Assembly: GCF_009827515.1 (NCBI RefSeq)
Contig: NZ_WTYO01000008.1
Coordinates: 1 to 64,000 of the forward strand
From: Pelagerythrobacter marinus
Lineage (GTDB): Bacteria; Pseudomonadota; Alphaproteobacteria; Sphingomonadales; Sphingomonadaceae
Direction of reading: 5' to 3'
Length of the DNA stretch: 64,000 nt
The notes below the pieces were generated by a model that saw only the letters and a program-made list of their open reading frames with translations, did no database searches and was not told the origin of the DNA. This document shows positions 1 to 64,000 of the stretch, piece by piece (the stretch's first letter is position 1; each line of letters opens with the position of its first letter). The translations under genes were made by a program, and so were the position numbers.

Positions 1-551
1 CGTTGTCGCTGACGATCATGCCGGGCTTGCCACGCTGGGCGATCAGCTCGGTCAGCTCGCGAACGACACGGCGACCAGAGATCGAGGTATCCGGCACCGC
101 TGCGAGACACTCCCTCGTCACGTCATCGACGACGTTGAGCACGCGGAACCGCCTGCCAGACGCCATCTGATCGTGAACGAAGTCGAGGCTCCAGCGCTGG
201 TTCGGTAAGGCGAGCACCGGAGCAGGTGCCCTCGTGCCGACTGCGCGCCTGCGGCTGCGTCGACGCCTCACCGCCAAGCCTTCCTCCTTGTAGAGCCTCT
301 GGGTCTTCTTCCGGTTGATCATGATCCCCTCCCGACGCAGCAGGATATGCAGACGGCGATAGCCGAACCGGCGACGCTGGTTGGCCAGCTCCCGCAGCTT
401 CTCTCGCAGACCGGCATCATCGTCCCGGGTGGAACGGTAACGCACGCTCTTGCGATCGGCATCGATGACACGGCACGCCCGCCGCTCGCTCATCCCGTGG
501 CATGCCTGAAGATGAGCGACAGCTTCCCGCTGCGCGGCGGGCGTCAGAACT
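1..551 (-). CDS. IS3-family transposase OrfB (rve integrase core), partial
   Basis: This is the transposase catalytic subunit, read on the minus strand and cut by the window edge. The frame is open over about 183 residues. It has an N-terminal HTH_21-like region containing CHGMSERRACRVI, then the integrase core with RWSLDFVHD (first catalytic Asp) and MIVSDN (second Asp) at the edge. The third catalytic residue (Glu) is off the window. It has no convincing start of its own. It is joined to OrfA by a -1 slip on the A-AAA-AAG heptamer complementary to 550-556, after which GTT CTG ACG opens the OrfB frame. This is the known IS3 mechanism for making the OrfAB fusion. Confidence 0.85.
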
Positions 552-810
552 TTTTTGCCAGAAGATCCTTCAGCGCAGCCTTGTCCAACATCGCATCGGC
601 CAGCAACCGCTTGAGCTTGGCGTTCTCGCTCTCCAGCTCCTTGAGCCGCCGGGCATCGGATACCTCCAGCCCGCCATACTTCGACTTCCAGTTGTAGATC
701 GTCGCTTCCGAAACCCCGTGTCGCCGGGCCAGGTCGGCGGTCTTCGCTCCCGCCTCCGCCTCCTTGAGCACGCCGATGATCTGCTCTTCTGAAAACCTCG
801 TTCTCTTCAT
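544..810 (-). CDS. IS3-family transposase OrfA (HTH_Tnp_1)
   Basis: An 88-residue DNA-binding subunit of the IS. The N-terminal half carries the helix-turn-helix of the family (FSEEQIIGVLKEAEAG, then TADLARRHGVSEATIYNWKSKYGG). The C-terminal half is a leucine-zipper-like helix (ELESENAKLKRLLADAMLD) used for multimerisation. The length is typical of the IS407 group. The gene ends in LLAKKF then stop, directly over the slippery A-AAA-AAG at which ribosomes shift into OrfB. No metal-island function is implied; it belongs to the element that truncated the neighbouring czcC-like gene. Confidence 0.9.
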   Translation of the reverse strand: MKRTRFSEEQIIGVLKEAEAGAKTADLARRHGVSEATIYNWKSKYGGLEVSDARRLKELESENAKLKRLLADAMLDKAALKDLLAKKF

Positions 811-849
811 CTCGTCCGTCCTTCTGTCAGGGCCGGACTCTAATCCAAC

Positions 850-2046
850 TTGGAGGAAAATCAGGGGGTCACGTCAGAGCTTCTGACGCTCGAGGATGCA
901 TTGAGCCGGACAGGCGTGGTCGGCGAAACTGCAGACCCCGAATTAAACCCGCGCATCGTCGGTCCGCGGGCGGAGGCCGAGGCAGCACAGGCGCTAGTCG
1001 GTCAGGCGCGGCTGCGGCCCAATCCTGAAGTATCGCTCGAGGTTGAGAACATCGCCGGTAGTGGTGCATTCTCGGGACTCAGCGCAACCGAATATACGCT
1101 TGCTGTCGGCCAGCAGCTCGAACTTGGAGGCAAGCGTGGCGCGCGCGTGGAGGCTGCACGGGCACAGGCGCAGCTGGCAGGCTTGCGAGCCGACCTCGCC
1201 GATGTCGAGCTCAGCTTTCTCGTTCGTGAGCGCTACGTTGCGGCAGTTGCGGCTGCCTCGCGTGTCGCACTCGCTCGCGATGTGGTTGAGCGGAACGAAG
1301 AACTCGCCCGCATAGCCGGTGTGCTGGTCGAAGTGGGCCGCGAACCGCCTCTACGCGCATTGCGCGCAGAAGCGGCCCTGGCGGAAGCACGTGCCGAGCT
1401 TCAAGCGGCGCAAGCAGCCAGTCTCGCGGCGCGCACGGCGCTCGCCTCGCTTTGGAGCGACCAGGAAGCGCCGCCGCTCGTTCCGACCGACTTTCCCGAA
1501 ATCGTGCCTCCGGGCATCGTAATGGCCTCGGCGACGGGGCTGCAATTACAAGTAGCGCGAGCCGAAAGCACCGCCGCAGCCGCCGAGATCGATCGTGAGC
1601 GCAGCTTGCGCATTCCCGATCCTGTCGTATCCGCCGGTGTTCGCCGCTTTGAGGAAAGCAACGACAGTGCCTTTCTTGTCGGCGTCTCGATACCGCTTCC
1701 TTTCCGCAATCGGAACCAGGGTAACATCGCTGCTGCCGAGGCTAGGCTGCGGGCCGCCAATGCCCGCGAGGCAGTTGCGCTCGCTGACTTCGAACAGTCC
1801 ATAACCCGCGCTCGTGCCGAATATCTTGCCGCCGAAGCGCGCGTCGAGACACTTTCCACGACATCACTCCCCCAGGCTGAAGAGGCGCTGCGGCTTGTTC
1901 GCATCGGGTATCGCAACGGTCGCTTTCCGCTGATCGAGGTGTTGAGCGCAGCCGAAGCGCGTGACGCCATACGCGAGGCGTTGATCGCCGCGCAGCAAGA
2001 CCGGGGACAAGCTGCCGCCGAACTGATCAGGCTGGCCGCACAATGA
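850..2046 (+). CDS. czcC: CzcC-like outer-membrane efflux protein, 5'-truncated by IS
   Basis: TolC/OEP-family outer-membrane channel of a tripartite heavy-metal RND pump. Two OEP repeats are visible (roughly residues 15-200 and 215-395), with family features such as LRPNPEVSLEVENIAG near the start and a second helical hairpin rich in Ala and Glu. The TTG at 850 is the only start that opens the frame, but it and the first seven codons lie inside the IS3 terminus that ends at 871. No Shine-Dalgarno sequence precedes it and no signal peptide is encoded. The real N-terminus was therefore removed by the IS, and the product is probably not exported unless a hybrid start works. Its stop overlaps czcB, so it heads the czcCBA operon. 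Confidence 0.8.
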   Translation: MEENQGVTSELLTLEDALSRTGVVGETADPELNPRIVGPRAEAEAAQALVGQARLRPNPEVSLEVENIAGSGAFSGLSATEYTLAVGQQLELGGKRGARVEAARAQAQLAGLRADLADVELSFLVRERYVAAVAAASRVALARDVVERNEELARIAGVLVEVGREPPLRALRAEAALAEARAELQAAQAASLAARTALASLWSDQEAPPLVPTDFPEIVPPGIVMASATGLQLQVARAESTAAAAEIDRERSLRIPDPVVSAGVRRFEESNDSAFLVGVSIPLPFRNRNQGNIAAAEARLRAANAREAVALADFEQSITRARAEYLAAEARVETLSTTSLPQAEEALRLVRIGYRNGRFPLIEVLSAAEARDAIREALIAAQQDRGQAAAELIRLAAQ

Positions 2047-2057
2047 GGAACCTCCCA

Positions 2058-3206
2058 ATGAACCGCAGAAAACTGGCGATCGTCGCCGGAATCGTCATAC
2101 TCGCCGCGGCACTGCTATTATTGCTGTGGCCTGACTATCAAGCTGATCCTCTTGCAGAAAACGAAGCCGCCGAAACTGAATTGCCAGAAGGCCTCGTTCT
2201 GATCGACGAAGAACAGATCCGCACGGCAGAGATCGAGGTCGCCGCAGTGCAGGCCGGTGCTGCAGTCGAACTGGTCTTCCCAGCGACCGTTGCGGCGAGC
2301 CCGACCGCAAGTGCAAGAATCGATGCGCGCGCTTCGGGCGTCGTCCGCAGCGTTGGCAAGACGCTTGGCGACTATGTCCGCAAAGGCGAGACTGTTGCAC
2401 GGATCGAAAGCGCCGATGCGGCGGCACTCGCTTCCCAGCTTAGTTCCGCCCGCGCCCGCGTGACCGAGCTTTCGGCAGCCTATGAGCGGGAGCGTCGTCT
2501 TTTTGAAGCTAACGTGACAGCGCGCCAAGATCTCGAAGCGGCGCGCGCCAATCTTGACGTTGCCCGTGCCGAATTGAACCGTGCGCAGGCTGCTGTCGCT
2601 GCAGCGGGTGTAAGTGGTGATGGACGTTCGCTTGCGGTGACGAGTCCACTCTCGGGCCGCGTCACCGCTGCCCCGATCGTGCTCGGCTCGTTCGTCGATG
2701 CCGGTGAAGAACTCTACCGCGTGGTCAATCCGAACGGCCTTCAGGTAGAAGTTGCGCTGCCTTCCGAAGATGCCGCGCGCATTCAGCCTGGCGATGAAGC
2801 CGCGGTGATCGTGGGGGATGGCCGCGAGATCGGCGCACGTGTCCGATCGGTCACGCCTTCGCTCGATCCGGAGAGCCGCAGTGCCACCGCCGTGCTCAGT
2901 CTCACACGCGCTGTTCCCGGCCTCCAGCCCGGTTCGTTTCTCCAGGTACGCATTCGCCCGTCAGGCGAAGTCGACCAGAGCCGCATCACGGTTCCAGAGG
3001 ACGCCGTGCAAGTGCTCGAAGGGCGCGATGTCGTTTTCGTGCGCACACAGCGCGGGTTCCAGGCGCGTGAAGTGGCCACAGGCAGCCGGTCCGCCGGAAT
3101 GGTGACGATACTGTCCGGTCTTGAGCCGGGGCAACAGATCGCGACCGACAATGCCTTTCTGCTGAAGGCCGAACTCGAAAAGGAGAACGTCGAAGATGAC
3201 GACTGA
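2058..3206 (+). CDS. czcB: CzcB-like RND periplasmic adaptor subunit
   Basis: Membrane-fusion protein linking the RND pump CzcA to the outer-membrane channel. There is one N-terminal anchor helix (about residues 4-24, ending in LLLLLWPDY). The lipoyl/barrel-sandwich part follows (DARASGVVRSVGKTLGDYVRKGETVARI), then an alpha-helical hairpin (about 115-175), and beta-barrel and membrane-proximal domains to the end. ATG 2058 is preferred because GAGGA lies 7-12 bases upstream. An in-frame ATG at 2043 overlapping the CzcC stop is the alternative. The His-rich metal-binding N-terminal extension of some CzcB proteins is absent. It overlaps czcA by 11 bases, so the two are translationally coupled. 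Confidence 0.9.
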   Translation: MNRRKLAIVAGIVILAAALLLLLWPDYQADPLAENEAAETELPEGLVLIDEEQIRTAEIEVAAVQAGAAVELVFPATVAASPTASARIDARASGVVRSVGKTLGDYVRKGETVARIESADAAALASQLSSARARVTELSAAYERERRLFEANVTARQDLEAARANLDVARAELNRAQAAVAAAGVSGDGRSLAVTSPLSGRVTAAPIVLGSFVDAGEELYRVVNPNGLQVEVALPSEDAARIQPGDEAAVIVGDGREIGARVRSVTPSLDPESRSATAVLSLTRAVPGLQPGSFLQVRIRPSGEVDQSRITVPEDAVQVLEGRDVVFVRTQRGFQAREVATGSRSAGMVTILSGLEPGQQIATDNAFLLKAELEKENVEDDD

Positions 3207-6200
3207 TCATGTATCGACGCCTTCGGATGAGGGCAGCCACCGCCATGGCCTGATCGGGATGGTGCTGGATATCGCCGTGCGTTTTCGCTGGGCGATCATC
3301 GCTCTAACCATACTTGCTGCGATCTACGGCGCGCTCAATTTGTTGCGTTTGCCGATCGATGCGGTGCCTGACATCACCAATACGCAGGTCCAGATCAACA
3401 CCACCGCGCCTGCGCTCTCGCCTTCGCAGGTCGAGACGCAAGTAACTTTTCCCATCGAGACCGGATTGGCCGGGATTGAGGGATTGGAGATGACTCGCTC
3501 GATCTCGCGCAATGGCTTCAGCCAGGTCACCGCTATCTTCGAGGAAGGGACCGATCTCTATTTCGCGCGGAGCCAGGTAAACGAGCGTCTTGCACCAATC
3601 GGTGCTTCGCTGCCTGAGGGAGCGGAGCCCACCATGGGGCCGATTTCCACCGGCCTTGGCGAAGTGCTGATGTATACGATCGAGTATGAGCACCCCGGTG
3701 GCAAGGGTGCGACCACTGGCGGCCGGACAGGCTGGCAGTCCGATGGCAGCTTTATCACCGAACGTGGCGACCGCCTCGAAAGCGATGTCGCCAAGGCGGC
3801 CTATCTGCGCACTGTGCAGGACTGGGTCGTCGCACCGCTGATGCGTTCAGTCGACGGCGTCGCCGGGGTGGACTCAATCGGAGGCTTTGAAAAGCAATTC
3901 CTTGTTCAACCCGATCCGGCCCGTTTGACCGGCTACGGTTTGTCCTTCGACTCTCTGATCGATGCGCTCGAGGCGGCCAATCTGGCGGCCGGTGCCAATT
4001 TCGTCGACCGCGCAGACGAGGCTCTGCTTGTAAGGGTCGATGCGCGGCTTGGCGGGATCGCGGATATCGAGCAAGCAGTCGTCGCCACCCGCGAAGGTGT
4101 GCCTATCCGTATAGGTGATGTCGCCGATGTCGAGATCGGTGGCGACCTGCGAACAGGCGCCGCATCGTTAAACGGCGAAGAAGCCGTGGTCGGAACGGTT
4201 CTGATGCGCAGCGGTGAGAACAGCCGCACGGTATCGGCTCAGGCAGCCGAACGACTTGAAGAAGTCCGTGACTCGCTCCCTGCGGGGGTAGAGGCCGATA
4301 TCGTCTATAACCGGTCGTCTCTTGTCGATGCGACCATAGCCACAGTCGAGAAAAACCTGCTCGAAGGCGCGCTGCTGGTCATTGCGGTGCTATTCCTCCT
4401 ACTTGGCAACATCCGCGCCGCGATCATAACGGCACTGGTTATCCCAGTCTCCATGCTGATGGCAGCGGTCGGTATGAACCGGCTCGGCGTGTCGGGCAAT
4501 CTGATGAGTCTCGGAGCGCTCGACTTCGGCCTTATCGTCGATGGCGCGGTGATCATTGTCGAGAACAGCGTCGCACGTCTCGCGGCGCGACAACACCGGG
4601 AGGGGCGACTTCTCACCTTGGGCGAGCGGCTCACCGAAACACGCCTTGCGGCGCAGGAAATGATCAAGCCGACCGTCTACGGGCAGGCGATCATCTTCCT
4701 CGTCTTCGCCCCGCTGCTCACTTTTACCGGAGTCGAAGGCAAGACGTTCTCGCCAATGGCGATCACGATGATGCTCGCGCTGGCGTCGGCCTTCGTGCTT
4801 TCGCTGACCTTCGTTCCGGCGATGATCGCGGTCCTGCTCAACAAGAAGCTCACCGAAAAGGAGGTGAAGCCCATTCGCTGGTCGAAGGAGCGTTATGGCC
4901 CAGCGGTTCGCAAGGCCATTGCGCGGCCTTGGCCGGTTATCGGCACCGGTTTCGGCATCTTCGCGGTTGCAGCTGTCGCCTTTAGTCTTCTGGGGAGTGA
5001 ATTCACTCCACAGCTCGACGAAAGGGATCTCCTAGTCCAGTCGATCCGCATTCCTTCGACCCCCATCGAACGCTCGGTCGAAATGCAAAGACGGGTTGAA
5101 GACCGGCTCGTTGGTTTTCCTGAAGTTGAACTGGTTTTTTCGAAAACCGGTACCGCAGAAGTGGCGAGCGATCCCATGCCGCCAAATATCTCGGATGCCT
5201 TCGTCATACTTCGCCCGCGGGACGAATGGCCCGACCCCTCCAAGAGCAAAGAAGAGCTCATATCAGAAATAGAGGAGGAGCTCGGCGGTTTAGTTGGAAA
5301 TCTGTATGAATTCACCCAACCTATCGAAATGCGCTTCAACGAATTGATTGCCGGTAGCCGCAGCGATCTGGCCGTTAAGATCTATGGCAACGATCTGGCG
5401 CAATTGACAGCCGCAGCTGATGACGTGGCCGGTGTTTTGCGGCAGGTCGAAGGTGCGGCAGACGTTCGCGTTCAACAAGTTACCGGCTTTCCCACACTCG
5501 ACATCGCTTTCGATCGTCCGGTCATCGCACGATATGGGCTAACCGTCGAAGACGTGGCTCAGTCGGTCGCCATTGCGCTAGGCGGACGGCCTGCGGGTCT
5601 GGTGTTCGAAGGCGATCGGCGGTTCGACGTCGTCGTGCGTTTGCAAGATGCCACCCGAAACGATTTCGACCAGCTCGGCGCTCTCCCGATCGTCCTTGAA
5701 AACGGCGTGACGGTTCCGCTGCGAACATTGGCTGATTTCGAAGTGGTTGATGGCCTCGCCGAGGTCCGCCGTGAACAAGGGCGGCGGCTGGTGATCGTCT
5801 CGGCCAACGTGCGCGAACGCGATCTCGGGTCCTTCGTCCAAGAAGCACAGGCCGGGGTCGAAGCGCAGGTTGATCTGCCACCTGCATCTTTCATCGAATG
5901 GGGCGGCCAGTATCAGAACCTTCAAGAAGCACAGGCAAGGCTTGCGATCGTGGTGCCCATCTGTTTCGCTATGGTCCTCCTGCTCCTTTATCTGGCGCTT
6001 GGCGGATGGATCCCGGCCCTCGCGGTGTTTAGCGCCATTCCTATGGCGCTTGCAGGAGGCGTGTTCGCTCTGGTGCTGAGGGGCATGCCCTTCTCGGTCT
6101 CTACCGCGGTCGGGTTCATTGCACTCTCAGGTGTGGCGGTGCTCAACGGTCTCGTCATGATGACCGCGATCCGGCAGCGTCTCGAGAGAGGAATGCCGCT

Positions 6201-6513
6201 CGACGAAGCTATTGCCGATGGCGCGCTTGCACGTCTGCGACCGGTGTTGATGACGGCGCTGGTGGCTTCGCTCGGCTTCGTGCCTATGGCACTCGCTACC
6301 GGAACCGGGGCCGAGGTGCAACGTCCACTGGCGACGGTGGTGATCGGTGGGCTGATCACGGCAACCGCGCTGACGCTGTTCGTTCTTCCTGCAATAGCGC
6401 GGCTTGTGCTGCACCGTTCTGATGACGAGCGCAGCTGGCGCGAGAAATGGTGGGACCGTCTGCGGCGCAACGTAACGCGCGAGGAGCGGCGGGAATTAAA
6501 AAATGTAACATGA
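3196..6513 (+). CDS. czcA: CzcA-like heavy-metal efflux RND transporter
   Basis: Inner-membrane proton-driven pump of 1105 residues, the normal size for the HME-RND family, with 12 predicted membrane helices and two large periplasmic loops. Transmembrane helix 4 carries DFGLIVDGAVIIVEN, the signature of the HME1 subgroup that exports Co, Zn and Cd, rather than the Cu/Ag type. The N-terminus starts with a short cytoplasmic tail followed by the first helix (RWAIIALTILAAIYGALNLL) and the RLPIDAVPDITNTQVQI motif. It is the third gene of czcCBA and is intact, although the channel gene of its own operon is damaged. Substrate is inferred from the signature only. Confidence 0.93.
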   Translation: MTTDHVSTPSDEGSHRHGLIGMVLDIAVRFRWAIIALTILAAIYGALNLLRLPIDAVPDITNTQVQINTTAPALSPSQVETQVTFPIETGLAGIEGLEMTRSISRNGFSQVTAIFEEGTDLYFARSQVNERLAPIGASLPEGAEPTMGPISTGLGEVLMYTIEYEHPGGKGATTGGRTGWQSDGSFITERGDRLESDVAKAAYLRTVQDWVVAPLMRSVDGVAGVDSIGGFEKQFLVQPDPARLTGYGLSFDSLIDALEAANLAAGANFVDRADEALLVRVDARLGGIADIEQAVVATREGVPIRIGDVADVEIGGDLRTGAASLNGEEAVVGTVLMRSGENSRTVSAQAAERLEEVRDSLPAGVEADIVYNRSSLVDATIATVEKNLLEGALLVIAVLFLLLGNIRAAIITALVIPVSMLMAAVGMNRLGVSGNLMSLGALDFGLIVDGAVIIVENSVARLAARQHREGRLLTLGERLTETRLAAQEMIKPTVYGQAIIFLVFAPLLTFTGVEGKTFSPMAITMMLALASAFVLSLTFVPAMIAVLLNKKLTEKEVKPIRWSKERYGPAVRKAIARPWPVIGTGFGIFAVAAVAFSLLGSEFTPQLDERDLLVQSIRIPSTPIERSVEMQRRVEDRLVGFPEVELVFSKTGTAEVASDPMPPNISDAFVILRPRDEWPDPSKSKEELISEIEEELGGLVGNLYEFTQPIEMRFNELIAGSRSDLAVKIYGNDLAQLTAAADDVAGVLRQVEGAADVRVQQVTGFPTLDIAFDRPVIARYGLTVEDVAQSVAIALGGRPAGLVFEGDRRFDVVVRLQDATRNDFDQLGALPIVLENGVTVPLRTLADFEVVDGLAEVRREQGRRLVIVSANVRERDLGSFVQEAQAGVEAQVDLPPASFIEWGGQYQNLQEAQARLAIVVPICFAMVLLLLYLALGGWIPALAVFSAIPMALAGGVFALVLRGMPFSVSTAVGFIALSGVAVLNGLVMMTAIRQRLERGMPLDEAIADGALARLRPVLMTALVASLGFVPMALATGTGAEVQRPLATVVIGGLITATALTLFVLPAIARLVLHRSDDERSWREKWWDRLRRNVTREERRELKNVT

Positions 6514-6676
6514 CCGTACAGAGTTGGAGACGTCGAATGTTGGAAATTACCGAAGACAAACCATCGACCGGACTACAAGTCGGAGGAACATCTGAAAGTT
6601 TTGACCAAGACCTTTTTGTGGGTCGGTTCACGCCGGCTGCTGCCAAAGTTTCATGCCGGAGCGGAGGGAGTACCAC

Positions 6677-7315
6677 ATGAGCGGCGAAGGAGAAGTTGAG
6701 CTCGACTCGGCCGATAAGCGACGTACACTTTGGATCGTTTTATGGCTCAATGTGGCGATCGCTATAGGTTTTTTCATTGTTGGATATTTTGCTGATTCCA
6801 ACGGATTGCTTGCAAACGGCTTGGACAATTCGTCCGACGCGATAGTCTATCTGTTAAGCCTTCTGGCACTAACCCGTTCTCGAACCTGGAAGCGCGGTGC
6901 CGCGCGCTTTTCTGGTATCATGCTCCTCATCTTCGCTGGCGGCGTCATCGCCGATGCTTTCCGACGCTTTGTGGAAGGCTCCGATCCGGGCGGCGTCATG
7001 ATGATGGTGATGGCGGCGGTGGCCGGCGTGGTGAATCTCGTCTGCCTGCGAATGCTTCAGAACATGAAGAAGAAGGACGTCAATCTGCGCGCTGCCACGA
7101 CCTTTAGCTTCAACGATTTCATCTCTAACGGCGGGATCATCATTGCGGGCATCATCGTCATGCTTACCGGCGCGAACTGGCCCGATCTTGTCGTGGGTGT
7201 CGCCGTTGCGGGTATCGCGCTTTACGGCGGCATCGACATTTTGCGAGATGCGCATAAGGATCGCCATGACGAAGAGGGTACCGAGCACCGCAAGGGCGAC
7301 GAATTTGGCAGATAA
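6677..7315 (+). CDS. Cation-diffusion-facilitator-like transporter (unusual metal site)
   Basis: A 212-residue membrane protein with about six helices that resembles the membrane part of cation diffusion facilitators. It would export divalent metal from the cytoplasm. Helix 2 has DNSSD in place of the usual HxxxD or DxxxD, and helix 5 has NDFISN where zinc carriers have HxxxD. The metal site is therefore non-canonical and no histidine-rich loop is present. It lacks the C-terminal cytoplasmic dimerisation domain of YiiP. ATG 6677 is chosen because GGAGGG lies 9 bases upstream. It follows czcA by 163 bases with no clear terminator between them, so it may be read from the same promoter. Confidence 0.75.
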   Translation: MSGEGEVELDSADKRRTLWIVLWLNVAIAIGFFIVGYFADSNGLLANGLDNSSDAIVYLLSLLALTRSRTWKRGAARFSGIMLLIFAGGVIADAFRRFVEGSDPGGVMMMVMAAVAGVVNLVCLRMLQNMKKKDVNLRAATTFSFNDFISNGGIIIAGIIVMLTGANWPDLVVGVAVAGIALYGGIDILRDAHKDRHDEEGTEHRKGDEFGR

Positions 7316-7548
7316 CCGGCCAAGGTGGTTATATTTGCGACGCGTTTGACATCCGGCTGCGAACCCTTGGTTATCTACATTGCTGATGCAGTCGGAACCC
7401 AAGCCTCCGCTATAAGAGGCGACGCCGGACAGAAATCTCAGAACGGGATAGCTTCTACGCCCCACAGGTGGCCGACATGCGCGGAACTAACACTCGGAAT
7501 GCCTCGTTTCCACCATTGAAAGCTCGATTACGAATGAGGAGATAAGCC

Positions 7549-7992
7549 ATGAAAGCCCAAGATGTAATGACAGCTAACCCCGCATGCTGCAGTCCATCGA
7601 GCACCGTGCAAGAGGCAGCTTCATTGATGGTCGATAATGATTGCGGCGAAATCCCCGTTGTCGATGATTCCGGTGCGTTGGTGGGCGTGGTGACCGACAG
7701 GGACATCGCCTGCCGCTGTGTTGCCAAAGGCAATTCCTCCGACCAACGCGTTGAGGAGGTGATGACATCATCACCTGTTACTGTCACCGCCGATGCAAGC
7801 GTCGACGAATGCTGCACCAAGATGGAAGACAATCAGGTTCGGCGGCTTCCGGTGGTCGATGACGAAGGCAAATGCTGCGGCATCGTTGCGCAGGCCGATA
7901 TCGCCAGAAGCGCAGCTGAGAAGGAAACGGGTGACCTCGTGCGCGAGGTATCCGAAGCTAGTTCGGAGCCAGCTTCGGCGGGATGCTGCTAG
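7549..7992 (+). CDS. CBS-domain-pair protein, Cys-rich tail
   Basis: A 147-residue cytoplasmic protein made of two tandem CBS motifs. The first covers about residues 5-60 (QDVMTANPACCSP, PVVDDSGALVGVVTDRDI) and the second about 70-125 (EEVMTSSPVTVTAD, RRLPVVDDEGKCCGIVAQADI). CBS pairs bind adenine nucleotides and usually report energy state. It is a stand-alone pair with no catalytic domain. Unusually it has eight or more cysteines, with CC pairs near residues 14, 105 and at the C-terminus (GCC). In a metal-resistance island this may mean metal or redox sensing, which is inference. GAGG precedes ATG 7549. A GC-rich hairpin follows at 8025-8057. Confidence 0.85.
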   Translation: MKAQDVMTANPACCSPSSTVQEAASLMVDNDCGEIPVVDDSGALVGVVTDRDIACRCVAKGNSSDQRVEEVMTSSPVTVTADASVDECCTKMEDNQVRRLPVVDDEGKCCGIVAQADIARSAAEKETGDLVREVSEASSEPASAGCC

Positions 7993-8024
7993 TCGCAAAA
8001 GACTATTTATTTTACGCGCTTAAA

Positions 8025-8057
8025 GCGGACGGGGCGATCTGATCGGTCCCCGTCCGC
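8025..8057 (+). terminator. Hairpin after the CBS gene
   Basis: A perfect 10-bp inverted repeat, GCGGACGGGG at 8025-8034 and CCCCGTCCGC at 8048-8057, 33 bases after the CBS stop codon. The loop CGATCTGATCGGT can pair further. No long T tract follows, so it is either a weak intrinsic terminator or an mRNA-stabilising hairpin. Confidence 0.6.
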
Positions 8058-8105
8058 AATCGCTCGTTACTTGCCAATCGCCTCGCCCCCGACTATCCCG
8101 GGCCG

Positions 8106-8155
8106 GTGAAGTTCATTCGTACCTTGACCTTGATCCTGTCCGTCGTCAGAACATT
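8106..8155 (+). pseudogene. 5' stub of an exported-protein gene cut by the IS
   Basis: GTG at 8106 opens a frame reading MKFIRTLTLILSVVRT before it enters the left inverted repeat of the IS at 8156. A basic start followed by a hydrophobic run looks like the first half of a signal peptide. The sequence that continues after the IS at 9640 belongs to a multicopper oxidase in mid-domain, so the rest of this gene has been lost. Only 16 codons survive, so the call is tentative. Confidence 0.3.
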
Positions 8156-8210
8156 TGGCGCAGATCGCTGCGTAAATTAGCGGAGTGTGGGCCTCGTTCT
8201 GGGGTTGATA

Positions 8211-9190
8211 TTAAGCGGCGAGCCTGCGGTGCTGCAAGCGCCGATGTTCGATGGTCTGTCGCTTGATCCTTTCGCGCTGTTTGATGATGGCGGGTGCCTT
8301 GCCGAGGTAGGTATCGGCGGGTGTCACGTTGTCGAGGCTCTCGTGGTAGCGGCGGTGATTGTAATGTTCGACGAACGCCTCGATCTCCTGCTCGAGATCG
8401 CCGGGCAGGAAGTAGTTTTCGAGAAGGATGCGGTTTTTCAGGGTCTGGTGCCAACGTTCGATCTTGCCCTGGGTTTGCGGATGGAACGGGGCGCCGCGCA
8501 CATGGGTCATCTTCTGGGCCTCGATATATTCCGCCAGCTCGCCCGCGATGTACTGGGACCGTTGTCGCTGAGCAGCCTGGGCTTGTGCAACACGGTGGCG
8601 CTGTCGCAGCCCGAAGCCGCAAGAGCGAGGTCCAGCGAGTCGGTGACGTCGCTGGCGCACATGGTGGAGCACAGGCGCCAGGCGATGATGTAGCGGGAGT
8701 AATCGTCGAGCACGGTCGACAGATACATCCAGCCCCACCCGATGATTTTGAAGTAGGTAAAATCGGTCTGCCACATCTCGTTCGGGCGTGTGGTCTGCGT
8801 GTGGAACGCCTCGGCCGCCTTGATCACGACATAGGCCGGGCTGGTGATCAGATCGTGGGCCTTGAGCAGGCGGTAGACCGTGGCTTCCGACACGAAGTAG
8901 CGCTTCTCGTCGGTGAAGCGCACGGCCAGTTCGCGCGGTGACAACTCGGTCTGCTCCAGCGCCATCTCGATGATCTGGCCGCGGATATCGTCCTCGATCC
9001 GGTTCCATACCCGGCTCGGCGCCGATGGCCGATCCTCCAGCGCCTCCGGCCCGCCTTCGCGGTAGCGGTCATACCAGCGGTAGAAGGTCCGGCGGGCGAT
9101 GCCGAGCCCGTCCAGCGTGCGTTTGGCAGGCAGGTGCGACTGCTCGACGATCCTGATGATCTCGAGCTTCTCGGATGCTGGGTATCTCAT
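8211..9190 (-). pseudogene. IS3-family transposase OrfB, frameshifted
   Basis: The transposase starts at ATG 9190, overlapping the orfA stop. It has an N-terminal HTH region (RRTFYRWYDRYREGG) and the integrase core with WQTDFTYFKI (first Asp) and LLSDNGPS (second Asp). At about 8551-8556 one base appears to be missing. Restoring a T after CCCAG would give SDNGPSYIAGELAEYIEA. The rest, including the catalytic Glu in QGKIERWHQTLKNR and the C-terminus, continues in the neighbouring frame to 8211. The reading frame is broken through the active site, so this copy cannot make a normal transposase unless the indel is a sequencing error. Confidence 0.85.
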
Positions 9191-9573
9191 GCGTCGTCGT
9201 CCCCATCCGCGATCATGCTTTTTTTAAGCAGGCGGTTCTCGATAGTGAGATCGGCCACGCATTCCTTCAGGTCGCGCGCCTCGCGGCGCAGGCCCTTCAC
9301 TTCGTCCGTCGTGGCGGCACGGGCGGTGTCGCCCGCCAAGCGACGCTTGCCGGCTTCCATGAACTCCTTCGACCAGGTGTAATACAGGCTCTGCGCGATA
9401 CCTTCCCGTCGGCACAGCTCGGCAATGCTGTCATCGCCGCGCAGGCCATCGAGCACGATCCGGATCTTGTCCTCGGCCGAGAAATGCCGGCGGGTCTGGC
9501 GCCGGATGTTCTTCACCACCTGTGCCGCAGGAGCCTTGGCTGGCGATTTTGCATTGGAGGATTTGGGCTTCAT
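9187..9573 (-). CDS. IS3-family transposase OrfA
   Basis: A 128-residue DNA-binding subunit of the second IS. A Lys/Ala-rich leader (residues 1-25) is followed by the transposase_8 helix-turn-helix (RRHFSAEDKIRIVLDGLRG and SIAELCRREGIAQSLYYTWSKEF) and a C-terminal coiled coil (GLRREARDLKECVADL, ENRLLKKS). Its stop overlaps the start of orfB by four bases, so the two would be translationally coupled. It is not related closely to the OrfA at 544-810, so two different IS3 subgroups have entered this region. Confidence 0.88.
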   Translation of the reverse strand: MKPKSSNAKSPAKAPAAQVVKNIRRQTRRHFSAEDKIRIVLDGLRGDDSIAELCRREGIAQSLYYTWSKEFMEAGKRRLAGDTARAATTDEVKGLRREARDLKECVADLTIENRLLKKSMIADGDDDA

Positions 9574-9639
9574 CTTCGTTCCTTCGTCACTACGACGAAG
9601 CCCAAATCCTCCTTAAATCACAACCTCAAATCTGTGCCA

Positions 9640-10506
9640 TTGGTGCTGACGGCGGACAGCGGGGATCGTATCTACGTCAATGGCACGCAAAACGCGGTGT
9701 TTGACGCTCGGACCGGTCAGTTACGCTTGCGGATCCTCAATGGATCGAACGCACGCTTCTACGATTTCTCGCTGTCCGGTGGTCAGACCATGGAGCTCAT
9801 CGCGAGCGATAGCGGCTTGCTGGATCGCCCGCATGCGGTCCGCTCGCTCAGGCTCGCACCGGGTGAGCGGGCGCAGATCCTCGTCGATCTTTCCGAAGGG
9901 CGCCCACTCAGCCTTGTGGCGACCAGTCCGGACAATTCGATGGGCATGATGGGAGGCGACGGCGGCGGTATGATGGGAGGCGGTATGGGCCGACGGCGCG
10001 ACGATGCCCGGATGGACGAGCCGTTCCGCGCCCTCGATATCAGGCCCGCCGGCTCCTCGCCGCGAAGGATTCTTCCGCCGCAGCTTGCCGCGCTCCCAGC
10101 ACTCAACCCTTCACTTGCAGTGCGAACCCGGCGGTTCGTGCTCGATATGGGAATGAGGGGCGGCGGGATGTCTATAAATGGTGCCAACATGGACATGAAT
10201 GTCATCAACCAGCGGGTGCCCGTCGACCAGTGGGAGATTTGGGAGATCGCCAATGCCTCGATGATGGCCCATCCCTTTCATATCCATAATGCGCAGTTTC
10301 GCGTGATCGATCGCGGCGGCCGCACGCCGCCGCCGCTGGAAACGGGATTCAAGGATACGGTCGTCGTCAATCCGCGCGAGCAGGTGCGCGTGCTCCTGCG
10401 CTTCGCGGAACATAACGATCCGGACCTGCCTTACATGTATCACTGCCACATTCTCGAACATGAGGACGCAGGCATGATGGGACAGTTCGTCGTGGTGAAG
10501 AGCTAG
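9640..10506 (+). pseudogene. Multicopper oxidase (CueO/CopA-like), 5' half missing
   Basis: Periplasmic copper oxidase fragment of about 289 codons. It holds the second and third cupredoxin domains: a domain-2 segment (LRLRILNGSNARFYDF, PGERAQILVDLS), a Met/Gly-rich insert near 9940-10000 (MGMMGGDGGG) like the copper-binding loop of CueO, and the C-terminal copper ligands HPFHIH and HCHILEHEDAGMM. The N-terminal domain with HWHG and HPH ligands and the export signal are absent because the frame runs back into the IS (an ATG at 9175 opens it artificially). The trinuclear centre would be incomplete, so the enzyme should be inactive. Confidence 0.85.
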
Positions 10507-10518
10507 AAAGGAGTTCGC

Positions 10519-10802
10519 ATGAGCAAGGAGGACAGCGTTATTAAGGGCACAGCGAACGATCCGGTCTGCGGTATGCGCGTTACGGTCGAGGGCGCCAAAC
10601 AGAGGCCCGCCACGAGGGCTCTGAGCATTATTTCTGTTCATCGCGCTGTCTCGACAAATTCGAGATTGATCCCGAGCTTTATCTCTCACGAGCGCATCTC
10701 GACGCGGTGGAGGACTTGCCGACCGGCATGATTTACACCTGCCCGATGCATCCCGAGATACGTTCAACGGAGGGCCATTCGGAGAGGTATTTTATTGAAT
10801 AG
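10519..10802 (+). pseudogene. Remnant of copper-transporting P-type ATPase N-terminus (YHS + HMBD)
   Basis: ATG 10519 follows a good ribosome site (AAAGGAG) 12 bases after the oxidase stop, so it was the next gene of a copper operon. The first frame gives a YHS start (NDPVCGMRVTV). Near 10605-10611 the frame shifts, and the adjacent frame continues HEGSEHYFCSSRCLDKFE, completing the YHS domain. It then gives MIYTCPMHPEIRS, the start of the heavy-metal-binding domain found ahead of CopA-type ATPases. It stops at 10802, before any membrane or ATPase domain. Both a frameshift and a large deletion have destroyed it. Confidence 0.75.
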
Positions 10803-11432
10803 CGCCCCGATCCACGAACAGCCATAGCAATCGATATCGACAATCTCTTCGATACGTCAAACCAACGGGAACGGTTGATGTTTTTTCCGAGCTGTGCCCG
10901 GATCAACCGCTAGAGAGTTTCGTGAGCGAAACCGCCATCTGAACTTCGGCATCACGTTGAAGCGCAGCTTCGGCAGCGCCAACACCCCCACCAAGCAGTG
11001 TACGCCTCGAGCTTCTAACTCCAAGACGGGTCTCCCTTAAGGGTGTCCGCTTTCGGGCGATTGCGATTAGTTCCCAAATGCCCGGATGGAGGGCGCGAAG
11101 CTGCTGTTGCGTGAAATGCAATTGGCGGCTGTGCCATTTTGAGCAGGTTGGATACAGCTACACCGGTCGTGTGGAAGCCTGTGGATAGGCCGATCAAATG
11201 GCAGAGATTGGGCCGGAAGCGGAAAGGCAGCTTTTATATCTTTGAGCGGATTATGCGGACAGCGACTGCTGACCGAATCGCAAGCCGGTGCATTAGAGAA
11301 TGGTCTGGAGAAACCCCTCTTGGCATAGACTTTTGCCGTCGTTGAAACGCCCCTGCAGGACAGTCAACACGGAGCCGAGAGCCACAAACTAAATCGGTTT
11401 GCTATTTAGCGCGCCTTTCCTACCATCCAGAG
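10803..11432. other. 630-bp stretch without recognisable gene
   Basis: The only open frames are short and show no convincing start or family motif (for example 11139-11345 on the plus strand, 68 codons, and 10903-11121 on the minus strand, 72 codons). Base composition is lower in GC than in the core genes and resembles decayed accessory DNA. It separates the dead copper genes from the hydrolase operon and presumably contains the promoter for 11433. Confidence 0.5.
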
Positions 11433-12338
11433 ATGGCGAGAGAAACCTTTACGATTGAGGGCGCAGGCGCGATTTCTCTTACAGCCGAGGCTGAGGGGGA
11501 TGCCTACGCCATACCCGTCCTTCTTGCGCACGGCGGCGGGCAGACACGGCGCGCGTGGAGAAGGGTGGTCAGCGAGCTGGCTCAAGCCGGCTTTCGCGCA
11601 ATCGCCTTCGACATGCGCGGTCACGGAGACAGCGATTGGTCGCCATGCGGAGCTTATGAAATGCGCGACTTCGCGGCGGATCTGGTCGCTGCAGCGTCGC
11701 GCCTGGACCAGAAGCCAGCGCTGGTCGGCGCTTCACTGGGCGGGCTCGCCGGACTGATTGCCGAAGGGGAGCTTGCTCCAGGTAGCTTTGCTTCGCTCAC
11801 ATTGGTCGACATTGCCCCGCTTATGGAACCCAGCGGTGTGATGCGCGTGGTTGGTTTCATGGAAGAGCATGTCGATAGCGGCTTCGCCTCACCAGAGGAG
11901 GCGGCCGACGTGATCGCTCGCTACATGCCGCATCGTCCCAGGCGGGGCGCGAGCGATGGTCTGAAAAGCTATCTGCGGCAGAAGCCGGATGGGCGCTTCT
12001 ATTGGCACTGGGACCCTGTGTTTATCCGTAATATAATGTCAGCCAGACAAGGCGACCCAGACAGCCAAGAACGTCAATCGGCAATGCTGAGCCAAGCTGC
12101 GGCGAATCTCACGCTTCCGCTTCACCTCATCCGAGGCGGCTCTAGCGACCTTGTTTCCGAAGAGGCCGTTTTGCATCTGCGACAACTCGCCCCCCATGCA
12201 GAATACACCGATATTGCCGATGCCACGCACATGGTCGTGGGCGATGCGAACGATGCCTTTTCCGCCGCTATCGTCGATTTCCTAGGGCGCTATCACTCAT
12301 CCGATACGGCTCAGCCACAGGGGACGAGGGAGCTATGA
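11433..12338 (+). CDS. Alpha/beta hydrolase
   Basis: A 301-residue cytoplasmic alpha/beta-hydrolase fold enzyme. The nucleophile elbow is GASLGG (Ser about residue 100). The oxyanion region is LLAHGGGQTRRAW, and the strand with FDMRGHGDSDW is typical of esterase/lyase-type family members. The acid lies in the LIRGGSSD segment and the catalytic His in ATHMVVGD near the C-terminus. The substrate cannot be read from sequence. Its stop overlaps the start of the downstream thioesterase (ATGA at 12335-12338), so the two form an operon and may act on the same acyl or ester compound. There is no signal peptide. Confidence 0.85.
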   Translation: MARETFTIEGAGAISLTAEAEGDAYAIPVLLAHGGGQTRRAWRRVVSELAQAGFRAIAFDMRGHGDSDWSPCGAYEMRDFAADLVAAASRLDQKPALVGASLGGLAGLIAEGELAPGSFASLTLVDIAPLMEPSGVMRVVGFMEEHVDSGFASPEEAADVIARYMPHRPRRGASDGLKSYLRQKPDGRFYWHWDPVFIRNIMSARQGDPDSQERQSAMLSQAAANLTLPLHLIRGGSSDLVSEEAVLHLRQLAPHAEYTDIADATHMVVGDANDAFSAAIVDFLGRYHSSDTAQPQGTREL

Positions 12339-12829
12339 TCGATCGAGAGCGCTTGCAGGAAATGCTGAATATCGCGCCGTTTCACCGATGGCTTGGGCTG
12401 GAGATTGCAACATGCTCCGACCAGTCAATCTCGATCACCATGCCATGGCGCGAAGAGATCGTGTCGAACCCTATGATTGGGTCGGCGCATGGAGGGGTCC
12501 TGGCTTCACTGGTCGACCTCACCGGGCTTTATACTCTGCTTGCCGGGGGCGTCGCGGCGAGAGCGACGGCCGATCTGCATGTCGATTACCACCGTCCTGC
12601 AACCTCAGGACCTCTCACTGCTCACGGACAGATCGTGAAGATCGGGCGACAGATTTCGGTGGCGGAAACCCGGGTTCTCGAGCCCGACGGCAAGTTGGTC
12701 GCCAGCGGCAGGGGCGCTTACTTCTCGTCAACCGGATCAATTGATCAGCGCCGCGGGACTATTGATCTCGAACAGGCTCTTGCCACCCAAGGCCCAGCGA
12801 CTTCTGCAGCGCAATCCACGACAGCGTAA
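12335..12829 (+). CDS. PaaI-family hotdog thioesterase
   Basis: A 164-residue single hotdog-fold enzyme of the PaaI/YdiI type that hydrolyses acyl-CoA thioesters. The diagnostic segment is GSAHGGVLASLVDLTGLYTL, in which HGG lines the active site and Asp ends the helix. Later comes DLHVDYHRPA, the conserved strand. It is translationally coupled to the hydrolase through ATGA. The last 70 bases overlap the 3' end of the convergent outer-membrane-factor gene. Substrate unknown; phenylacetyl- or benzoyl-type CoA esters are usual for the family. Confidence 0.85.
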   Translation: MIDRERLQEMLNIAPFHRWLGLEIATCSDQSISITMPWREEIVSNPMIGSAHGGVLASLVDLTGLYTLLAGGVAARATADLHVDYHRPATSGPLTAHGQIVKIGRQISVAETRVLEPDGKLVASGRGAYFSSTGSIDQRRGTIDLEQALATQGPATSAAQSTTA

Positions 12830-14219
12830 GGGCGCCTCTTGCCCGGACGAGGTCTCCTGAGGCCTGCTGCTGTTCTCGCAGGGCCCGGTTGAGGTCAGCC
12901 TTCGAGATCGCTCCTGCGGCAAAACGTTGGCGGTTCAGGTCTGCCGCGACGTCAGCCTGCTTCTTGATTTGCATACTGGCAGCGAGCGCAACACGCTGCT
13001 GGCCGAAGCGAGCCAAGGCACGTTCGGCGTCTTGCAGTGCCAGAAGCACCGTCTGCTGGTAATTGGCGACTGCTTCGTTGCGCGCTGCCCCGGCTTGGTC
13101 GATCGCAGCGTCTACCCTGCCGAAATCCAGAAAATTCCACTGGAGGCGCGGAATCGCGAGTGCGGAGAAATCGCCGACATCGACAACGTCGTCCAACGAG
13201 GATCCGCCGAGGCCCAGGATCCCTGTGAAGGACAATTTCGGGAACCGCGCCGCCTCGGCCACCCCGATCCGCGCCGTCGACGCGGCAAGAGACCGTTCGG
13301 CCGCCCTTATGTCAGGCCGACGCGCCACCAGGCTTGCCGGATCGCCGATCGCGACCTGCTCTGGCGGCATGGGAATGGAATGCGCAGTCGTGAGCGCTGC
13401 ATCAACTGATCCCGGCACCTGTCCGGTCAGTATAGCGAGTGCATCAGACAGGACTGCGATATCCGCTTCAGCTTCGGCAAGTTGTGACTTGAGCATCTGC
13501 AGTTCGGCATTCGCGGTGCCTACCGGGAAAAGCGGCAATGCACCGCGCTGATAGCGTTGGTATGTCAGCGCCAGGATCTCTTCCTGCAACGAAATCTGCG
13601 CCTCAAATTGTTCTGCGCGGAATTGGGCCTCCCGCAAATTGACGTAGGTGCTGGCCACTTGGGCAGTCAACTGGACCTTTGCGTCCTCTGCATTGGCCAC
13701 CGTTGCAGCAGCTTGGGCATTGCTGGCTTCAATGCGCCTGCGCGAGCCACCGGCGAACTCCAGCTCCCAGTTGGCGTTAAGGCCCACATTGAAAAAGCTG
13801 AGCGAGTCATCGGTTTCTGCGTCGGAATTGGTTTGCTCTGACGGGGGGGGCGCCCCGCCTTGAATGTCGAGACCAGGAAGCCGGCCCTGCACGGTGGTGG
13901 CCTGTGCCCCAAGCGATGGCATTCGACCCGCACGGTCTTGCCTGATGGATGCCCGTGCCTGGGCAATGCGCGCCTGCGCTGCGGCGAGCGAAGGGTTGCC
14001 GGACAGCGCAGCCTCCACCAGCCGCGTCAACTCGGGATCGCCGAGCAGCAGCCACCATTGAGCGACAACCGGATCAGATGCGCTCACATCACTGCCAGCG
14101 CGCACAAAGCGAGTGCCCGTGTCTGCTGACACAACTTCCGGGGGGCCTGCATAATCGGGCCCTGCCGTGCATCCAGCTAGCAAGGCGATAGTGATAATCG
14201 GAGGTAGCAAGTGGCGCAT
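12759..14219 (-). CDS. Efflux outer-membrane lipoprotein, NodT/OprM family
   Basis: TolC-like channel that completes the MFS pump encoded just upstream on the same strand. Start ATG 14219 gives a lipoprotein signal (MRHLLPPIITIALLAGC) with the acylated Cys in LAGCTAGPDY, the NodT family hallmark. Two OEP domains follow, with the conserved WWLLLGDPELTRLVEAAL near residue 55, ASTYVNLREAQ, and LVARRPDIRAAERSLAAS. Length 486 is standard. It lies 10 bases after emrB in the order emrA-emrB-nodT, so all three should be cotranscribed. Its 3' end overlaps the thioesterase gene tail-to-tail. Confidence 0.92.
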   Translation of the reverse strand: MRHLLPPIITIALLAGCTAGPDYAGPPEVVSADTGTRFVRAGSDVSASDPVVAQWWLLLGDPELTRLVEAALSGNPSLAAAQARIAQARASIRQDRAGRMPSLGAQATTVQGRLPGLDIQGGAPPPSEQTNSDAETDDSLSFFNVGLNANWELEFAGGSRRRIEASNAQAAATVANAEDAKVQLTAQVASTYVNLREAQFRAEQFEAQISLQEEILALTYQRYQRGALPLFPVGTANAELQMLKSQLAEAEADIAVLSDALAILTGQVPGSVDAALTTAHSIPMPPEQVAIGDPASLVARRPDIRAAERSLAASTARIGVAEAARFPKLSFTGILGLGGSSLDDVVDVGDFSALAIPRLQWNFLDFGRVDAAIDQAGAARNEAVANYQQTVLLALQDAERALARFGQQRVALAASMQIKKQADVAADLNRQRFAAGAISKADLNRALREQQQASGDLVRARGALTLSWIALQKSLGLGWQEPVRDQ

Positions 14220-14229
14220 CGTGTAGGGC

Positions 14230-15801
14230 TCAGTGCATCGAAAGGGAGACATTTTTTGGAAGCGGCCTCAGGAAGAGGACCAGCGGAACCGTCGCGAGGG
14301 TCAGAATCCCCATAACCAGGAACACATCATTGTAGGTCATTATGAACGCCTCGCGTTGGAGGGTGCGGCTCAGGACGGCCATCGCCCCCTCCATGCCGCC
14401 GAAGTTTCGCGCCAGCCCGTCGAGATAGTCCTGTAGCGAAACGCTGTTCGCATTCAGGGTCTCTTCCATCCGCCGGCTATGATGCCAGATCCGCTGGTCC
14501 TGGAACGATGCCAGTGCCGAAAGAGCGAAAGAGCCACCGAGATTGCGGGCCGCGTTGAAAATGCCCGAGGCATCGCCCGCGTCTTCCTTGGCCACCGACG
14601 CAACCGTTGCCTGATTCAGGAACATCATCGCAAGTATCATTCCGGCCCCGCGGATAAGCTGACTTTCAGTGAAGACAGCGCCGCCGGATTCGGCGGTCAG
14701 ACTCGTGCTGACAAAGCAGCTGATCGCCATCAGCAGCATTCCGGTGCCGACGGCAATGCGGATGTCCACCTTGCGGATCATCAGGGGCAGAACCGGCATC
14801 AGGAGAAAGGCCGGGACACCCATCCAGAAGATGACCAGTCCCGTCTGAAAAGCATTATAGTCAGAGATGATCGCGAGGAACTGGGGGATAACGTAGGTTG
14901 AACCATACATCACCATGCCCAGGGCGAGCGCCATGATCGCGACGCTGGCGAACTGTCGATTGAACAGGAGCCGAAGTTTCAAGACCGGCTTGCGTGCTTT
15001 CACTTGTCCGTAAATCAAACAGGCAAAGCCGATAATGGTCACCATCGTTAGCAAGCGAATGAGAGAGGATTCAAACCATTCCTCGCGGTGGCCCTCCTCA
15101 AGGACGACCGTAAGTCCGCCCAGCCCCAAGATAAGCCCGACAATGCCCGCCCAATCGGCGTCCGTGAGATATTCCCACTTGGGCTTCTCGTGAGGCAGCC
15201 CGATAAACAGCAAGAGCAGCAGGATTGCGCAGACTGGCACATTGACGAAAAAGGCATAGTGCCAGCTCAGGTTCTCGGTCAGCCAGCCGCCGATCAATGG
15301 CCCCATCACGGGGCCAAGAACCACAGTCATGCCGAACAGGGCCATTCCGATTGGCTGTTGGTGCGGCGGCAATCGTTTAGCCACAATAGTCATTGCGGTC
15401 GGAATGAGGACTCCGCCCATGAAGCCCTGGCCCGTTCGGCCAATGATCATGGTCGTAAGGTCGGTGGCTACACCGCATAGCACCGAAAATGCGGTGAACG
15501 CGCTGACCGCGATGATGAGGAGGGTTCGCAGACCGAACAGCCGTTCCAGCCAAGCGCTCAGCGGAATGACGACGATTTCAGCAACGAGAAATGACGTAGC
15601 AATCCAGGTGCCTTCGGCGCCTGTGGCACCGATCTCGCCCTGAATGACGGGGAGTGCGGAATTGACGATTGATATGTCCAGCGTCGCGAGCATGGCGCCG
15701 AGCGCGCCCGCGGCCACAGCGACCCAGGCAGTCACGTCTGCGTTCTTTCGGCTCCCGGCCGGCCCGATCGAAGTGTCCTGCGCTGCCAGTATCTCGGTCA
15801 T
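14230..15801 (-). CDS. emrB: DHA2-family MFS multidrug efflux permease (EmrB-like)
   Basis: Fourteen-helix inner-membrane drug/proton antiporter of 523 residues. Features of the DHA2 (EmrB/QacA) family are visible: motif D1-like LDISIVNSALPVIQGEIG in the first helix, motif A-like IGRTGQGFMGGVLIPTAM, and antiporter motif C as GPVMGPLIGGWLTENLSWHYAFFVN. It exports hydrophobic toxic compounds, and with EmrA and the outer-membrane factor would span the whole envelope. Its start overlaps the emrA stop by four bases. Divergent marR nearby suggests substrate-inducible control. Confidence 0.93.
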   Translation of the reverse strand: MTEILAAQDTSIGPAGSRKNADVTAWVAVAAGALGAMLATLDISIVNSALPVIQGEIGATGAEGTWIATSFLVAEIVVIPLSAWLERLFGLRTLLIIAVSAFTAFSVLCGVATDLTTMIIGRTGQGFMGGVLIPTAMTIVAKRLPPHQQPIGMALFGMTVVLGPVMGPLIGGWLTENLSWHYAFFVNVPVCAILLLLLFIGLPHEKPKWEYLTDADWAGIVGLILGLGGLTVVLEEGHREEWFESSLIRLLTMVTIIGFACLIYGQVKARKPVLKLRLLFNRQFASVAIMALALGMVMYGSTYVIPQFLAIISDYNAFQTGLVIFWMGVPAFLLMPVLPLMIRKVDIRIAVGTGMLLMAISCFVSTSLTAESGGAVFTESQLIRGAGMILAMMFLNQATVASVAKEDAGDASGIFNAARNLGGSFALSALASFQDQRIWHHSRRMEETLNANSVSLQDYLDGLARNFGGMEGAMAVLSRTLQREAFIMTYNDVFLVMGILTLATVPLVLFLRPLPKNVSLSMH

Positions 15802-16925
15802 TGAGTCCGACTCGAGATCTCTTCCAATTCGCCGGCAGCATTCCGGGTGTCGACCGTAGCCACTACCGACATGCCGGGAACGAGCAGACGCCGCACTTCA
15901 GGGGGAGCATCGATAGCGATGCGGACGGGTATCCGTTGAACGATCTTGGTAAAGTTGCCGGTGGCATTTTCGGGGGGGAGGATGGAAAATTCCGCGCCCG
16001 TTCCCGGCGATATGCTGACCACTCGTCCCGCGATCTCAAGGCCTGGCAGGGCGTCAACTTCGAGCCTGACGCTCTGGCCGGCCCGGATGAGGCCGACCTG
16101 CGTTTCTTTGAAGTTCGCGGTCACGTAGATCGCGTTCACCGGAACCACCGTCATCAAACGTTGACCCGGTTGCACGAACTGGCCCACCCTCACCGAGAGA
16201 TCGCCGACGCGGCCGGCCTTGCTGGCGCGCAGCAAGGTCGATTCAACCGTAAGGTCGGCTGTTTCCAGCTGAGCGCGGGCAGCGTCCGCCTGCGCCTGGG
16301 TCTGGCTGATCTGCTCGAACAGGGTCCCCCGGCGAGCGGTCGCGGCAGCCACCGCCGCCTGCGCAGCGGCGAGTTCGGCCCGCGCCTGCCGCGCCTGCGC
16401 CTCATACTGGTCTAGCTTTTCCCGCGGTTCGGCTCCTGTCGCGGCAAGGGGCCGATATCGCGCCACCTGGTCGTTCGCGAGGTCCAGTGCTGCGCGCGCG
16501 GCGGCGAGTTGGGCCCGCGCCTGGCGAATGGCTGCATCCTGTTCGGCTACCTGAGAACGGATTGTGTCGGCACCGGCCAGGGTCGCAGCGATCTGCGCGC
16601 GCGCCTGTTGCGCTTGCGCCTGATAATCCCGCAAATCCAGTTGTACGAGGGCTCCGCCGCGAGCAACCTGCTCGTTCTCCCCCACGAAGACCTCTTCGAC
16701 GTATCCCGCTACCTTGGAAGAGATAACGACGCTGTCGGCAGCGACATAGGCGTTATCGGTCGACTGCATGTACTGTCCGTAGGTTACGTGCCGGTAGTAC
16801 CACCAGATCCCGCCAAGCAGCACGGCAAGACCAACGATGATTAGCACGATGCGCAAGCCACGACGCGATTGCGGTTTCGTTGGGGTTGTGCCCTCCTGCT
16901 CCGGTTGGTTGGAGTTATCGGTCAT
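15798..16925 (-). CDS. emrA: EmrA-like HlyD-family membrane fusion protein
   Basis: Periplasmic adaptor of an MFS tripartite pump, 375 residues. A cytoplasmic Pro/Arg-rich leader is followed by one anchor helix (about 24-43, GLRIVLIIVGLAVLLGGIWW). The biotinyl-lipoyl half motif is TDNAYVAADSVVISSKVAGYV, characteristic of EmrA. A long Ala/Gln-rich coiled coil follows (about 90-225), then the second lipoyl half and beta-barrel (VNAIYVTANFKETQV). First gene of emrA-emrB-nodT, divergent from marR across a 125-bp intergenic region that must hold both promoters. Confidence 0.92.
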   Translation of the reverse strand: MTDNSNQPEQEGTTPTKPQSRRGLRIVLIIVGLAVLLGGIWWYYRHVTYGQYMQSTDNAYVAADSVVISSKVAGYVEEVFVGENEQVARGGALVQLDLRDYQAQAQQARAQIAATLAGADTIRSQVAEQDAAIRQARAQLAAARAALDLANDQVARYRPLAATGAEPREKLDQYEAQARQARAELAAAQAAVAAATARRGTLFEQISQTQAQADAARAQLETADLTVESTLLRASKAGRVGDLSVRVGQFVQPGQRLMTVVPVNAIYVTANFKETQVGLIRAGQSVRLEVDALPGLEIAGRVVSISPGTGAEFSILPPENATGNFTKIVQRIPVRIAIDAPPEVRRLLVPGMSVVATVDTRNAAGELEEISSRTQ

Positions 16926-17050
16926 CTGACTCTTTCGGCAGCCTCAGTAAAAGGTGAACGCGTCTCGCGCCCTATGAGCCGTGAGTCAAATAGTAAAGGC
17001 ATTTAGCAGTTTGCATTTGGGCATCCGAGGCTATCCGACTACACAGCGCT
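16926..17050. promoter_or_regulatory. Divergent emrA/marR intergenic region
   Basis: A 125-bp gap between two divergent start codons, notably AT-richer than its surroundings (for example the stretch near 16986-17020 with AAATAGTAAAGG and CATTTAGCAG). The arrangement is the usual place for a MarR-family operator controlling both directions. No perfect palindrome of 8 bp or more was found, so the operator itself is inferred from layout. Confidence 0.45.
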
Positions 17051-17542
17051 ATGGATGAAAAACCAGATACCATGTCACGGTCTCAGCGTCGGCAGAAGGT
17101 CATCACCGATAATGACCGCATTCTCTATCTTATGGACGAGATCAGTCGCGGCGCGCGCAGAGTGTACGATGCGAGGGTCGCCAGGATCGGTCTCAATCAG
17201 ACACAGTGGAGGATCATCGGACAACTTCTTCGCGATCCTGCCCTTACGCAGGCTGAAATCGCCAAGAAACTGGAACTGGAATCGGCGACCATCGGCCAGG
17301 CGGTTGCAGGTCTTTGCGCACGCGGGCTGATGAAAAGGCTTCGAGCTGAGACGGATCGGCGAGCGTGGCAGCTCATCCTCACGGAGCAGCTTGACGATCT
17401 GCTGCCCGAACTGAGAGGCTCCGCGGATAGGCTTCATGATCTGCTTTGGCGCGACATTGCCGCCGACGAGAAGCGAACGCTGCAGCAGATTCTTGAAAGG
17501 GTATCGGAAAATCTGGACCAACACCGTGCCGAGGCTGAATAA
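17051..17542 (+). CDS. MarR-family transcriptional regulator
   Basis: A 163-residue winged-helix repressor. The helix-turn-helix is LTQAEIAKKLELESATIGQAVAGL and the wing is LMKRLRAETDRRAWQLILTEQ, containing the conserved DRR that contacts the minor groove. Flanking helices form the dimer interface. It is divergent from emrAB-nodT, so it most likely represses that pump and is released by a small phenolic or similar ligand. It is followed after 4 bases by the AarF-like kinase gene, so the two are probably cotranscribed. Confidence 0.9.
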   Translation: MDEKPDTMSRSQRRQKVITDNDRILYLMDEISRGARRVYDARVARIGLNQTQWRIIGQLLRDPALTQAEIAKKLELESATIGQAVAGLCARGLMKRLRAETDRRAWQLILTEQLDDLLPELRGSADRLHDLLWRDIAADEKRTLQQILERVSENLDQHRAEAE

Positions 17543-17546
17543 AATC

Positions 17547-19133
17547 ATGGCATCGCCCCCGGAAAAGCCTATCGGCAGCATCGCTCGCGCCGCGGAGATT
17601 GGCCGAATCCTAATGAGGCACGGAGCGAAGAATCTCGCCGGAGCCCTCGGGTTTATTCCCTCTTCGAACAATGTCATCGACCCTCGCGAATTTCGCCCGG
17701 CCGCAGTTGTCGCGTTCCTCCGTGACATCGGGCCAGTCGGCATAAAACTGGGGCAGCTCCTCGCCACCCGAAGCGATCTGTTCACCGAACACTGGATCAC
17801 GGCATTCTCAACCCTGCACGATCAGGTGTCGCCAGTGCGCTTCGCAGATATCGAGCCCGTACTTGCTTCAAGCTGGGGTGAGGACTGGCGGAACGACTTT
17901 GCGCAGTTCGACGAAAAGCCTTTGGCGTCCGCCTCGATTGCACAGACCTATTCCGCCGAGCTAAGGGACGGTAGCAAGGTCATCGTGAAGGTTCGACGCC
18001 CGGGCACCGCCGCGCGGATGGAAGCCGATGTGCGTCTGCTTGTGCGTCTTGCCGAGATCGCAGAAGCACGCTCTCCTGACATCGCGCGTTACCGGCCAGT
18101 CGAGTTTCTGCGGACCTTCGGCCGCAATCTTGCCTGGGAGATGGACCTCGCTGCGGAATCCCGAGCCTGCGAGCGGATCGGCGCATATCTCGATACCATC
18201 GGCGTCAGGACCCCGGCCATCCATTGGGAACTGACCGGGCTGCGGGTGAACGTTCAGGAACGCCTGTACGGCAGGCCCGCGTCTTCGCTGGGCAGCCCAT
18301 CGGGCGACCCGCGGGTGACGGCTTTCGCTAAAAGCTATGCCAACGCTGTCCTGCGGATGATCATCCTGAACGGCGAATTTCACGGCGACCCCCATCCGGG
18401 TAACGTCTTCCTGATCGGCGAGCAGGATGTCGGCTTCATCGACTTCGGATCAGTCGGGACGCTCACCAAGGCCAGGCGCGACGAGATCGTCCGCCTCGTG
18501 CTTGCGATTGCTGGTGAGAAAACCAGCGATGTCGCGAATGTCCTGCTCGCATGGGCGGGGGAGCCGAAGGTGGATCGCGATGCGCTCGCGGTGGATCTGG
18601 ATCAGTTGATCGGAGAGTTCAGGGGAACCGTGCTATCTGGCATCGAGTTCTCGCAGATTTTTTCCCGCGTTTTCGACCTGTTGCGGGATTATCGACTGGT
18701 TCTGCCACCTGATCTGGCCATTCTTCTGCGTACCTTGTTGACTGCAGAGGGCTTCGTCCGATCGCTGGCACCGGACTACAACATCGCCGAAGAGACCCGG
18801 CCGATCATGACGGAGCTTCTCGCCGAGCGGTTCTCGCTCGGCAGCGCTCGGTCGGGTTTGAAGAAACTTCGCGGTCAGCTGCTGGGGTTGTCGGCGTCCT
18901 TGCCCGACATACTCGCCACTGCGAACTCGATCGCAAAGTCAGGATATGTGCCGGTTCAGCTCGATCCGCTCAGTATCGAGCAGCTCGCTGGACTTCGCAA
19001 TGAGCGGCAGTCCTTGCAAGGCCCTCTAGCTGCCGCATTGATCGTGGCTAGCGCATTGCTTGTCGATCAATCCTGGCTTCTGGCTGGCGGCGCGCTTGTG
19101 GTTGCTGGGGTGGTGCTCATCCGAAAGTCATAA
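17547..19133 (+). CDS. AarF/ABC1/UbiB-family atypical kinase
   Basis: A 528-residue protein-kinase-like ATPase of the ADCK/UbiB family. Diagnostic features are the KxGQ motif in GIKLGQLLATRSDLFTEHW, the Ala-rich nucleotide loop SASIAQTYSAEL, the invariant Lys in VIVKVRRPG, catalytic NGEFHGDPHPGNVF and the DFG-like FIDFGSVG. The C-terminus has two hydrophobic helices (AAALIVASALLV and LLAGGALVVAGVVLI). ATG 17547 is chosen because upstream codons lie inside marR. A second family member, the housekeeping UbiB at 56125, is in this window, so this island copy is an accessory paralogue whose job, possibly in quinone or lipid homeostasis, is unknown. Confidence 0.88.
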   Translation: MASPPEKPIGSIARAAEIGRILMRHGAKNLAGALGFIPSSNNVIDPREFRPAAVVAFLRDIGPVGIKLGQLLATRSDLFTEHWITAFSTLHDQVSPVRFADIEPVLASSWGEDWRNDFAQFDEKPLASASIAQTYSAELRDGSKVIVKVRRPGTAARMEADVRLLVRLAEIAEARSPDIARYRPVEFLRTFGRNLAWEMDLAAESRACERIGAYLDTIGVRTPAIHWELTGLRVNVQERLYGRPASSLGSPSGDPRVTAFAKSYANAVLRMIILNGEFHGDPHPGNVFLIGEQDVGFIDFGSVGTLTKARRDEIVRLVLAIAGEKTSDVANVLLAWAGEPKVDRDALAVDLDQLIGEFRGTVLSGIEFSQIFSRVFDLLRDYRLVLPPDLAILLRTLLTAEGFVRSLAPDYNIAEETRPIMTELLAERFSLGSARSGLKKLRGQLLGLSASLPDILATANSIAKSGYVPVQLDPLSIEQLAGLRNERQSLQGPLAAALIVASALLVDQSWLLAGGALVVAGVVLIRKS

Positions 19134-19444
19134 TGAAGGAGCAACTTAATTCGTGCACGGTCACGATACGGCAAAGCCGAACTTAACGAGGATTTCATGC
19201 GCCTCACTTCAGCGACCAAGACGCATCGCGAAGAAAATTTTTCGACCTATTGCGATTGAAGGCTTATTTTCCTCAATCAGACGAAACTTTGGAACGGCAG
19301 CTTTCAGGCGTGTCCTCGCCTGACTTTATGGCCGCTATTAGGGCGCAAGGCGGAAACCACCTCTACCAATGTCCATGGTGGTTGGGCTGCCTGCGGCGAG
19401 CATCCTATAAGCGGTCGTAAGTTCGAGCTTGTAGAGGTGTCATC
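19134..19444. other. 311-bp gap upstream of the unknown gene
   Basis: No coding frame is supported. It contains a perfect 9-bp inverted repeat, CACCTCTAC at 19358-19366 and GTAGAGGTG at 19431-19439. It also has a 7-bp inverted repeat, AACCACC at about 19355-19361 and GGTGGTT at about 19377-19383. The last arm overlaps the ribosome site of the gene starting at 19445, so the pair may be an operator or a translation-control hairpin. Confidence 0.4.
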
Positions 19445-20467
19445 ATGTCCAACTCACGCACAGCGACGCAATCGGACCATTTCCAAAAGATCGTGTTCAC
19501 GAATGATCGGGTGGACGGTCGAGTAATCTGGGCAAAGGCTCGCCGACATGAGGAAGCGTTTCGGAATGTGCTGTGCCGGATGGGCTTCGAACAATCCTTT
19601 CCCATGAAATTGGAAGTACAGCACGGGTTTACCAATTTCGTCGTAGATGTGCTCGACTGTCAGCAGGCATCTGGATCGGGACCTCGGCTCCTCATTCAGG
19701 TGGATCCCCGATCCAGGCCGGATAAGCGCTCTATTGAAGCAACATTGGCCAGGTCCATTGGACTGATGTTCGAAAACGCCGAGATGTACGAACAGATCTG
19801 GGTGGCCACTTACGGCGATCTTCTGTCCCGGTTCTCAAACAGGCCAGAGGCTTCCCTCCAATGTCTGGACTTTATGGCAGGCCCTCATGATTGGCTGTTG
19901 CTTCATGCCCAGTTTTTACGTCTTGGGCACAATTTCTCTACGGCTCGATCGAGGCGGATCGCTTCCGATATCGAAGAGCTGATCGAGGCGATTGACTTCG
20001 ACCTTCGCGAACATGATCGCAATGTCGCTGCCCTGACAGTTGACGAATCCGGATCTCGTCGAAGAAAGATTACAGGTCTTGCCGCCCATGTTCTCGAGCT
20101 CGCTGGCATCAGCCCGGACGAACTGCCGTTGCTCTTCAATGACGATGGTGATCAACCCTTCACATCGGTCGATGGCTCTCTCCCGTTTTCCGCGGGGCGG
20201 TTCTATTGGATGAGAGGAACGCTCGAGTGCTCGCTCGAATTGCGCAAAGGCCGGTGCTGGATCGATGGCAGAAGGGTCATACTTTCGCACCCTTCCAATC
20301 TTCCTGCGACAACCCTTTCGTCCTGTGTCGAACGGCCACTAAATACCCTGCTACAGATTGAAGGGTTGGAATTCGAAGCGACTATAAAAACGGTACACGC
20401 GGCGAGAGATTGCATCGTAGTGGAAATCGAAATGCCCAAGGATGAATTCCCAGATCAAATCGATTGA
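19445..20467 (+). CDS. Unrecognised protein at the island boundary
   Basis: A 340-residue soluble protein with no family I can name. AGAGGTG lies just upstream of ATG 19445. The first 130 residues alternate beta-strand and helix (LEVQHGFTNFVVDVLDCQ, then RLLIQVDPRSRPDKRSIEATLARSIGLMF). The spacing of acidic residues on two strands is faintly like a degenerate restriction-endonuclease fold. The middle is helical and charged (residues 160-205), and the C-terminal third has paired beta-strands. It is the last gene before the truncated comM and is transcribed towards it. Codon use is less GC-biased than in the core. No signal peptide or membrane helix. Confidence 0.6.
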   Translation: MSNSRTATQSDHFQKIVFTNDRVDGRVIWAKARRHEEAFRNVLCRMGFEQSFPMKLEVQHGFTNFVVDVLDCQQASGSGPRLLIQVDPRSRPDKRSIEATLARSIGLMFENAEMYEQIWVATYGDLLSRFSNRPEASLQCLDFMAGPHDWLLLHAQFLRLGHNFSTARSRRIASDIEELIEAIDFDLREHDRNVAALTVDESGSRRRKITGLAAHVLELAGISPDELPLLFNDDGDQPFTSVDGSLPFSAGRFYWMRGTLECSLELRKGRCWIDGRRVILSHPSNLPATTLSSCVERPLNTLLQIEGLEFEATIKTVHAARDCIVVEIEMPKDEFPDQID

Positions 20468-20511
20468 GATACAAAGAACAGATTCCGTATCTAACCCTGC
20501 AATCCGCGGTC

Positions 20512-21166
20512 GCGCGAACATGAGCAGGTTGTGGCCGCCGGCCGCCGCGATCTCCAGCGCGCGCTTGGCCGTTTCCTGCCCCTTGACCTGCCGCAGGTCC
20601 GGACCGGGGGCGGCGGTTTCCACTTCGCCCGGCGGCGGGTCGGGCAGGCGTTGTGTGCCCTTGAGATGGTTGAGCAGGGCGACGAGGTCGGGCGCGGCGA
20701 CGATCGCCACGTCGCTGGCCCAGCGCGCCTCCGCCCCCTGCGCGGCAGGGCAGATCAGGCCGGCATCCTGCTGGCTCGCGTGCAGCGCGGCCAGGAGAAC
20801 GCCGGGCGAGGCGACGACCCGCCCGTCAAGCGCCAGTTCCCCGACCGCGACGAAATCCGCCACTTGCTCGGCATCGACAATGCCCATCACCGCCAGCAGG
20901 GCCAGCGCGATCGGCAGGTCGTAGTGCGATCCTTCCTTGGGCAGGTCGGCCGGGGACAGGTTGATCGTGATTCGCTTGGGCGGGAGCGCGAGCCCCATCG
21001 CCGAAAGCGCGGCGCGCACGCGTTCCTTGCTTTCGCCGACGGCCTTGTCCGCCAGCCCGACGATATTGAACTTCGGCAGACCCGGCGCGATCGAGCACTG
21101 GACCTCGACCGCCCGCGCCTCCAGCCCCAGGTAGGCGACCGTCTTCACCAGTGCGACCACGCGCAA
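20512..21166 (-). pseudogene. comM: ComM/YifB (Mg-chelatase-like), truncated at the island junction
   Basis: ComM is a roughly 500-residue hexameric helicase that helps branch migration during transformation. Here residues 1 to about 216 are intact, starting MRVVALVKTVAYLGLEA, with the YifB N-terminal domain (ALPPKRITINLSPADLPKEGSHYDLPIALA) and the beginning of the AAA+ domain (ALEIAAAGGHNLLM). Immediately before the expected Walker A (GPPGxGK) the sequence changes at about 20510-20519 and runs into unrelated DNA. The open frame continues to 20351 only by chance. The ATPase and C-terminal domains are missing, so the gene is inactive here. Confidence 0.9.
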
Positions 21167-21335
21167 GCCCCCCCGTTATCGCGTCCCGTTCCCCTGGCGT
21201 GCGGTTCTGGCGCGGCCGGGCGCCGCTGTCGAGGGCGGCGCGGGCCTTCGATCCGATCCGGAGCGATTCATCGCTAACCTTTGCGAAAGCATCTTGCTTT
21301 GCACTCGGGCAAGGCGCGCGCGCGCAAATGGGCGC

Positions 21336-22115
21336 ATGGTCCGCTTCGCCGCTCTCCTTGCCCCCGCTTTCCTGGCAGCCCTTGGCGCGCTGATGCCGGC
21401 ACCGCTTGCCGCGCGCGAGACGGTGACCGTGATCGTGACAGAGGAATGGGTGGCCAGCGGGTCGGCGCGGTTCGTTCCCGCGGGCCTCGCGGTCGAGCGG
21501 CAGGCGATCGCCCGCTACGGCCCGTTCCGGGTGATCGACGGGCGGCGCGCGGCCCTGGTCGACGTGACCGATTCGGCCAGCCCCGCCCAGTTCGGCGCGA
21601 TGCTGCGCGATTTTCCCGCCATCGAAACGCTCGAGATGGTCGAATGCCCGGGGACCGAGGACGACCGCGCCAACCTCGCGCTCGGGCGCATGATTCGCGC
21701 CGCCGGCATCGCGACCCACGTGCCGCCGCGCGGATCGGTGCGATCGGGCGCGGTCGAGCTGTTTCTCGCCGGCGCCGATCGCCGGATCGACGACGGGGCG
21801 GAGTTCGCCGTCCATTCGTGGATCGACGAGGACGGCCGGGAGGCGCGCGACTACGCGCCCGATGCGGCGATCCATGCCCCCTATATCGCCTATTACCGCG
21901 AAATGGGCATGGACGAGGCCGGCGCGCGCGCCTTCTACGCCATGACCAATTCGGTCGGGTTCGCCGATGCGAAGTGGCTGCGGGCCGAGGAAATGCGCCG
22001 CTGGCTGGGGCAGGAACCGGCGCCGGAAGGCCCCGCCCCTGCTTCCGGGGCCCGCCCCTCCGATCACCGCGCGCCGCGCATCGCCTATCTTGACTTGGGC
22101 GTCGCGCTGCCCTAG
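21336..22115 (+). CDS. Exported COG3904-like (ClpP/crotonase-fold) protein
   Basis: About 259 residues with a clear signal peptide from ATG 21336 ([20 protein letters not shown], cleavage near PLAARE). The body resembles predicted periplasmic ClpP-fold proteins of COG3904: [39 protein letters not shown]. In that family a Ser sits in the SxxxLxLAG helix (here [10 protein letters not shown]) and a His near AVHSW. Function is not established for the family. It is divergent from comM. Alternative start at 21294 would add a charged leader ahead of the signal and is less likely. Confidence 0.65.
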
Positions 22116-22213
22116 TCGCGCGCCCCTACGGCGGTCGCCTGGTTGCAGGCGGCCCTTCCATTGGTGCCGATTGCCACGGCTTGGGGCACCGATCTGAGTT
22201 TTTCGAGGATATT

Positions 22214-22348
22214 ATGAAGCGGACTTTCCAGCCCAGCAACCTCGTGCGCAAGCGGCGCCACGGCTTTTTCGCCCGCAAGGCGACCCCCGGCGGCCGCAAG
22301 GTCCTGCGTGCGCGTCGCAAGCGCGGCCGCAAGTCGCTCTGCGCCTGA
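22214..22348 (+). CDS. rpmH: 50S ribosomal protein L34
   Basis: A 44-residue, strongly basic ribosomal protein that starts [18 protein letters not shown] and contains the universal [15 protein letters not shown] segment. GAGG lies 6-10 bases upstream of ATG 22214. It is the first gene of the conserved rpmH-rnpA-yidD-yidC-engB cluster. Confidence 0.97.
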
Positions 22349-22510
22349 TTCGCCTGGCCCGCGCCCTCGCCGGCGCGGGCGGCAATTCCTGACCGGCCGA
22401 CCGATCCCGGTGGCCGGACCGAACGGCCTCGCGGCCATGCGGGCTCCCTCGCGGGGGCCCGTTTCGTGCGTGCTTACCATCCTGTCCGAATCCCCCTATT
22501 CTTGCCCGCG

Positions 22511-22903
22511 ATGAGCCTCGGGATCATTCGCAAGCGTGCCGATTTCCTGGCGGCGAACCGCGGCCTGCGCGTCGCGCGGCCCGGTTTCGTCCTGCTCGCG
22601 CGCCCGAACGGCGGGCAGGGCAAGCGGTTCGGCGTCACGGTGACGAAGAAGATCGGGAACGCGGTCGTGCGCAACCGGATGAAGCGGCGTTTCCGCGAGC
22701 TGCTGCGCGCCGCGCTGCCTGAGGCCGGGCTGCCCGATCACGATCACGTGCTGATCGGCCGCGAGAACGGGATCGAGCGCGATTTCGCACGCATGGCGCA
22801 GGAACTGGACGAGGCGCTGCGACGCGCGGCGCAGGGCAAGGGCGATCCCCCGCGCCGGCCGGGGCGCCGGGCCGGGCGCCGGCCCCGGGGGCAGCGCCAG
22901 TGA
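22511..22903 (+). CDS. rnpA: Ribonuclease P protein component
   Basis: Protein subunit of RNase P, which matures tRNA 5' ends with the M1 RNA. The 130-residue frame from ATG 22511 begins [17 protein letters not shown]. It contains the family signature [21 protein letters not shown], whose RNR motif binds RNA. The C-terminus is a long Arg/Pro/Gly-rich tail ([15 protein letters not shown]) that exceeds the core fold and is typical of high-GC genomes. Its stop overlaps the yidD start by four bases (GTGA/ATG-type coupling at 22900-22903). Confidence 0.95.
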
Positions 22904-23109
22904 AACGGGTGCTGATCCTCGTCGCGCGGGCGTGGCAATGGGGCCCTTCGCGGATCCTGCCGCCGACCTGCCGCTACGCCCCCAGTTGTTCCGAATACGC
23001 GATCGAGGCGCTGCAGCGCCACGGGGCAATCAAGGGTGGATGGATGGCCGCTAAGCGTATAATGCGCTGCCACCCATGGGGCGGGCACGGCTATGATCCT
23101 GTGCCGTAA
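22900..23109 (+). CDS. yidD: Membrane protein insertion efficiency factor YidD
   Basis: A 69-residue protein associated with the inner membrane that assists YidC-dependent insertion. The PF01809 signature is present: [47 protein letters not shown]. This includes the three conserved Cys and the terminal GGxGYDPVP. The GTG start at 22900 overlaps the end of rnpA, and yidC follows after 45 bases, the near-universal gene order. Confidence 0.95.
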
Positions 23110-23154
23110 TGCCCATATAATACACCTGCTGCGATAATCACGGGATCGAATACC

Positions 23155-24927
23155 TTGCAAAACCAGCGCAATCTCCTGCTTGCCGTCCTGCTCAGCGGCC
23201 TGCTGATCCTTGGCTGGGACACGGCGATGGGGTGGCTCTATCCGCAGACCGACCGCGCGGTCACCGAAGGCCGGATCGACACGCCTTCCGAAGCGATCGA
23301 GGCGCGCCAGACGCGCGAGGGCGGGCTGTCCGCGCCGGGCGAGATCGCGCAGGAACAGGCCGACCTGGCGACGTCGCTGGCCGCCCCCGGCCGCACCGCG
23401 ATCGAGGCGCCGGCAATCGCCGGCTCGATCAACCCGGTCGGCGCGCGGATCGACGACGTCACGCTGAAGCACCACCGCGAGTCGGTGGACGAGGACAGCG
23501 GCCCGGTTCGCCTGTTCTCGCCGCAGGGCACCCCGGCGCAGCACTTCGCGCAGTTCGGCTGGGTGGGCGAGGGGCTGCGCGCGCCCACCGACGAGACGGT
23601 GTGGCAGGTCGAAGGTGGCCCGCTCTCGCCCGACAGCCCGGTCACCATGCGGTGGGACAACGGCGAAGGGCAGCTGTTCACGATCGAACTGACTGTGGAC
23701 GACAATTACCTGATCACCGCGCGGCAGACGGTCGCCAATACCGGTGACGGGGCGGTGATCGTGCGGCCGTTCGCGCTGGTCAACCGCACCAGCCGCACCG
23801 CCAGCGCCAGCCAGTGGATCCTGCATTCGGGCCCGATCGGCTATTTCGGCGACGGCGTGCAGTTCGGCCCCGACTACGACGACCTCGACGAAGACGGGTT
23901 GCAGGAGCCCGAAGGCCGCGCCGGCTGGATCGGCTTTACCGACATCTACTGGATGTCCGCCATCGTGCCCCAGGCGGGCAGCGACGCGGCCGCGGAATTC
24001 CGCGCCATGGGCGGCGAGCGCTATCGGGCCTCGCTCGTCTACCAGCCGGTCAGCGTCGCTTCCGGCCGGCAGGTCTCGCGCACGACGCGGCTGTTCGTCG
24101 GCGCGAAGGACAGCGCGATCCTGAACGATTACGAAGAGGCGGGCATTCCCGGGTTCGACAACGCGATCGATTGGGGATGGTTCGGCGTGATCGAGAAGCC
24201 GATCCTGTGGCTGCTGAAGCAGCTTTACGACCTTGCCGGCAACTTCGGCGTGGCGATCATCCTGCTGACCGTGGTCGTGCGCCTGGTGATGTTCCCGATC
24301 GCGCAGAAACAGTTCGCCTCGATGGCCGCGATGAAGGCCGTCCAGCCGAAGATGAAGGCGATCCAGGAACGCTACAAGGACGATCGCCAGCAGCAGCAAC
24401 AGAAGATCATGGCGCTGTACAAGGAAGAGGGCGTGAACCCCCTGGCCGGCTGCCTGCCGCTGCTGTTGCAGATCCCGATCTTCTTCGGCCTCTACAAGGT
24501 GCTGATGCTGTCGATTGAGATGCGGCACAAGCCCTTCGCGCTGTGGATCGACGACCTCTCCGCGCCCGATCCGGCGCATATCCTGAACCTGTTCGGCCTG
24601 CTGCCGTTCGACGTGCCCTCGCTGATCGCGATCGGGCCGCTCGCGGTGCTGCTGGGCGTGACGATGTGGCTGACGTTCAAGCTCAACCCGTCGACCATGG
24701 ACCCGATGCAGCAGCAGATCTTCAACATCATGCCCTGGGTCCTGATGTTCGTCATGGCGCCGTTCGCCGCCGGCCTGCTGCTGTACTGGATCACCAACAA
24801 CGTGCTGACGCTGGCCCAGCAGAGCTATCTCTATTCGAAGAACCCGCAGCTGCGCGCCCAGGCCGAGAAAGAGAAGGCCGAGAAGGAAAAGGCTGCCGAA
24901 GGCGGCGCGAAGAAGGGCAAGGCGTGA
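23155..24927 (+). CDS. yidC: Membrane protein insertase YidC
   Basis: Sec-independent and Sec-assisting insertase, 590 residues from a TTG start (QNQRNLLLAVLLSG). The first helix (about 5-22) is followed by the large periplasmic beta-supersandwich domain (about 60-355) and the five-helix conserved core (WGWFGVIEKPILWLLKQLYDL onward). The core contains the positive groove region (RLVMFPIAQKQFASMAAMK) and the QIPIFFGLYKVL loop. The C-terminus is Lys/Glu-rich (EKEKAEKEKAAEGGAKKGKA). TTG 23155 is the only start that keeps the first helix. Its stop overlaps the engB start. Confidence 0.97.
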   Translation: MQNQRNLLLAVLLSGLLILGWDTAMGWLYPQTDRAVTEGRIDTPSEAIEARQTREGGLSAPGEIAQEQADLATSLAAPGRTAIEAPAIAGSINPVGARIDDVTLKHHRESVDEDSGPVRLFSPQGTPAQHFAQFGWVGEGLRAPTDETVWQVEGGPLSPDSPVTMRWDNGEGQLFTIELTVDDNYLITARQTVANTGDGAVIVRPFALVNRTSRTASASQWILHSGPIGYFGDGVQFGPDYDDLDEDGLQEPEGRAGWIGFTDIYWMSAIVPQAGSDAAAEFRAMGGERYRASLVYQPVSVASGRQVSRTTRLFVGAKDSAILNDYEEAGIPGFDNAIDWGWFGVIEKPILWLLKQLYDLAGNFGVAIILLTVVVRLVMFPIAQKQFASMAAMKAVQPKMKAIQERYKDDRQQQQQKIMALYKEEGVNPLAGCLPLLLQIPIFFGLYKVLMLSIEMRHKPFALWIDDLSAPDPAHILNLFGLLPFDVPSLIAIGPLAVLLGVTMWLTFKLNPSTMDPMQQQIFNIMPWVLMFVMAPFAAGLLLYWITNNVLTLAQQSYLYSKNPQLRAQAEKEKAEKEKAAEGGAKKGKA

Positions 24928-25562
24928 CCGGCGATCCTGGAGCGGAGGAACGCGCGGCAAGGCTGTTTTCCGGCCGGGTCGAGTTCCTCCTGTCGGCCCC
25001 CCAGCTCAAGTTCCTGCCCGAACCGACGGTGCCGGAAATCGCCTTCTGCGGGCGCAGCAACGTGGGCAAGAGCTCGCTGCTCAACGCGCTGACGGGGCGG
25101 CGCGCCATCGCCCGCACCTCGGTCACCCCGGGGCGGACGCAGGAACTGAACTTCTTCGAAGTCGGCGACCCGACCCTGTTCCGCCTGGTCGACATGCCCG
25201 GCTACGGCTTTGCCAAGGCGCCGGTGAAAGTGGTCGAGCGCTGGCGGCAGCTCGTGCGGACCTACCTGAAGGGGCGGCAGGTGCTGCACCGCACGCTGGT
25301 GCTGGTCGATTCGCGCCACGGCCTCAAGGACGTGGACCGCGAGATGATGACGATGCTCGATGAAACGGCGGTCGGCTATCGCCTCGTCCTGACCAAGGCG
25401 GACAAGGTCAAGGCCAGCGAACTGGCCGCGGTGCGCGCCGCGACCGAGGCCGAGGCGCGCCGGCATCCCGCGGCGCACCCGGTGCTCCACGTCACCAGCT
25501 CCGAAAAAGGCATGGGCATCGCCGAACTGCGCGCCGCCGTGCTGGAAGACGCGCACGTCTGA
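24924..25562 (+). CDS. engB: Ribosome-biogenesis GTP-binding protein EngB (YihA/YsxC)
   Basis: A 212-residue GTPase needed for 50S assembly. G1 is GRSNVGKSSLLNAL, the G2 region TSVTPGRTQELNFF, G3 DMPGYGFAKAP and G4 LTKADKVK, all canonical for the EngB family. The preferred start is GTG 24924, which overlaps the yidC TGA, giving tight translational coupling. The N-terminal 20 residues before the first strand are a little longer than in E. coli. Confidence 0.95.
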   Translation: MTGDPGAEERAARLFSGRVEFLLSAPQLKFLPEPTVPEIAFCGRSNVGKSSLLNALTGRRAIARTSVTPGRTQELNFFEVGDPTLFRLVDMPGYGFAKAPVKVVERWRQLVRTYLKGRQVLHRTLVLVDSRHGLKDVDREMMTMLDETAVGYRLVLTKADKVKASELAAVRAATEAEARRHPAAHPVLHVTSSEKGMGIAELRAAVLEDAHV

Positions 25563-25617
25563 ACCGGCGGGCCGCGAGCTCTTGCCGGGCGCGCCCGGGC
25601 GGCGCACAAGGCTGGCC

Positions 25618-26079
25618 ATGGGATATGCGATCGCGCCCGACAGGCTGGAGGATGCCGAAGTCCTCGCGCTGCTCCAGCTCCATCTCGACGAGATGCACAG
25701 CTGGTCCCCCGCCTGCAAGGTCCACGCCCTTCCGGCCGAGCGCCTGCGCGCGTGCGATGTCGCGTTCTTCGCCGCGCGCGCAGGCGGCACGCTGGCAGCG
25801 GTCGGCGCGCTGAAGGAACTCTCCCCCGATCGCGGGGAGCTGAAGTCCATGCGCGCCGCGCCCGCTTTCCGCGGGAAGGGGGCGGGGGAGGCTATCCTGC
25901 TGCATCTCCTGGCCGAGGCGCGCGGGCGGGGCTACCGCTGGGTCGGGCTGGAAACCGGGCGGCCGGAGCCGTTCCGGCCGGCAATGCGCCTCTATGCCAG
26001 GCACGGGTTTGCCGAATGCCCGGCGTTCGGCGACTACGTGGCCGACGAGTTCAGCCTGTGCATGGAGAAGTGGCTGTGA
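25618..26079 (+). CDS. GNAT-family N-acetyltransferase
   Basis: A 153-residue acetyltransferase of the GCN5 fold. The acetyl-CoA loop is MRAAPAFRGKGAGEAILLHLL (R/Q-x-x-G-x-G/A motif), followed by GYRWVGLETG and the motif B-like RPAMRLYARHGFAECPAFGDY. It resembles PA4866/YafP-like enzymes whose substrates are unknown. ATG 25618 is preferred over 25582, as the added residues are low-complexity. The stop overlaps the GTG start of the beta-lactamase gene, making a two-gene unit. Confidence 0.85.
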   Translation: MGYAIAPDRLEDAEVLALLQLHLDEMHSWSPACKVHALPAERLRACDVAFFAARAGGTLAAVGALKELSPDRGELKSMRAAPAFRGKGAGEAILLHLLAEARGRGYRWVGLETGRPEPFRPAMRLYARHGFAECPAFGDYVADEFSLCMEKWL

Positions 26080-26987
26080 CCTGCAATCGCCGAACCGCCC
26101 TTGCCGGCGCGCTCGCCATCGCCGCGGGCGCCTGCGTGCCCGTGCGCCGCGATCGCGCGGGCCGCCACGGGGCGCTGCTCAATATCCTCGAGACGGCGGC
26201 CAATGGCACGCTGGGCGTCGCCGTCCTCGACACCGGCACCGGCGCGCTCTGGGGCCACAACGACTACGCGCGCTTCCCGCAGCTTTCCTCGTTCAAGCTG
26301 TCGCTGGCGGCGCTGGTGCTGCACCTCGACGAACGCGGGGATATCGATGCCGACGAACGCATCGGCTGGGGTGCCGACGAGCTGCTCGATCATGCCCCCT
26401 TCGCGCGGGAGCGGCTGGGCGGGGGCGCGACGCTGCGCGAACTGGCCGAGGCGACGCAGAAGCTGAGCGACAACACGGCCGCCAACGTCCTGCTGCGCCG
26501 CCTTGGCGGGCCGGCGCGGCTGACGGCCTTCTGGCGCGCGATCGGCGACGAGGCGAGCCGGCTCGACCGGACCGAGCCCGACCTGAACGCCGTGCCGCCG
26601 GGCGAAATCCGCGACACGACGACCCCGGCGGCGGCGGCCCAGATGCTGGGGCGCCTGCTCTACGGCGATGCGCTGGGGGCCGGGGCGCGGGCGACGCTGA
26701 AGGCATGGATGGCCGACACCCGCACCGGGCAGCGGCGGGTCCGCGCCGGCTTGCCCGCCGAATGGCCGGCGGGCGACAAGACCGGGACGTCGCTCTGGCC
26801 CGGCATGGGCAGCGTCTATGTCGATGTCGGCTTCGTCGAACCGCCCGGCGCCGCGCCGTTGACCTTCGCGACCTATTTCCGTGCCGCCCGCCAGCATACC
26901 CGCATCGATCCGGCGGCGGAGGGCGTCCTGGCCGAAGTCGGGCGCGTGATCGCCCGTTATGCGCGGGACGAGGGGGGCGCGCGCTAG
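26076..26987 (+). CDS. Class A beta-lactamase
   Basis: Serine beta-lactamase of 303 residues with every class A motif: S71-S-F-K74 (acylating Ser and general base), S131-D-N133, E167-P-D-L-N171 (omega-loop Glu) and K235-T-G237. The numbering almost equals the Ambler scheme. GTG 26076 overlaps the acetyltransferase stop and gives a leader with twin Arg (NRRTALAGALAIAAGAC), which could be a Tat or lipoprotein signal. It hydrolyses beta-lactams in the periplasm. The subfamily and spectrum cannot be judged here. Composition matches the core genes, so it looks resident rather than recently acquired. No ampR-like regulator is adjacent. Confidence 0.93.
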   Translation: MTCNRRTALAGALAIAAGACVPVRRDRAGRHGALLNILETAANGTLGVAVLDTGTGALWGHNDYARFPQLSSFKLSLAALVLHLDERGDIDADERIGWGADELLDHAPFARERLGGGATLRELAEATQKLSDNTAANVLLRRLGGPARLTAFWRAIGDEASRLDRTEPDLNAVPPGEIRDTTTPAAAAQMLGRLLYGDALGAGARATLKAWMADTRTGQRRVRAGLPAEWPAGDKTGTSLWPGMGSVYVDVGFVEPPGAAPLTFATYFRAARQHTRIDPAAEGVLAEVGRVIARYARDEGGAR

Positions 26988-27037
26988 CCCGCGCCCTGGG
27001 ATTAGCGCCTTGGGGCCGGCGGCTTGGGGCCGCGCGG

Positions 27038-28045
27038 TCAGTCCCCGGCGAAGATCGCGACTTCGCGCGTTCCGGTGCTGTCGGCGCGGCCGCGGTACAT
27101 CCCGGCGGTGTTGAAGCTGTAGACCGTCTCCCCCTCGGCTGAGACCACGATCACGCCGCCGTCGCCGCCCATCGCGGCAACCTCGCCGATCACCGTGTCG
27201 GCCGCCTGCTGCACCCCTTCGCCCGCGAGGCGGACCCGGTCGCAGATCGCCTGGGCGACGCCGGCGCGGATGAAGAATTCCCCCCACCCGGTCGCCGAGA
27301 CGGCACAGGAACGGTCGTCGGCCCAGGTCCCGGCGCCGATCACCGGCGCATCGCCGATCCGGCCCCAGCGCTTGCCGGTCATCCCGCCGGTCGAGGTCCC
27401 CGCGGCGAGGTGGCCGGCCTGGTCGCGCGCGACCGCGCCGACGGTGCCGAACTTGAACTCCACGTCGAGCGCGCCGACCCGCTCGGCCTTCATAGTTTCC
27501 AGCTGGCGGCGACGGCGTTCGGTCGCGAACCATTCGGGCCCGGCCGGCTCCAGCCCCCGCTGCGAGGCGAACCGTTCCGCCCCCGCGCCCGACAGGAAGA
27601 CATGGCGCCCGTCGTCCATCACGCTGCGCGCCAGCCGGATCGGGTTGCGCACCGTCGTCACCCCCGCGACCGCGCCGGCGGCGCGGGTGCGCCCGTCCAT
27701 GATCGATGCGTCGAGCTCGTTCGTCCCTTCCCAGGTGAAGACCGCGCCCCGGCCAGCGTTGAAGCGGGGATCGTCTTCCAGCAGGACGATCGCGGCCTCG
27801 ACCGCGTCGAGCGCCTCGCCGCCTTCGGCCAGCACTTTCGCCCCGGCGTCGAGCGCGGCGGCCAACGCGGCGCGATAGGCCTTTTCCTCCTCCGCGGTCA
27901 TGTTCTTGCGCTGGAGCGTGCCCGCGCCGCCGTGGATGGCGATCGACCAGCTGGGCGTTGCGGCAGCGTCGGCGGCCGGCGCGGCCAGGACGGGGGCGGA
28001 AAACAGGGCGGCGAGCGCCAGCAGCGCGGCAAAGGGTCTGATCAT
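27038..28045 (-). CDS. Exported isoaspartyl peptidase/L-asparaginase (Ntn hydrolase)
   Basis: Plant-type asparaginase of 335 residues that self-cleaves before a Thr nucleophile. The nucleophile is Thr201 in FKFGTVGAVARD, followed by the substrate-binding ATSTGGMTGK-like segment (AAGTSTGGMTGKRWGRIGD) and GTWADD. It degrades isoaspartyl dipeptides and asparagine. From ATG 28045 there is a signal peptide (MIRPFAALLALAALFSAPVLA), so the enzyme acts in the periplasm. Start 28081 would put a polar leader before the signal and is rejected. It is convergent with the beta-lactamase gene. Confidence 0.92.
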   Translation of the reverse strand: MIRPFAALLALAALFSAPVLAAPAADAAATPSWSIAIHGGAGTLQRKNMTAEEEKAYRAALAAALDAGAKVLAEGGEALDAVEAAIVLLEDDPRFNAGRGAVFTWEGTNELDASIMDGRTRAAGAVAGVTTVRNPIRLARSVMDDGRHVFLSGAGAERFASQRGLEPAGPEWFATERRRRQLETMKAERVGALDVEFKFGTVGAVARDQAGHLAAGTSTGGMTGKRWGRIGDAPVIGAGTWADDRSCAVSATGWGEFFIRAGVAQAICDRVRLAGEGVQQAADTVIGEVAAMGGDGGVIVVSAEGETVYSFNTAGMYRGRADSTGTREVAIFAGD

Positions 28046-28216
28046 GGCCGCGCAAGCTAGCGCCTCGCGCGGGCAGGGCAAGCGCCTTGCGCCGGCACCG
28101 GGGCAAGGCGCCCCGGTCGCAGCGCCCGGCCGCAGAACCCCGGCCGCAGCGAGGGCGATTTCGCCTTTTCCGCCCCGCGTGTTAGGACGTTAACCATCAA
28201 GCAGGGGAGCAATCCG

Positions 28217-29440
28217 ATGCAATTTGGCAACTACCGCTTCGACGAGGACCTGGCGCTGCAGATCGGCGAGAAAGTGATCTGGGCGCTGCTGATCCTGGCC
28301 ATCACCTGGGCCCTGGCCCGCGCGTCCAAGTGGGCCTTCGCCCGCCTGGTCGACAATGTCGCGATTTTCCGCCGCAGTACCGGCAGCGGGGCGAGCCTGG
28401 GCGAATCGCTCGGCCGCATCGTCAGCCTCCTGGTCTGGCTCTTCGGGCTGATGATCATCCTCAGCGTGCTCGGCCTCGGCAACGTCGTCGGCCCGCTCGA
28501 TACGCTGCTGAACAGCGTGATGGCCTTCATTCCGAAGCTGGTTGCCGCCGGGCTGATCTTCTTCATCGGCCTGATGATCGCGCGGATCGTGCGCGATCTC
28601 GTGGTCACGACGCTGCAGACGGTCGATTTCGACAAGTGGGCCAATCGCGGCGGGGTCGATACCGCCACCGGCAACACCGCGATCAGCAGCACGATCGGCA
28701 CGATGCTCTATGCCCTGGTCGTGATCTTCGTCGCGATCCTGGCGCTCGACGTGCTCGATCTCGAAAGCGTCTCGGCACCGGCCAGCAACATGCTGCAGCT
28801 GATCTTCGATGCCATCCCGCGGATCGTCGGCGCGGCCGTGCTGCTCGGCATCGGCTACCTGATCGGCCGGTTCCTCGTCCCGCTGATCAAGGACGTGCTT
28901 GTCGGCCTGGGCGTCGATCGCGCGCTGGGGGCGACCGAGCTCCTGCCCGACAACACGACCGCGACCGACGTGATGGCCCGCGTGGCGCAGATCGCGATCG
29001 TGCTGTTCTTCGCCATTGCCGCGACCCGGCTGCTCGGTTTCCCCGAGTTGACCGCGATCCTCGACGAGATCCTCGAACTCGGCGGGCGCGTGATCTTCGG
29101 CGCCGTCGTCATCCTCGTCGGGTTCCTGATCGCCCGGCTGCTGGTCCGGATGATCTCGGGCGCGGGGGAAGCCACGCTGGCGGCGACGATCGTCAAGTGG
29201 GCGACGATCTTCGTCTTCACCTTCATGGGCCTCAGCTTCATGCAGGTGGGCGACCGGATCGTCAGCATCTTCTTCAGCGCGCTGGTGATCGGCGGTGCCG
29301 CCGCCGCTGCGCTCGCCTTCGGCCTCGGCGGGCGCGACTGGGCCGCGCGCAAGCTGGAGGAATGGGACCGCGAGAGCGCGGACCTCGCGCGCCGGCCGCA
29401 CGGGAAGACGGACGACGATCCCCTGCCGCCCGGCGCCTGA
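28217..29440 (+). CDS. Mechanosensitive-channel-like membrane protein (conserved TM helix repeats)
   Basis: A 407-residue inner-membrane protein made of repeated transmembrane helix units of the PF05552 type. These are seen in the segments LIFFIGLMIARIVRDLV, VLLGIGYLIGRFLVPLI and VVILVGFLIARLLVRMI, each an amphipathic helix with the same phi-G-phi-phi-I/A-x-R pattern. It ends in a Gly-rich helix (FGLGGRDWAARKLEEW) like the pore-adjacent part of MscS relatives, without an MscS cytoplasmic vestibule. A role in osmotic or envelope stress is inferred. GGGAG precedes ATG 28217. Confidence 0.82.
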   Translation: MQFGNYRFDEDLALQIGEKVIWALLILAITWALARASKWAFARLVDNVAIFRRSTGSGASLGESLGRIVSLLVWLFGLMIILSVLGLGNVVGPLDTLLNSVMAFIPKLVAAGLIFFIGLMIARIVRDLVVTTLQTVDFDKWANRGGVDTATGNTAISSTIGTMLYALVVIFVAILALDVLDLESVSAPASNMLQLIFDAIPRIVGAAVLLGIGYLIGRFLVPLIKDVLVGLGVDRALGATELLPDNTTATDVMARVAQIAIVLFFAIAATRLLGFPELTAILDEILELGGRVIFGAVVILVGFLIARLLVRMISGAGEATLAATIVKWATIFVFTFMGLSFMQVGDRIVSIFFSALVIGGAAAAALAFGLGGRDWAARKLEEWDRESADLARRPHGKTDDDPLPPGA

Positions 29441-29461
29441 CCGGCGGTCTTTCGGGACGGG

Positions 29462-29489
29462 AGGGCGCGGGCCGCGAGGCGCGCGCCCT
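29462..29489. terminator. Hairpin between convergent genes
   Basis: An 8-bp stem AGGGCGCG (29462-29469) and CGCGCCCT (29482-29489) followed by TTTCC on the plus strand. It lies between the stop of the channel-like gene and the 3' end of the convergent membrane-protein gene at 29528, so it may serve the former. Confidence 0.5.
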
Positions 29490-29527
29490 TTCCGTTCGGC
29501 GCCGGTCCGCGGGCGGGCGCCGGCGCT

Positions 29528-30208
29528 TCAGGCCGGCGAGCCGCGCCGCCGGCGCGCTTCGTCGAACAGCGCGAGCGCGACGAGGAAGGCGATGCAGATC
29601 ATCGCGAACTCGCCCCCGTCCTCCACGAACGTCGCGAACTCGCGCATGGCGGGCGTGCGATCGCCCCAGACGACGACCAGGTCCATGACCACGCCGAAGA
29701 AGGCCGCGGCCGCGATGCAGCCGGCCAGGATCACCGACTCGATCGCCGCCCGCAGGCGCGCGTGGTGGAGGCTGACGAGCAGCGCGGCGATCCAGACCGC
29801 GCCGATCGCGAGGAACAGGCTCGCCTCCCCGATATCGTTGGCGCCGACGGGCAGGGGCCACCCTTCGAACCGGTGCGCGAAGGCATGGCCGAACCGTTCG
29901 TGCAGTTCGGCGCTGTTGTCGAGCGTGAGCCAGGCGAACAGAAGCGCGTTCGCCAGGTAGACGCTGGCCCCTTCCCACAGCCAGGTGACGAACAGCATGG
30001 CCGACACCGCCGTCGTCAGCGAATATTCCAACCACTCGCCAAAACCCCCGTCGGACGAGAGGAAGAACTGCACCGGCAGGTGCGCCTCGGTCAGCCTGCC
30101 GTAATGGGCCGCGACATCGAGGCCCACCAGCACGCCGGCATAGGGCAGCAGCAGCAGCGCGGCGATGCGCAGGCTGCGGTTGAAGGCGATCTCCCGCAGG
30201 ATCGTCAT
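29528..30208 (-). CDS. Polytopic membrane protein, function unknown
   Basis: A 226-residue protein with about six hydrophobic helices, e.g. [68 protein letters not shown] and [15 protein letters not shown]. Acidic and His residues recur at helix ends ([25 protein letters not shown]), which could be metal- or substrate-facing, but no named family is recognised. ATG 30208 is preferred to 30286 because the longer form adds a Pro/Arg leader. It is divergent from ispG with about 250 bases between the starts. Confidence 0.7.
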
Positions 30209-30462
30209 GGTTTCGCGGTGGATGGACGCGGGGCGCACGGGCGGTTCTCCTGGCAAGAGGCTCGCGCAGGCGAGCGAACGGGCCACGGTGGCGGCAATTG
30301 CGCGTAATGCAAGCCGGTTGGCGGGGCGGCGCCTGGATCCTTGCGCCGTTTCCCGTAACGGGACGCGCCCGTGAGGCCGCTATAGGGGGAGCAGGGCGGC
30401 CTGCGTGCCCTGCGCCCGACGGGTCATTGCCCCGTCATCGCCCGGTGCGTATATGGCGGCCC

Positions 30463-31614
30463 ATGTCAGCAATTCGCCCCTGGCGCACGATCGAACGTCG
30501 CAAGAGCCGCCAGATCATGGTCGGCAAGGTGCCCGTGGGCGGCGATGCGCCGATCACGGTGCAGACGATGACCAACACCCCGACCGAGGACGCGGCGGCG
30601 ACGATCGACCAGATCCGCCGGTGCGAGGACGCCGGGGCGGACATCATCCGCGTTTCCTGCCCTACCGAAGAAGCGACCGCGGCCATGCCGGCGATCGTGC
30701 GCGCGGCGAATATCCCGATCGTCGCCGACATTCACTTCCACTACAAGCGCGCGCTGGAAGCGGCGGACGCCGGGGCCGCCTGCCTGCGGATCAACCCGGG
30801 CAATATCGGCAGCGACGCCCGCGTCGCCGAAGTGGTCCGCGCGGCCAAGGCCAACGGCTGCGCGATCCGCATCGGGGTCAACGCCGGGAGCCTGGAGAAG
30901 GACCTGCTGGAGAAATACGGCGAACCCTGCCCCGAGGCGCTGGTCGAAAGCGCGCTCGACCATATCAAGCTGCTGCAGGATCACGATTTCCACGATTACA
31001 AGGTGGCGGTGAAGGCGAGCGACGTGTTCCTGGCCGTCAGCGCCTACATGGGCCTGGCCGAAGCGGTCGATTGCCCCTTGCACCTGGGCATCACCGAGGC
31101 CGGCGGCCTGATCGGCGGGACGGTGAAATCGAGCATCGGCATCGGCAACCTGCTCTGGGCCGGGATCGGCGACACGATCCGCGTCTCGCTCTCCGCCGAA
31201 CCGGAAGACGAGGTGCGCGTCGGGTTCGAGATCCTGAAGGCGCTGGGCCTGCGAACCCGCGGCGTGCGCGTGGTCTCCTGCCCCAGCTGCGCCCGGCAGG
31301 GCTTCGACGTGATCCGCACGGTCCAGGCGCTGGAGGAGCGGCTGCAGCATATCAAGACCCCGCTCTCGCTCTCGGTCCTCGGCTGCGTCGTCAACGGCCC
31401 GGGCGAGGCGCGCGAGACCGACATCGGCATTACCGGCGGCGGCAAGGGCAAGCACATGGTCTATCTGTCGGGGATGACCGACCACCACGTGGCCGACGCC
31501 GACATGCTCGACCACATCGTCCGCCTGGTGGAGGAAAAGGCGGCCGAGATCCAGGCGGGGATGACCGACGCCGGCGAGGCCGACGAAGCGCCCGCGCCGC
31601 AGCCCGCCGGATGA
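30463..31614 (+). CDS. ispG: 4-hydroxy-3-methylbut-2-en-1-yl diphosphate synthase (IspG/GcpE)
   Basis: Penultimate-stage enzyme of the MEP isoprenoid pathway that reduces MEcPP to HMBPP with a 4Fe-4S cluster. The 383-residue form from ATG 30463 begins [21 protein letters not shown]. The TIM-barrel start ([18 protein letters not shown]) and the cluster ligands [12 protein letters not shown] and [11 protein letters not shown] near the C-terminus are all present. There is the short two-domain bacterial architecture with a Glu/Ala-rich tail after the conserved end. Confidence 0.96.
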
Positions 31615-31701
31615 GGTGCCGCGGCCGCGCCTGGCCGGGCCCTGCCGGCAAAACTGGGTCGTTCACGCTCCCGTTACCGGTTCGTGTGCTAGGATAGGCG
31701 G

Positions 31702-32418
31702 ATGGACAGACGCGGCATCATCAGGGGCACCCTGGCGCTCGGCGCCTCGCTGGCGCTGCCGGCCCGGCTCCCCGCGCAGGCGCGCGGGGGGAACCCGCGC
31801 GACGCGATCCTGGCGCAGATCGCCCGGCGCGAGCAGCAGAAGGCCGGCGACCGCCTGTGGCGGACCGACATCGTCGGCATCGCCGATTTCGGGCTCCACA
31901 GCTCGCAGCCGCGTTTCCACTTCGTGAACCTGGAGGCGGGGCGGGTCGATTCCTACCTCGTCACCCACGGCAGCGGGTCGGACCCGGAACACGACGGCTG
32001 GCTCAACTGGTTTTCCAACGTGCCCGAATCGCTGTGCACCAGCCGCGGCGCCTACATGACCTATGGCTGGTACACCGGGCGTTTCGGCACCTCGATCCGG
32101 CTCGACGGGCTGGAGGCGGACAATTCCAACGCGCTCGACCGCGCGATCGTGATGCACCGGGCCGACTATGCGGAGCCGGGGCACGTCGCGCGCTGGGGCC
32201 GGCTGGGCCGGTCGAACGGCTGCTTCGCGATGGGCGATGCCGATTTCAAGCTCGCCCTGCTCCAGCTGGGCGGCGGGCGCGTGCTTTTCGCCGACCGGCT
32301 GGGCCTCGCCCCCGATGGCTCCACCATCGTGCGCCCGCAGCAGGAACAGGGCGAGATCCGCCCGCTGATGCCCGATCCCCCGCGCGGGGAGGACCTGGTG
32401 AACCCCGGCGTCTATTGA
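31702..32418 (+). CDS. Murein L,D-transpeptidase catalytic-domain protein (YkuD_2 type)
   Basis: A 238-residue exported protein. The leader MDRRGIIRGTLALGASLALPA has twin-Arg character and may use Tat or Sec. The catalytic segment of the YkuD_2 family is present: IVMHRADYAEPG followed by GRLGRSNGCFAM, with the nucleophilic Cys in SNGCFAM. Such enzymes form or exchange 3-3 peptide crosslinks or bind lipoprotein to peptidoglycan in the periplasm. It is convergent with the YcbB-type L,D-transpeptidase that follows, so two unrelated subfamilies of the same activity lie tail to tail. Confidence 0.85.
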   Translation: MDRRGIIRGTLALGASLALPARLPAQARGGNPRDAILAQIARREQQKAGDRLWRTDIVGIADFGLHSSQPRFHFVNLEAGRVDSYLVTHGSGSDPEHDGWLNWFSNVPESLCTSRGAYMTYGWYTGRFGTSIRLDGLEADNSNALDRAIVMHRADYAEPGHVARWGRLGRSNGCFAMGDADFKLALLQLGGGRVLFADRLGLAPDGSTIVRPQQEQGEIRPLMPDPPRGEDLVNPGVY

Positions 32419-32442
32419 GCGCCGGGTATCGGGCCGCCGGGA

Positions 32443-33924
32443 TCAGGTGGTCTTCATGTCGTCGATGATCTCGACCGCTTCCTCGCTGGTGCGGCGGGCG
32501 CGGTGCTGCTGGCGCGGGGCGTCGAGCGCGGCCAGGACCGGGGCGTCGCGGCCGTAGATGTCGTCGAAGCTGCGCAGCTTGCCGTCGATGTCGGTGCCCA
32601 TCGTGAAATAGGTGATGTAGACCGGCATCCGGCTTTCGAACGGGACGCGGGTGTACTTGCCCGATTTCAGGATCTCGACCGCTTCCTGCGCGGCGGCCTT
32701 GCGCTCGGCGTCGTCGGTCGGGTTCTGGGCCAGGATCGCGAGGGTGATCGCCAGCTCGCTCGCCCGCTCGGTGCGGATGCAGCCGTGACTCAGCGCCCGG
32801 TCGGCCCGGTTGAACAGGTGGCGCGAAGGCGTGTCGTGCAGGAAGATCGCGTGCGGATTGGGCATGTCGAGCTTCATCAGGCCGAGCGAGTTGCCCGGGC
32901 CCGGCTGCTGGACGACGGTGACGAACCCGGTCTTCTTGTCGCGCCAGCCCTTGTATCCGTTGGCCTTGGCCCAGCCCGGGTTGTTCAGCACCCGCGCGCC
33001 CAGACCTTCGCCTTTCACGATCGACTGCGGGACGGTCCAGTTCGGGTTGAAGATCACCCCTTCGACCGTCTCCGCCAGCTGCGGGGTCGCCGTGCGTCCC
33101 GGCTTGCCGACGATCGTCTTGTACGTGCGCATGATCTTGTCGTTGACCGTCAGGCGCAGCTGGTATTCGGGGACGTTGGTGATCAGGTACTGGCTGCCCA
33201 GGTCGCGCGCCAGCCAGCGCCAGCGATCCATGTTGGCGCGGATCAGCTTGCGGCGGGCGGTCTGGCCGGCCGGCGTCGCGGCCAGTTCGTCGCGCAGGCG
33301 CGCATAGTCGGGGTGCAGCGGCGCGACCGCTTCGATCGCGCCGGCGATGTCGCCGCTGGCCAGCGCTTCGGCCATGACATCGGCGGTGCGATAGCGGTCG
33401 GGATCGGGATCGACGACGAACCACTGGCGCCGCGCCTCCATCGGCGTGCGGCCGTCGCGCATGTCCTCCACCAGCCAGGCGAAGGCGCGGCTGGCCAGCC
33501 GGTCGAGCTCTTCGCCCGGGCCGGCCAGGATCGCACTGCGCAGCGCGGCCGGATCGTAGTCGGCCGGGTCGAGGCCCTCGGCCCCGATCCCCTCGATCAC
33601 GGCGAGGAGCCGCTCGGCATTCGCGCTCGACCAGGGCTGGACCTCCGGCGCGAACTGCTGGACGACCTCGCGCGCGACGCTCCTCACCGGGTCGGCGGAG
33701 GCTTCGGAGCCGGCGGCCGGGGCCGCAGGCGCGGCGGCCGGTTCCGGCCTCGCGGCCGGTTCGCTGACGACGGCATCGTCGTCGGGCTGGACCGGGTATT
33801 CGCCGATGGCCTGCGCCTCGGGCAAGAGGTTGGCCGGCGAACGCGCCTGTGCGCCGGCCGCGGCCGGCAGCAGCGCGGCCAGCGAGGCCGCGGCGAGGAA
33901 AGTCGATCGAAGATGGATGTTCAT
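32443..33924 (-). CDS. YcbB/LdtD-type L,D-transpeptidase
   Basis: A 493-residue periplasmic L,D-transpeptidase. From ATG 33924 there is a signal peptide (MNIHLRSTFLAAASLAALLPAAAGAQA). An Ala/Pro/Glu-rich linker follows, then the YcbB scaffolding domain (about 130-250) and the YkuD catalytic domain. The catalytic motif is HDTPSRHLFNRADRALSHGCIRTERA, with the nucleophile in SHGCIR. The family makes 3-3 crosslinks and in E. coli LdtD gives beta-lactam tolerance. The peptidoglycan-binding-1 segment seen in some homologues is not obvious. Start 34080 would precede the signal by 52 residues and is rejected. Confidence 0.92.
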   Translation of the reverse strand: MNIHLRSTFLAAASLAALLPAAAGAQARSPANLLPEAQAIGEYPVQPDDDAVVSEPAARPEPAAAPAAPAAGSEASADPVRSVAREVVQQFAPEVQPWSSANAERLLAVIEGIGAEGLDPADYDPAALRSAILAGPGEELDRLASRAFAWLVEDMRDGRTPMEARRQWFVVDPDPDRYRTADVMAEALASGDIAGAIEAVAPLHPDYARLRDELAATPAGQTARRKLIRANMDRWRWLARDLGSQYLITNVPEYQLRLTVNDKIMRTYKTIVGKPGRTATPQLAETVEGVIFNPNWTVPQSIVKGEGLGARVLNNPGWAKANGYKGWRDKKTGFVTVVQQPGPGNSLGLMKLDMPNPHAIFLHDTPSRHLFNRADRALSHGCIRTERASELAITLAILAQNPTDDAERKAAAQEAVEILKSGKYTRVPFESRMPVYITYFTMGTDIDGKLRSFDDIYGRDAPVLAALDAPRQQHRARRTSEEAVEIIDDMKTT

Positions 33925-34073
33925 GAGCCTGCTCAAACCCCTGGGCGCCGATCGCCCGGCTGGTGCGGGGCGAATCTGCCCCATTGCGCGACGCGCTTCA
34001 AGCATCGCGGCTGACTGGGCGCTGAATTGCGAAGCCGCGTGACGCGGCGGGGCGCCGCCCCTATGGCGCGACG

Positions 34074-34955
34074 GTGGCATCGGACCATCGCCTCCTGCCC
34101 GTGCTCGCGACCGCGATCGGCATCGGCCTGTTCGCGGCGATGGACGCGTTCATGAAATCGGCCGCGATCATTACCGGCGCCTATAGCGCGCTGATCCTGC
34201 GCAGCGCGATCGGGCTGGCGATCGTCGCCCCGGCCTGGATCGCGCTGGGCGGGCGCTGGCCGCGCGCCGCCGTTCTGCGGATCCACGTCAAGCGCGGGAT
34301 CGTGGTCGCCTTCATGGCGCTTTCGTTCTTCTTCGCGCTCGTGCGCCTGCCCATGGCCGATGCGATCGCGCTGTCGTTCGTCGCCCCGCTGATCGCGCTC
34401 TACCTCGCCGCGATCCTGCTCGGCGAGACGATCGAGCGCCGCGCGGTCGTCGCGGCCCTGCTGGGGCTGGCCGGGGTGATCGTTATCATCGGGGGCAAGC
34501 TGGGCAGCCAGGCGCTCGATCGCGACACCGCGCTCGGGCTCGGGGCGATGGGGTTCTCGACCCTGCTCTATGCCTGGAACCTGGTGATCCAGCGCGAACA
34601 GGCGCTGGTCGCCGCGCCGCTGGAAGTGGCCAGCTTCCAGAACGGGATCGTCGCGATCGCCCTCCTGCCGCTGGCTCCGCTGCTCTTCGCGGTGCCGGGG
34701 GGCGAGGCGTGGCGCGATATCGCCGCGGCCGCGGTGCTTGCCACCGGGGCGGCGATCCTCCTTGCCTGGGCCTATGCCCGCGCGCAGGCGCAGATCCTCG
34801 TTCCGGTCGAATACAGCGCCTTCCTGTGGGCGGCGCTGTTCGGGTGGCTGTTCTTCCGCGAAGGGCTGGGGCCCGGCACGGTGGCCGGCGCCACGCTGAT
34901 CGTGATCGGTTGCTGGATCGCGGCCCGGCGGCGGCCGGAGCAAAGCGCGCTCTAG
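34074..34955 (+). CDS. EamA/DMT-superfamily transporter
   Basis: A 293-residue inner-membrane protein with ten helices in two EamA repeats (about 10-135 and 150-285). Typical pieces are GAYSALILRSAIGLAIVAPAW, MADAIALSFVAPLIALYLAAILLGE and the second-repeat equivalent VPVEYSAFLWAALFGWLFFRE. Substrates range from amino acids to metabolites, and none can be assigned. The start is GTG 34074. It is divergent from the YcbB-type gene. Confidence 0.88.
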   Translation: MASDHRLLPVLATAIGIGLFAAMDAFMKSAAIITGAYSALILRSAIGLAIVAPAWIALGGRWPRAAVLRIHVKRGIVVAFMALSFFFALVRLPMADAIALSFVAPLIALYLAAILLGETIERRAVVAALLGLAGVIVIIGGKLGSQALDRDTALGLGAMGFSTLLYAWNLVIQREQALVAAPLEVASFQNGIVAIALLPLAPLLFAVPGGEAWRDIAAAAVLATGAAILLAWAYARAQAQILVPVEYSAFLWAALFGWLFFREGLGPGTVAGATLIVIGCWIAARRRPEQSAL

Positions 34956-35107
34956 CGCTCCGACGCGGTTTCCTCCGCGGCCTCGGCCGGGCCGCCGGAA
35001 AAGTTCCAGGCCGCCCCGAAACACGCGACGACCAGCAGCGCGCCGGCGGCTATCGCGAGGCGCGCGATCCGCGTCAGTCCCGATTTCGGCTCTTCGTGCT
35101 GTTTCAC
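34952..35107 (-). CDS. Small single-helix membrane protein
   Basis: A 51-residue protein from GTG 35107, which has GGGGGA 6-11 bases upstream. It has a polar start (KQHEEPKSGLTR), one transmembrane helix (LAIAAGALLVVACFGAAW) and an acidic tail (PAEAAEETASER). No family is recognised. The longer frame to 35182 has no ribosome site. It overlaps the DMT gene end by four bases. Confidence 0.5.
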   Translation of the reverse strand: MKQHEEPKSGLTRIARLAIAAGALLVVACFGAAWNFSGGPAEAAEETASER

Positions 35108-35321
35108 CTGTTTCCCCCGTATCGCGCCCGGATATGGCGCGGGATTGCGATAATGGCATGAATGTCGTTGGTTTTCGTGCAATTAATGCATTGCACGCGC
35201 CTGCGGTTCCGGTGTGTGCCCTTGACGCAACGCGCGCGAACGCGCAGTTGCCGCGACACATCGCGACTCTCCGCCGGGGCGCAACGCGGCGGTCGCTACC
35301 CATGAAAGGACGACGCACAGC

Positions 35322-37994
<2,673 letters not shown>

Positions 37995-38073
37995 TCGCCG
38001 GCCTTACCCGCCGCGCCGGCGCCGGGCCTTGCCCGCGCCGCCGGCCGGACCGGGGCCGGGCCGAGGCGCGAAA

Positions 38074-38106
38074 AAGGGCGGCTCCCTCAAGCGGGGGGCC
38101 GCCCTT
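38074..38106 (-). terminator. Intrinsic terminator between acnA and the PEP-CTERM-like gene
   Basis: Perfect 9-bp inverted repeat AAGGGCGGC (38074-38082) and GCCGCCCTT (38098-38106). On the minus strand it is followed by a T run (complement of AAAAA at 38071-38075), so it is a proper intrinsic terminator for the minus-strand gene ending at 38137. It may also stop acnA from the other side. Confidence 0.8.
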
Positions 38107-38136
38107 CTTGCGAGTTCGAAGCGTGGGAGTGTGCTT

Positions 38137-39162
38137 CTAGGCGCCCCTGACGAGGCGCAGTTTCTTGCGGCCGAGCACCGCCGCGGCGGCAAGGCCGAAC
38201 AGGATCGTCATCGGCGGCGCGGGCACCTGGGTGCCGCTCGTGCTGCCGTTGCTCGAGCTCGAGGTCGAGCTGGACGTCGAGGAGCTGGTCGAACTGCTCG
38301 TGCTCGAGCTGGTGGACGAGCTGGTCGAGCTGCTGGTGCTCGTGCTGCTGGTCACGTTGCCCGAGGTGGACGTGCTGGTCGAGACGTTGCCCGAAGTCGA
38401 GGTGGTCGAGGTCACGCCCCCGGTCGAGGTCGAAGTCGAGGTGGTCGAGGTAACGCCGCCGGTCGAGGACGAGGTCGTCGAGGTGACGCCGCCGGTCGAC
38501 GTCGAGGTCGTCGAGGTGACGCCGCCGGTCGACGTCGAGGTCGAGCTGCCCCCGGTGGAGGTGGAGGTCGAGCTTCCGCCGGTGGACGTCGAGGTCGAGC
38601 CACCCGAGGTCGAGGTCGACCCGCCCGAGGTGGAGGTCGATCCACCCGACGAGGTCGAGGTGACGACGACGCTGCCGCTGCTGCCGCCGCTGCCGCCGAA
38701 GAAGCCGCCGAAGAACCCGCCGCCGAAGCCGCCGAAACCGCCGCTGCCGCCGATCACCGTGACCCCGCCGCTGCTGCCGCCCGAAACGGGCGGGGCGGGG
38801 GGCAGGGGCACCGGCGCCATCGCGACCTGGTAGATCGGGGGGCATTCCTCGGCATAGGCATCGCCGTAGGCGGTGACCGGCGCGGCCGGCGCGGCGCCGG
38901 GGCCCATCGGGCCGGCGGGCACGCATTCGACCGTGCGGCGCACGATCCGGCGCTTGCGCTTGGTTTCCTTGGGCACGGTGCGCTTGGCAATCTTCTTCGG
39001 CGCCTGCTTGACGTAGCGGACCGGCGCGGTCTTCCCCTTGTCCGACTTGTACGACGGTTTATCGGTGATCGGCATTTCGGCCACGTGGACCGCGCCGCCT
39101 GCCAGCAGGACACCGCCCGCGGCAGTCGCGGACAATTTCGCCAGGGCCATTTTTACCGACAT
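38137..39162 (-). CDS. PEP-CTERM-like exported protein with Ser/Thr/Gly repeats
   Basis: A 341-residue exported protein. The N-terminus (MSVKMALAKLSATAAGGVLLAGGAV) is a signal sequence. A basic region follows (KKIAKRTVPKETKRKRR) and a Cys pair region (VECVPAG, EECPPIY). From about residue 130 there is a Gly-rich part (GGFGGFGGGFFGG) and then some 150 residues built almost only of S, T, G and V in short repeats. The C-terminus VPAPPMTILFGLAAAAVLGRKKLR has the PEP-CTERM-like order: short motif, hydrophobic helix, Arg/Lys cluster. ATG 39162 is preferred to the TTG at 39168. A surface or matrix role is inferred. A terminator follows. Confidence 0.75.
   Translation of the reverse strand: MSVKMALAKLSATAAGGVLLAGGAVHVAEMPITDKPSYKSDKGKTAPVRYVKQAPKKIAKRTVPKETKRKRRIVRRTVECVPAGPMGPGAAPAAPVTAYGDAYAEECPPIYQVAMAPVPLPPAPPVSGGSSGGVTVIGGSGGFGGFGGGFFGGFFGGSGGSSGSVVVTSTSSGGSTSTSGGSTSTSGGSTSTSTGGSSTSTSTGGSSTSTSTGGVTSTTSTSTGGVTSTTSSSTGGVTSTTSTSTSTGGVTSTTSTSGNVSTSTSTSGNVTSSTSTSSSTSSSTSSSTSSSTSSSTSSSTSSSSNGSTSGTQVPAPPMTILFGLAAAAVLGRKKLRLVRGA
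38237..38660 (-). repeat. Low-complexity Ser/Thr coding repeats
   Basis: The plus strand shows near-periodic GTCGAGGTC/GTGGAGGTC and GTCGAGCTG units in multiples of three. On the minus strand these encode repeated STST, GGVTSTTS and SSSTSS blocks. Unit length varies (about 36-45 bases for the GGVTSTTSTST block), so the array probably changes length by slippage while staying in frame. Confidence 0.7.
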
Positions 39163-39380
39163 GGGCAAGCTCTCTTCATTGCATCGCGGGGAGCGCCAAG
39201 GCCGACGGGTTCGGCATCCCGGCTGGTCCCTCTGCCTTCAGGAAGGCCCATGCGGGGGGTGAGGGCAATGGAATTAACCATCGCCGGGGCGCCAAAACGG
39301 GAAAAAACCGGCCGCTTGCGCGATGTCGGCCAGACTTGTCCCGCGATGGGTCGGAAACCGGGCGAATCCTTTCCGCCGCG

Positions 39381-40412
39381 TTAGGGATTTCCGTCGAACA
39401 AACCCGATTGCGCGCCCTTGGGCGGCGTCATTTCGAGGTGCTGCCAGCCCGATTCGTTCAGGCACCGGCCGCGCGCCGTGCGCGCCACCAGGCCCAGCTG
39501 GATCAGGTAGGGCTCGATCACTTCCTCCACCGTGTCGCGCGGTTCGGAAAGGCCCGCGGCGAGCGTCTCCACCCCCACCGGCCCGCCGCGATAGGTCGTC
39601 GCGATCATGGTCAGGTAGCGGCGATCCATCGCGTCGAGGCCGAGGCGGTCGATCTCGAGCCGGGTCAGGGCCTCGTCGGCCACCTTGCGCGTGACCGTGC
39701 CCCCGCCGGCGACATGCGCGAAGTCGCGCACCCGGCGCAGCAGCCGCCCGGCGACGCGGGGGGTGCCGCGGCTGCGCCGGGCAATCTCGCGCGCGCCGGC
39801 GGCGTCGATGTCCATTCCCAGCAGGCGCGCGCCGCGGGTGACGACCCGGTCCAGTTCCTCGTGGGTGTAGAAGTTCAGCCGCACCGGGATGCCGAATCGG
39901 TCGCGCAGCGGCGTCGTCAGCAGGCCCTGGCGGGTGGTCGCGCCGACCAGGGTGAAGGGCGGCAGGTCGATCCGCACGCTGCGGGCGGACGGCCCCTCGC
40001 CGATGATCAGGTCGAGCGCGCGATCTTCCATCGCGGGGTAGAGCACTTCCTCGACCACCGGGTTCAGCCGGTGGATCTCGTCGATGAACAGGACATCGTG
40101 CGGCTCGAGGTTGGTCAGCAGCGCGGCGAGGTCGCCCGCCTTGGCGATCACCGGGCCGGACGTGGCGCGAAAGCCCACGCCCAGTTCCTTGGCCACGATC
40201 TGCGCCAGCGTGGTCTTGCCCAGCCCCGGCGGGCCGAAGAACAGCACGTGGTCCATCGCCTCGCCGCGCGACTTCGCGCTTTCGATGAAAACCTTCAGGT
40301 TCCCGCGCGCGGCCTCCTGCCCGACGAACTCGTCCAGCGACTTCGGCCGCAGGGCCGCGTCCGGGTCTTCCGGCTGGCGATCGGGGGTGTGGAGGGGGAC
40401 GGGATCGGTCAT
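39381..40412 (-). CDS. ruvB: Holliday junction branch-migration ATPase RuvB
   Basis: Hexameric AAA+ motor of the RuvABC resolvasome, 343 residues. It has Walker [15 protein letters not shown], Walker [13 protein letters not shown], sensor-1-like GATTRQGLL and the C-terminal winged-helix domain ([14 protein letters not shown]). The start [10 protein letters not shown] at 40412 is standard. In most bacteria ruvA lies just upstream on the same strand. Here a GIY-YIG gene in the opposite direction and hairpin repeats (40437-40898) separate them, so ruvB needs its own promoter or read-through. Confidence 0.97.
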
Positions 40413-40436
40413 GCCGGTGTAGCGCTAGACGCTAAA

Positions 40437-40463
40437 TGGACGCTGAAACAAGTTCAGGGTGAC
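40437..40463 (+). repeat. REP-like hairpin R1 (TGG-stem-loop-GAC)
   Basis: 27 bases: TGG, ACGCTGAA, loop ACAAG, TTCAGGGT, GAC. The stem has one mismatch. It has the same layout as R2 (inverted) and R3 around the GIY-YIG gene, and begins 25 bases upstream of the ruvB start. Confidence 0.85.
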
Positions 40464-40497
40464 AGGGAGGGAACCCGATCCATTTCCGACTCGATCC

Positions 40498-40524
40498 GTC
40501 ATGCTGAACTTGTTTCAGCATCCA
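40498..40524 (-). repeat. REP-like hairpin R2, inverted copy
   Basis: 27 bases on the plus strand: GTC, ATGCTGAA, loop CTTGT, TTCAGCAT, CCA. A perfect 8-bp stem. It is the reverse complement form of R1, 34 bases away, so R1 and R2 form an inverted pair ahead of the GIY-YIG gene. Confidence 0.88.
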
Positions 40525-40545
40525 TCTCCCGGCACCCTCCGCCCC

Positions 40546-40881
40546 ATGCCGTTCGAGCGCAACCCCTGCGTCTACGTCCTCGCCAGCGGTCGCTACGGCA
40601 CCCTCTACATCGGCGTCACCAGCGGTCTGATACAGCGGCTCTATCAGCACCGCGAAGGAATCGCGGGCGGATTCACGAAGCGATACCGGGTCCACCGGCT
40701 CGTTCGCTACGAAATGTTCGGCGACATGGAAGGGGCGATCCTGCGCGAGAGGCAGCTCGAACGCTGGCACCGGCAGTGGAAGATCAACCTGATCGAGCGG
40801 GACAACCCGCACTGGGCGGACCTGGCGGTGGGACTCGGCTTCGAGCCGCCGGCTTTGCGCGGGGGGCGCAATGGATCCTGA
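40546..40881 (+). CDS. Single-domain GIY-YIG (URI-type) endonuclease, copy 1
   Basis: A 111-residue protein consisting of little more than a GIY-YIG nuclease domain. It has CVYVLASGRYGTLYIGVTS (the two halves as VYV and YIG), then the catalytic Arg in LIQRLYQHREG, and the metal-binding Glu in AILRERQLERW. ATG 40546 is the first Met after hairpin R2. The stop codon TGA (40879-40881) lies inside hairpin R3. It is oriented opposite to ruvA and ruvB and interrupts them. It is similar across its length to the gene at 63303-63602, with shared GFT.RY, WKI.LIE and NP.W.DL. Function in cells is unknown. Confidence 0.85.
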   Translation: MPFERNPCVYVLASGRYGTLYIGVTSGLIQRLYQHREGIAGGFTKRYRVHRLVRYEMFGDMEGAILRERQLERWHRQWKINLIERDNPHWADLAVGLGFEPPALRGGRNGS

Positions 40882-40898
40882 AACGAGTTCAGGATGAC
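40872..40898 (+). repeat. REP-like hairpin R3
   Basis: 27 bases: TGG, ATCCTGAA, loop ACGAG, TTCAGGAT, GAC, with a perfect 8-bp stem. It is in the same orientation as R1 and supplies the stop codon of the GIY-YIG gene. The ruvA 3' end begins 36 bases further on. Confidence 0.88.
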
Positions 40899-40934
40899 GG
40901 GTGGGGCCGGGGCGCCGGACGGAACAGGTTTCCA

Positions 40935-41543
40935 TCACCCCGCCGCCCGTTTCAGCGCGACGCGGATCAGGTCGCTTTCGCTCGCGTCTTCGCCCAGTTC
41001 GCCTTGCGCGGCGGCGACGGCGCGGGCGGCGACGGCGGGCTTGAAGCCGAGGTTCTCGAGCGCCGAGACGGCATCGGCGCTGGCGCCGCCCGCCGGGGCC
41101 GCCGCGCCGATGGCGGCGCCCGCCATGCCACCGCCGGGCAGGGCGCCGGCCTTGTCCTTCAACTCGTTGACGATCCGCCCGGCCAGCTTCGGTCCCACGC
41201 CTTGCGCGCGCGCCACCATCGCCGCGTCGCCGCCCGAGCAGGCGGCCCGCAGTTCGCCCGGCGAGAGGGTGGAGAGGATCGCCAGCGCGACCTTGCTGCC
41301 CACGCCCTGCACCTGGGTCAGCAGGCGGAACCAGTCGCGTTCGCCCGCCTCGGCGAAGCCGAGCAGGCGCATGTCGTTCTCGCTCACCTGCAGGTCGGTA
41401 TAGACGGTGCAGGCTTCCCCGGTCTCGCCCAGCGCGGCCAGCGTCTTGGACGAACAGTGCACGAGGTAGCCGACGCCCGCGACGTCGATCACCGCCCAGT
41501 CCGTGCCGGTTTCGTCGAGCAGGCCCCGCAGTTTCGCAATCAT
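40935..41543 (-). CDS. ruvA: Holliday junction DNA-binding protein RuvA
   Basis: Tetrameric junction-recognition subunit, 202 residues. Domain I (about 1-62) starts [29 protein letters not shown]. Domain II holds two helix-hairpin-helix motifs ([16 protein letters not shown] and [16 protein letters not shown]) that contact the DNA backbone. A Gly/Ala linker leads to domain III (about 150-202), which binds RuvB. The start at 41543 is the common one. RuvC is not adjacent in this window. Confidence 0.96.
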
Positions 41544-41835
41544 GGTTTGTTCCTGCCCGAGCGCGCGCGGTTTGGCCAGCCGCCGCGCGCACTTGTCCGC
41601 AAGGGGGCCGAAATCGGAGACTTGGACCGGGTGTTACACTGTCCTGGACCAAAACTTTCGGCCCGGCGCAGCATGTCCTGAACGGCAGGCCCGGGCGCTG
41701 GGAAGGGGGCGGGGCGGGGCGGCATGGCGAGGCCGATCATGGCACGGCCCGGCCCCTGTAGGAAAACGGTTCTTCGCACGAACGCAGCAAAGGTGAAGTG
41801 GACAGCCCCCGCGCCATCGGACAGAAGGCACGGCC

Positions 41836-42918
41836 ATGAGCTGGAACACCTTCGGACGCGCCCTGCGCATGACGACCTGGGGCGAAAGCCACGGGCCCGC
41901 GCTGGGCGCGGTGGTGGACGGGTGCCCGCCGGGCCTGGCGCTGGACGAGCAGGCGATCCAGCCTTTCCTCGACGCGCGCCGTCCGGGGCAGAGCAAGTTC
42001 ACCACCCAGCGGCAGGAGGCGGACGCGGTCCGGATCCTGTCGGGCGTGTTCGAGGGGAAGACCACCGGCACCCCGATCAGCCTGATGATCGAGAACACCG
42101 ATCAGCGATCGAAGGACTATTCCGAGATCGCCGATCGCTATCGCCCCGGCCATGCCGACTATGCCTACGACGCGAAATACGGCTTTCGCGACTATCGCGG
42201 CGGCGGCCGGTCGAGCGCACGCGAAACCGCCGCGCGGGTCGCGGCCGGCGCCGTGGCGCGGCTGATCGTGCCCGAAACGACGATCCACGCCTATGTCGTC
42301 CAGGTGGGCGAGGACCGGATCGAGCGCGCGGCGATCGACTTGGCGACCATTGGCGACAATCCGTTCTTCTGCCCCGATCCGCAGGCGGCCCGGCGGTGGG
42401 AAGGGCTCGTGGACGCGGCGCGCAAGGAGGGGTCGAGCCTCGGCGCGGTGGTCGAATGCGTCGCCACCGGGGTGCCGGCGGGCTGGGGCGCGCCGGTCTA
42501 TGCCAAGCTCGACGCCGATCTCGCGGGGGCGATGATGGGCATCAACGCGGTCAAGGGGGTCGAGATCGGCGACGGGTTCGCCGCCGCCGCCCTGCGCGGC
42601 GAAGACAATGCCGATCCGATGCGGCCCGCCGCCCCGGGCCGGGCGGACGACGGGCCGCAATTCACCGCCAACCACGCGGGCGGGATCGCGGGCGGGATAT
42701 CGACCGGGCAGCCGGTCGTGTGCCGGGTGGCGTTCAAGCCGACCAGCTCGATCCTGACCCCGGTCGATTCGATCACCCGGTCGGGGGAGGCGACGCAAGT
42801 GCGGACCCGGGGCCGCCACGATCCCTGCGTCGGCATTCGCGGCGCGCCGGTGGTCGCGGCGATGATGGCGCTGGTCCTGGCGGACCACAAGTTGCTGCAC
42901 CGCGCCCAGTGCGGCTGA
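41836..42918 (+). CDS. aroC: Chorismate synthase
   Basis: Last common step of aromatic amino-acid biosynthesis, making chorismate from EPSP with reduced FMN. 360 residues from ATG 41836 ([33 protein letters not shown], the diagnostic N-terminus with active-site His). Also present are [39 protein letters not shown] and the C-terminal [19 protein letters not shown] with the second catalytic His. The stop codon lies in the first unit of a 15-bp tandem repeat at 42913-42987. Confidence 0.97.
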
Positions 42919-42987
42919 TGCGGGGGCGGCTGATGCGCGCGCGGCTGATGCGGGGGCGGCTGATGCGTGCGCGGCTGATGCGCGCGC
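42913..42987 (+). repeat. Five 15-bp tandem repeats at the end of aroC
   Basis: Five consecutive units of consensus GGCTGATGCGNGNGC at 42913, 42928, 42943, 42958 and 42973, differing only in the last few bases. The first unit carries the aroC stop codon (TGA at 42916-42918), so the array extends the 3' end without altering the protein. It fills the gap before the next gene at 43022. Confidence 0.9.
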
Positions 42988-43021
42988 GACGCGGCGCCGC
43001 GGGCGCCGGCTGACCGGCGCG

Positions 43022-43819
43022 GTGGAACTGGGGGCGGATATCGTCGCGCTGCTGGCGCTGGCGGCGTTCCTGGCGGGCATGATCGATGCCGTCGCCGGCG
43101 GCGGCGGGCTGATTACCATTCCCGCGCTGATGGCGGCCGGCGTGCCGCCGGTCCAGGCGCTCGCGACCAACAAGCTGCAATCGGCCTTCGGCACCGGCGG
43201 CGCGGTGATCGCCTATGCGCGCAAGGGGCTGGTGGACCTGCGGCGTTTCGCCTGGCCGACCGTCGCCGCCTTCGCCGGGGCGGCGGGCGGCGCCTTCGTC
43301 CTGACCCGGATCGATCCGGGCTTCCTCGAGGGGTTCCTGCCGATCCTGCTGGTCGCGATGGCGATCTACTTCGCGCTCGCGCGGCGCGGCGCGGAGGAAG
43401 ACCGCCATACGCGGGCCGGGCCGGCGGCGCTGTTCGGCACGGCCATGGGGATCGGCTGGTACGACGGGTTCTTCGGCCCCGGGACGGGATCGTTCTTCAC
43501 CACCGCGCTGATGGCGGTCTTCGGCCTCGGCGTCCTGCGCGCGGTGGCCCATGCCAAGTTGCTCAATTTCGCCAGCAACCTCGCCGGGCTGGCGGTGCTG
43601 GTGGCGGGCGGGCACGTGCTGTGGATGCTGGGGCTGGCGATGGCGGCGGCCAATGTCGCCGGGGCGCAAGTCGGCGCCTGGGGCGCGATCCGCTGGGGTG
43701 CGGGAATCGCGCGCCCGCTACTGATCGTCGTGTCGCTGGCGCTGACGGTGAAACTGCTGGCGGACCCGGCCAATCCGCTGACCGCGGCTGTGCTGGCAAT
43801 GCTGCGTTCCGCCGGCTGA
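43022..43819 (+). CDS. TSUP/TauE-SafE-family sulfite or sulfonate exporter-like protein
   Basis: A 265-residue inner-membrane protein with about seven or eight helices. The N-terminal repeat motif MIDAVAGGGGLITIPALMAAGVPPVQALATNKLQSAFG and its C-terminal counterpart (GWYDGFFGPGTGSFFTTALMAVFGLGVLRAVAHAKLLNFASN) are the two conserved TauE halves. Members move sulfur-containing or C2-C3 organic anions, and the substrate here is unknown. GTG 43022 is the chosen start. Nothing suggests regulation. Confidence 0.9.
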   Translation: MELGADIVALLALAAFLAGMIDAVAGGGGLITIPALMAAGVPPVQALATNKLQSAFGTGGAVIAYARKGLVDLRRFAWPTVAAFAGAAGGAFVLTRIDPGFLEGFLPILLVAMAIYFALARRGAEEDRHTRAGPAALFGTAMGIGWYDGFFGPGTGSFFTTALMAVFGLGVLRAVAHAKLLNFASNLAGLAVLVAGGHVLWMLGLAMAAANVAGAQVGAWGAIRWGAGIARPLLIVVSLALTVKLLADPANPLTAAVLAMLRSAG

Positions 43820-43870
43820 CACGCGGGTTTCGCGGCCGCATTCGCGGTTTTCGATCGTTTCCGCCGATTG

Positions 43871-43915
43871 ATCGAAAATTTCGATGTTAGCTATCGCACA
43901 AAAACGCTTTTGTGC
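43871..43915. promoter_or_regulatory. Two palindromes in the ahpC promoter region
   Basis: ATCGAAA-A-TTTCGAT at 43871-43885 and GCACAAAA-ACGC-TTTTGTGC at 43896-43915, about 60-100 bases upstream of the ahpC start. Both are perfect. The position suits a peroxide-responsive operator such as OxyR, but neither matches a consensus closely enough to name the factor. Confidence 0.5.
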
Positions 43916-43977
43916 ATCGCGGTAGCCACTATCTGGGGCTTCGAGTTTCACACCTGCAAGAAAGAGGAACCACACGC

Positions 43978-44544
43978 ATGGGTATCATCGGAAGCACGAT
44001 CAAGCCGTTCACCGCCACGGCCTTCCAGAAGGGCAAGGACTTCTTCGAGGTTTCCGAGAAGGATCTCGAGGGCAAGTGGTCGGTCTTCTTCTTCTATCCG
44101 GCGGATTTCACTTTCGTCTGCCCGACCGAGCTGGAAGACCTGGGTGAAAAGTACGCGATGCTGCAGAGCATGGGCGTCGACGTCTATGCCGTCAGCACCG
44201 ACACGCACTTCAGCCACAAGGCCTGGCACGACACGTCGGAGAAGATCAACAAGCTCGAATTCGCCTTCCTCGGCGACCAGAACCACATCCTCGCCAACAA
44301 CTTCGGCGTGCTGCGCGAAGGCGCGGGCCTGGCCGACCGTGCGACCTTCGTGGTCGATCCCGACGGCGTGATCCAGATCATGGAAATCACCTGCGAAGGC
44401 GTGGGCCGCAATGCCAACGAACTGACCCGCAAGATCAAGGCGGCGCAGTACGTTCGCGAGAACCCGGGCCAGGTCTGCCCCGCGGCGTGGGAAGAAGGCA
44501 GCGACACGCTGGCCCCCTCGCTCGACCTCGTCGGCAAGATCTGA
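43978..44544 (+). CDS. ahpC: Alkyl hydroperoxide reductase subunit C (peroxiredoxin)
   Basis: A typical 2-Cys peroxiredoxin of 188 residues that reduces hydrogen, organic and nitrogen peroxides. The peroxidatic Cys is in [14 protein letters not shown] and the resolving Cys in [13 protein letters not shown] near the C-terminus. [12 protein letters not shown] at the start is the AhpC (not BCP or Tpx) type. AAGAGG lies about 15 bases before ATG 43978. Electrons come from AhpF, encoded 210 bases downstream. Palindromes upstream suggest peroxide-inducible control. Confidence 0.97.
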
Positions 44545-44563
44545 TCCGGCACCGACTTGCAGG

Positions 44564-44587
44564 AACCCGGGCCTTCGGGCCCGGGTT
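44564..44587 (+). terminator. UUCG-tetraloop hairpin between ahpC and ahpF
   Basis: Perfect 10-bp stem AACCCGGGCC (44564-44573), loop TTCG, GGCCCGGGTT (44578-44587). No T run follows. A very stable hairpin of this kind after an abundant transcript often blocks 3' decay or partly terminates, giving more ahpC than ahpF mRNA. Confidence 0.7.
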
Positions 44588-44754
44588 GCTCCGAAGGCCC
44601 GGGGCCCGTTCCCCCCTCTCCCCCTGAGCGCCCCGGGCCTTCCCCCTTCTGCCAACCCTGCACGCGGGCGCCGGCCGGCATCCGCGGTTCGCCCGCGGCG
44701 TGGCGCATGGCGCCGCCGCGCGCGGCCGGGCCATCCACGACCAGGAGTTTCGCC

Positions 44755-46341
44755 ATGCTCGACACGGCAGTGCAGCAACAGCTCAAGCAATACCTCGCCA
44801 ACCTGCGCGAGCCGATCGAGCTTGTCGCCTCGCTGGGCGACGACGCAAAATCGGAAGAGACGCGCGCCCTCCTGACCGAGATCGCGGGCCTGCACGACCT
44901 GGTTTCCGCCAGCTTCGACGGCACCGACGATCGCCGGCCGAGCTTCATCATCCGCCGCGCTTCGGACGCGGAAAAGTGGGTTCGCTTCGCCGGCCTGCCG
45001 ATGGGGCACGAGTTCACCTCGCTGGTGCTCGCGCTGCTCTGGGCCGGCGGCCATCCGCCCAAGGTCGATCCCGAAACGCTGGAGGCGATCGCCCGGCTGG
45101 AGGGGGATTACAACTTCGAGATGTATTTCTCGCTCTCGTGCCACAACTGCCCCGACGTGGTGCAGGCGCTGACGCTGATGGCGCTGACCAATTCGCGGAT
45201 CACCGCGACCCTGATCGAAGGCGGCACGTTCAAGGACGAGGTGGATGCGCGCGACGTGATGGCGGTGCCCGCGACGTTCCTTAACGGCGAGCCGTTCTTC
45301 AACGGCAAGATGAACGTGGACGACATCCTCGCGCGGCTCGACAGCGGGGCGGGCGAGCGCCAGGCGGCGAAGCTGGCGGAAAAGGAACCGTTCGACGTGC
45401 TCGTCGTCGGCGGCGGCCCGGCGGGCGCCTCGGCCGCGATCTATACCGCGCGCAAGGGCTTCGCCACCGGCATCGCGGCCGAACGCTTCGGCGGGCAGCT
45501 GCACGACACGCTGGGGATCGAGAACCTGACCGGAACGACCTATACCGAGGGGCCGAAGCTCGCCGCGCAGCTCGAAAGCCACGTCGGCGAATACGAGATC
45601 GACCTGATGGACCGGCTCCAGGCCGAAAAGCTGATCCCCGCCAGCGAACCGGGCGGGATGCACGAAGTGGTCTTCGCCAATGGCGCGTCGCTGAAAACGC
45701 GCGCGCTGATCCTCGCCACCGGGGCGCGCTGGCGCAACCTCGGCGTGCCGGGGGAGGCGGAATATCGCAACAAGGGCGTGGCCTATTGCCCGCACTGCGA
45801 CGGCCCGCTGTTCAAGGGCAAGCCGATCGCGGTGATCGGCGGCGGCAATTCGGGCGTCGAGGCGGCGATCGACCTGGCCAAGATCGTCGGCCACGTGACG
45901 CTGATCGAATTCGATACGAAGCTGCGCGCCGACGAGGTGCTGCAGGCCAAGCTGCACAGCCTGCCCAACGTCACCGTGCTGACCAATGCCCAGACGACCG
46001 AGATCACCGGCGCGAACGGCCGGGTCGACGGCCTGGTCTACAAGGACCGCGCGAGCGGCGAGGAGCACCGGGTGGAGCTGGAAGGCGTGTTCGTCCAAAT
46101 CGGCCTCGTCCCCAATACAGAATGGCTGAAGGACAGCGGCCTGGGGCTGAGCAAGTTCGGCGAGATCGCGATCGACGGCAATGCCGCGACCGACTTGCCC
46201 GGCGTGTTCGCCGCGGGCGACTGCACGACGGTGCCTTACAAGCAGATCGTGATCGCGATGGGCGAAGGGTCGAAGGCGGCGCTGAGCGCGTTCGATTACC
46301 TGATCCGGACCGAGCCGGCCGAAGTGGCCGAGGCGGCCTGA
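44755..46341 (+). CDS. ahpF: Alkyl hydroperoxide reductase subunit F
   Basis: Flavin disulfide reductase that regenerates AhpC with NADH, 528 residues. The N-terminal double-thioredoxin domain holds a CHNC active site ([15 protein letters not shown]). The FAD site is [20 protein letters not shown], the redox-active pair CPHC is in [12 protein letters not shown], and the NADH site is [21 protein letters not shown] 44755 gives the standard N-terminus ([14 protein letters not shown]). Same strand as ahpC, probably cotranscribed past the hairpin. Confidence 0.96.
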
Positions 46342-46369
46342 CCCCGCCCGGGGTTACCACCACCCGGCG

Positions 46370-47005
46370 TCACCGCCGCCGCTTGAGCACCAGGTAGAGC
46401 GCACCCTCGCCCCCGTGGCGACGGTGCGCTTTTCGTATCGCGGCGATATCGGTGCCGTGCGGCCCGGCGGCGAGCCAGTCGAGCACCTTGGCCCGGATCG
46501 CCCCGCGCCGGCTGCCGCGGTCGGCGGCATCGACCGGGCGCGGGCGGCCCGCGATCAGCAGGACGACCCGCGCGCCCATCGCCTTGGCCTGCATCAGCCC
46601 GTCATCGAGCCGGGCGTGGGCGCTGTCGAGCGTGTGGCCGTGCAGGTCGAGCGTGAAATCGGGCGCGATGGACCCTGCGCGAAAACGCCGGTCCCAGTGC
46701 GAATCGAGGCCCGCCTCCCGGTCCGCACCGGGCGGCGCGGGCGCGGTGCGCGGGGCGCTCGCGGCCATGCTCGTCCTCACCGCCGGCGTGGGCCGGGGCG
46801 GGGCGGGGGCAGGGACGGGGGGAGCCGCGCCCTTGGCCCTGTCCCGACCGGCCCCGCCTTTCCCGGTCCGCGGTTCGGCCCGAGCCGCGGCGGGCGGGGC
46901 AGGCGGTGAGTTCGGCGGCGGCGCCGGGCGCAGCGGGGTGACCGTCGCGGCGAGGCGTTCCCAGGCGGCGCGTTCCTCCGGCGTCAGGCCCCGCGGGGCG
47001 CTCAT
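46370..47005 (-). CDS. Smr-domain protein
   Basis: A 211-residue protein with a Pro/Ala-rich N-terminal half of low complexity and a C-terminal Smr domain (about 125-211). The Smr signature is DFTLDLHGHTLDSAHARLDDGL, then the core GARVVLLIAGRP, and the end HGGEGALYLVLKRR. Smr domains nick or cleave DNA or RNA, and some rescue stalled ribosomes; the role here is unassigned. The start ATG 47005 overlaps the mltA stop by four bases, so the two are coupled. Confidence 0.88.
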   Translation of the reverse strand: MSAPRGLTPEERAAWERLAATVTPLRPAPPPNSPPAPPAAARAEPRTGKGGAGRDRAKGAAPPVPAPAPPRPTPAVRTSMAASAPRTAPAPPGADREAGLDSHWDRRFRAGSIAPDFTLDLHGHTLDSAHARLDDGLMQAKAMGARVVLLIAGRPRPVDAADRGSRRGAIRAKVLDWLAAGPHGTDIAAIRKAHRRHGGEGALYLVLKRRR

Positions 47006-48210
47006 CGGTCGCGGCGCGAGGCGTCGATCCGGGCCACCGCGCCCTTGGGCAGCAGGATCAGGGCCTGGCCGCGCGCGCTCATCCCCCCGGCGATCCGGCG
47101 CGCTTCCTCGCCCGCGCCCCAGAACGTGTCGAACCGGTTCGGCCCCTTGATCGCGCCGCCGGTGTCCTGCGCGACCCACAGGCCGTTCGCCTCCGGCCGG
47201 TCGAGCTCCAGCCAGACCGGCGCGCCGTAGGGCACGAACGAGGGATCGACCGCGACCGAGCTTTCGCGCCGCACCGGCACCCCGATCGAACCGAGCGGCC
47301 CGTCGCCGGTCAGCTCGCGGAAGAAGACCCAGCTCTTGTTGAGCTGCATCAGCTCGCGGCCTTCCCGCGGGTTTTCGCGGATATAGGCCATGATCCCCTG
47401 CATCGAGCCGGGATACTGGCCCGGACCGTCGCCGATCAGCCCGCGCTCGCGCATGACCCGGCCGATGCCGACATATTCGCGGCCGTTCTGCCCGGCATAG
47501 CCGATCCGCATCACGTCGCCGTCGGGCCCGCGCAGGCGGCCCGAACCCTGGATCTGGAGGAAGAAGAACTCGACCGGGTCGGCCGCCCAGGCGATCTCCA
47601 ACCCGCGCCCGGCCAGGGCCCCGGCCTCGATCGCGGCGCGATCGTGGTAGAGCACGAAGCGGCCGCTTTCGTCGTAGCGGCCCAGCGGCGGGCGCCCTTC
47701 GCGCTCGCTTTCGGGCACGTCGTCGGGCCAGGCGCGCACGAGATCGTCGGGCAGGCCGTAGACCGGCACGTCGTATCCCGGCCGGCGGACCCGGCTGCCG
47801 CGGATTTCCGGTTCGAAATAGCCGGTGGCGAAAGCCGCCCCGTCGCCGACCCGCGCGGTTTCGAAGAAGCGGGCGAAGAACGCCGCCCCGCGGTCGTAAG
47901 GCCAGGTGCGCGCCGCCTCGCAGGCCGGGCGCCAGTCTTCGGGGTAGGTCAGCCCGCTGGCGTCGCGGTGGCCGAGCAGGCGCGGACAGCTTTCGAGGAA
48001 GGCGGCCAGCGCCATGCCGGCATCGTCCTGCCGCAGGCCCAGCGTTTCGACCGCCGGGCCTGCGCGCACGCCGGCAAAGGCCGCGCTGGTCACGCTGGTC
48101 GGCGGGGCGACCGGCGGGCCCACGGGCCGCGGGGCGCGGTCGCCCCCCGGTACGATCGTGCAGCTTGTCAGCAGGGCCGCCAGCGCGGCCAGTATCCCCC
48201 AGCGGCGCAT
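47002..48210 (-). CDS. mltA: Membrane-bound lytic murein transglycosylase A
   Basis: A 402-residue lipoprotein that cleaves peptidoglycan glycan strands. ATG 48210 gives MRRWGILAALAALLTSCTIV, with the lipid-modified Cys in LLTSC. The MltA domain (about 100-300) has ATGYFEPEIRGSRV and PDGDVMRIGYAGQNGREYVGIG. The 3D domain with the catalytic Asp region is near the end (ANGLWVAQDTGGAIKGPNRFDTFWG). An upstream start at 48345 would put 45 residues before the signal. First gene of mltA-smr, downstream of the Tim44-like gene. Confidence 0.94.
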   Translation of the reverse strand: MRRWGILAALAALLTSCTIVPGGDRAPRPVGPPVAPPTSVTSAAFAGVRAGPAVETLGLRQDDAGMALAAFLESCPRLLGHRDASGLTYPEDWRPACEAARTWPYDRGAAFFARFFETARVGDGAAFATGYFEPEIRGSRVRRPGYDVPVYGLPDDLVRAWPDDVPESEREGRPPLGRYDESGRFVLYHDRAAIEAGALAGRGLEIAWAADPVEFFFLQIQGSGRLRGPDGDVMRIGYAGQNGREYVGIGRVMRERGLIGDGPGQYPGSMQGIMAYIRENPREGRELMQLNKSWVFFRELTGDGPLGSIGVPVRRESSVAVDPSFVPYGAPVWLELDRPEANGLWVAQDTGGAIKGPNRFDTFWGAGEEARRIAGGMSARGQALILLPKGAVARIDASRRDR

Positions 48211-48235
48211 GCCTCGTGCCCCCTTCTGCCCGGCG

Positions 48236-48886
48236 TCAGCCCTCGTCGGTTTCGTCGAGCAGCCAGTTCGGATCGGCCGAATCGACGTTGCGGCTGAAAG
48301 TCCAGATGTCGCGGCTCTCGATCGCGTCGTCGAGCGAGCCGGCAACGACGTTGCCTTCGCGGTCGCGGGTGACCGCGGCGATATCGGCCACGAACAGCAC
48401 CGCGATGCGCGCCTGCCGCCCTTCCAGGTGGGCGCTGTGCACGCTCGTATCCTCGATCCGGATCAGGCGGTTGTCGAGCGTTTCGCCCGCTTCCTCGCGC
48501 GCGGTGATGGCGGCATCGAACCCGGCGTAGACATCCGCGTCGCACAGTTCCTTCAGCGTTTCGCGATCGCCGTTCCAGAACGCTTCGAGGATCATCGCGT
48601 AGGCGCCCTTGGCCCCTTCGAGGAAGGCCATGAGATCGAACGTGCGGTCCGCCGCGGCGATTTCCTGCACCCCGCGTTCGACCGCGGGGACGACCCCGGC
48701 GGCGCGCGGAACGGGGTTGGCCTGGCGCGGGACCGGCGCGGCCTGGGCGGTCGGTTCACGTTTCGCCTTGTCGAAGCGGGTCGGAATCGCTTCCTCCTCG
48801 TGCTCGGCCCGGCGGCCGAGAACCGAATAGAGCCGCATGCCGAGGAAGGCCGCGATCATGGCGAGGATGACGATTTCGTAGATCAC
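48236..48886 (-). CDS. Tim44-like (TimA) domain protein
   Basis: A 216-residue protein with an N-terminal membrane anchor (MIYEIVILAMIAAFLGMRLYSVL), a linker rich in Pro and Arg, and a Tim44-like fold (about 85-210). Family cues are FLEGAKGAYAMILEAFWNGDRETLKELCD and the ending DIWTFSRNVDSADPNWLLDETDE. In alphaproteobacteria such proteins are thought to be relatives of the mitochondrial import component Tim44. The start is GTG 48886. It is divergent from secB, also an export factor, an arrangement conserved in the order. Confidence 0.88.
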   Translation of the reverse strand: MIYEIVILAMIAAFLGMRLYSVLGRRAEHEEEAIPTRFDKAKREPTAQAAPVPRQANPVPRAAGVVPAVERGVQEIAAADRTFDLMAFLEGAKGAYAMILEAFWNGDRETLKELCDADVYAGFDAAITAREEAGETLDNRLIRIEDTSVHSAHLEGRQARIAVLFVADIAAVTRDREGNVVAGSLDDAIESRDIWTFSRNVDSADPNWLLDETDEG

Positions 48887-49116
48887 AAATTGCTGTCCGT
48901 TTGCCTTGCGGGGCGGCCAGGGGGCCGCGCCCGATCCAATCGTGCCCTAGATAGTGCCAAAATACAAATGAACAACGCGTGATGCCGCGCCTGCGGGCCG
49001 CGTCGTCGCAGCGGCGCGCCGCGAGTTGCGGGCCGGGGCCCGGGGTGCTAGGCGCGCGGCCGGGCCCGCCGCTGCGCGGGGATGTCAATTCACCTCTCGA
49101 CGAAAGCGTATCCATC

Positions 49117-49641
49117 ATGGCCGACGAAGGCGACGTGCTTACCGATCTCGACCTCGATCCCGCACCCAACGGCGCGGACAATCAGCCCGCAGCCGGGATC
49201 ATCACCCAGTATGTGAAGGACATGTCGGTCGAAGTGCCCAACGCGCCGGCCTCGTTCCAGTGGAAGGACGCGCCGCAGGTCGATGTCCAGTTCAACATCG
49301 CCGCGCGCCAGATCGACGGCGAAGTCCACGAGGTCGAACTGAAGATCAACGCCACGGCCAAGGCCGAACAGGGCAATGCCTTCCTGGTCGAGGTCGCCTA
49401 TTGCGGCCTCGTGGGGATGCGCAACCTGCCCGAGGACCAGGCCCACGCCTTCCTCTATGCCGAGGCGCCGCGCCTGCTGTTCCCCTTCGCCCGCCGGATC
49501 GTCGCCGACGCCAGCCGCGATGCCGGGCAGCAGCCACTGGTGATCGACCCGATCGATTTCAACGGCCTCTATCTCCAGCGCCTCCAGGCCAAGAAGGCGG
49601 AAGAGGCGGCGGCGGCCGGCCAGCCAGCCGGCGAAGCCTGA
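49117..49641 (+). CDS. secB: Protein-export chaperone SecB
   Basis: A tetrameric cytosolic chaperone that keeps preproteins unfolded and hands them to SecA. 174 residues from ATG 49117 (MADEGDVLTDLDLDPAP). The SecB fold is seen in IITQYVKDMSVEVPNAPASFQW and VEVAYCGLVGMRNL, plus EAPRLLFPFARRIVADASRDAG and PIDFNGLYLQRLQ. The acidic N-terminal extension is typical of alphaproteobacteria. The longer frame from 48979 is low-complexity noise. Confidence 0.96.
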   Translation: MADEGDVLTDLDLDPAPNGADNQPAAGIITQYVKDMSVEVPNAPASFQWKDAPQVDVQFNIAARQIDGEVHEVELKINATAKAEQGNAFLVEVAYCGLVGMRNLPEDQAHAFLYAEAPRLLFPFARRIVADASRDAGQQPLVIDPIDFNGLYLQRLQAKKAEEAAAAGQPAGEA

Positions 49642-49678
49642 GCCGGCGGCCACGGCCGGCCCCCGGGCGGACCCCGGC

Positions 49679-51250
49679 ATGAGCCTGCTCAGGAACGTCG
49701 GGACGATCGGCGGGCTGACGATGGTCAGCCGGCTGTTCGGCTTCGTGCGCGACATGCTGCTCGCGCGCGTGCTCGGCGCGGGCGGGGTGGGCGACGCCTG
49801 GCAGCTGGCGTTCCAGCTGCCCAATATCTTCCGCCGCCTGTTTGCCGAAGGCGCCTTCGCCAGCGCCTTCGTGCCGCTGTTCAACCGGCGCATGGCCGGG
49901 CGCGACGACTTGTCCGAGGCACGCCGTTTCGCCGAGGAAGTGCTCGCCTTCCTGATCCCGGTGCTGATCGTGTTCGGCGCGCTGGCGCTGATCGCGATGC
50001 CATGGATCGCCGGCCTCTTCGCGAACGAGGGGATCGAAAGCGATCCCGAGCTGTTCGACCTCGCCGTGCTGATGGCGCGGATCGCCTTCCCCTATCTCGC
50101 CTTCATGAGCCTGGCGACGCTGTTCGCCGCGGTGCTCAACTCGCTGTCGCGCTTCGCGGCCGCGGCGGCCGCGCCGATCCTGCTCAACATCTGCCTGATC
50201 GCGGCGCTGGTCGTGGGCATGACCCTGGGCGACGGGGTCGCCGCGCGGCGCGCGACCGGCGAGCTCCTGGCCATCGCGGTCACCGTTTCGGGCCTGCTCC
50301 AGCTCCTGTGGCTCTGGGTCTGGGCGCACCGTTCGGGCTTTCGCATGCGGCTGCGCCGCCCGCGCCTTACCGGCGGAGTGAAGGAACTGGGCGTGCTGAT
50401 CCTGCCTGCCGTGTTCGGCGCGGGGGTGTACCAGATCAGCCGCTTCATCGACCTGTTCTTCCTCGCCACCCTGCCCGACGGGGCCTATACCTTCCTCGCC
50501 ATGGGCGACCGGCTGAACCAGCTGCCGCTGGGGATCATCGGGATCGCGCTCGGCACCGCGATCCTGCCGGCGCTGTCGCGCCATATCGCCAGCGAGGATC
50601 ACGACGCGGCCCGGCGCCTGCAATCGAACGCGATCGAGCTGGCCATGCTGCTGACCGTGCCCGCCGCGGTCGCGCTGTTCGTCACCGGCAGCGCGTTCAC
50701 CCGCGCGTTCTACACCGGCGGGGCCTTCACCCTGTCCGACGCGATGGCGACCGGCGCGGTCACCTCGGCGCTCGTCGTCGGCCTGCCCGCCTATGTCCTG
50801 ATCAAGGTGCTGGTGCCCAATTACTTCGCGCGCAAGGACACGCGCACGCCGGTCTATACCGCGCTCGCCGCGCTCGTGCTCAACGTCGCGCTCAACTTCC
50901 TGCTCGTGCCGCGGCTGGGCGTCGTCGGGCTGGCCCTGGCCGGGTCGATCGGGGCCTGGACCAATGTCGCCCTGCTTTACCTGCTGCTGGCGCGCGGCGA
51001 CCGCTTCCGCCTGACGCTGCGCGTGGCGGGGCGGATCGCGCGGATCGCGCTGGCGGCCGCGCTGATGGGCGCGGCGCTGTGGTACCTCATGCCCTACGGC
51101 GCGCCGTACTACGCGGGCAGCGTGCTCGAACGGGTGGCGGCGATCGCCGCGCTGGTGGCGACCGGGGCCGCGATCTATTTCGCGCTGGCGGCCGTGCTGG
51201 GCGTGCTCGACCGGGCGACGGTGACGCGCCTGATGCGCCGCGAGGGTTGA
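49679..51250 (+). CDS. murJ: Lipid II flippase MurJ (MviN)
   Basis: Fourteen-helix MOP-superfamily flippase that exposes lipid II on the outer leaflet for wall synthesis. 523 residues from ATG 49679 (MSLLRNVGTIGGLTMVSRLFGFVRDMLLARVLG). Characteristic pieces are VGDAWQLAFQLPNIFRRLFAEGAFASAFVPLF and GAYTFLAMGDRLNQLPLGIIGIALGTAILPALSRH. Essential arginines of the cavity lie in SRLFGFVRD. It follows secB by 37 bases on the same strand and is probably cotranscribed with it and trpS. Confidence 0.95.
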   Translation: MSLLRNVGTIGGLTMVSRLFGFVRDMLLARVLGAGGVGDAWQLAFQLPNIFRRLFAEGAFASAFVPLFNRRMAGRDDLSEARRFAEEVLAFLIPVLIVFGALALIAMPWIAGLFANEGIESDPELFDLAVLMARIAFPYLAFMSLATLFAAVLNSLSRFAAAAAAPILLNICLIAALVVGMTLGDGVAARRATGELLAIAVTVSGLLQLLWLWVWAHRSGFRMRLRRPRLTGGVKELGVLILPAVFGAGVYQISRFIDLFFLATLPDGAYTFLAMGDRLNQLPLGIIGIALGTAILPALSRHIASEDHDAARRLQSNAIELAMLLTVPAAVALFVTGSAFTRAFYTGGAFTLSDAMATGAVTSALVVGLPAYVLIKVLVPNYFARKDTRTPVYTALAALVLNVALNFLLVPRLGVVGLALAGSIGAWTNVALLYLLLARGDRFRLTLRVAGRIARIALAAALMGAALWYLMPYGAPYYAGSVLERVAAIAALVATGAAIYFALAAVLGVLDRATVTRLMRREG

Positions 51251-51323
51251 CATCGGGCGGCCGGGGCCGGAAGCGCCGGTTCATTCCAACCCCGGGGCCA
51301 GCGCCCCCAGCGACAGGATCGTC

Positions 51324-52340
51324 ATGCGCATCGTTTCCGGCATCCAGCCCACCGGCAATCTCCATCTCGGAAATTACCTCGGGGCGATCCGCAACTGGGT
51401 GCGGATGCAGGACGAACTGGCCGAAGGCGGCGAATGCCTGTTCTTCCTGGCCGACCTGCACGCGATCTCGATGCCGCACGAGCCCGCCGCGCTGCACCGC
51501 GCGACGCTGGAGATGGTCGCCGCGCTGGTCGCCTGCGGGATCGACCCGGATCGCTCGGTCCTGTTCAACCAGGCCCAGGTCCCCGCCCATGCGGAACTGC
51601 AATGGCTGCTGAACGGCACTGCGCGGATGGGCTGGCTCAACCGGATGACGCAGTTCAAGGACAAGAGCAGGAAGAACCGTGAAGGCGCCAGCGCCGCGCT
51701 GTTCACTTATCCCGTGCTCCAGGCGGCCGACGTCCTGCTGTACCAGACGACGCACGTGCCCGTGGGCGAGGACCAGAAACAGCACCTGGAGCTGGCGCGC
51801 GACGTGGCGCAGAAGTTCAACAACGATTTCGCCAGCGAGGACGCGCCGGTCTTCACCCTGCCCGAACCGATCACCCCGCCCGAGGCGGCGCGGATCATGA
51901 GCCTGCGCGACGGCAGCCGCAAGATGAGCAAGTCCGACCCCTCGGACATGGCGCGCATCAACCTGACCGACGATGCCGACACGATCGTGAAGAAGATCAA
52001 GAAGGCGAAGACCGATCCCGAGCCGCTGCCGTCCGAGGCGGCCGGCCTGGCCGAGCGGCCCGAGGCCCAGAACCTCGTCGCGATCTACGGCGCGCTGTCG
52101 GGCGAGACGGTCGATGCGGTCCTCGCGCGGTTCGGCGGGCAGGGCTTCGGCGCGTTCAAGCCCGCGCTGGCCGAGCTGATGGTCGAAGCGATCGCGCCGA
52201 TCACCGCGCGCTTTCGCAGCCTGCTGGAAGACCGCGAGGCGCTCGACGCGATCCTCGCCCGGGGCGCGGCGCGGGCGCGCGAACGGGCCGCGCCGACGCT
52301 GGAGGCGGCCTATCGCGCGCTGGGCCTGGTGCGCGGGTAG
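51324..52340 (+). CDS. trpS: Tryptophanyl-tRNA synthetase
   Basis: Class Ic aminoacyl-tRNA synthetase, 338 residues, a dimer. The HIGH-equivalent is PTGNLHLGNYLG near residue 10 and the KMSKS loop is GSRKMSKSDPSD near residue 195. The Trp-binding region holds VLQAADVLLYQTTHVPVGEDQKQHLEL. ATG 51324 is canonical (MRIVSGIQPTGNL). It lies 73 bases after murJ on the same strand. Confidence 0.97.
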   Translation: MRIVSGIQPTGNLHLGNYLGAIRNWVRMQDELAEGGECLFFLADLHAISMPHEPAALHRATLEMVAALVACGIDPDRSVLFNQAQVPAHAELQWLLNGTARMGWLNRMTQFKDKSRKNREGASAALFTYPVLQAADVLLYQTTHVPVGEDQKQHLELARDVAQKFNNDFASEDAPVFTLPEPITPPEAARIMSLRDGSRKMSKSDPSDMARINLTDDADTIVKKIKKAKTDPEPLPSEAAGLAERPEAQNLVAIYGALSGETVDAVLARFGGQGFGAFKPALAELMVEAIAPITARFRSLLEDREALDAILARGAARARERAAPTLEAAYRALGLVRG

Positions 52341-52531
52341 CGGGCGCAGTAACGCGTTGGGGGCTGCGCGGGGCGGATCAACAAATCGTTATTATTCAGT
52401 CGCTTTGGCCCGGCGGACATTCAATCCACGTTCAGCCCGCCGGCTTTACAACACGCCCCATCGATGACAGCGTGCACCGGTGTGAGGGACGGGACGCGCT
52501 ATGCGTTGCTGTTTCCAAAGGGGATAACACG

Positions 52532-53242
52532 ATGAACACCCACAAGAAAAACTGGGGTCGCGCAATCAGGCTGGCGGCGGTGCCGCTGCTGCTGGCCGGG
52601 CTGGCCGCCTGCGCCACGCCGTTCAAGGCCGACGTTTCGCGCTTCCAGTCGCAATTGCCCGCCCCGCAGGGCCAGACGTTCGCGGTCGTGGCCGACGACC
52701 CGGCGCTCGCCGGCGGGCTCGAGTTCGCGCAATATGCCGACTACGTCGAGGCCGAGATGGCGCGCCTCGGCTATAGCCAGGCCGCGCCCGAAGACGCGAC
52801 CCTGCTGGTCCGCTTCGACTACGGCGTCGACAACGGGCGCGAGCGGGTCCGCTCGACCCCCGGCTATCGCGACCCGTTCTACGATCCGTGGTACGGTTTC
52901 TCGCGCCGCCCGGTCTATGTCCGCACGCCGCACGGCTACCGCGTGGCCTACGTCCCCGCCCGCTCGTGGGGCTATGGCTTCTACGATCCGTGGTTCGGCG
53001 GGCGCGACGTGCGCAGCTACACCGTCTATACCAGCGGGATCGACCTGAAGATCGACCGCGCGGCCGACGGCACCCGCCTGTTCGAAGGCAAGGCGGAAGC
53101 GGTCTCGACCTCCAACCGGCTGCAGTACCTGGTGCCCAACCTGGTCGATGCCATGTTCACCGATTTCCCCGGCAACTCGGGCGAGACGGTGCGCATCTCG
53201 ATCAAGCCGGAAGGCGAGAAGACGATCCGCGCGATCGACTGA
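52532..53242 (+). CDS. DUF4136-type lipoprotein
   Basis: A 236-residue outer-membrane or periplasmic lipoprotein. From ATG 52532 (preceded by AAAGGGG) the leader MNTHKKNWGRAIRLAAVPLLLAGLAACA carries the lipobox LAAC. The mature part is the DUF4136 fold with QYADYVEAEMARLGYSQ and a Tyr/Arg-rich middle (DPWYGFSRRPVYVRTPHGYRVAY). It ends in EAVSTSNRLQYLVPNLVDAMF and FPGNSGETVRI. No function is known. A strong terminator follows at 53275. Confidence 0.85.
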   Translation: MNTHKKNWGRAIRLAAVPLLLAGLAACATPFKADVSRFQSQLPAPQGQTFAVVADDPALAGGLEFAQYADYVEAEMARLGYSQAAPEDATLLVRFDYGVDNGRERVRSTPGYRDPFYDPWYGFSRRPVYVRTPHGYRVAYVPARSWGYGFYDPWFGGRDVRSYTVYTSGIDLKIDRAADGTRLFEGKAEAVSTSNRLQYLVPNLVDAMFTDFPGNSGETVRISIKPEGEKTIRAID

Positions 53243-53274
53243 CCGCAGGCGGCGGCATCCGCGATCACCGAAGG

Positions 53275-53305
53275 GGCGGGCCTGCGTGAGCGGGTCCGCC
53301 TTTTT
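53275..53305 (+). terminator. Intrinsic terminator after the DUF4136 gene
   Basis: Ten-base stem GGCGGGCCTG (53275-53284) and CGGGTCCGCC (53291-53300), with two G-U pairs, followed by TTTTT. It lies 33 bases after the stop codon and also separates the convergent dut gene. Confidence 0.85.
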
Positions 53306-53335
53306 CGTGCCCCGTGGCCCCTTCGTCCGGCGATG

Positions 53336-53797
53336 TCAGGCGAGCGCGGCGTGCCCCCCGGTCGAGCCGAAGCCGCCCGCGCCGCGCGCGGTCTCGTCGA
53401 GGTCGTCGACTTCTTCCCACCCGGCGCGGGTCACGGGGGCGAGCACGAGCTGGGCCACGCGCTCGCCCCGCGCGATCGCGAAAGCCTCGCTGCCGTGGTT
53501 GACCAGGATGACCTTCAGCTCGCCGCGATAGTCCGAATCGATCGTGCCCGGCGCATTGGGGACCGAGATCCCGTGCTTGAGCGCGAGGCCCGAGCGCGGG
53601 CGGACCTGGATCTCGTAGCCCGGCGGAATCGCCAGCGCGAGCCCGGTCGCGACCGCGTGGCGCGCGCCGGGGGACAGGGTCACGTCCTCGGCGGCGACGA
53701 CGTCCATCCCCGCCGCCCCCTGCGTGGCGTAGCGCGGCAGGTCGAGCCCTTCGCCATGGGGCAGGCGCTTGATCTTCACGGGAATCGTATCGGTCAT
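53336..53797 (-). CDS. dut: dUTP diphosphatase
   Basis: Trimeric enzyme that removes dUTP and makes dUMP, 153 residues. The five dUTPase motifs can be followed: motif 1 [13 protein letters not shown], motif 2 [10 protein letters not shown], motif 3 [22 protein letters not shown], motif 4 [13 protein letters not shown], and motif 5 [10 protein letters not shown] with the P-loop-like end. Its start overlaps the coaBC stop by four bases, so the two are coupled. Confidence 0.97.
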
Positions 53798-55095
53798 TCG
53801 GTTTCAACCGTCTCCAGGTGGCTGGCAATGCGCGCGACCAGCGTGCGCGCGAGATCCGTCTTGGCCATGCGTTCGAGCGTCTCGACCCCTTGCGCGGTGA
53901 CGATGTGGGCGCGGTTGTGATCGCCCCCCATCACGCTTTCGCCGCGGTCGCCCGAAACGTCGTTGGCGACGATCCAGTCGGCACCCTTGCGCTCGCGCTT
54001 GGCGCGCGCGTTGGCGACCACGTCCTCGGTCTCGGCCGCGAAGCCGATCAGGAGCCCGGGCCGCGCCTTCCCGGCGGCGAGGCCGGCGAGGATGTCGGGG
54101 TTCTCGGTCAGCGCCAGATCGGGCAGGCCGGTGCGGGCCTTCTTCATCTTCTGCCCGGCGACGTCGCGCGTGCGCCAGTCGGCGACGGCGGCGACCATGA
54201 TCGCGACGTCGGCGGGCAGGGCGCCATCGACCGCGCTTGCCATCTCGCGCGCGGATTCGACGTCGATCCGGTCGACCCCGTGCGGCGTGTCCAGCGCGAC
54301 CGGGCCGGCCACCAGCGTCACCCGCGCGCCGGCCTCCGCCGCGGCGGCGGCAATGGCGAAGCCCTGTTTCCCGCTCGACCGGTTGGCGATGTAGCGGACC
54401 GGGTCGATCGGCTCGTGCGTCGGCCCGGCGGTCACCAGGACGTGGCGGCCGTAGAGCGGGCGGTGGTCGGGCGCGGCATCGAAATCGGGCTGTCCGGAAA
54501 GGAGGTCCGCCCCGCCGCCTCCGGCCAGGCGCGCGCGGATCGCGGCATCGATCGCCTCCGGCTCCGGCAGGCGGCCGGGGCCATATTCGCCGCAGGCCAT
54601 CGGCCCTTCGTCGGGTTCGAGCACCTCGACCCCGCTCTGGCGCAGCCAGGCGACGTTGCGCTGCGTCGCCGCGTGCTGCCACATGCGCACGTTCATCGCC
54701 GGCACCGCCATGACCGGCTTGTCGGTCGCGAGGATCAGCGTCGTCGCCAGGTCGTCGGCGATCCCGGCGGCCATTTTCGCCAGCAGGTCGGCGCTGGCCG
54801 GGCAGACCACGACCAGGTCGGCCTCGCGGCTGAGCTGGATATGGCCCATCTCGGCCTCGTTCCTGAGATCCCACAGCGTGGTATAGACGGGGTTTTCCGA
54901 CAGGGCGGCGAGCGTCATCGGGGTGACGAACTCCTGCCCGCCCTCGGTCACGACGCAAGTGACCGCGCCCCCGCCCTTGCGGATCAGGCGGACGAGTTCG
55001 CACGCCTTGTAGGCGGCAATGCCCCCGCCGACGACGAGGAGGATGCGTGGCGTCGCGGCCCCCGCCTCGGCACCGGCCGTCTTGTCACCGGTCAT
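53794..55095 (-). CDS. coaBC: Bifunctional CoaBC (PPC decarboxylase / PPC synthetase)
   Basis: Two consecutive coenzyme A biosynthesis steps in one chain, 433 residues. The N-terminal CoaC flavoprotein (about 20-205) has [36 protein letters not shown] and the catalytic-Cys loop [16 protein letters not shown]. The C-terminal CoaB half (about 220-420) has [32 protein letters not shown] and [10 protein letters not shown] Gly-rich linker connects them. It heads coaBC-dut. Confidence 0.96.
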
Positions 55096-55271
55096 CGCAG
55101 ATCGTCCTTCCTTTCACCGCGCGAACCTAGCCGCGCGCTGCGCCGCGTGCCAGCCCGCAGCGGGCGGCGGCACGAATTGCCTGGTGGTATATCGCGCCGA
55201 ACCTGTAAACATCGCGCCAACGACGCGGGCGGACTGCGCCGCCCGGGGGCGAAACGATGGGGAGAGGAACG

Positions 55272-55655
55272 ATGCGGATCTTGCTGACGGCGCTCATTTT
55301 CGTGGGCGGGCTGTTCTATTTCGTCACCGGGCTGGGTTTCCTGGTCGATCCGGTCAACTCGGGCGCGACCTTCGGCCTCACCGCCTCGGGCGCGGACGGG
55401 CTTTCGACGATGCGCGCGGACATGACCGCGTTCTTCGTCGTCGCCGCCACCTGCATGCTGTTCGGCGCCTGGCGGCGCAACGGCGACGTGCTGCTGGTGC
55501 CGGCGGGGCTGTTCGGCATCGCGCTGCTCGGCCGGATCGTCAGCGTCGCGGCCGACGGGACCGAGCCGGGATTCTGGCTGCCGATGGCGGTCGAGGCGAT
55601 CACGGTCGTCGTGCTGCTGGTGGCGAGCCGCGTCCTGCCGCACCCCGCGACCTGA
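55272..55655 (+). CDS. DUF4345-like membrane protein
   Basis: A 127-residue protein with four hydrophobic helices, starting MRILLTALIFVGGLFYFVTGLGFLVDP. The helix 1-2 loop GFLVDPVNSGATFGLTASGADGLSTMRADM is like DUF4345 proteins, which begin with the same GxxFLxxP...FG...G...RA pattern. Function unknown. ATG 55272 has GGAGAGG 6-12 bases upstream; ATG 55257 has none. Surrounded by genes on the other strand. Confidence 0.72.
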   Translation: MRILLTALIFVGGLFYFVTGLGFLVDPVNSGATFGLTASGADGLSTMRADMTAFFVVAATCMLFGAWRRNGDVLLVPAGLFGIALLGRIVSVAADGTEPGFWLPMAVEAITVVVLLVASRVLPHPAT

Positions 55656-55663
55656 GCCGCCCG

Positions 55664-56119
55664 TCAGGCGAAGATGTCGAGATCGACCGCGGTTCTCGCG
55701 GCGATCTTGCGCGCGACCATCCGATGACAGAGCAGCGCGCCCAGCAGGCCGAGGGCCGCGGCGAAGGCGCTGGCCACCAGCAGCGCCGCGACATCCTCTT
55801 CGATCGACAGACCGAACAGGGCCCCGATGGCCCCGCCCACTGCCGTGCCGGCGAAGGACCATGCCCTCCGCGTGGCCCAGCGCGGATCGCTCGCCGCCAG
55901 GCGAACCATCGGCGTTCCTGCGATCAGCGCCGCCGGGGTGGCGACGATCAGCCCGAACGCCGCACCGAAGACCAGAACGATCATCAGAAACCCGCTGCCC
56001 GATCCGCCGCCTGTGATGAGGGATATGACGACCAGAACGAACCCGCCGACCACGCCTAGAACCGGTCCGGTCAGCAGTGCCGGGCCCAGCATTGCCCGGA
56101 AGGCCTGTCCCCACTCCAC
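55664..56119 (-). CDS. Small polytopic membrane protein, unknown
   Basis: A 151-residue protein with about four helices and Gly-rich turns: VLGVVGGFVLVVISLITGGGSGSGFLMIVLVFGAAFGLIVATPAALIAG, GTAVGGAIGALFGLS, and LLVASAFAAALGLLGALL. It ends in a basic stretch (RMVARKIAARTAVD). GTG 56119 lies five bases after the ubiB stop; ATG 56092 is the alternative. No family recognised. Close spacing suggests it is read with ubiE-ubiB. Confidence 0.6.
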   Translation of the reverse strand: MEWGQAFRAMLGPALLTGPVLGVVGGFVLVVISLITGGGSGSGFLMIVLVFGAAFGLIVATPAALIAGTPMVRLAASDPRWATRRAWSFAGTAVGGAIGALFGLSIEEDVAALLVASAFAAALGLLGALLCHRMVARKIAARTAVDLDIFA

Positions 56120-56124
56120 CGCGC

Positions 56125-57681
56125 TCAGCCGATCCAGCCCAGCGCCATTGCCCCCCAGGCCGTGCCGCCGCCGATCAGCGCGGCCAGCAGGTAGCCGGGC
56201 CAGCCGCGCCGCTTGCGCTCGCGCCGCTGCCACATCAGTTCGACCGGCGGCAGGGGCGGCGGCTCGGGCGCGCCACCGCGCGGGGGGTAGCGGTCCTCGA
56301 TCCGCCGCACGAGGTCGGGGATGCGCAGCAGGGTCGCGGTGTCTTCGCGGATCCGGTCGGCCAGCGCCGCCTCCGGCCCCAGCTCGTCGCGGATCCAGCT
56401 GCGCACGAAGGGGGCGGAAACGTCCCACATGTTGATTTCGGGGTGGAGCTGGGTCGCGATCCCTTCGACCATGACCATCGTCTTCTGCAGCAGCAGCAGG
56501 TGCGGCTGGGTCTGCATGTCGAAATCGCGGGTGATCGCGAACAGCCCGTCGAGCATCTGCCCGACCGACAGCTCGCTGACCGGCTTGCCGCGCATCGGCT
56601 CCCCCACCGCGCGCAGCGCGGTCGCGAACTCGTCCACCGAGTGATAGCTGGGCACGTATTGCGCCTCGAAATGGATCTCGGCCACGCGGCGGTAATTGCC
56701 GGTGGTCAGGCCGTAGAGGATTTCCGCCAGCCACTGGCGCGCCTGCCGGTCGATCCGGCCCATGATCCCGAAATCGATCGCCACGATCGTCCCGTCCCCG
56801 CGCACGAACAGGTTCCCCTGGTGCATGTCGGCGTGGAAGAACCCGGCGCTGATCGCCTGTCGCAGGAAGGCGAGGACCAGCCGGCGGGCGAGGTCGGGCA
56901 GGTCGTGCCCGGCCGCGACCAGGGCATCGCGGTCGGATATCTTGATCCCGTCCACCCATTCGACCGTCATCACCCGGCCATTGGTCCGGTCCCAGTCCAC
57001 TTGCGGGATATGATAGCGTTCGACGCCGTGCATCGCCTCGGCCAGCTCGCTGGCGGAGGCCGCCTCGCGCCGCAGGTCCAGCTCGCGGTTGGTCCAGCGC
57101 TTGAAATTGGCGATCGTCAGGCGCGGGCGCAGCCGGGCCGCCTCGCCGCCCAGCGCCTCGAGATGGGCGGCGGCCCATTCGTACGTCTGGATATCGCGCG
57201 CGAAGCGTTCGCGAATGCCCGGCCGCAGGACCTTGATCGCGACCTGCCGCCCGTCGGTCGTGACCGCGCGGTGGACCTGCGCGATCGAGGCCGCGCCCAC
57301 CGGCACCGGGTCGATCCGTTCGAACAGCGTTTCCACCGGCTGGCCGAAACTGGCCGCGATCGCCTGCTCGATCTCGCCGAAGGGAACCGGCGGCAGGCTG
57401 TCCTGCAGCGCGAGGAGGTTGCGCGCCGCGTCCTCGCCGACGAGGTCGGGGCGGGTGGCGAGCGACTGGCCAAGCTTGATCGCGGCCGGGCCGATCGCGC
57501 TGAAGGCCCCGGCATAGTCGGGCTGTCGCGGCTGGAACGTGCCGAACCGCGCGAGCCGCGCGAGCCGCTTGACCGGGCCGGGGGTGTTGGGATCGTTCTC
57601 GATCCCGCGCAGCGCGCCGTGCCGGGCGAGCGTGCGGCCCCATTTCAGCAGGCGGAAGATATGCGTTGCCGGCTTGGTCAT
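56125..57681 (-). CDS. ubiB: Ubiquinone biosynthesis kinase-like protein UbiB
   Basis: Atypical kinase/ATPase of the ABC1 family supporting ubiquinone synthesis, 518 residues. The KxGQ motif is in AAIKLGQSLATRPDLVGEDAARNLLALQD, the Ala-rich loop GAASIAQVHRA, the invariant Lys in VAIKVLRPGI and the catalytic FHADMHQGNLFV. The DFG equivalent is AIDFGIMGRID. The C-terminus has a basic linker and hydrophobic anchor (RRGWPGYLLAALIGGGTAWGAM). It is in the conserved ubiB-ubiE pair, unlike the island copy at 17547. Confidence 0.95.
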   Translation of the reverse strand: MTKPATHIFRLLKWGRTLARHGALRGIENDPNTPGPVKRLARLARFGTFQPRQPDYAGAFSAIGPAAIKLGQSLATRPDLVGEDAARNLLALQDSLPPVPFGEIEQAIAASFGQPVETLFERIDPVPVGAASIAQVHRAVTTDGRQVAIKVLRPGIRERFARDIQTYEWAAAHLEALGGEAARLRPRLTIANFKRWTNRELDLRREAASASELAEAMHGVERYHIPQVDWDRTNGRVMTVEWVDGIKISDRDALVAAGHDLPDLARRLVLAFLRQAISAGFFHADMHQGNLFVRGDGTIVAIDFGIMGRIDRQARQWLAEILYGLTTGNYRRVAEIHFEAQYVPSYHSVDEFATALRAVGEPMRGKPVSELSVGQMLDGLFAITRDFDMQTQPHLLLLQKTMVMVEGIATQLHPEINMWDVSAPFVRSWIRDELGPEAALADRIREDTATLLRIPDLVRRIEDRYPPRGGAPEPPPLPPVELMWQRRERKRRGWPGYLLAALIGGGTAWGAMALGWIG

Positions 57682-57689
57682 GCGAACCC

Positions 57690-57808
57690 CTCCCTCTCCC
57701 GTTCAGGGGAGGGGGGCGGGGGGAGGGGGACGATGCACGGCGCCGCGCGAGATCCCCCTCTCCCAACCCTCTCCCCCATGGGGGAGAGGGCTATTCCGGC
57801 CGGCCAAC
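57690..57808. repeat. GC-rich intergenic hairpins between ubiB and ubiE
   Basis: A perfect 11-bp inverted repeat CCCTCTCCCCC (57767-57777), loop AT, GGGGGAGAGGG (57780-57790). A second, less regular pair (CCCTCTCCC and GGGGAGGG) lies near 57690-57712. The C/T-rich strand recurs as a motif, which is typical of dispersed BIME-like repeats in this order. It could also attenuate transcription from ubiE into ubiB. Confidence 0.65.
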
Positions 57809-58552
57809 TCACACTTTCCACCCCGAATGGATCGCGACCAGGCCGCCGAGGACCGGCTCCACCCGCGTCTGCGCGAAGCCGGCATCGCGGATCATGCCCT
57901 CGAACTCGGGCATCGTCGGAAAGCGGCGGATCGATTCGACGAGGTAGCGATAGCTGTCTGCGTCGCCGGCGATCGCCTGCCCGATCTGCGGCACGACCTT
58001 GTGCGAATAGAGATCGTAGATCTCGCTGAAACCCGGCCACTGCGTGCTGGAAAACTCCAGGCAGAAGAAACGCCCGCCGTACTTGAGCACGCGGTGCGCC
58101 TCGGCCAGGGCCTTGTCGATCCGGGTCACGTTCCGAATGCCGAAGGCGATCGTATAGGCATCGAACATGGCGCGCGGATAGCCGAGCCGTTCGGCGTCCT
58201 GGCACGACCAGGCGAGGCCGGTGAGGCCGCGTTCGATCGCCCGCTCGATCCCGACGTCGAGCATGTCCTGGTTGATGTCGGCCACCGTCACTTCGGCCCC
58301 GCGGTCGGCCAGGCGGAAGGCGATGTCGCCGGTGCCGCCGGCCATGTCGAGGATCGCCTCGCCCGGCTGCGGCTTCACCCGGCGGACGAAGCGGTCCTTC
58401 CACAAGCGGTGCATCCCGCCCGACATGGCGTCGTTCATCACGTCGTACTTCGCCGCCACGCTGGAAAAGACCGCGCCCACGCGGGCGCTCTTTTCCTCTG
58501 GGGGTACGTCTTCGTAGCCGAAGGAAACCCGCTCGCCATGCAGTTCGCTCAT
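57809..58552 (-). CDS. ubiE: Bifunctional demethylmenaquinone/ubiquinone methyltransferase UbiE
   Basis: SAM-dependent C-methyltransferase of quinone synthesis, 247 residues from ATG 58552. The SAM site is ILDMAGGTGDIAFRLADRG. Family-specific signature pieces are YDVMNDAMSGGMHRLWKDRFV and AFGIRNVTRIDKALAEAHRVLK (ubiE signature 2). The end of the fold, RVEPVLGGLVAIHSGWK, is standard. Divergent from mutM, 56 bases apart. Confidence 0.96.
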   Translation of the reverse strand: MSELHGERVSFGYEDVPPEEKSARVGAVFSSVAAKYDVMNDAMSGGMHRLWKDRFVRRVKPQPGEAILDMAGGTGDIAFRLADRGAEVTVADINQDMLDVGIERAIERGLTGLAWSCQDAERLGYPRAMFDAYTIAFGIRNVTRIDKALAEAHRVLKYGGRFFCLEFSSTQWPGFSEIYDLYSHKVVPQIGQAIAGDADSYRYLVESIRRFPTMPEFEGMIRDAGFAQTRVEPVLGGLVAIHSGWKV

Positions 58553-58608
58553 GCACCGGGCCTTAGGGGGAATTGCCGCTCCGGCAAAGGGTGTTACAGC
58601 ACCGGGCA

Positions 58609-59424
58609 ATGCCCGAATTGCCCGAAGTCGAAACCACCGTGCGGGGGCTCGCCCGCCATCTCGAAGGCGAGCGGATCGTGCGCGTCGCGGTCAACCGGCC
58701 CGACATGCGCCGCCCGTTCCCCCCCGATCTCGCGCAGATGCTCACCGGCGCGCGGGTGACCGGGCTGGGGCGGCGGGCCAAGTTCGGCCTCGTCCATACC
58801 GACCGCGGGCAGACGCTGGTGTTCCACCTGGGGATGAGCGGGCGGTGGCGAATCGACCCGGCGAAGGCGGAGCGGCACGATCACCTCGTGCTCGAGACCG
58901 CCGATCATCGCTTCGCACTCAACGATGCGCGCCGGTTCGGGTGGGTGGACCTGGTCGAGACCGCGGCCCTCGACGAGGCGCCGGCATTCGCCGCGATGGG
59001 GCCCGAGCCGCTCGGCCCCGGCCTGACCGCGCGCCACCTCCGGGCCGCGCTCGCCGGGCGCAGGCAGGCGATCAAGCTCCTCCTGCTCGACCAGCGGATC
59101 GTCGCCGGGCTGGGCAATATCTACGTCTGCGAGGCGCTGTTCCGCGCGCGGATCGATCCGCGCAAGGCCGGCGGGCGGGTGTCGCGCGCGGCGCTGGAAC
59201 GGCTGGTGCCGGCGATCCGCGAGGTGCTCGAACAGGCGATCGCCGACGGGGGATCGAGCCTGCGCGACTATGCCCGGCCCGACGGGGAACTGGGCTATTT
59301 CGCGACCCGCTTCGCCGTCTACGGGCGCGAGGGGGAGCCGTGCCACAGGCGCGACGGCGGGACTGTGCGCCGCCTGGCCCAGGGCGGGCGCAGTACGTGG
59401 TTCTGCCCGCGCTGCCAGCGGTGA
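58609..59424 (+). CDS. mutM: Formamidopyrimidine-DNA glycosylase (Fpg)
   Basis: Bifunctional glycosylase/AP-lyase that removes 8-oxoguanine, 271 residues. The catalytic N-terminus is MPELPEVETTVRGL (Pro1 nucleophile, Glu2). The conserved Lys region is HLGMSGRW, the H2TH region LLDQRIVAGLGNIYVCEALFRARIDP, and the zinc finger closes the protein with PCHRR and FCPRCQ. ATG 58609 must be used because Pro has to be the first residue. Adjacent to rpsT and dnaA as in other sphingomonads. Confidence 0.97.
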   Translation: MPELPEVETTVRGLARHLEGERIVRVAVNRPDMRRPFPPDLAQMLTGARVTGLGRRAKFGLVHTDRGQTLVFHLGMSGRWRIDPAKAERHDHLVLETADHRFALNDARRFGWVDLVETAALDEAPAFAAMGPEPLGPGLTARHLRAALAGRRQAIKLLLLDQRIVAGLGNIYVCEALFRARIDPRKAGGRVSRAALERLVPAIREVLEQAIADGGSSLRDYARPDGELGYFATRFAVYGREGEPCHRRDGGTVRRLAQGGRSTWFCPRCQR

Positions 59425-59553
59425 CGGGTGTGCTTGACGATTCGCGTCCCCGCCGCTAAGGCGCGCGCTTTCCGGCGGGCGAACCGCCGCTTTGCCGCAC
59501 GATTATTCGAAGGAATCCGGCTTCCGCAAGCGGGGCCCGAGACAAGGACGAAC

Positions 59554-59814
59554 ATGGCCAACACGCCACAAGCCAAGAAGCGTATCCGCCGCAACGAACG
59601 CCGCGCCCAGATCAACGGCGCGCGCATGAGCCGCATCCGCAACTTCGTGAAGAAGGCCGAGGCCGCGATCGAAGGCGGCGACAAGCAGGCCGCCGCCGAC
59701 GCGCTGCGCGCCGCGCAGCCCGAACTGGCCCGCGGCGTCGCCCGCGGCGTGATCCACAAGAACACCGCGGCGCGCAAGCTGTCGCGTCTGTCCAAGCGGG
59801 TCGCGGCGCTCTGA
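59554..59814 (+). CDS. rpsT: 30S ribosomal protein S20
   Basis: 86-residue basic helical protein: [39 protein letters not shown] and [22 protein letters not shown] are the S20 signatures. ATG 59554 is the family start; the upstream frame is not coding. Two hairpins follow before dnaA. Confidence 0.97.
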
Positions 59815-59821
59815 TTCGCCG

Positions 59822-59888
59822 TGCCCCGCCCGGGGCATGACAGTCTGAAGACGGTAACGGGGCTGGCGCGCTGAGCGCCGGCCCCGTT
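59822..59888 (+). terminator. Hairpins after rpsT
   Basis: A first short hairpin TGCCCCG-CC-CGGGGCA is at 59822-59837, directly after the stop codon. The main one is AACGGGGC (59856-59863) with GCCCCGTT (59881-59888), plus inner GGCGC/GCGCC around the loop GCTGA. TCGTT follows. The second has the strength of an intrinsic terminator. Confidence 0.75.
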
Positions 59889-60294
59889 TCGTTACAGAAC
59901 GAAGACAGCCGGCCGCTGCGAAACCCGCAGAAGTGCGCGATTCGCCGGGCTGCCGGACGGGTTATCGCGATAAATCAGTGATTTGAACGGAGGGCTGCGG
60001 CCTAGGCCCGAGTCAACTTGTTTATTTCGGATTTTTTGCAGGGCGGCCTCTTGCGACTCAATCGAACCCCTTCAATAAGGGGAACTTCGGCACGGGGCGG
60101 GACAGCTGGTGCCTCTAAAAGCATTGGTCGCATCGCACGCAGCCCGGGATGGAGGTGATTCCGGGCATGGAGAGGCTTTGCCCAATGCGCGTGGGACATG
60201 GCGCCGGCTTGCGGGTCGGGGAACGAAGAGGCGGGTAATGGCGAGCAAGGTCGGCGAAGCGAACGCTCGGGCAGGAAAGGGGCAAGAGGAATCG
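59889..60294. promoter_or_regulatory. dnaA leader region
   Basis: About 400 bases between the rpsT terminator and dnaA. It is AT-richer than the core near 60010-60090. It contains a perfect 12-bp palindrome TTATCGCGATAA at 59962-59973 and a T run at 60034-60040. No exact DnaA box (TTATCCACA) was found, so an origin is not supported; the palindrome may be a promoter element or protein site. In-frame ATG codons at 60109 and 60238 lie in this region. Confidence 0.5.
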
Positions 60295-61704
60295 ATGGAG
60301 GACCTGGAGGCAGTGAACCTGGCGGCGGATTGGTCGGACATCAGCCAGGGCCTGCGAAAGGATCTCGGTCACCAGCTCCATAGCCAGTGGATCAAGCCGA
60401 TCCAGCTCGGCGGCTTCTGCAAGGATACCGGCACGCTCGATCTCTACCTGCCGACCGAATTTTCCGCCAACTGGGTCCAGGACCGCTTCGCCGACCGGCT
60501 CTCGCTGGCATGGAAGATCGCGCGCAGCGAAGTGCGCAACGTGCGCATCTCGGTCCACCCGGGCCGGCGCAAGCTGCCCGAGCTGAGCCTGGGGGGCGAC
60601 AGCCACCGCCCGGCCAACGATGCCGATTCCTCGATGATCGCGGTCGCCGCCGGCACGATCGGCGAACAGGGCTTCACGTCCTCGGTCGGGCTCGACCCCT
60701 CGCTGACGTTCGCCGCCTTCGTCACCGGCGAATCGAACGTGCTCGCCTGCAACGCGGCGCAGCGCATGGCGGCGAGCGAGAAGCCGCAGTTCTCCCCCCT
60801 CTACCTCAAGGCCGCGACCGGGCAGGGCAAGACGCACCTGCTCCACGCGATCGGCCATGCCTACCTGTCGAACCACCCGCGCGCGCGGATCTTCTACTGC
60901 AGCGCCGAGCGCTTCATGGTCGAGTTCGTCCAAGCGCTGAAACAGAACCAGATGATCGAGTTCAAGGCGCGCCTGCGCAGCTTCGACCTGCTGCTGGTGG
61001 ACGATATCCAGTTCATCATCGGCAAGGCCAGCGCGCAGGAAGAACTGCTCTACACGATCGACGCGCTGCTGGCCGAAGGCAAGCGGCTGGTCTTCGCCGC
61101 CGACCGCGCGCCGCAGGCATTGGACGGGGTCGAACCGCGCCTGCTCTCGCGCCTGTCGATGGGCCTCGTCGCCGATATCGCGCCGGCCGACATCGAGCTG
61201 CGCCGCTCGATCCTCGAATCGAAGCTGACTCGCTTCGCCCCGCTCTCGGTGCCCGAGGACGTGATCGATTTCCTCGCCCGCACGATCACGCGCAACGTGC
61301 GCGAACTGGTCGGCGGGCTGAACAAGCTGATCGCCTATGCCCAGCTCACCGGGCAGGAAGTCTCGCTGCAGCTCGCCGAGGAGCAGCTGACCGACATCCT
61401 CTCGGCCAATCGCCGGCGCATCACGATCGACGAGATCCAGCGCACCGTGTGCCAGTTCTACCGCATCGACCGCGCCGAAATGTCGAGCAAGCGCCGCGCC
61501 CGCGCGGTCGTGCGTCCGCGCCAGGTGGCGATGTACCTGTCGAAGGTCCTGACGCCGCGCTCCTACCCCGAGATCGGGCGCAAGTTCGGCGGCCGCGACC
61601 ATTCGACCGTGATCCACGCCGTCCGCCTGATCGAGGACCTGCGCCAGCGCGACGCCGACATGGACGGCGACGTGCGCAGCCTGCTGCGGCAGCTGGAGAG
61701 CTAA
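60295..61704 (+). CDS. dnaA: Chromosomal replication initiator DnaA
   Basis: AAA+ initiator that opens oriC and represses its own gene, 469 residues. Domain I starts WSDISQGLRKDLGHQLHSQWIKPIQ. Domain III has Walker A ATGQGKTHLLHAIGHAY and Walker B FDLLLVDDIQFI. The domain IV DNA-binding signature is GRKFGGRDHSTVIHAVRLIE, preceded by the basic loop RPRQVAMYLSKVL. ATG 60295 is preferred for its ribosome site (AAGAGGAA, 5-12 bases upstream). ATG 60238 (488 residues) is possible, since codon use between the two is less GC-biased. Tandem repeats follow downstream. Confidence 0.95.
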   Translation: MEDLEAVNLAADWSDISQGLRKDLGHQLHSQWIKPIQLGGFCKDTGTLDLYLPTEFSANWVQDRFADRLSLAWKIARSEVRNVRISVHPGRRKLPELSLGGDSHRPANDADSSMIAVAAGTIGEQGFTSSVGLDPSLTFAAFVTGESNVLACNAAQRMAASEKPQFSPLYLKAATGQGKTHLLHAIGHAYLSNHPRARIFYCSAERFMVEFVQALKQNQMIEFKARLRSFDLLLVDDIQFIIGKASAQEELLYTIDALLAEGKRLVFAADRAPQALDGVEPRLLSRLSMGLVADIAPADIELRRSILESKLTRFAPLSVPEDVIDFLARTITRNVRELVGGLNKLIAYAQLTGQEVSLQLAEEQLTDILSANRRRITIDEIQRTVCQFYRIDRAEMSSKRRARAVVRPRQVAMYLSKVLTPRSYPEIGRKFGGRDHSTVIHAVRLIEDLRQRDADMDGDVRSLLRQLES

Positions 61705-61724
61705 GGGGTTTTTCTTGTGTTTTC

Positions 61725-61744
61725 GAGCGGCCATCCGGCCGCTC
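61725..61744 (+). terminator. Hairpin after dnaA
   Basis: Perfect 8-bp stem GAGCGGCC, loop ATCC, GGCCGCTC, 21 bases after the dnaA stop. A T-rich stretch (GGGGTTTTTCTTGTGTTTTC) lies before it rather than after, so termination strength is uncertain. A second hairpin CGGTCCGC-TGATC-GCGGACCG follows at about 61751-61771. Confidence 0.55.
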
Positions 61745-61805
61745 GTCCTCGCGGTCCGCTGATCGCGGACCGAACCCGTCCACGCCAGCACCGCATCGCG
61801 ATGGC

Positions 61806-62392
61806 TCGGTCGGCGATCAGCCGACCGCAAGCGCGACCGCGCGCCCGCAGCGACCGAAGGGAGCGAGGATAGCCAAGGCCGCGGACGCGGCCGCCGGCGC
61901 CTGAGGCCCAACAAAAAACTTCCCCCAGCCCTCGCTGAGACGGTTAGGGCGGGAACGGATTCGGTCGGCGATCAGCCGACCGCAAGCGCGACCGCGCGCC
62001 CGCAGCGACCGAAGGGAGCGAGGATAGCCAAGGCCGCGGATGCGGCCGCCGGCGCCTGAGGCCCAACAAAAAACTCCCCCCAACAGCCCTCGCGACACGG
62101 TGTTGGCCGGGAACGGATCGGTCGGCGCCCAGCCGACCGCAAGCGCGACCGCGCGCCCGCAGCGACCGAAGGGAGCGAGGATAGCCAAGGCCGCGGACGC
62201 GGCCGCCGGCGCCTGAGGCCCCAACAAAAACTCCCCCCACAGCCCTCGCGACGCGGTTACGGCGGGAACCGATCGGTCGGCGCCCAGCCGACCGCAAGCG
62301 CGACCGCGCGCCCGCAGCGACCGAAGGGAGCGAGGATAGCCAAGGCCGCGGATGCGGCCGCCGGCGCCTGAGGCACCAACAAAAACCCCCCC
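61806..62392. repeat. Four tandem 155-157 bp repeats downstream of dnaA
   Basis: Units begin with TCGGTCGGCG at 61806, 61961, 62118 and 62273, spaced 155, 157 and 155 bases. Each contains a hairpin GGTCGGC-(5 nt)-GCCGACC, a shared 90-base block (AAGCGCGACCGCGCGCCCGC through GGCGCCTGAGG), and an A-rich tract (CAACAAAAAC) followed by a C run. Copies differ by single bases and small indels. The period is not a multiple of three, so the long minus-strand frames across it are not real genes. The array fills the gap between dnaA and the moeB-like gene. Confidence 0.9.
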
Positions 62393-62429
62393 GCTTGAGA
62401 GCGGGGCCAAAGAGTGCCAACAGCCCTTC

Positions 62430-63239
62430 ATGGCCCTGCCCCCCGACCGCATCGACCGCTTCGCGCGCCACATCGTCCTGCCCGAGATCGGGGGCGCGGG
62501 GCAGGTCGCGCTGGCCGAGCGGCACGTCGCGCTGGTCGGGCTGGGCGGGATCGGAAGTCCGGCGCTGCAATATCTCGCGGGCGCCGGGATCGGGCGCTTC
62601 ACCCTGATCGACGACGGCCGGGTCGAGCTGTCCAACCTCCAGCGCCAGACGATCTATGCCGAGCGCGACGTGGGCCACGGCAAGGCCGTGTCGGCGCGGC
62701 GCTGGCTGGCCAATTTCGACCAGGCGATCGCGGTCGAGCTGGCCGACCGCCGGGTCGGGGCGGACACGGCCCGCGCGGCGATCGCCGGGGCGGACCTGGT
62801 GCTCGACGGGACCGACAACTTCGCCACCCGGCTGGCGATTTCCGACGCCTGCGTGGCGAGCGGCATTCCCCTGCTCTCGGCCGCGGTGGGCCGGTTCCAG
62901 GGGCAGGTCGGCGCCTTCGCCGGGCACTTGCCGGGCGAGGCCTGCTATCGCTGCTACGTCGGCGATGCCTTCGATGCCGACGATTGCGACACTTGCGCCG
63001 AAGACGGGATGCTGGGCGCCATGTCGGGCTGGACCGGCACGTTCGCGGCCATGCAGGCGGTGCGCGTCCTGCTCGATGGCAAGTCCGCCTTCGGCGATCC
63101 GCAGTGGGGCCGCCTGCACCTTCTCGACGGCCTCAAGCCCGCAATGCGCACCTTGCGGATCGCGAAGGACCCGGCGTGCCGAGGCTGCGGTTCTGCCGGA
63201 AAAGCGTCCGATGATGGATCCCCGCCTTCGCGGGGATGA
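62430..63239 (+). CDS. MoeB/ThiF-family adenylyltransferase
   Basis: E1-like enzyme that adenylates the C-terminus of a ubiquitin-fold sulfur carrier (MoaD or ThiS), 269 residues. The ATP-binding motif is VALVGLGGIGSPALQYLAGAGIG, followed by RVELSNLQRQTIYAERDVGHGKA and DNFATRLAISDACVA. Zinc-type Cys pairs are CYRC and CRGC, and the catalytic-Cys segment is CDTCAEDGMLGAM. No rhodanese domain, so it is a MoeB/ThiF/HesA rather than MOCS3 type. ATG 62430 is chosen. The final residues SDDGSPPSRG and the stop are encoded by a hairpin repeat that overlaps the 3' end. Confidence 0.9.
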   Translation: MALPPDRIDRFARHIVLPEIGGAGQVALAERHVALVGLGGIGSPALQYLAGAGIGRFTLIDDGRVELSNLQRQTIYAERDVGHGKAVSARRWLANFDQAIAVELADRRVGADTARAAIAGADLVLDGTDNFATRLAISDACVASGIPLLSAAVGRFQGQVGAFAGHLPGEACYRCYVGDAFDADDCDTCAEDGMLGAMSGWTGTFAAMQAVRVLLDGKSAFGDPQWGRLHLLDGLKPAMRTLRIAKDPACRGCGSAGKASDDGSPPSRG

Positions 63240-63240
63240 C
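63215..63240 (+). repeat. REP-like hairpin S1
   Basis: 26 bases: TGG, ATCCCCGC, loop CTTC, GCGGGGAT, GAC, a perfect 8-bp stem. It forms the last codons and stop of the moeB-like gene and has the same TGG...GAC frame as R1-R3 with a different stem. Confidence 0.88.
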
Positions 63241-63255
63241 AACAAGAGCAGCAGT

Positions 63256-63281
63256 GTCATTCCCGCGAATGCGGGAATCCA
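63256..63281 (-). repeat. REP-like hairpin S2, inverted copy
   Basis: Plus strand: GTC, ATTCCCGC, loop GAAT, GCGGGAAT, CCA, a perfect 8-bp stem. It is inverted relative to S1, 15 bases away, and lies just past the 3' end of the second GIY-YIG gene. Confidence 0.88.
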
Positions 63282-63302
63282 TGGCCCGCCCTGCCGATCG
63301 GT

Positions 63303-63602
63303 TCAGCGGTTCAGGTCATGCCAAAGATCGCGCCAGTCCGGATTGCCAGCCTCGATCAGCGCGATCTTCCACGCACGGCGCCATTTCTTCAGCGCCTTCT
63401 CGCGCGCAATGGCCTCATGAATATCGCCGAACGGTTCGAGATGGACCGGTCGCCTCACCCCGTATTGCCGCGTGAAGCCGGGAACCCTGCCGTTCCGGTG
63501 CTCCTCGATCCGTTCGGCAAGGCGGGACGTGAGGCCGATGTAGAGCGTGCCGCGCTTCTGACTCGCAAGGATGTAGACCCAGCAATATGGCTCGTCGGTC
63601 AT
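63303..63602 (-). CDS. Single-domain GIY-YIG (URI-type) endonuclease, copy 2
   Basis: A 99-residue minimal GIY-YIG nuclease. CWVYILASQKRGTLYIGLTS carries the VYI...YIG halves. The catalytic Arg lies in LAERIEEHRNG, and the Glu in EAIAREKALKKWRR. It is homologous along its length to the protein at 40546-40881 and shares WKIALIEAGNPDWRDL. ATG 63602 is four bases from hairpin S3, so the promoter and leader lie in or beyond the repeat. It sits between the moeB-like gene and the sirtuin gene, again next to an inverted hairpin pair. Confidence 0.86.
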   Translation of the reverse strand: MTDEPYCWVYILASQKRGTLYIGLTSRLAERIEEHRNGRVPGFTRQYGVRRPVHLEPFGDIHEAIAREKALKKWRRAWKIALIEAGNPDWRDLWHDLNR

Positions 63603-63606
63603 GCCG

Positions 63607-63632
63607 TGGGGCCCCGCCTTCGTGGGGATGAC
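63607..63632 (+). repeat. REP-like hairpin S3, degenerate
   Basis: TGG, GGCCCCGC, loop CTTC, GTGGGGAT, GAC. The outer stem pairs are lost by substitution, but the conserved TGG/GAC borders and the loop identify it as the same type as S1. It lies just upstream of the GIY-YIG start. Confidence 0.7.
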
Positions 63633-63648
63633 AGGGGCTGGCGGGATC

Positions 63649-64000
63649 TCACCCCAGCATCTCGTCCACCCAGGCCGGGACCAGCTCGCCCGCCGGGCCG
63701 AGGCGGGTCTCGTCGAACCAGGCCGAACCCTGGCTGCGTTCGAGGTTGAGTTCCAGCGTTTGCGTGCCGAGTTCGCGCGCCTCGCGCACGAAGCCGGCGG
63801 CCGGGTAGACCGCGCCCGACGTGCCGATCGAAACGAACAGGTCGGCGGCCTGCAAGGCGCCGTAGATCCGTTCCATTTCATAGGGCATCTCGCCGAACCA
63901 CACGACGTCGGGCCGCAGTGCGCGCGCGCCGCAGGCGGGGCAGGGCGGTCGGTCGATCAGCGGCCCGGTCCAGCGCGAGCGCGCGTCGCAGGCCGTGCAC
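63649..64000 (-). CDS. cobB: NAD-dependent protein deacylase (CobB/SIR2), partial
   Basis: C-terminal part of a class III sirtuin that removes acyl groups from lysine using NAD; the gene continues past the right edge. The zinc-binding pairs CTAC and CPAC are visible, then RPDVVWFGEMPYEMERIYGAL (the V-V-W-F-G-E-x-P motif contacts the acyl-lysine substrate). Next is the NAD-binding LFVSIGTSGAVYPAAGFV and the end TLELNLERS. The Met and Tyr after GE.P match the bacterial CobB short type. The catalytic His is outside the window. Confidence 0.93.
   Translation of the reverse strand, partial: CTACDARSRWTGPLIDRPPCPACGARALRPDVVWFGEMPYEMERIYGALQAADLFVSIGTSGAVYPAAGFVREARELGTQTLELNLERSQGSAWFDETRLGPAGELVPAWVDEMLG

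Follow-up and report, generated by a model that had tools for sequence, protein, structure and literature searches.

A GIY-YIG nuclease gene framed by CGTC hairpins in Pelagerythrobacter marinus: a candidate mobile unit

A small GIY-YIG nuclease gene lies between ruvA and ruvB of Pelagerythrobacter marinus, set between two palindromes of the CGTC class of REP sequences. We propose that this block is a ‘CGTC REPtron’, a gene-bearing member of the CGTC REPs whose nuclease, probably of the Ssn kind, would cut the hairpins and so spread both the unit and gene-less hairpin dimers. We put the probability of this reading at roughly 0.7. The window, by which we mean the whole stretch of 64,000 nucleotides that was analysed (contig NZ_WTYO01000008.1, positions 1 to 64,000), holds the following features.

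31585–31659, no strand: unit-free place between the GcpE (ispG) and L,D-transpeptidase genes, where P. rhizovicinus and a genus mate (G098) carry a homologous unit
39381–40412, minus strand: ruvB, flanking gene (Pfam RuvB_N, RuvB_C)
40437–40463, minus strand: R1, an additional REP outside the unit, with one stem mismatch
40498–40898, plus strand: the proposed mobile unit (R2, gene, R3), running from GTC to GAC (CGTC to GACG at 40497–40899), with limits from homology to P. rhizovicinus
40498–40524, plus strand: R2, left hairpin, CGTC-2 type REP, head outward
40546–40881, plus strand: GIY-YIG nuclease gene, 111 aa (Pfam PF01541, 45.1 bits, E 1.3e-11; ATG at 40546, TGA ending at 40881)
40872–40898, minus strand: R3, right hairpin, CGTC-2 type REP, head outward, containing the stop codon of the gene
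40935–41543, minus strand: ruvA, flanking gene (Pfam RuvA_N, RuvA_C)
63215–63240, minus strand: further CGTC-1 hairpin adjoining the second unit
63256–63632, minus strand: second unit, with CGTC-1 type hairpins at 63256–63281 (perfect) and 63606–63632 (degenerate)
63303–63602, minus strand: GIY-YIG gene of the second unit, 99 aa (Pfam PF01541, 55.4 bits)

What are the limits of the unit? R2 and R3 have perfect 8-bp stems, while one of the eight stem pairs of R1 is mismatched. All three have 5-nt loops, GTC heads and CCA tails, the form (TGG, 8-base stem, 5-base loop, stem, GAC) given in a preliminary description of this DNA, which was also right that R3 supplies the stop codon. The GTC heads of R2 and R3 point outward and their CCA tails point towards the gene. 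That description bracketed the gene by R1 as well as by R2 and R3. The bracket stands for R2 and R3; R1 falls outside, because the homologous unit of P. rhizovicinus matches the window over exactly 40497–40899, from CGTC to GACG. We conclude that the unit is R2–gene–R3, narrower than first described, and that R1 is a separate neighbouring repeat.

The repeat class is already known. R2 and R3 fit CGTC-2, and the hairpins of the second unit fit CGTC-1. CGTC-2 repeats have a CGTC, TGTC or CCTC head and a CCA tail, with an 8-bp stem, a 5-nt loop and A-T at the first stem positions; R2 and R3 carry the CGTC head and R1 the TGTC head, and all three have the rest, with the one mismatch in R1. Five hairpins with at most one mismatch occur in the window, against a mean of 0.15 (maximum 2) in 60 first-order Markov simulations; four are perfect, against 0.017. 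All five adjoin one or other of its two small GIY-YIG genes.

The protein is a small stand-alone GIY-YIG protein, as is said of Ssn. By comparison with I-TevI we take certain Tyr, His, Glu and Asn positions, and Arg31, to be catalytic. The first four are invariant in 15 aligned relatives and Arg31 is kept in 14 of the 15, for which reason the nuclease is probably active. By profile its nearest solved relatives are the UPF0213 proteins 1zg2 (E 1.8e-6) and 1ywl (E 5.4e-4) and the N-terminal domain of UvrC (E 0.0066). Unlike the window gene, however, the GIY-YIG locus of the same genome that we take to be UvrC (on contig C9) has no framing hairpin in the 3.2 kb examined, and neither has the genome's remaining GIY-YIG locus (on C5). 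A search of phage records gave no match. An alternative start codon, an ATG within R2, was considered: it is in frame with the gene in the window, but the unit of P. rhizovicinus, counted by hand, has it in another frame, and so the start was kept at 40546. Annotators should beware of peptides such as MLNLFQHP in longer reading frames of the window, which are translated repeat. Elsewhere in the window, 38137–39168 (minus strand) encodes a 343-aa protein that contains long Ser/Thr/Gly repeats and matched no Pfam family at E 0.01; its tail looks, by eye, PEP-CTERM-like.

The preliminary description had the unit separating ruvA from ruvB in the opposite direction. Pfam bears out this arrangement: the gap is 522 bp and the GIY-YIG gene lies on the strand opposite to both. 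As an oddity it does not stand, since an interrupted ruvA–ruvB pair is common in the group. Thirty RuvB loci of relatives were compared, of which 22 had a readable gap (the other eight lacked ruvA in the stretch examined), and only two of these gaps were shorter than 40 bp. The unit was present in seven of the 22, so that the comparison of spacings proposed earlier finds gaps both with and without it. In three genus mates (L051, L053 and L054) a DoxX-like gene takes its place, on a 418-bp stretch whose product in L051 is a DoxX-family protein (Pfam), encoded in the direction of ruvAB; the gap thus accepts different fillings. Nor is the unit a recent peculiarity of one genome, since 24 of 210 GIY-YIG loci adjoin ruvA and/or ruvB, the gene being opposite in 20 and in the same direction in four.

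How old is the copy at this site? On a tree of the units (built without L230, which is from the same genome as L038, and without L242, L245, L246, L247 and L049 of G152; L023 and L237 were labelled by ruvB alone and L024 by ruvA alone) the site labels cluster. Even so, the well-supported branches cannot be fitted with fewer than three changes for the label ‘elsewhere’, and 12 are needed on the best tree. The labels thus point to a ruvA–ruvB copy that is old and long kept, and to units that move now and then; this copy is common to several genera, not to all.

Does the unit occur elsewhere? In P. rhizovicinus the homologous unit adjoins the GcpE (ispG) gene. Both P. rhizovicinus and G098 have the unit plus a further small gene between GcpE and the L,D-transpeptidase, the place that is unit-free in the window, and the ruvA–ruvB gap of G151, which we take to be P. 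rhizovicinus, holds a DoxX-like gene and no unit. The two pairs of Pelagerythrobacter units compared form one clade (support 98/94), in which the closest relatives of the window unit belong to the same genus and lie at a different site. The same block thus stands at different sites, with homology stopping at its ends. For a wider view, homology was followed outward in 1478 pairs of both-sided loci, and 123 pairs with homology more than 60 bp past a hairpin (a common site) were set apart. In the remaining 1355 pairs, without shared surroundings, homology ended within 5 bp of the outer edge of the hairpin in 496 cases on the left and 414 on the right; it ended at least 40 bp inside the unit in 767 and 830 cases, and ran 6–60 bp beyond the hairpin in 77 and 88.

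Vacant and collapsed sites are found as well. The second unit, whose CGTC-1 hairpins differ from R2 and R3, is common to G152 and G004. Its site is vacant in the genus mates G150, G149 and G098, where it is 416–434 bp shorter, and is occupied by other sequence in G151, G015 and G002. Among Sphingobium plasmids, a unit separates fnrL from a regulator gene in pTomMM7Aa and six relatives. At that site pTomTYG64a has a single symmetric hairpin, GTC at one end and GAC at the other, in which the left head is joined to the right stem-loop; pTomTYG74a has the same with mismatches, and pTomTYG72a and pTomTYG65a have no symmetric hairpin there. Sinorhizobium sp. K101 likewise has a collapsed symmetric hairpin, with a CTC head, where Sinorhizobium meliloti Ak57 has a truncated unit. 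In a comparison of eight relatives, one site has a 90-bp gene-less dimer in some and lacks it in others. Among the 149 genomes of the family we counted 15 symmetric CGTC-2 hairpins of the GTC..GAC form, in 12 genomes, and none of the reciprocal TGG..CCA form with two CCA tails. Five of the 15 have two unlike arms, as expected if both hairpins of a dimer had fused. Collapsed sites would also result from passive deletion between stem arms, and these therefore reveal the anatomy of the unit and not its enzyme. No target-site duplication was evident by eye at the Sphingobium site, and between species the intergenic flanks, at the places compared, were too diverged for exact target sites or duplications to be read. 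We consider mobility over evolutionary time to be well supported by these sequence comparisons.

If the hairpins belong to the gene, do they accompany its relatives? We scored as framing a correctly facing CGTC hairpin, head outward, within 150 bp of the gene. Loci were chosen for their similarity to the window protein, and the rates therefore apply to its relatives and not to all GIY-YIG genes. In a first set of 130 (118 from searches of the family and the class, 12 from plasmid records) 73 were framed on both sides, 23 on one side and 34 on neither; when the frames were moved by 800 or 1000 bp, both-sided framing was scored in 1 of 508. Over the 118 loci from the family and class searches, outward-headed hairpins at 0–100 bp numbered 73 upstream and 71 downstream, falling to 0 to 3 per 100-bp bin, in either facing, at 500–1400 bp. 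A second set, 80 named loci obtained by scanning genome contigs (one locus, L230 = L038, is in both sets), gave 42 framed on both sides, 27 on one and 11 on neither, with 0 of 143 in shifted frames. Both-sided framing extends from many sphingomonads to Lysobacteraceae (L250), Planctomycetes (L249), Magnetococcales (L267) and a Rickettsiales bin (L283); framing is one-sided in loci from Bacteroidetes (L274), Omnitrophus (L275) and a Patescibacteria contig (L271), and absent from an Anaerolineae contig (L265).

The likeness to REP elements and their RAYT transposases drawn in the preliminary description is thereby strengthened: the enzyme gene is flanked by REPs of the genome's own dispersed family, and its relatives are hairpin-flanked beyond chance. 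Nor is the gene fixed at one place with no empty site, or the hairpin no commoner beside it than elsewhere, since unit-free sites exist, framing exceeds background and the genus uses two sites.

Several loci show arrangements of their own. Genes of Planktothrix and Spirosoma are flanked, by eye, by other GTCAT-headed palindromes that the hairpin detector did not count. A GIY-YIG gene on Planktothrix agardhii plasmid p1 (L187), with GTCATTCTGAG-type palindromes on both sides, has an MmeI-like gene as one neighbour and drmA of a DISARM locus as the other. In Azospirillum lipoferum 4B (AZO_p3, L191) a GIY-YIG gene with a head-to-head dimer on each side is inserted between sufB and sufC; the insertion is absent from A. 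oryzae, A. ramasamyi and strain B510. Downstream of the homologue of Photobacterium sp. GJ3 (L185, 1955–3128) CGTC-1 hairpins alternate in a regular array, in pairs about 150 bp apart.

Is each nuclease matched to its own hairpins? The left–right hairpin distance is 0.10 within a locus and 0.40 between loci, and none of 10000 shuffles did as well. Across the 73 both-sided loci hairpin distance rises with protein distance (Mantel r 0.44, 0 of 5000). Nine genomes have two or three framed genes each (20 loci); when hairpins were exchanged between genes of one genome, only 8 of 20000 trials did as well as the observed pairing, and the matching is therefore not only kinship of genomes. It supports a unit; with specificity it is consistent, since common descent without recognition would give the same pattern.

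How do the dispersed repeats relate to the gene? The exact CGTC-2 pattern occurs 977 times, in 62 of the 149 family genomes, and the reversed pattern in none of the 149. The P. marinus genome has 14 exact copies, and head-to-head dimers of 88–90 bp are found in it and in its genus mates. Many genomic copies of the repeat are a feature attributed to Ssn also; the repeat cognate to the window enzyme is here assigned from the framing. Gene relatives are patchily spread over 104 of the 149 genomes, with up to 11 copies in one genome, some with internal stop codons. Counting the unit's own hairpins, and with genomes that are mutually related, 34 of the 35 genomes with a close homologue (E ≤ 1e-37) have CGTC-2 repeats, 25 of them at least five, against 28 of the remaining 114, 17 of them at least five. 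Four genomes (G018, G070, G136 and G142) have 6 to 26 repeats and no homologue that we found; the repeats can thus outlive or precede the gene. The inner ends of 28 units outscore shuffles against profiles of 20 dimers, a general likeness only. A side-specific derivation of dimers from the unit was rejected: only 8 of the 28 left ends fitted the side predicted for them (20 fitted the wrong one), and of the right ends 18 of 28 fitted theirs.

Two further observations concern the repeats. Five of the 16 CTGAAACNNGTTCAG matches in the P. marinus genome lie about 400–540 bp from a contig end (L008, L010, L011, L013 and L014), and the near-identical stretches there also contain a second palindrome (GAGCTCCTGCGAAAGCAGGAGC and relatives); these stretches are a longer repeat at which the assembly breaks. 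At the site of one P. marinus CGTC-2 dimer (L012), G004 has a dimer of another hairpin sequence, of the CCCCGGACTTGATCCGGGG type (L168), as if different repeat classes used the same place.

Neisseria gonorrhoeae has a homologue, 59.8% identical over 87 aa, which sits among dRS3-like hairpins. Chenal et al. are said in 2025 to have described Ssn as site-specific single-stranded nucleases with the GIY-YIG fold, and Neisseria Ssn is reportedly tied to natural transformation. Ssn and the window protein have in common a small stand-alone GIY-YIG domain tied to a short many-copy repeat; single-strand cleavage is a reported trait of Ssn and a predicted one of the window protein. With REPtrons, in which GTAG REPs surround a RAYT gene, the unit shares one enzyme gene between palindromes of a dispersed family, gene-less dimers and collapsed or solitary repeats. 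It differs in having a GIY-YIG protein and GTC heads in place of an HUH/Y1 tyrosine transposase and GTAG heads.

The 2013 survey of CGTC REPs describes a CGTC head, a stem of 8–9 bp, a loop of 4–5 nt, a CCA tail and mostly head-to-head dimers, places neisserial dRS3 in the class CGTC-1, and presents these repeats as free of association with transposase genes and apparently without a dedicated transposase (Di Nocera, De Gregorio and Rocco 2013, PMC3733652). The window hairpins share the CGTC head, 8-bp stem, 5-nt loop, CCA tail and head-to-head dimers with 20–100 bp spacers; the sections of the survey consulted name no associated enzyme gene, whereas the window has a nuclease gene between two hairpins (PMC3733652). 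In the literature searched, which took in few subscription journals, we found no paper linking GIY-YIG proteins to CGTC REPs, dRS3 or REPINs, though the Ssn paper may already describe repeats beside ssn genes. The reading of the hairpin–gene–hairpin block as a mobile unit is proposed here, and that paper may already give it.

Could the gene have come to lie among the repeats by chance, with tyrosine transposases moving the latter? REPs are mainly intergenic, according to the survey (Di Nocera 2013, PMC3733652), and a Y1_Tnp match (the RAYT domain) occurs in 24 of the 149 genomes and in 14 of the 62 that bear repeats. Yet the other 48 of the 62, P. marinus included, gave no match to a Y1/RAYT-type transposase, the sections of the survey consulted report no CGTC-flanked tyrosine transposase (PMC3733652), and chance placement accounts neither for the fixed facing and spacing of the hairpins, nor for near-zero framing in shifted frames, nor for the matching of hairpin to protein. 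This explanation is already disfavoured and we regard it as highly improbable. An immobile, domesticated nuclease is a better candidate, though still an unlikely one. Such a gene would have a cellular role, the cutting of incoming or lagging-strand DNA at the repeats that is reported for Neisseria Ssn, and its stay beside ruvAB would reflect a link to recombination. The frequency of loci adjoining ruvA and/or ruvB, the clustering of site labels on the tree and the N. gonorrhoeae homologue among its dRS3-like hairpins all fit this. Against an immobile gene stand, however, units of one genus at different sites whose homology stops at the hairpins, the up to 11 copies in one genome, the patchy spread and the copies with internal stop codons.

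GIY-YIG enzymes are often homing endonucleases. REP dimers might accordingly have come first, spread by other means, the nuclease then cutting gene-less dimers and repair copying the gene in. Dimers and units do have identical heads and facing, and some genomes have repeats without the gene. We nonetheless find homing slightly less probable even than domestication: no unit was found replacing a dimer at one site, and at the second-unit and fnrL sites the alternative state is vacancy, a different filling or a single symmetric hairpin. The preferred reading, a mobile unit driven by its own nuclease, has evidence against it too. No framing hairpin accompanies 34 of the 130 and 11 of the 80 loci, and four genomes have repeats with no homologue found. 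The inner ends of dimers do not match the ends of units side for side, and collapse is possible by passive deletion between direct repeats of 8–9 bp. Neither a target-site duplication nor live movement was observed, and the ruvA–ruvB copy has stayed in place over several genera.

How might such a unit move? The mobile element would be about 400 bp long, two head-to-head CGTC hairpins with the nuclease gene between them. The nuclease would recognise the hairpins of its own unit, most likely when replication, DNA uptake or repair leaves them single-stranded, and cut near them; if both ends were cut, the unit would be freed or marked for copying. Hydrolysis by GIY-YIG enzymes involves no covalent link to the DNA, and the freed or copied unit would therefore have to be joined elsewhere by host functions. 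The gene-less head-to-head dimers, about 90 bp long, would be non-autonomous companions, their spread perhaps driven by the same enzyme, and recombination or slippage between stem arms would collapse a unit or dimer to one symmetric GTC...GAC hairpin. The single-stranded hairpin is taken as the target by analogy with Ssn and with RAYT. The latter cuts the GTAG motif of the single-stranded REP, as told in the survey (Di Nocera 2013, PMC3733652).

What follows if the preferred reading is correct? We give even odds to a wider proposal, namely that CGTC REPs, which several phyla possess, belong as non-autonomous members to a superfamily of single-strand mobile elements whose drivers are Ssn-kind GIY-YIG nucleases. 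Such REPtrons would form a class that parallels the HUH/RAYT class without deriving from it, with matched enzyme–hairpin pairs of which several coexist in one genome. The unit may explain the spread, through the genomes of bacteria, of repeats that have been described as having no dedicated enzyme. The matched, framing nuclease is a concrete and testable answer to that question and would add a non-HUH enzyme to REP-like mobility, and the many natural enzyme–hairpin pairs are on offer for the study of how single-stranded DNA is recognised.
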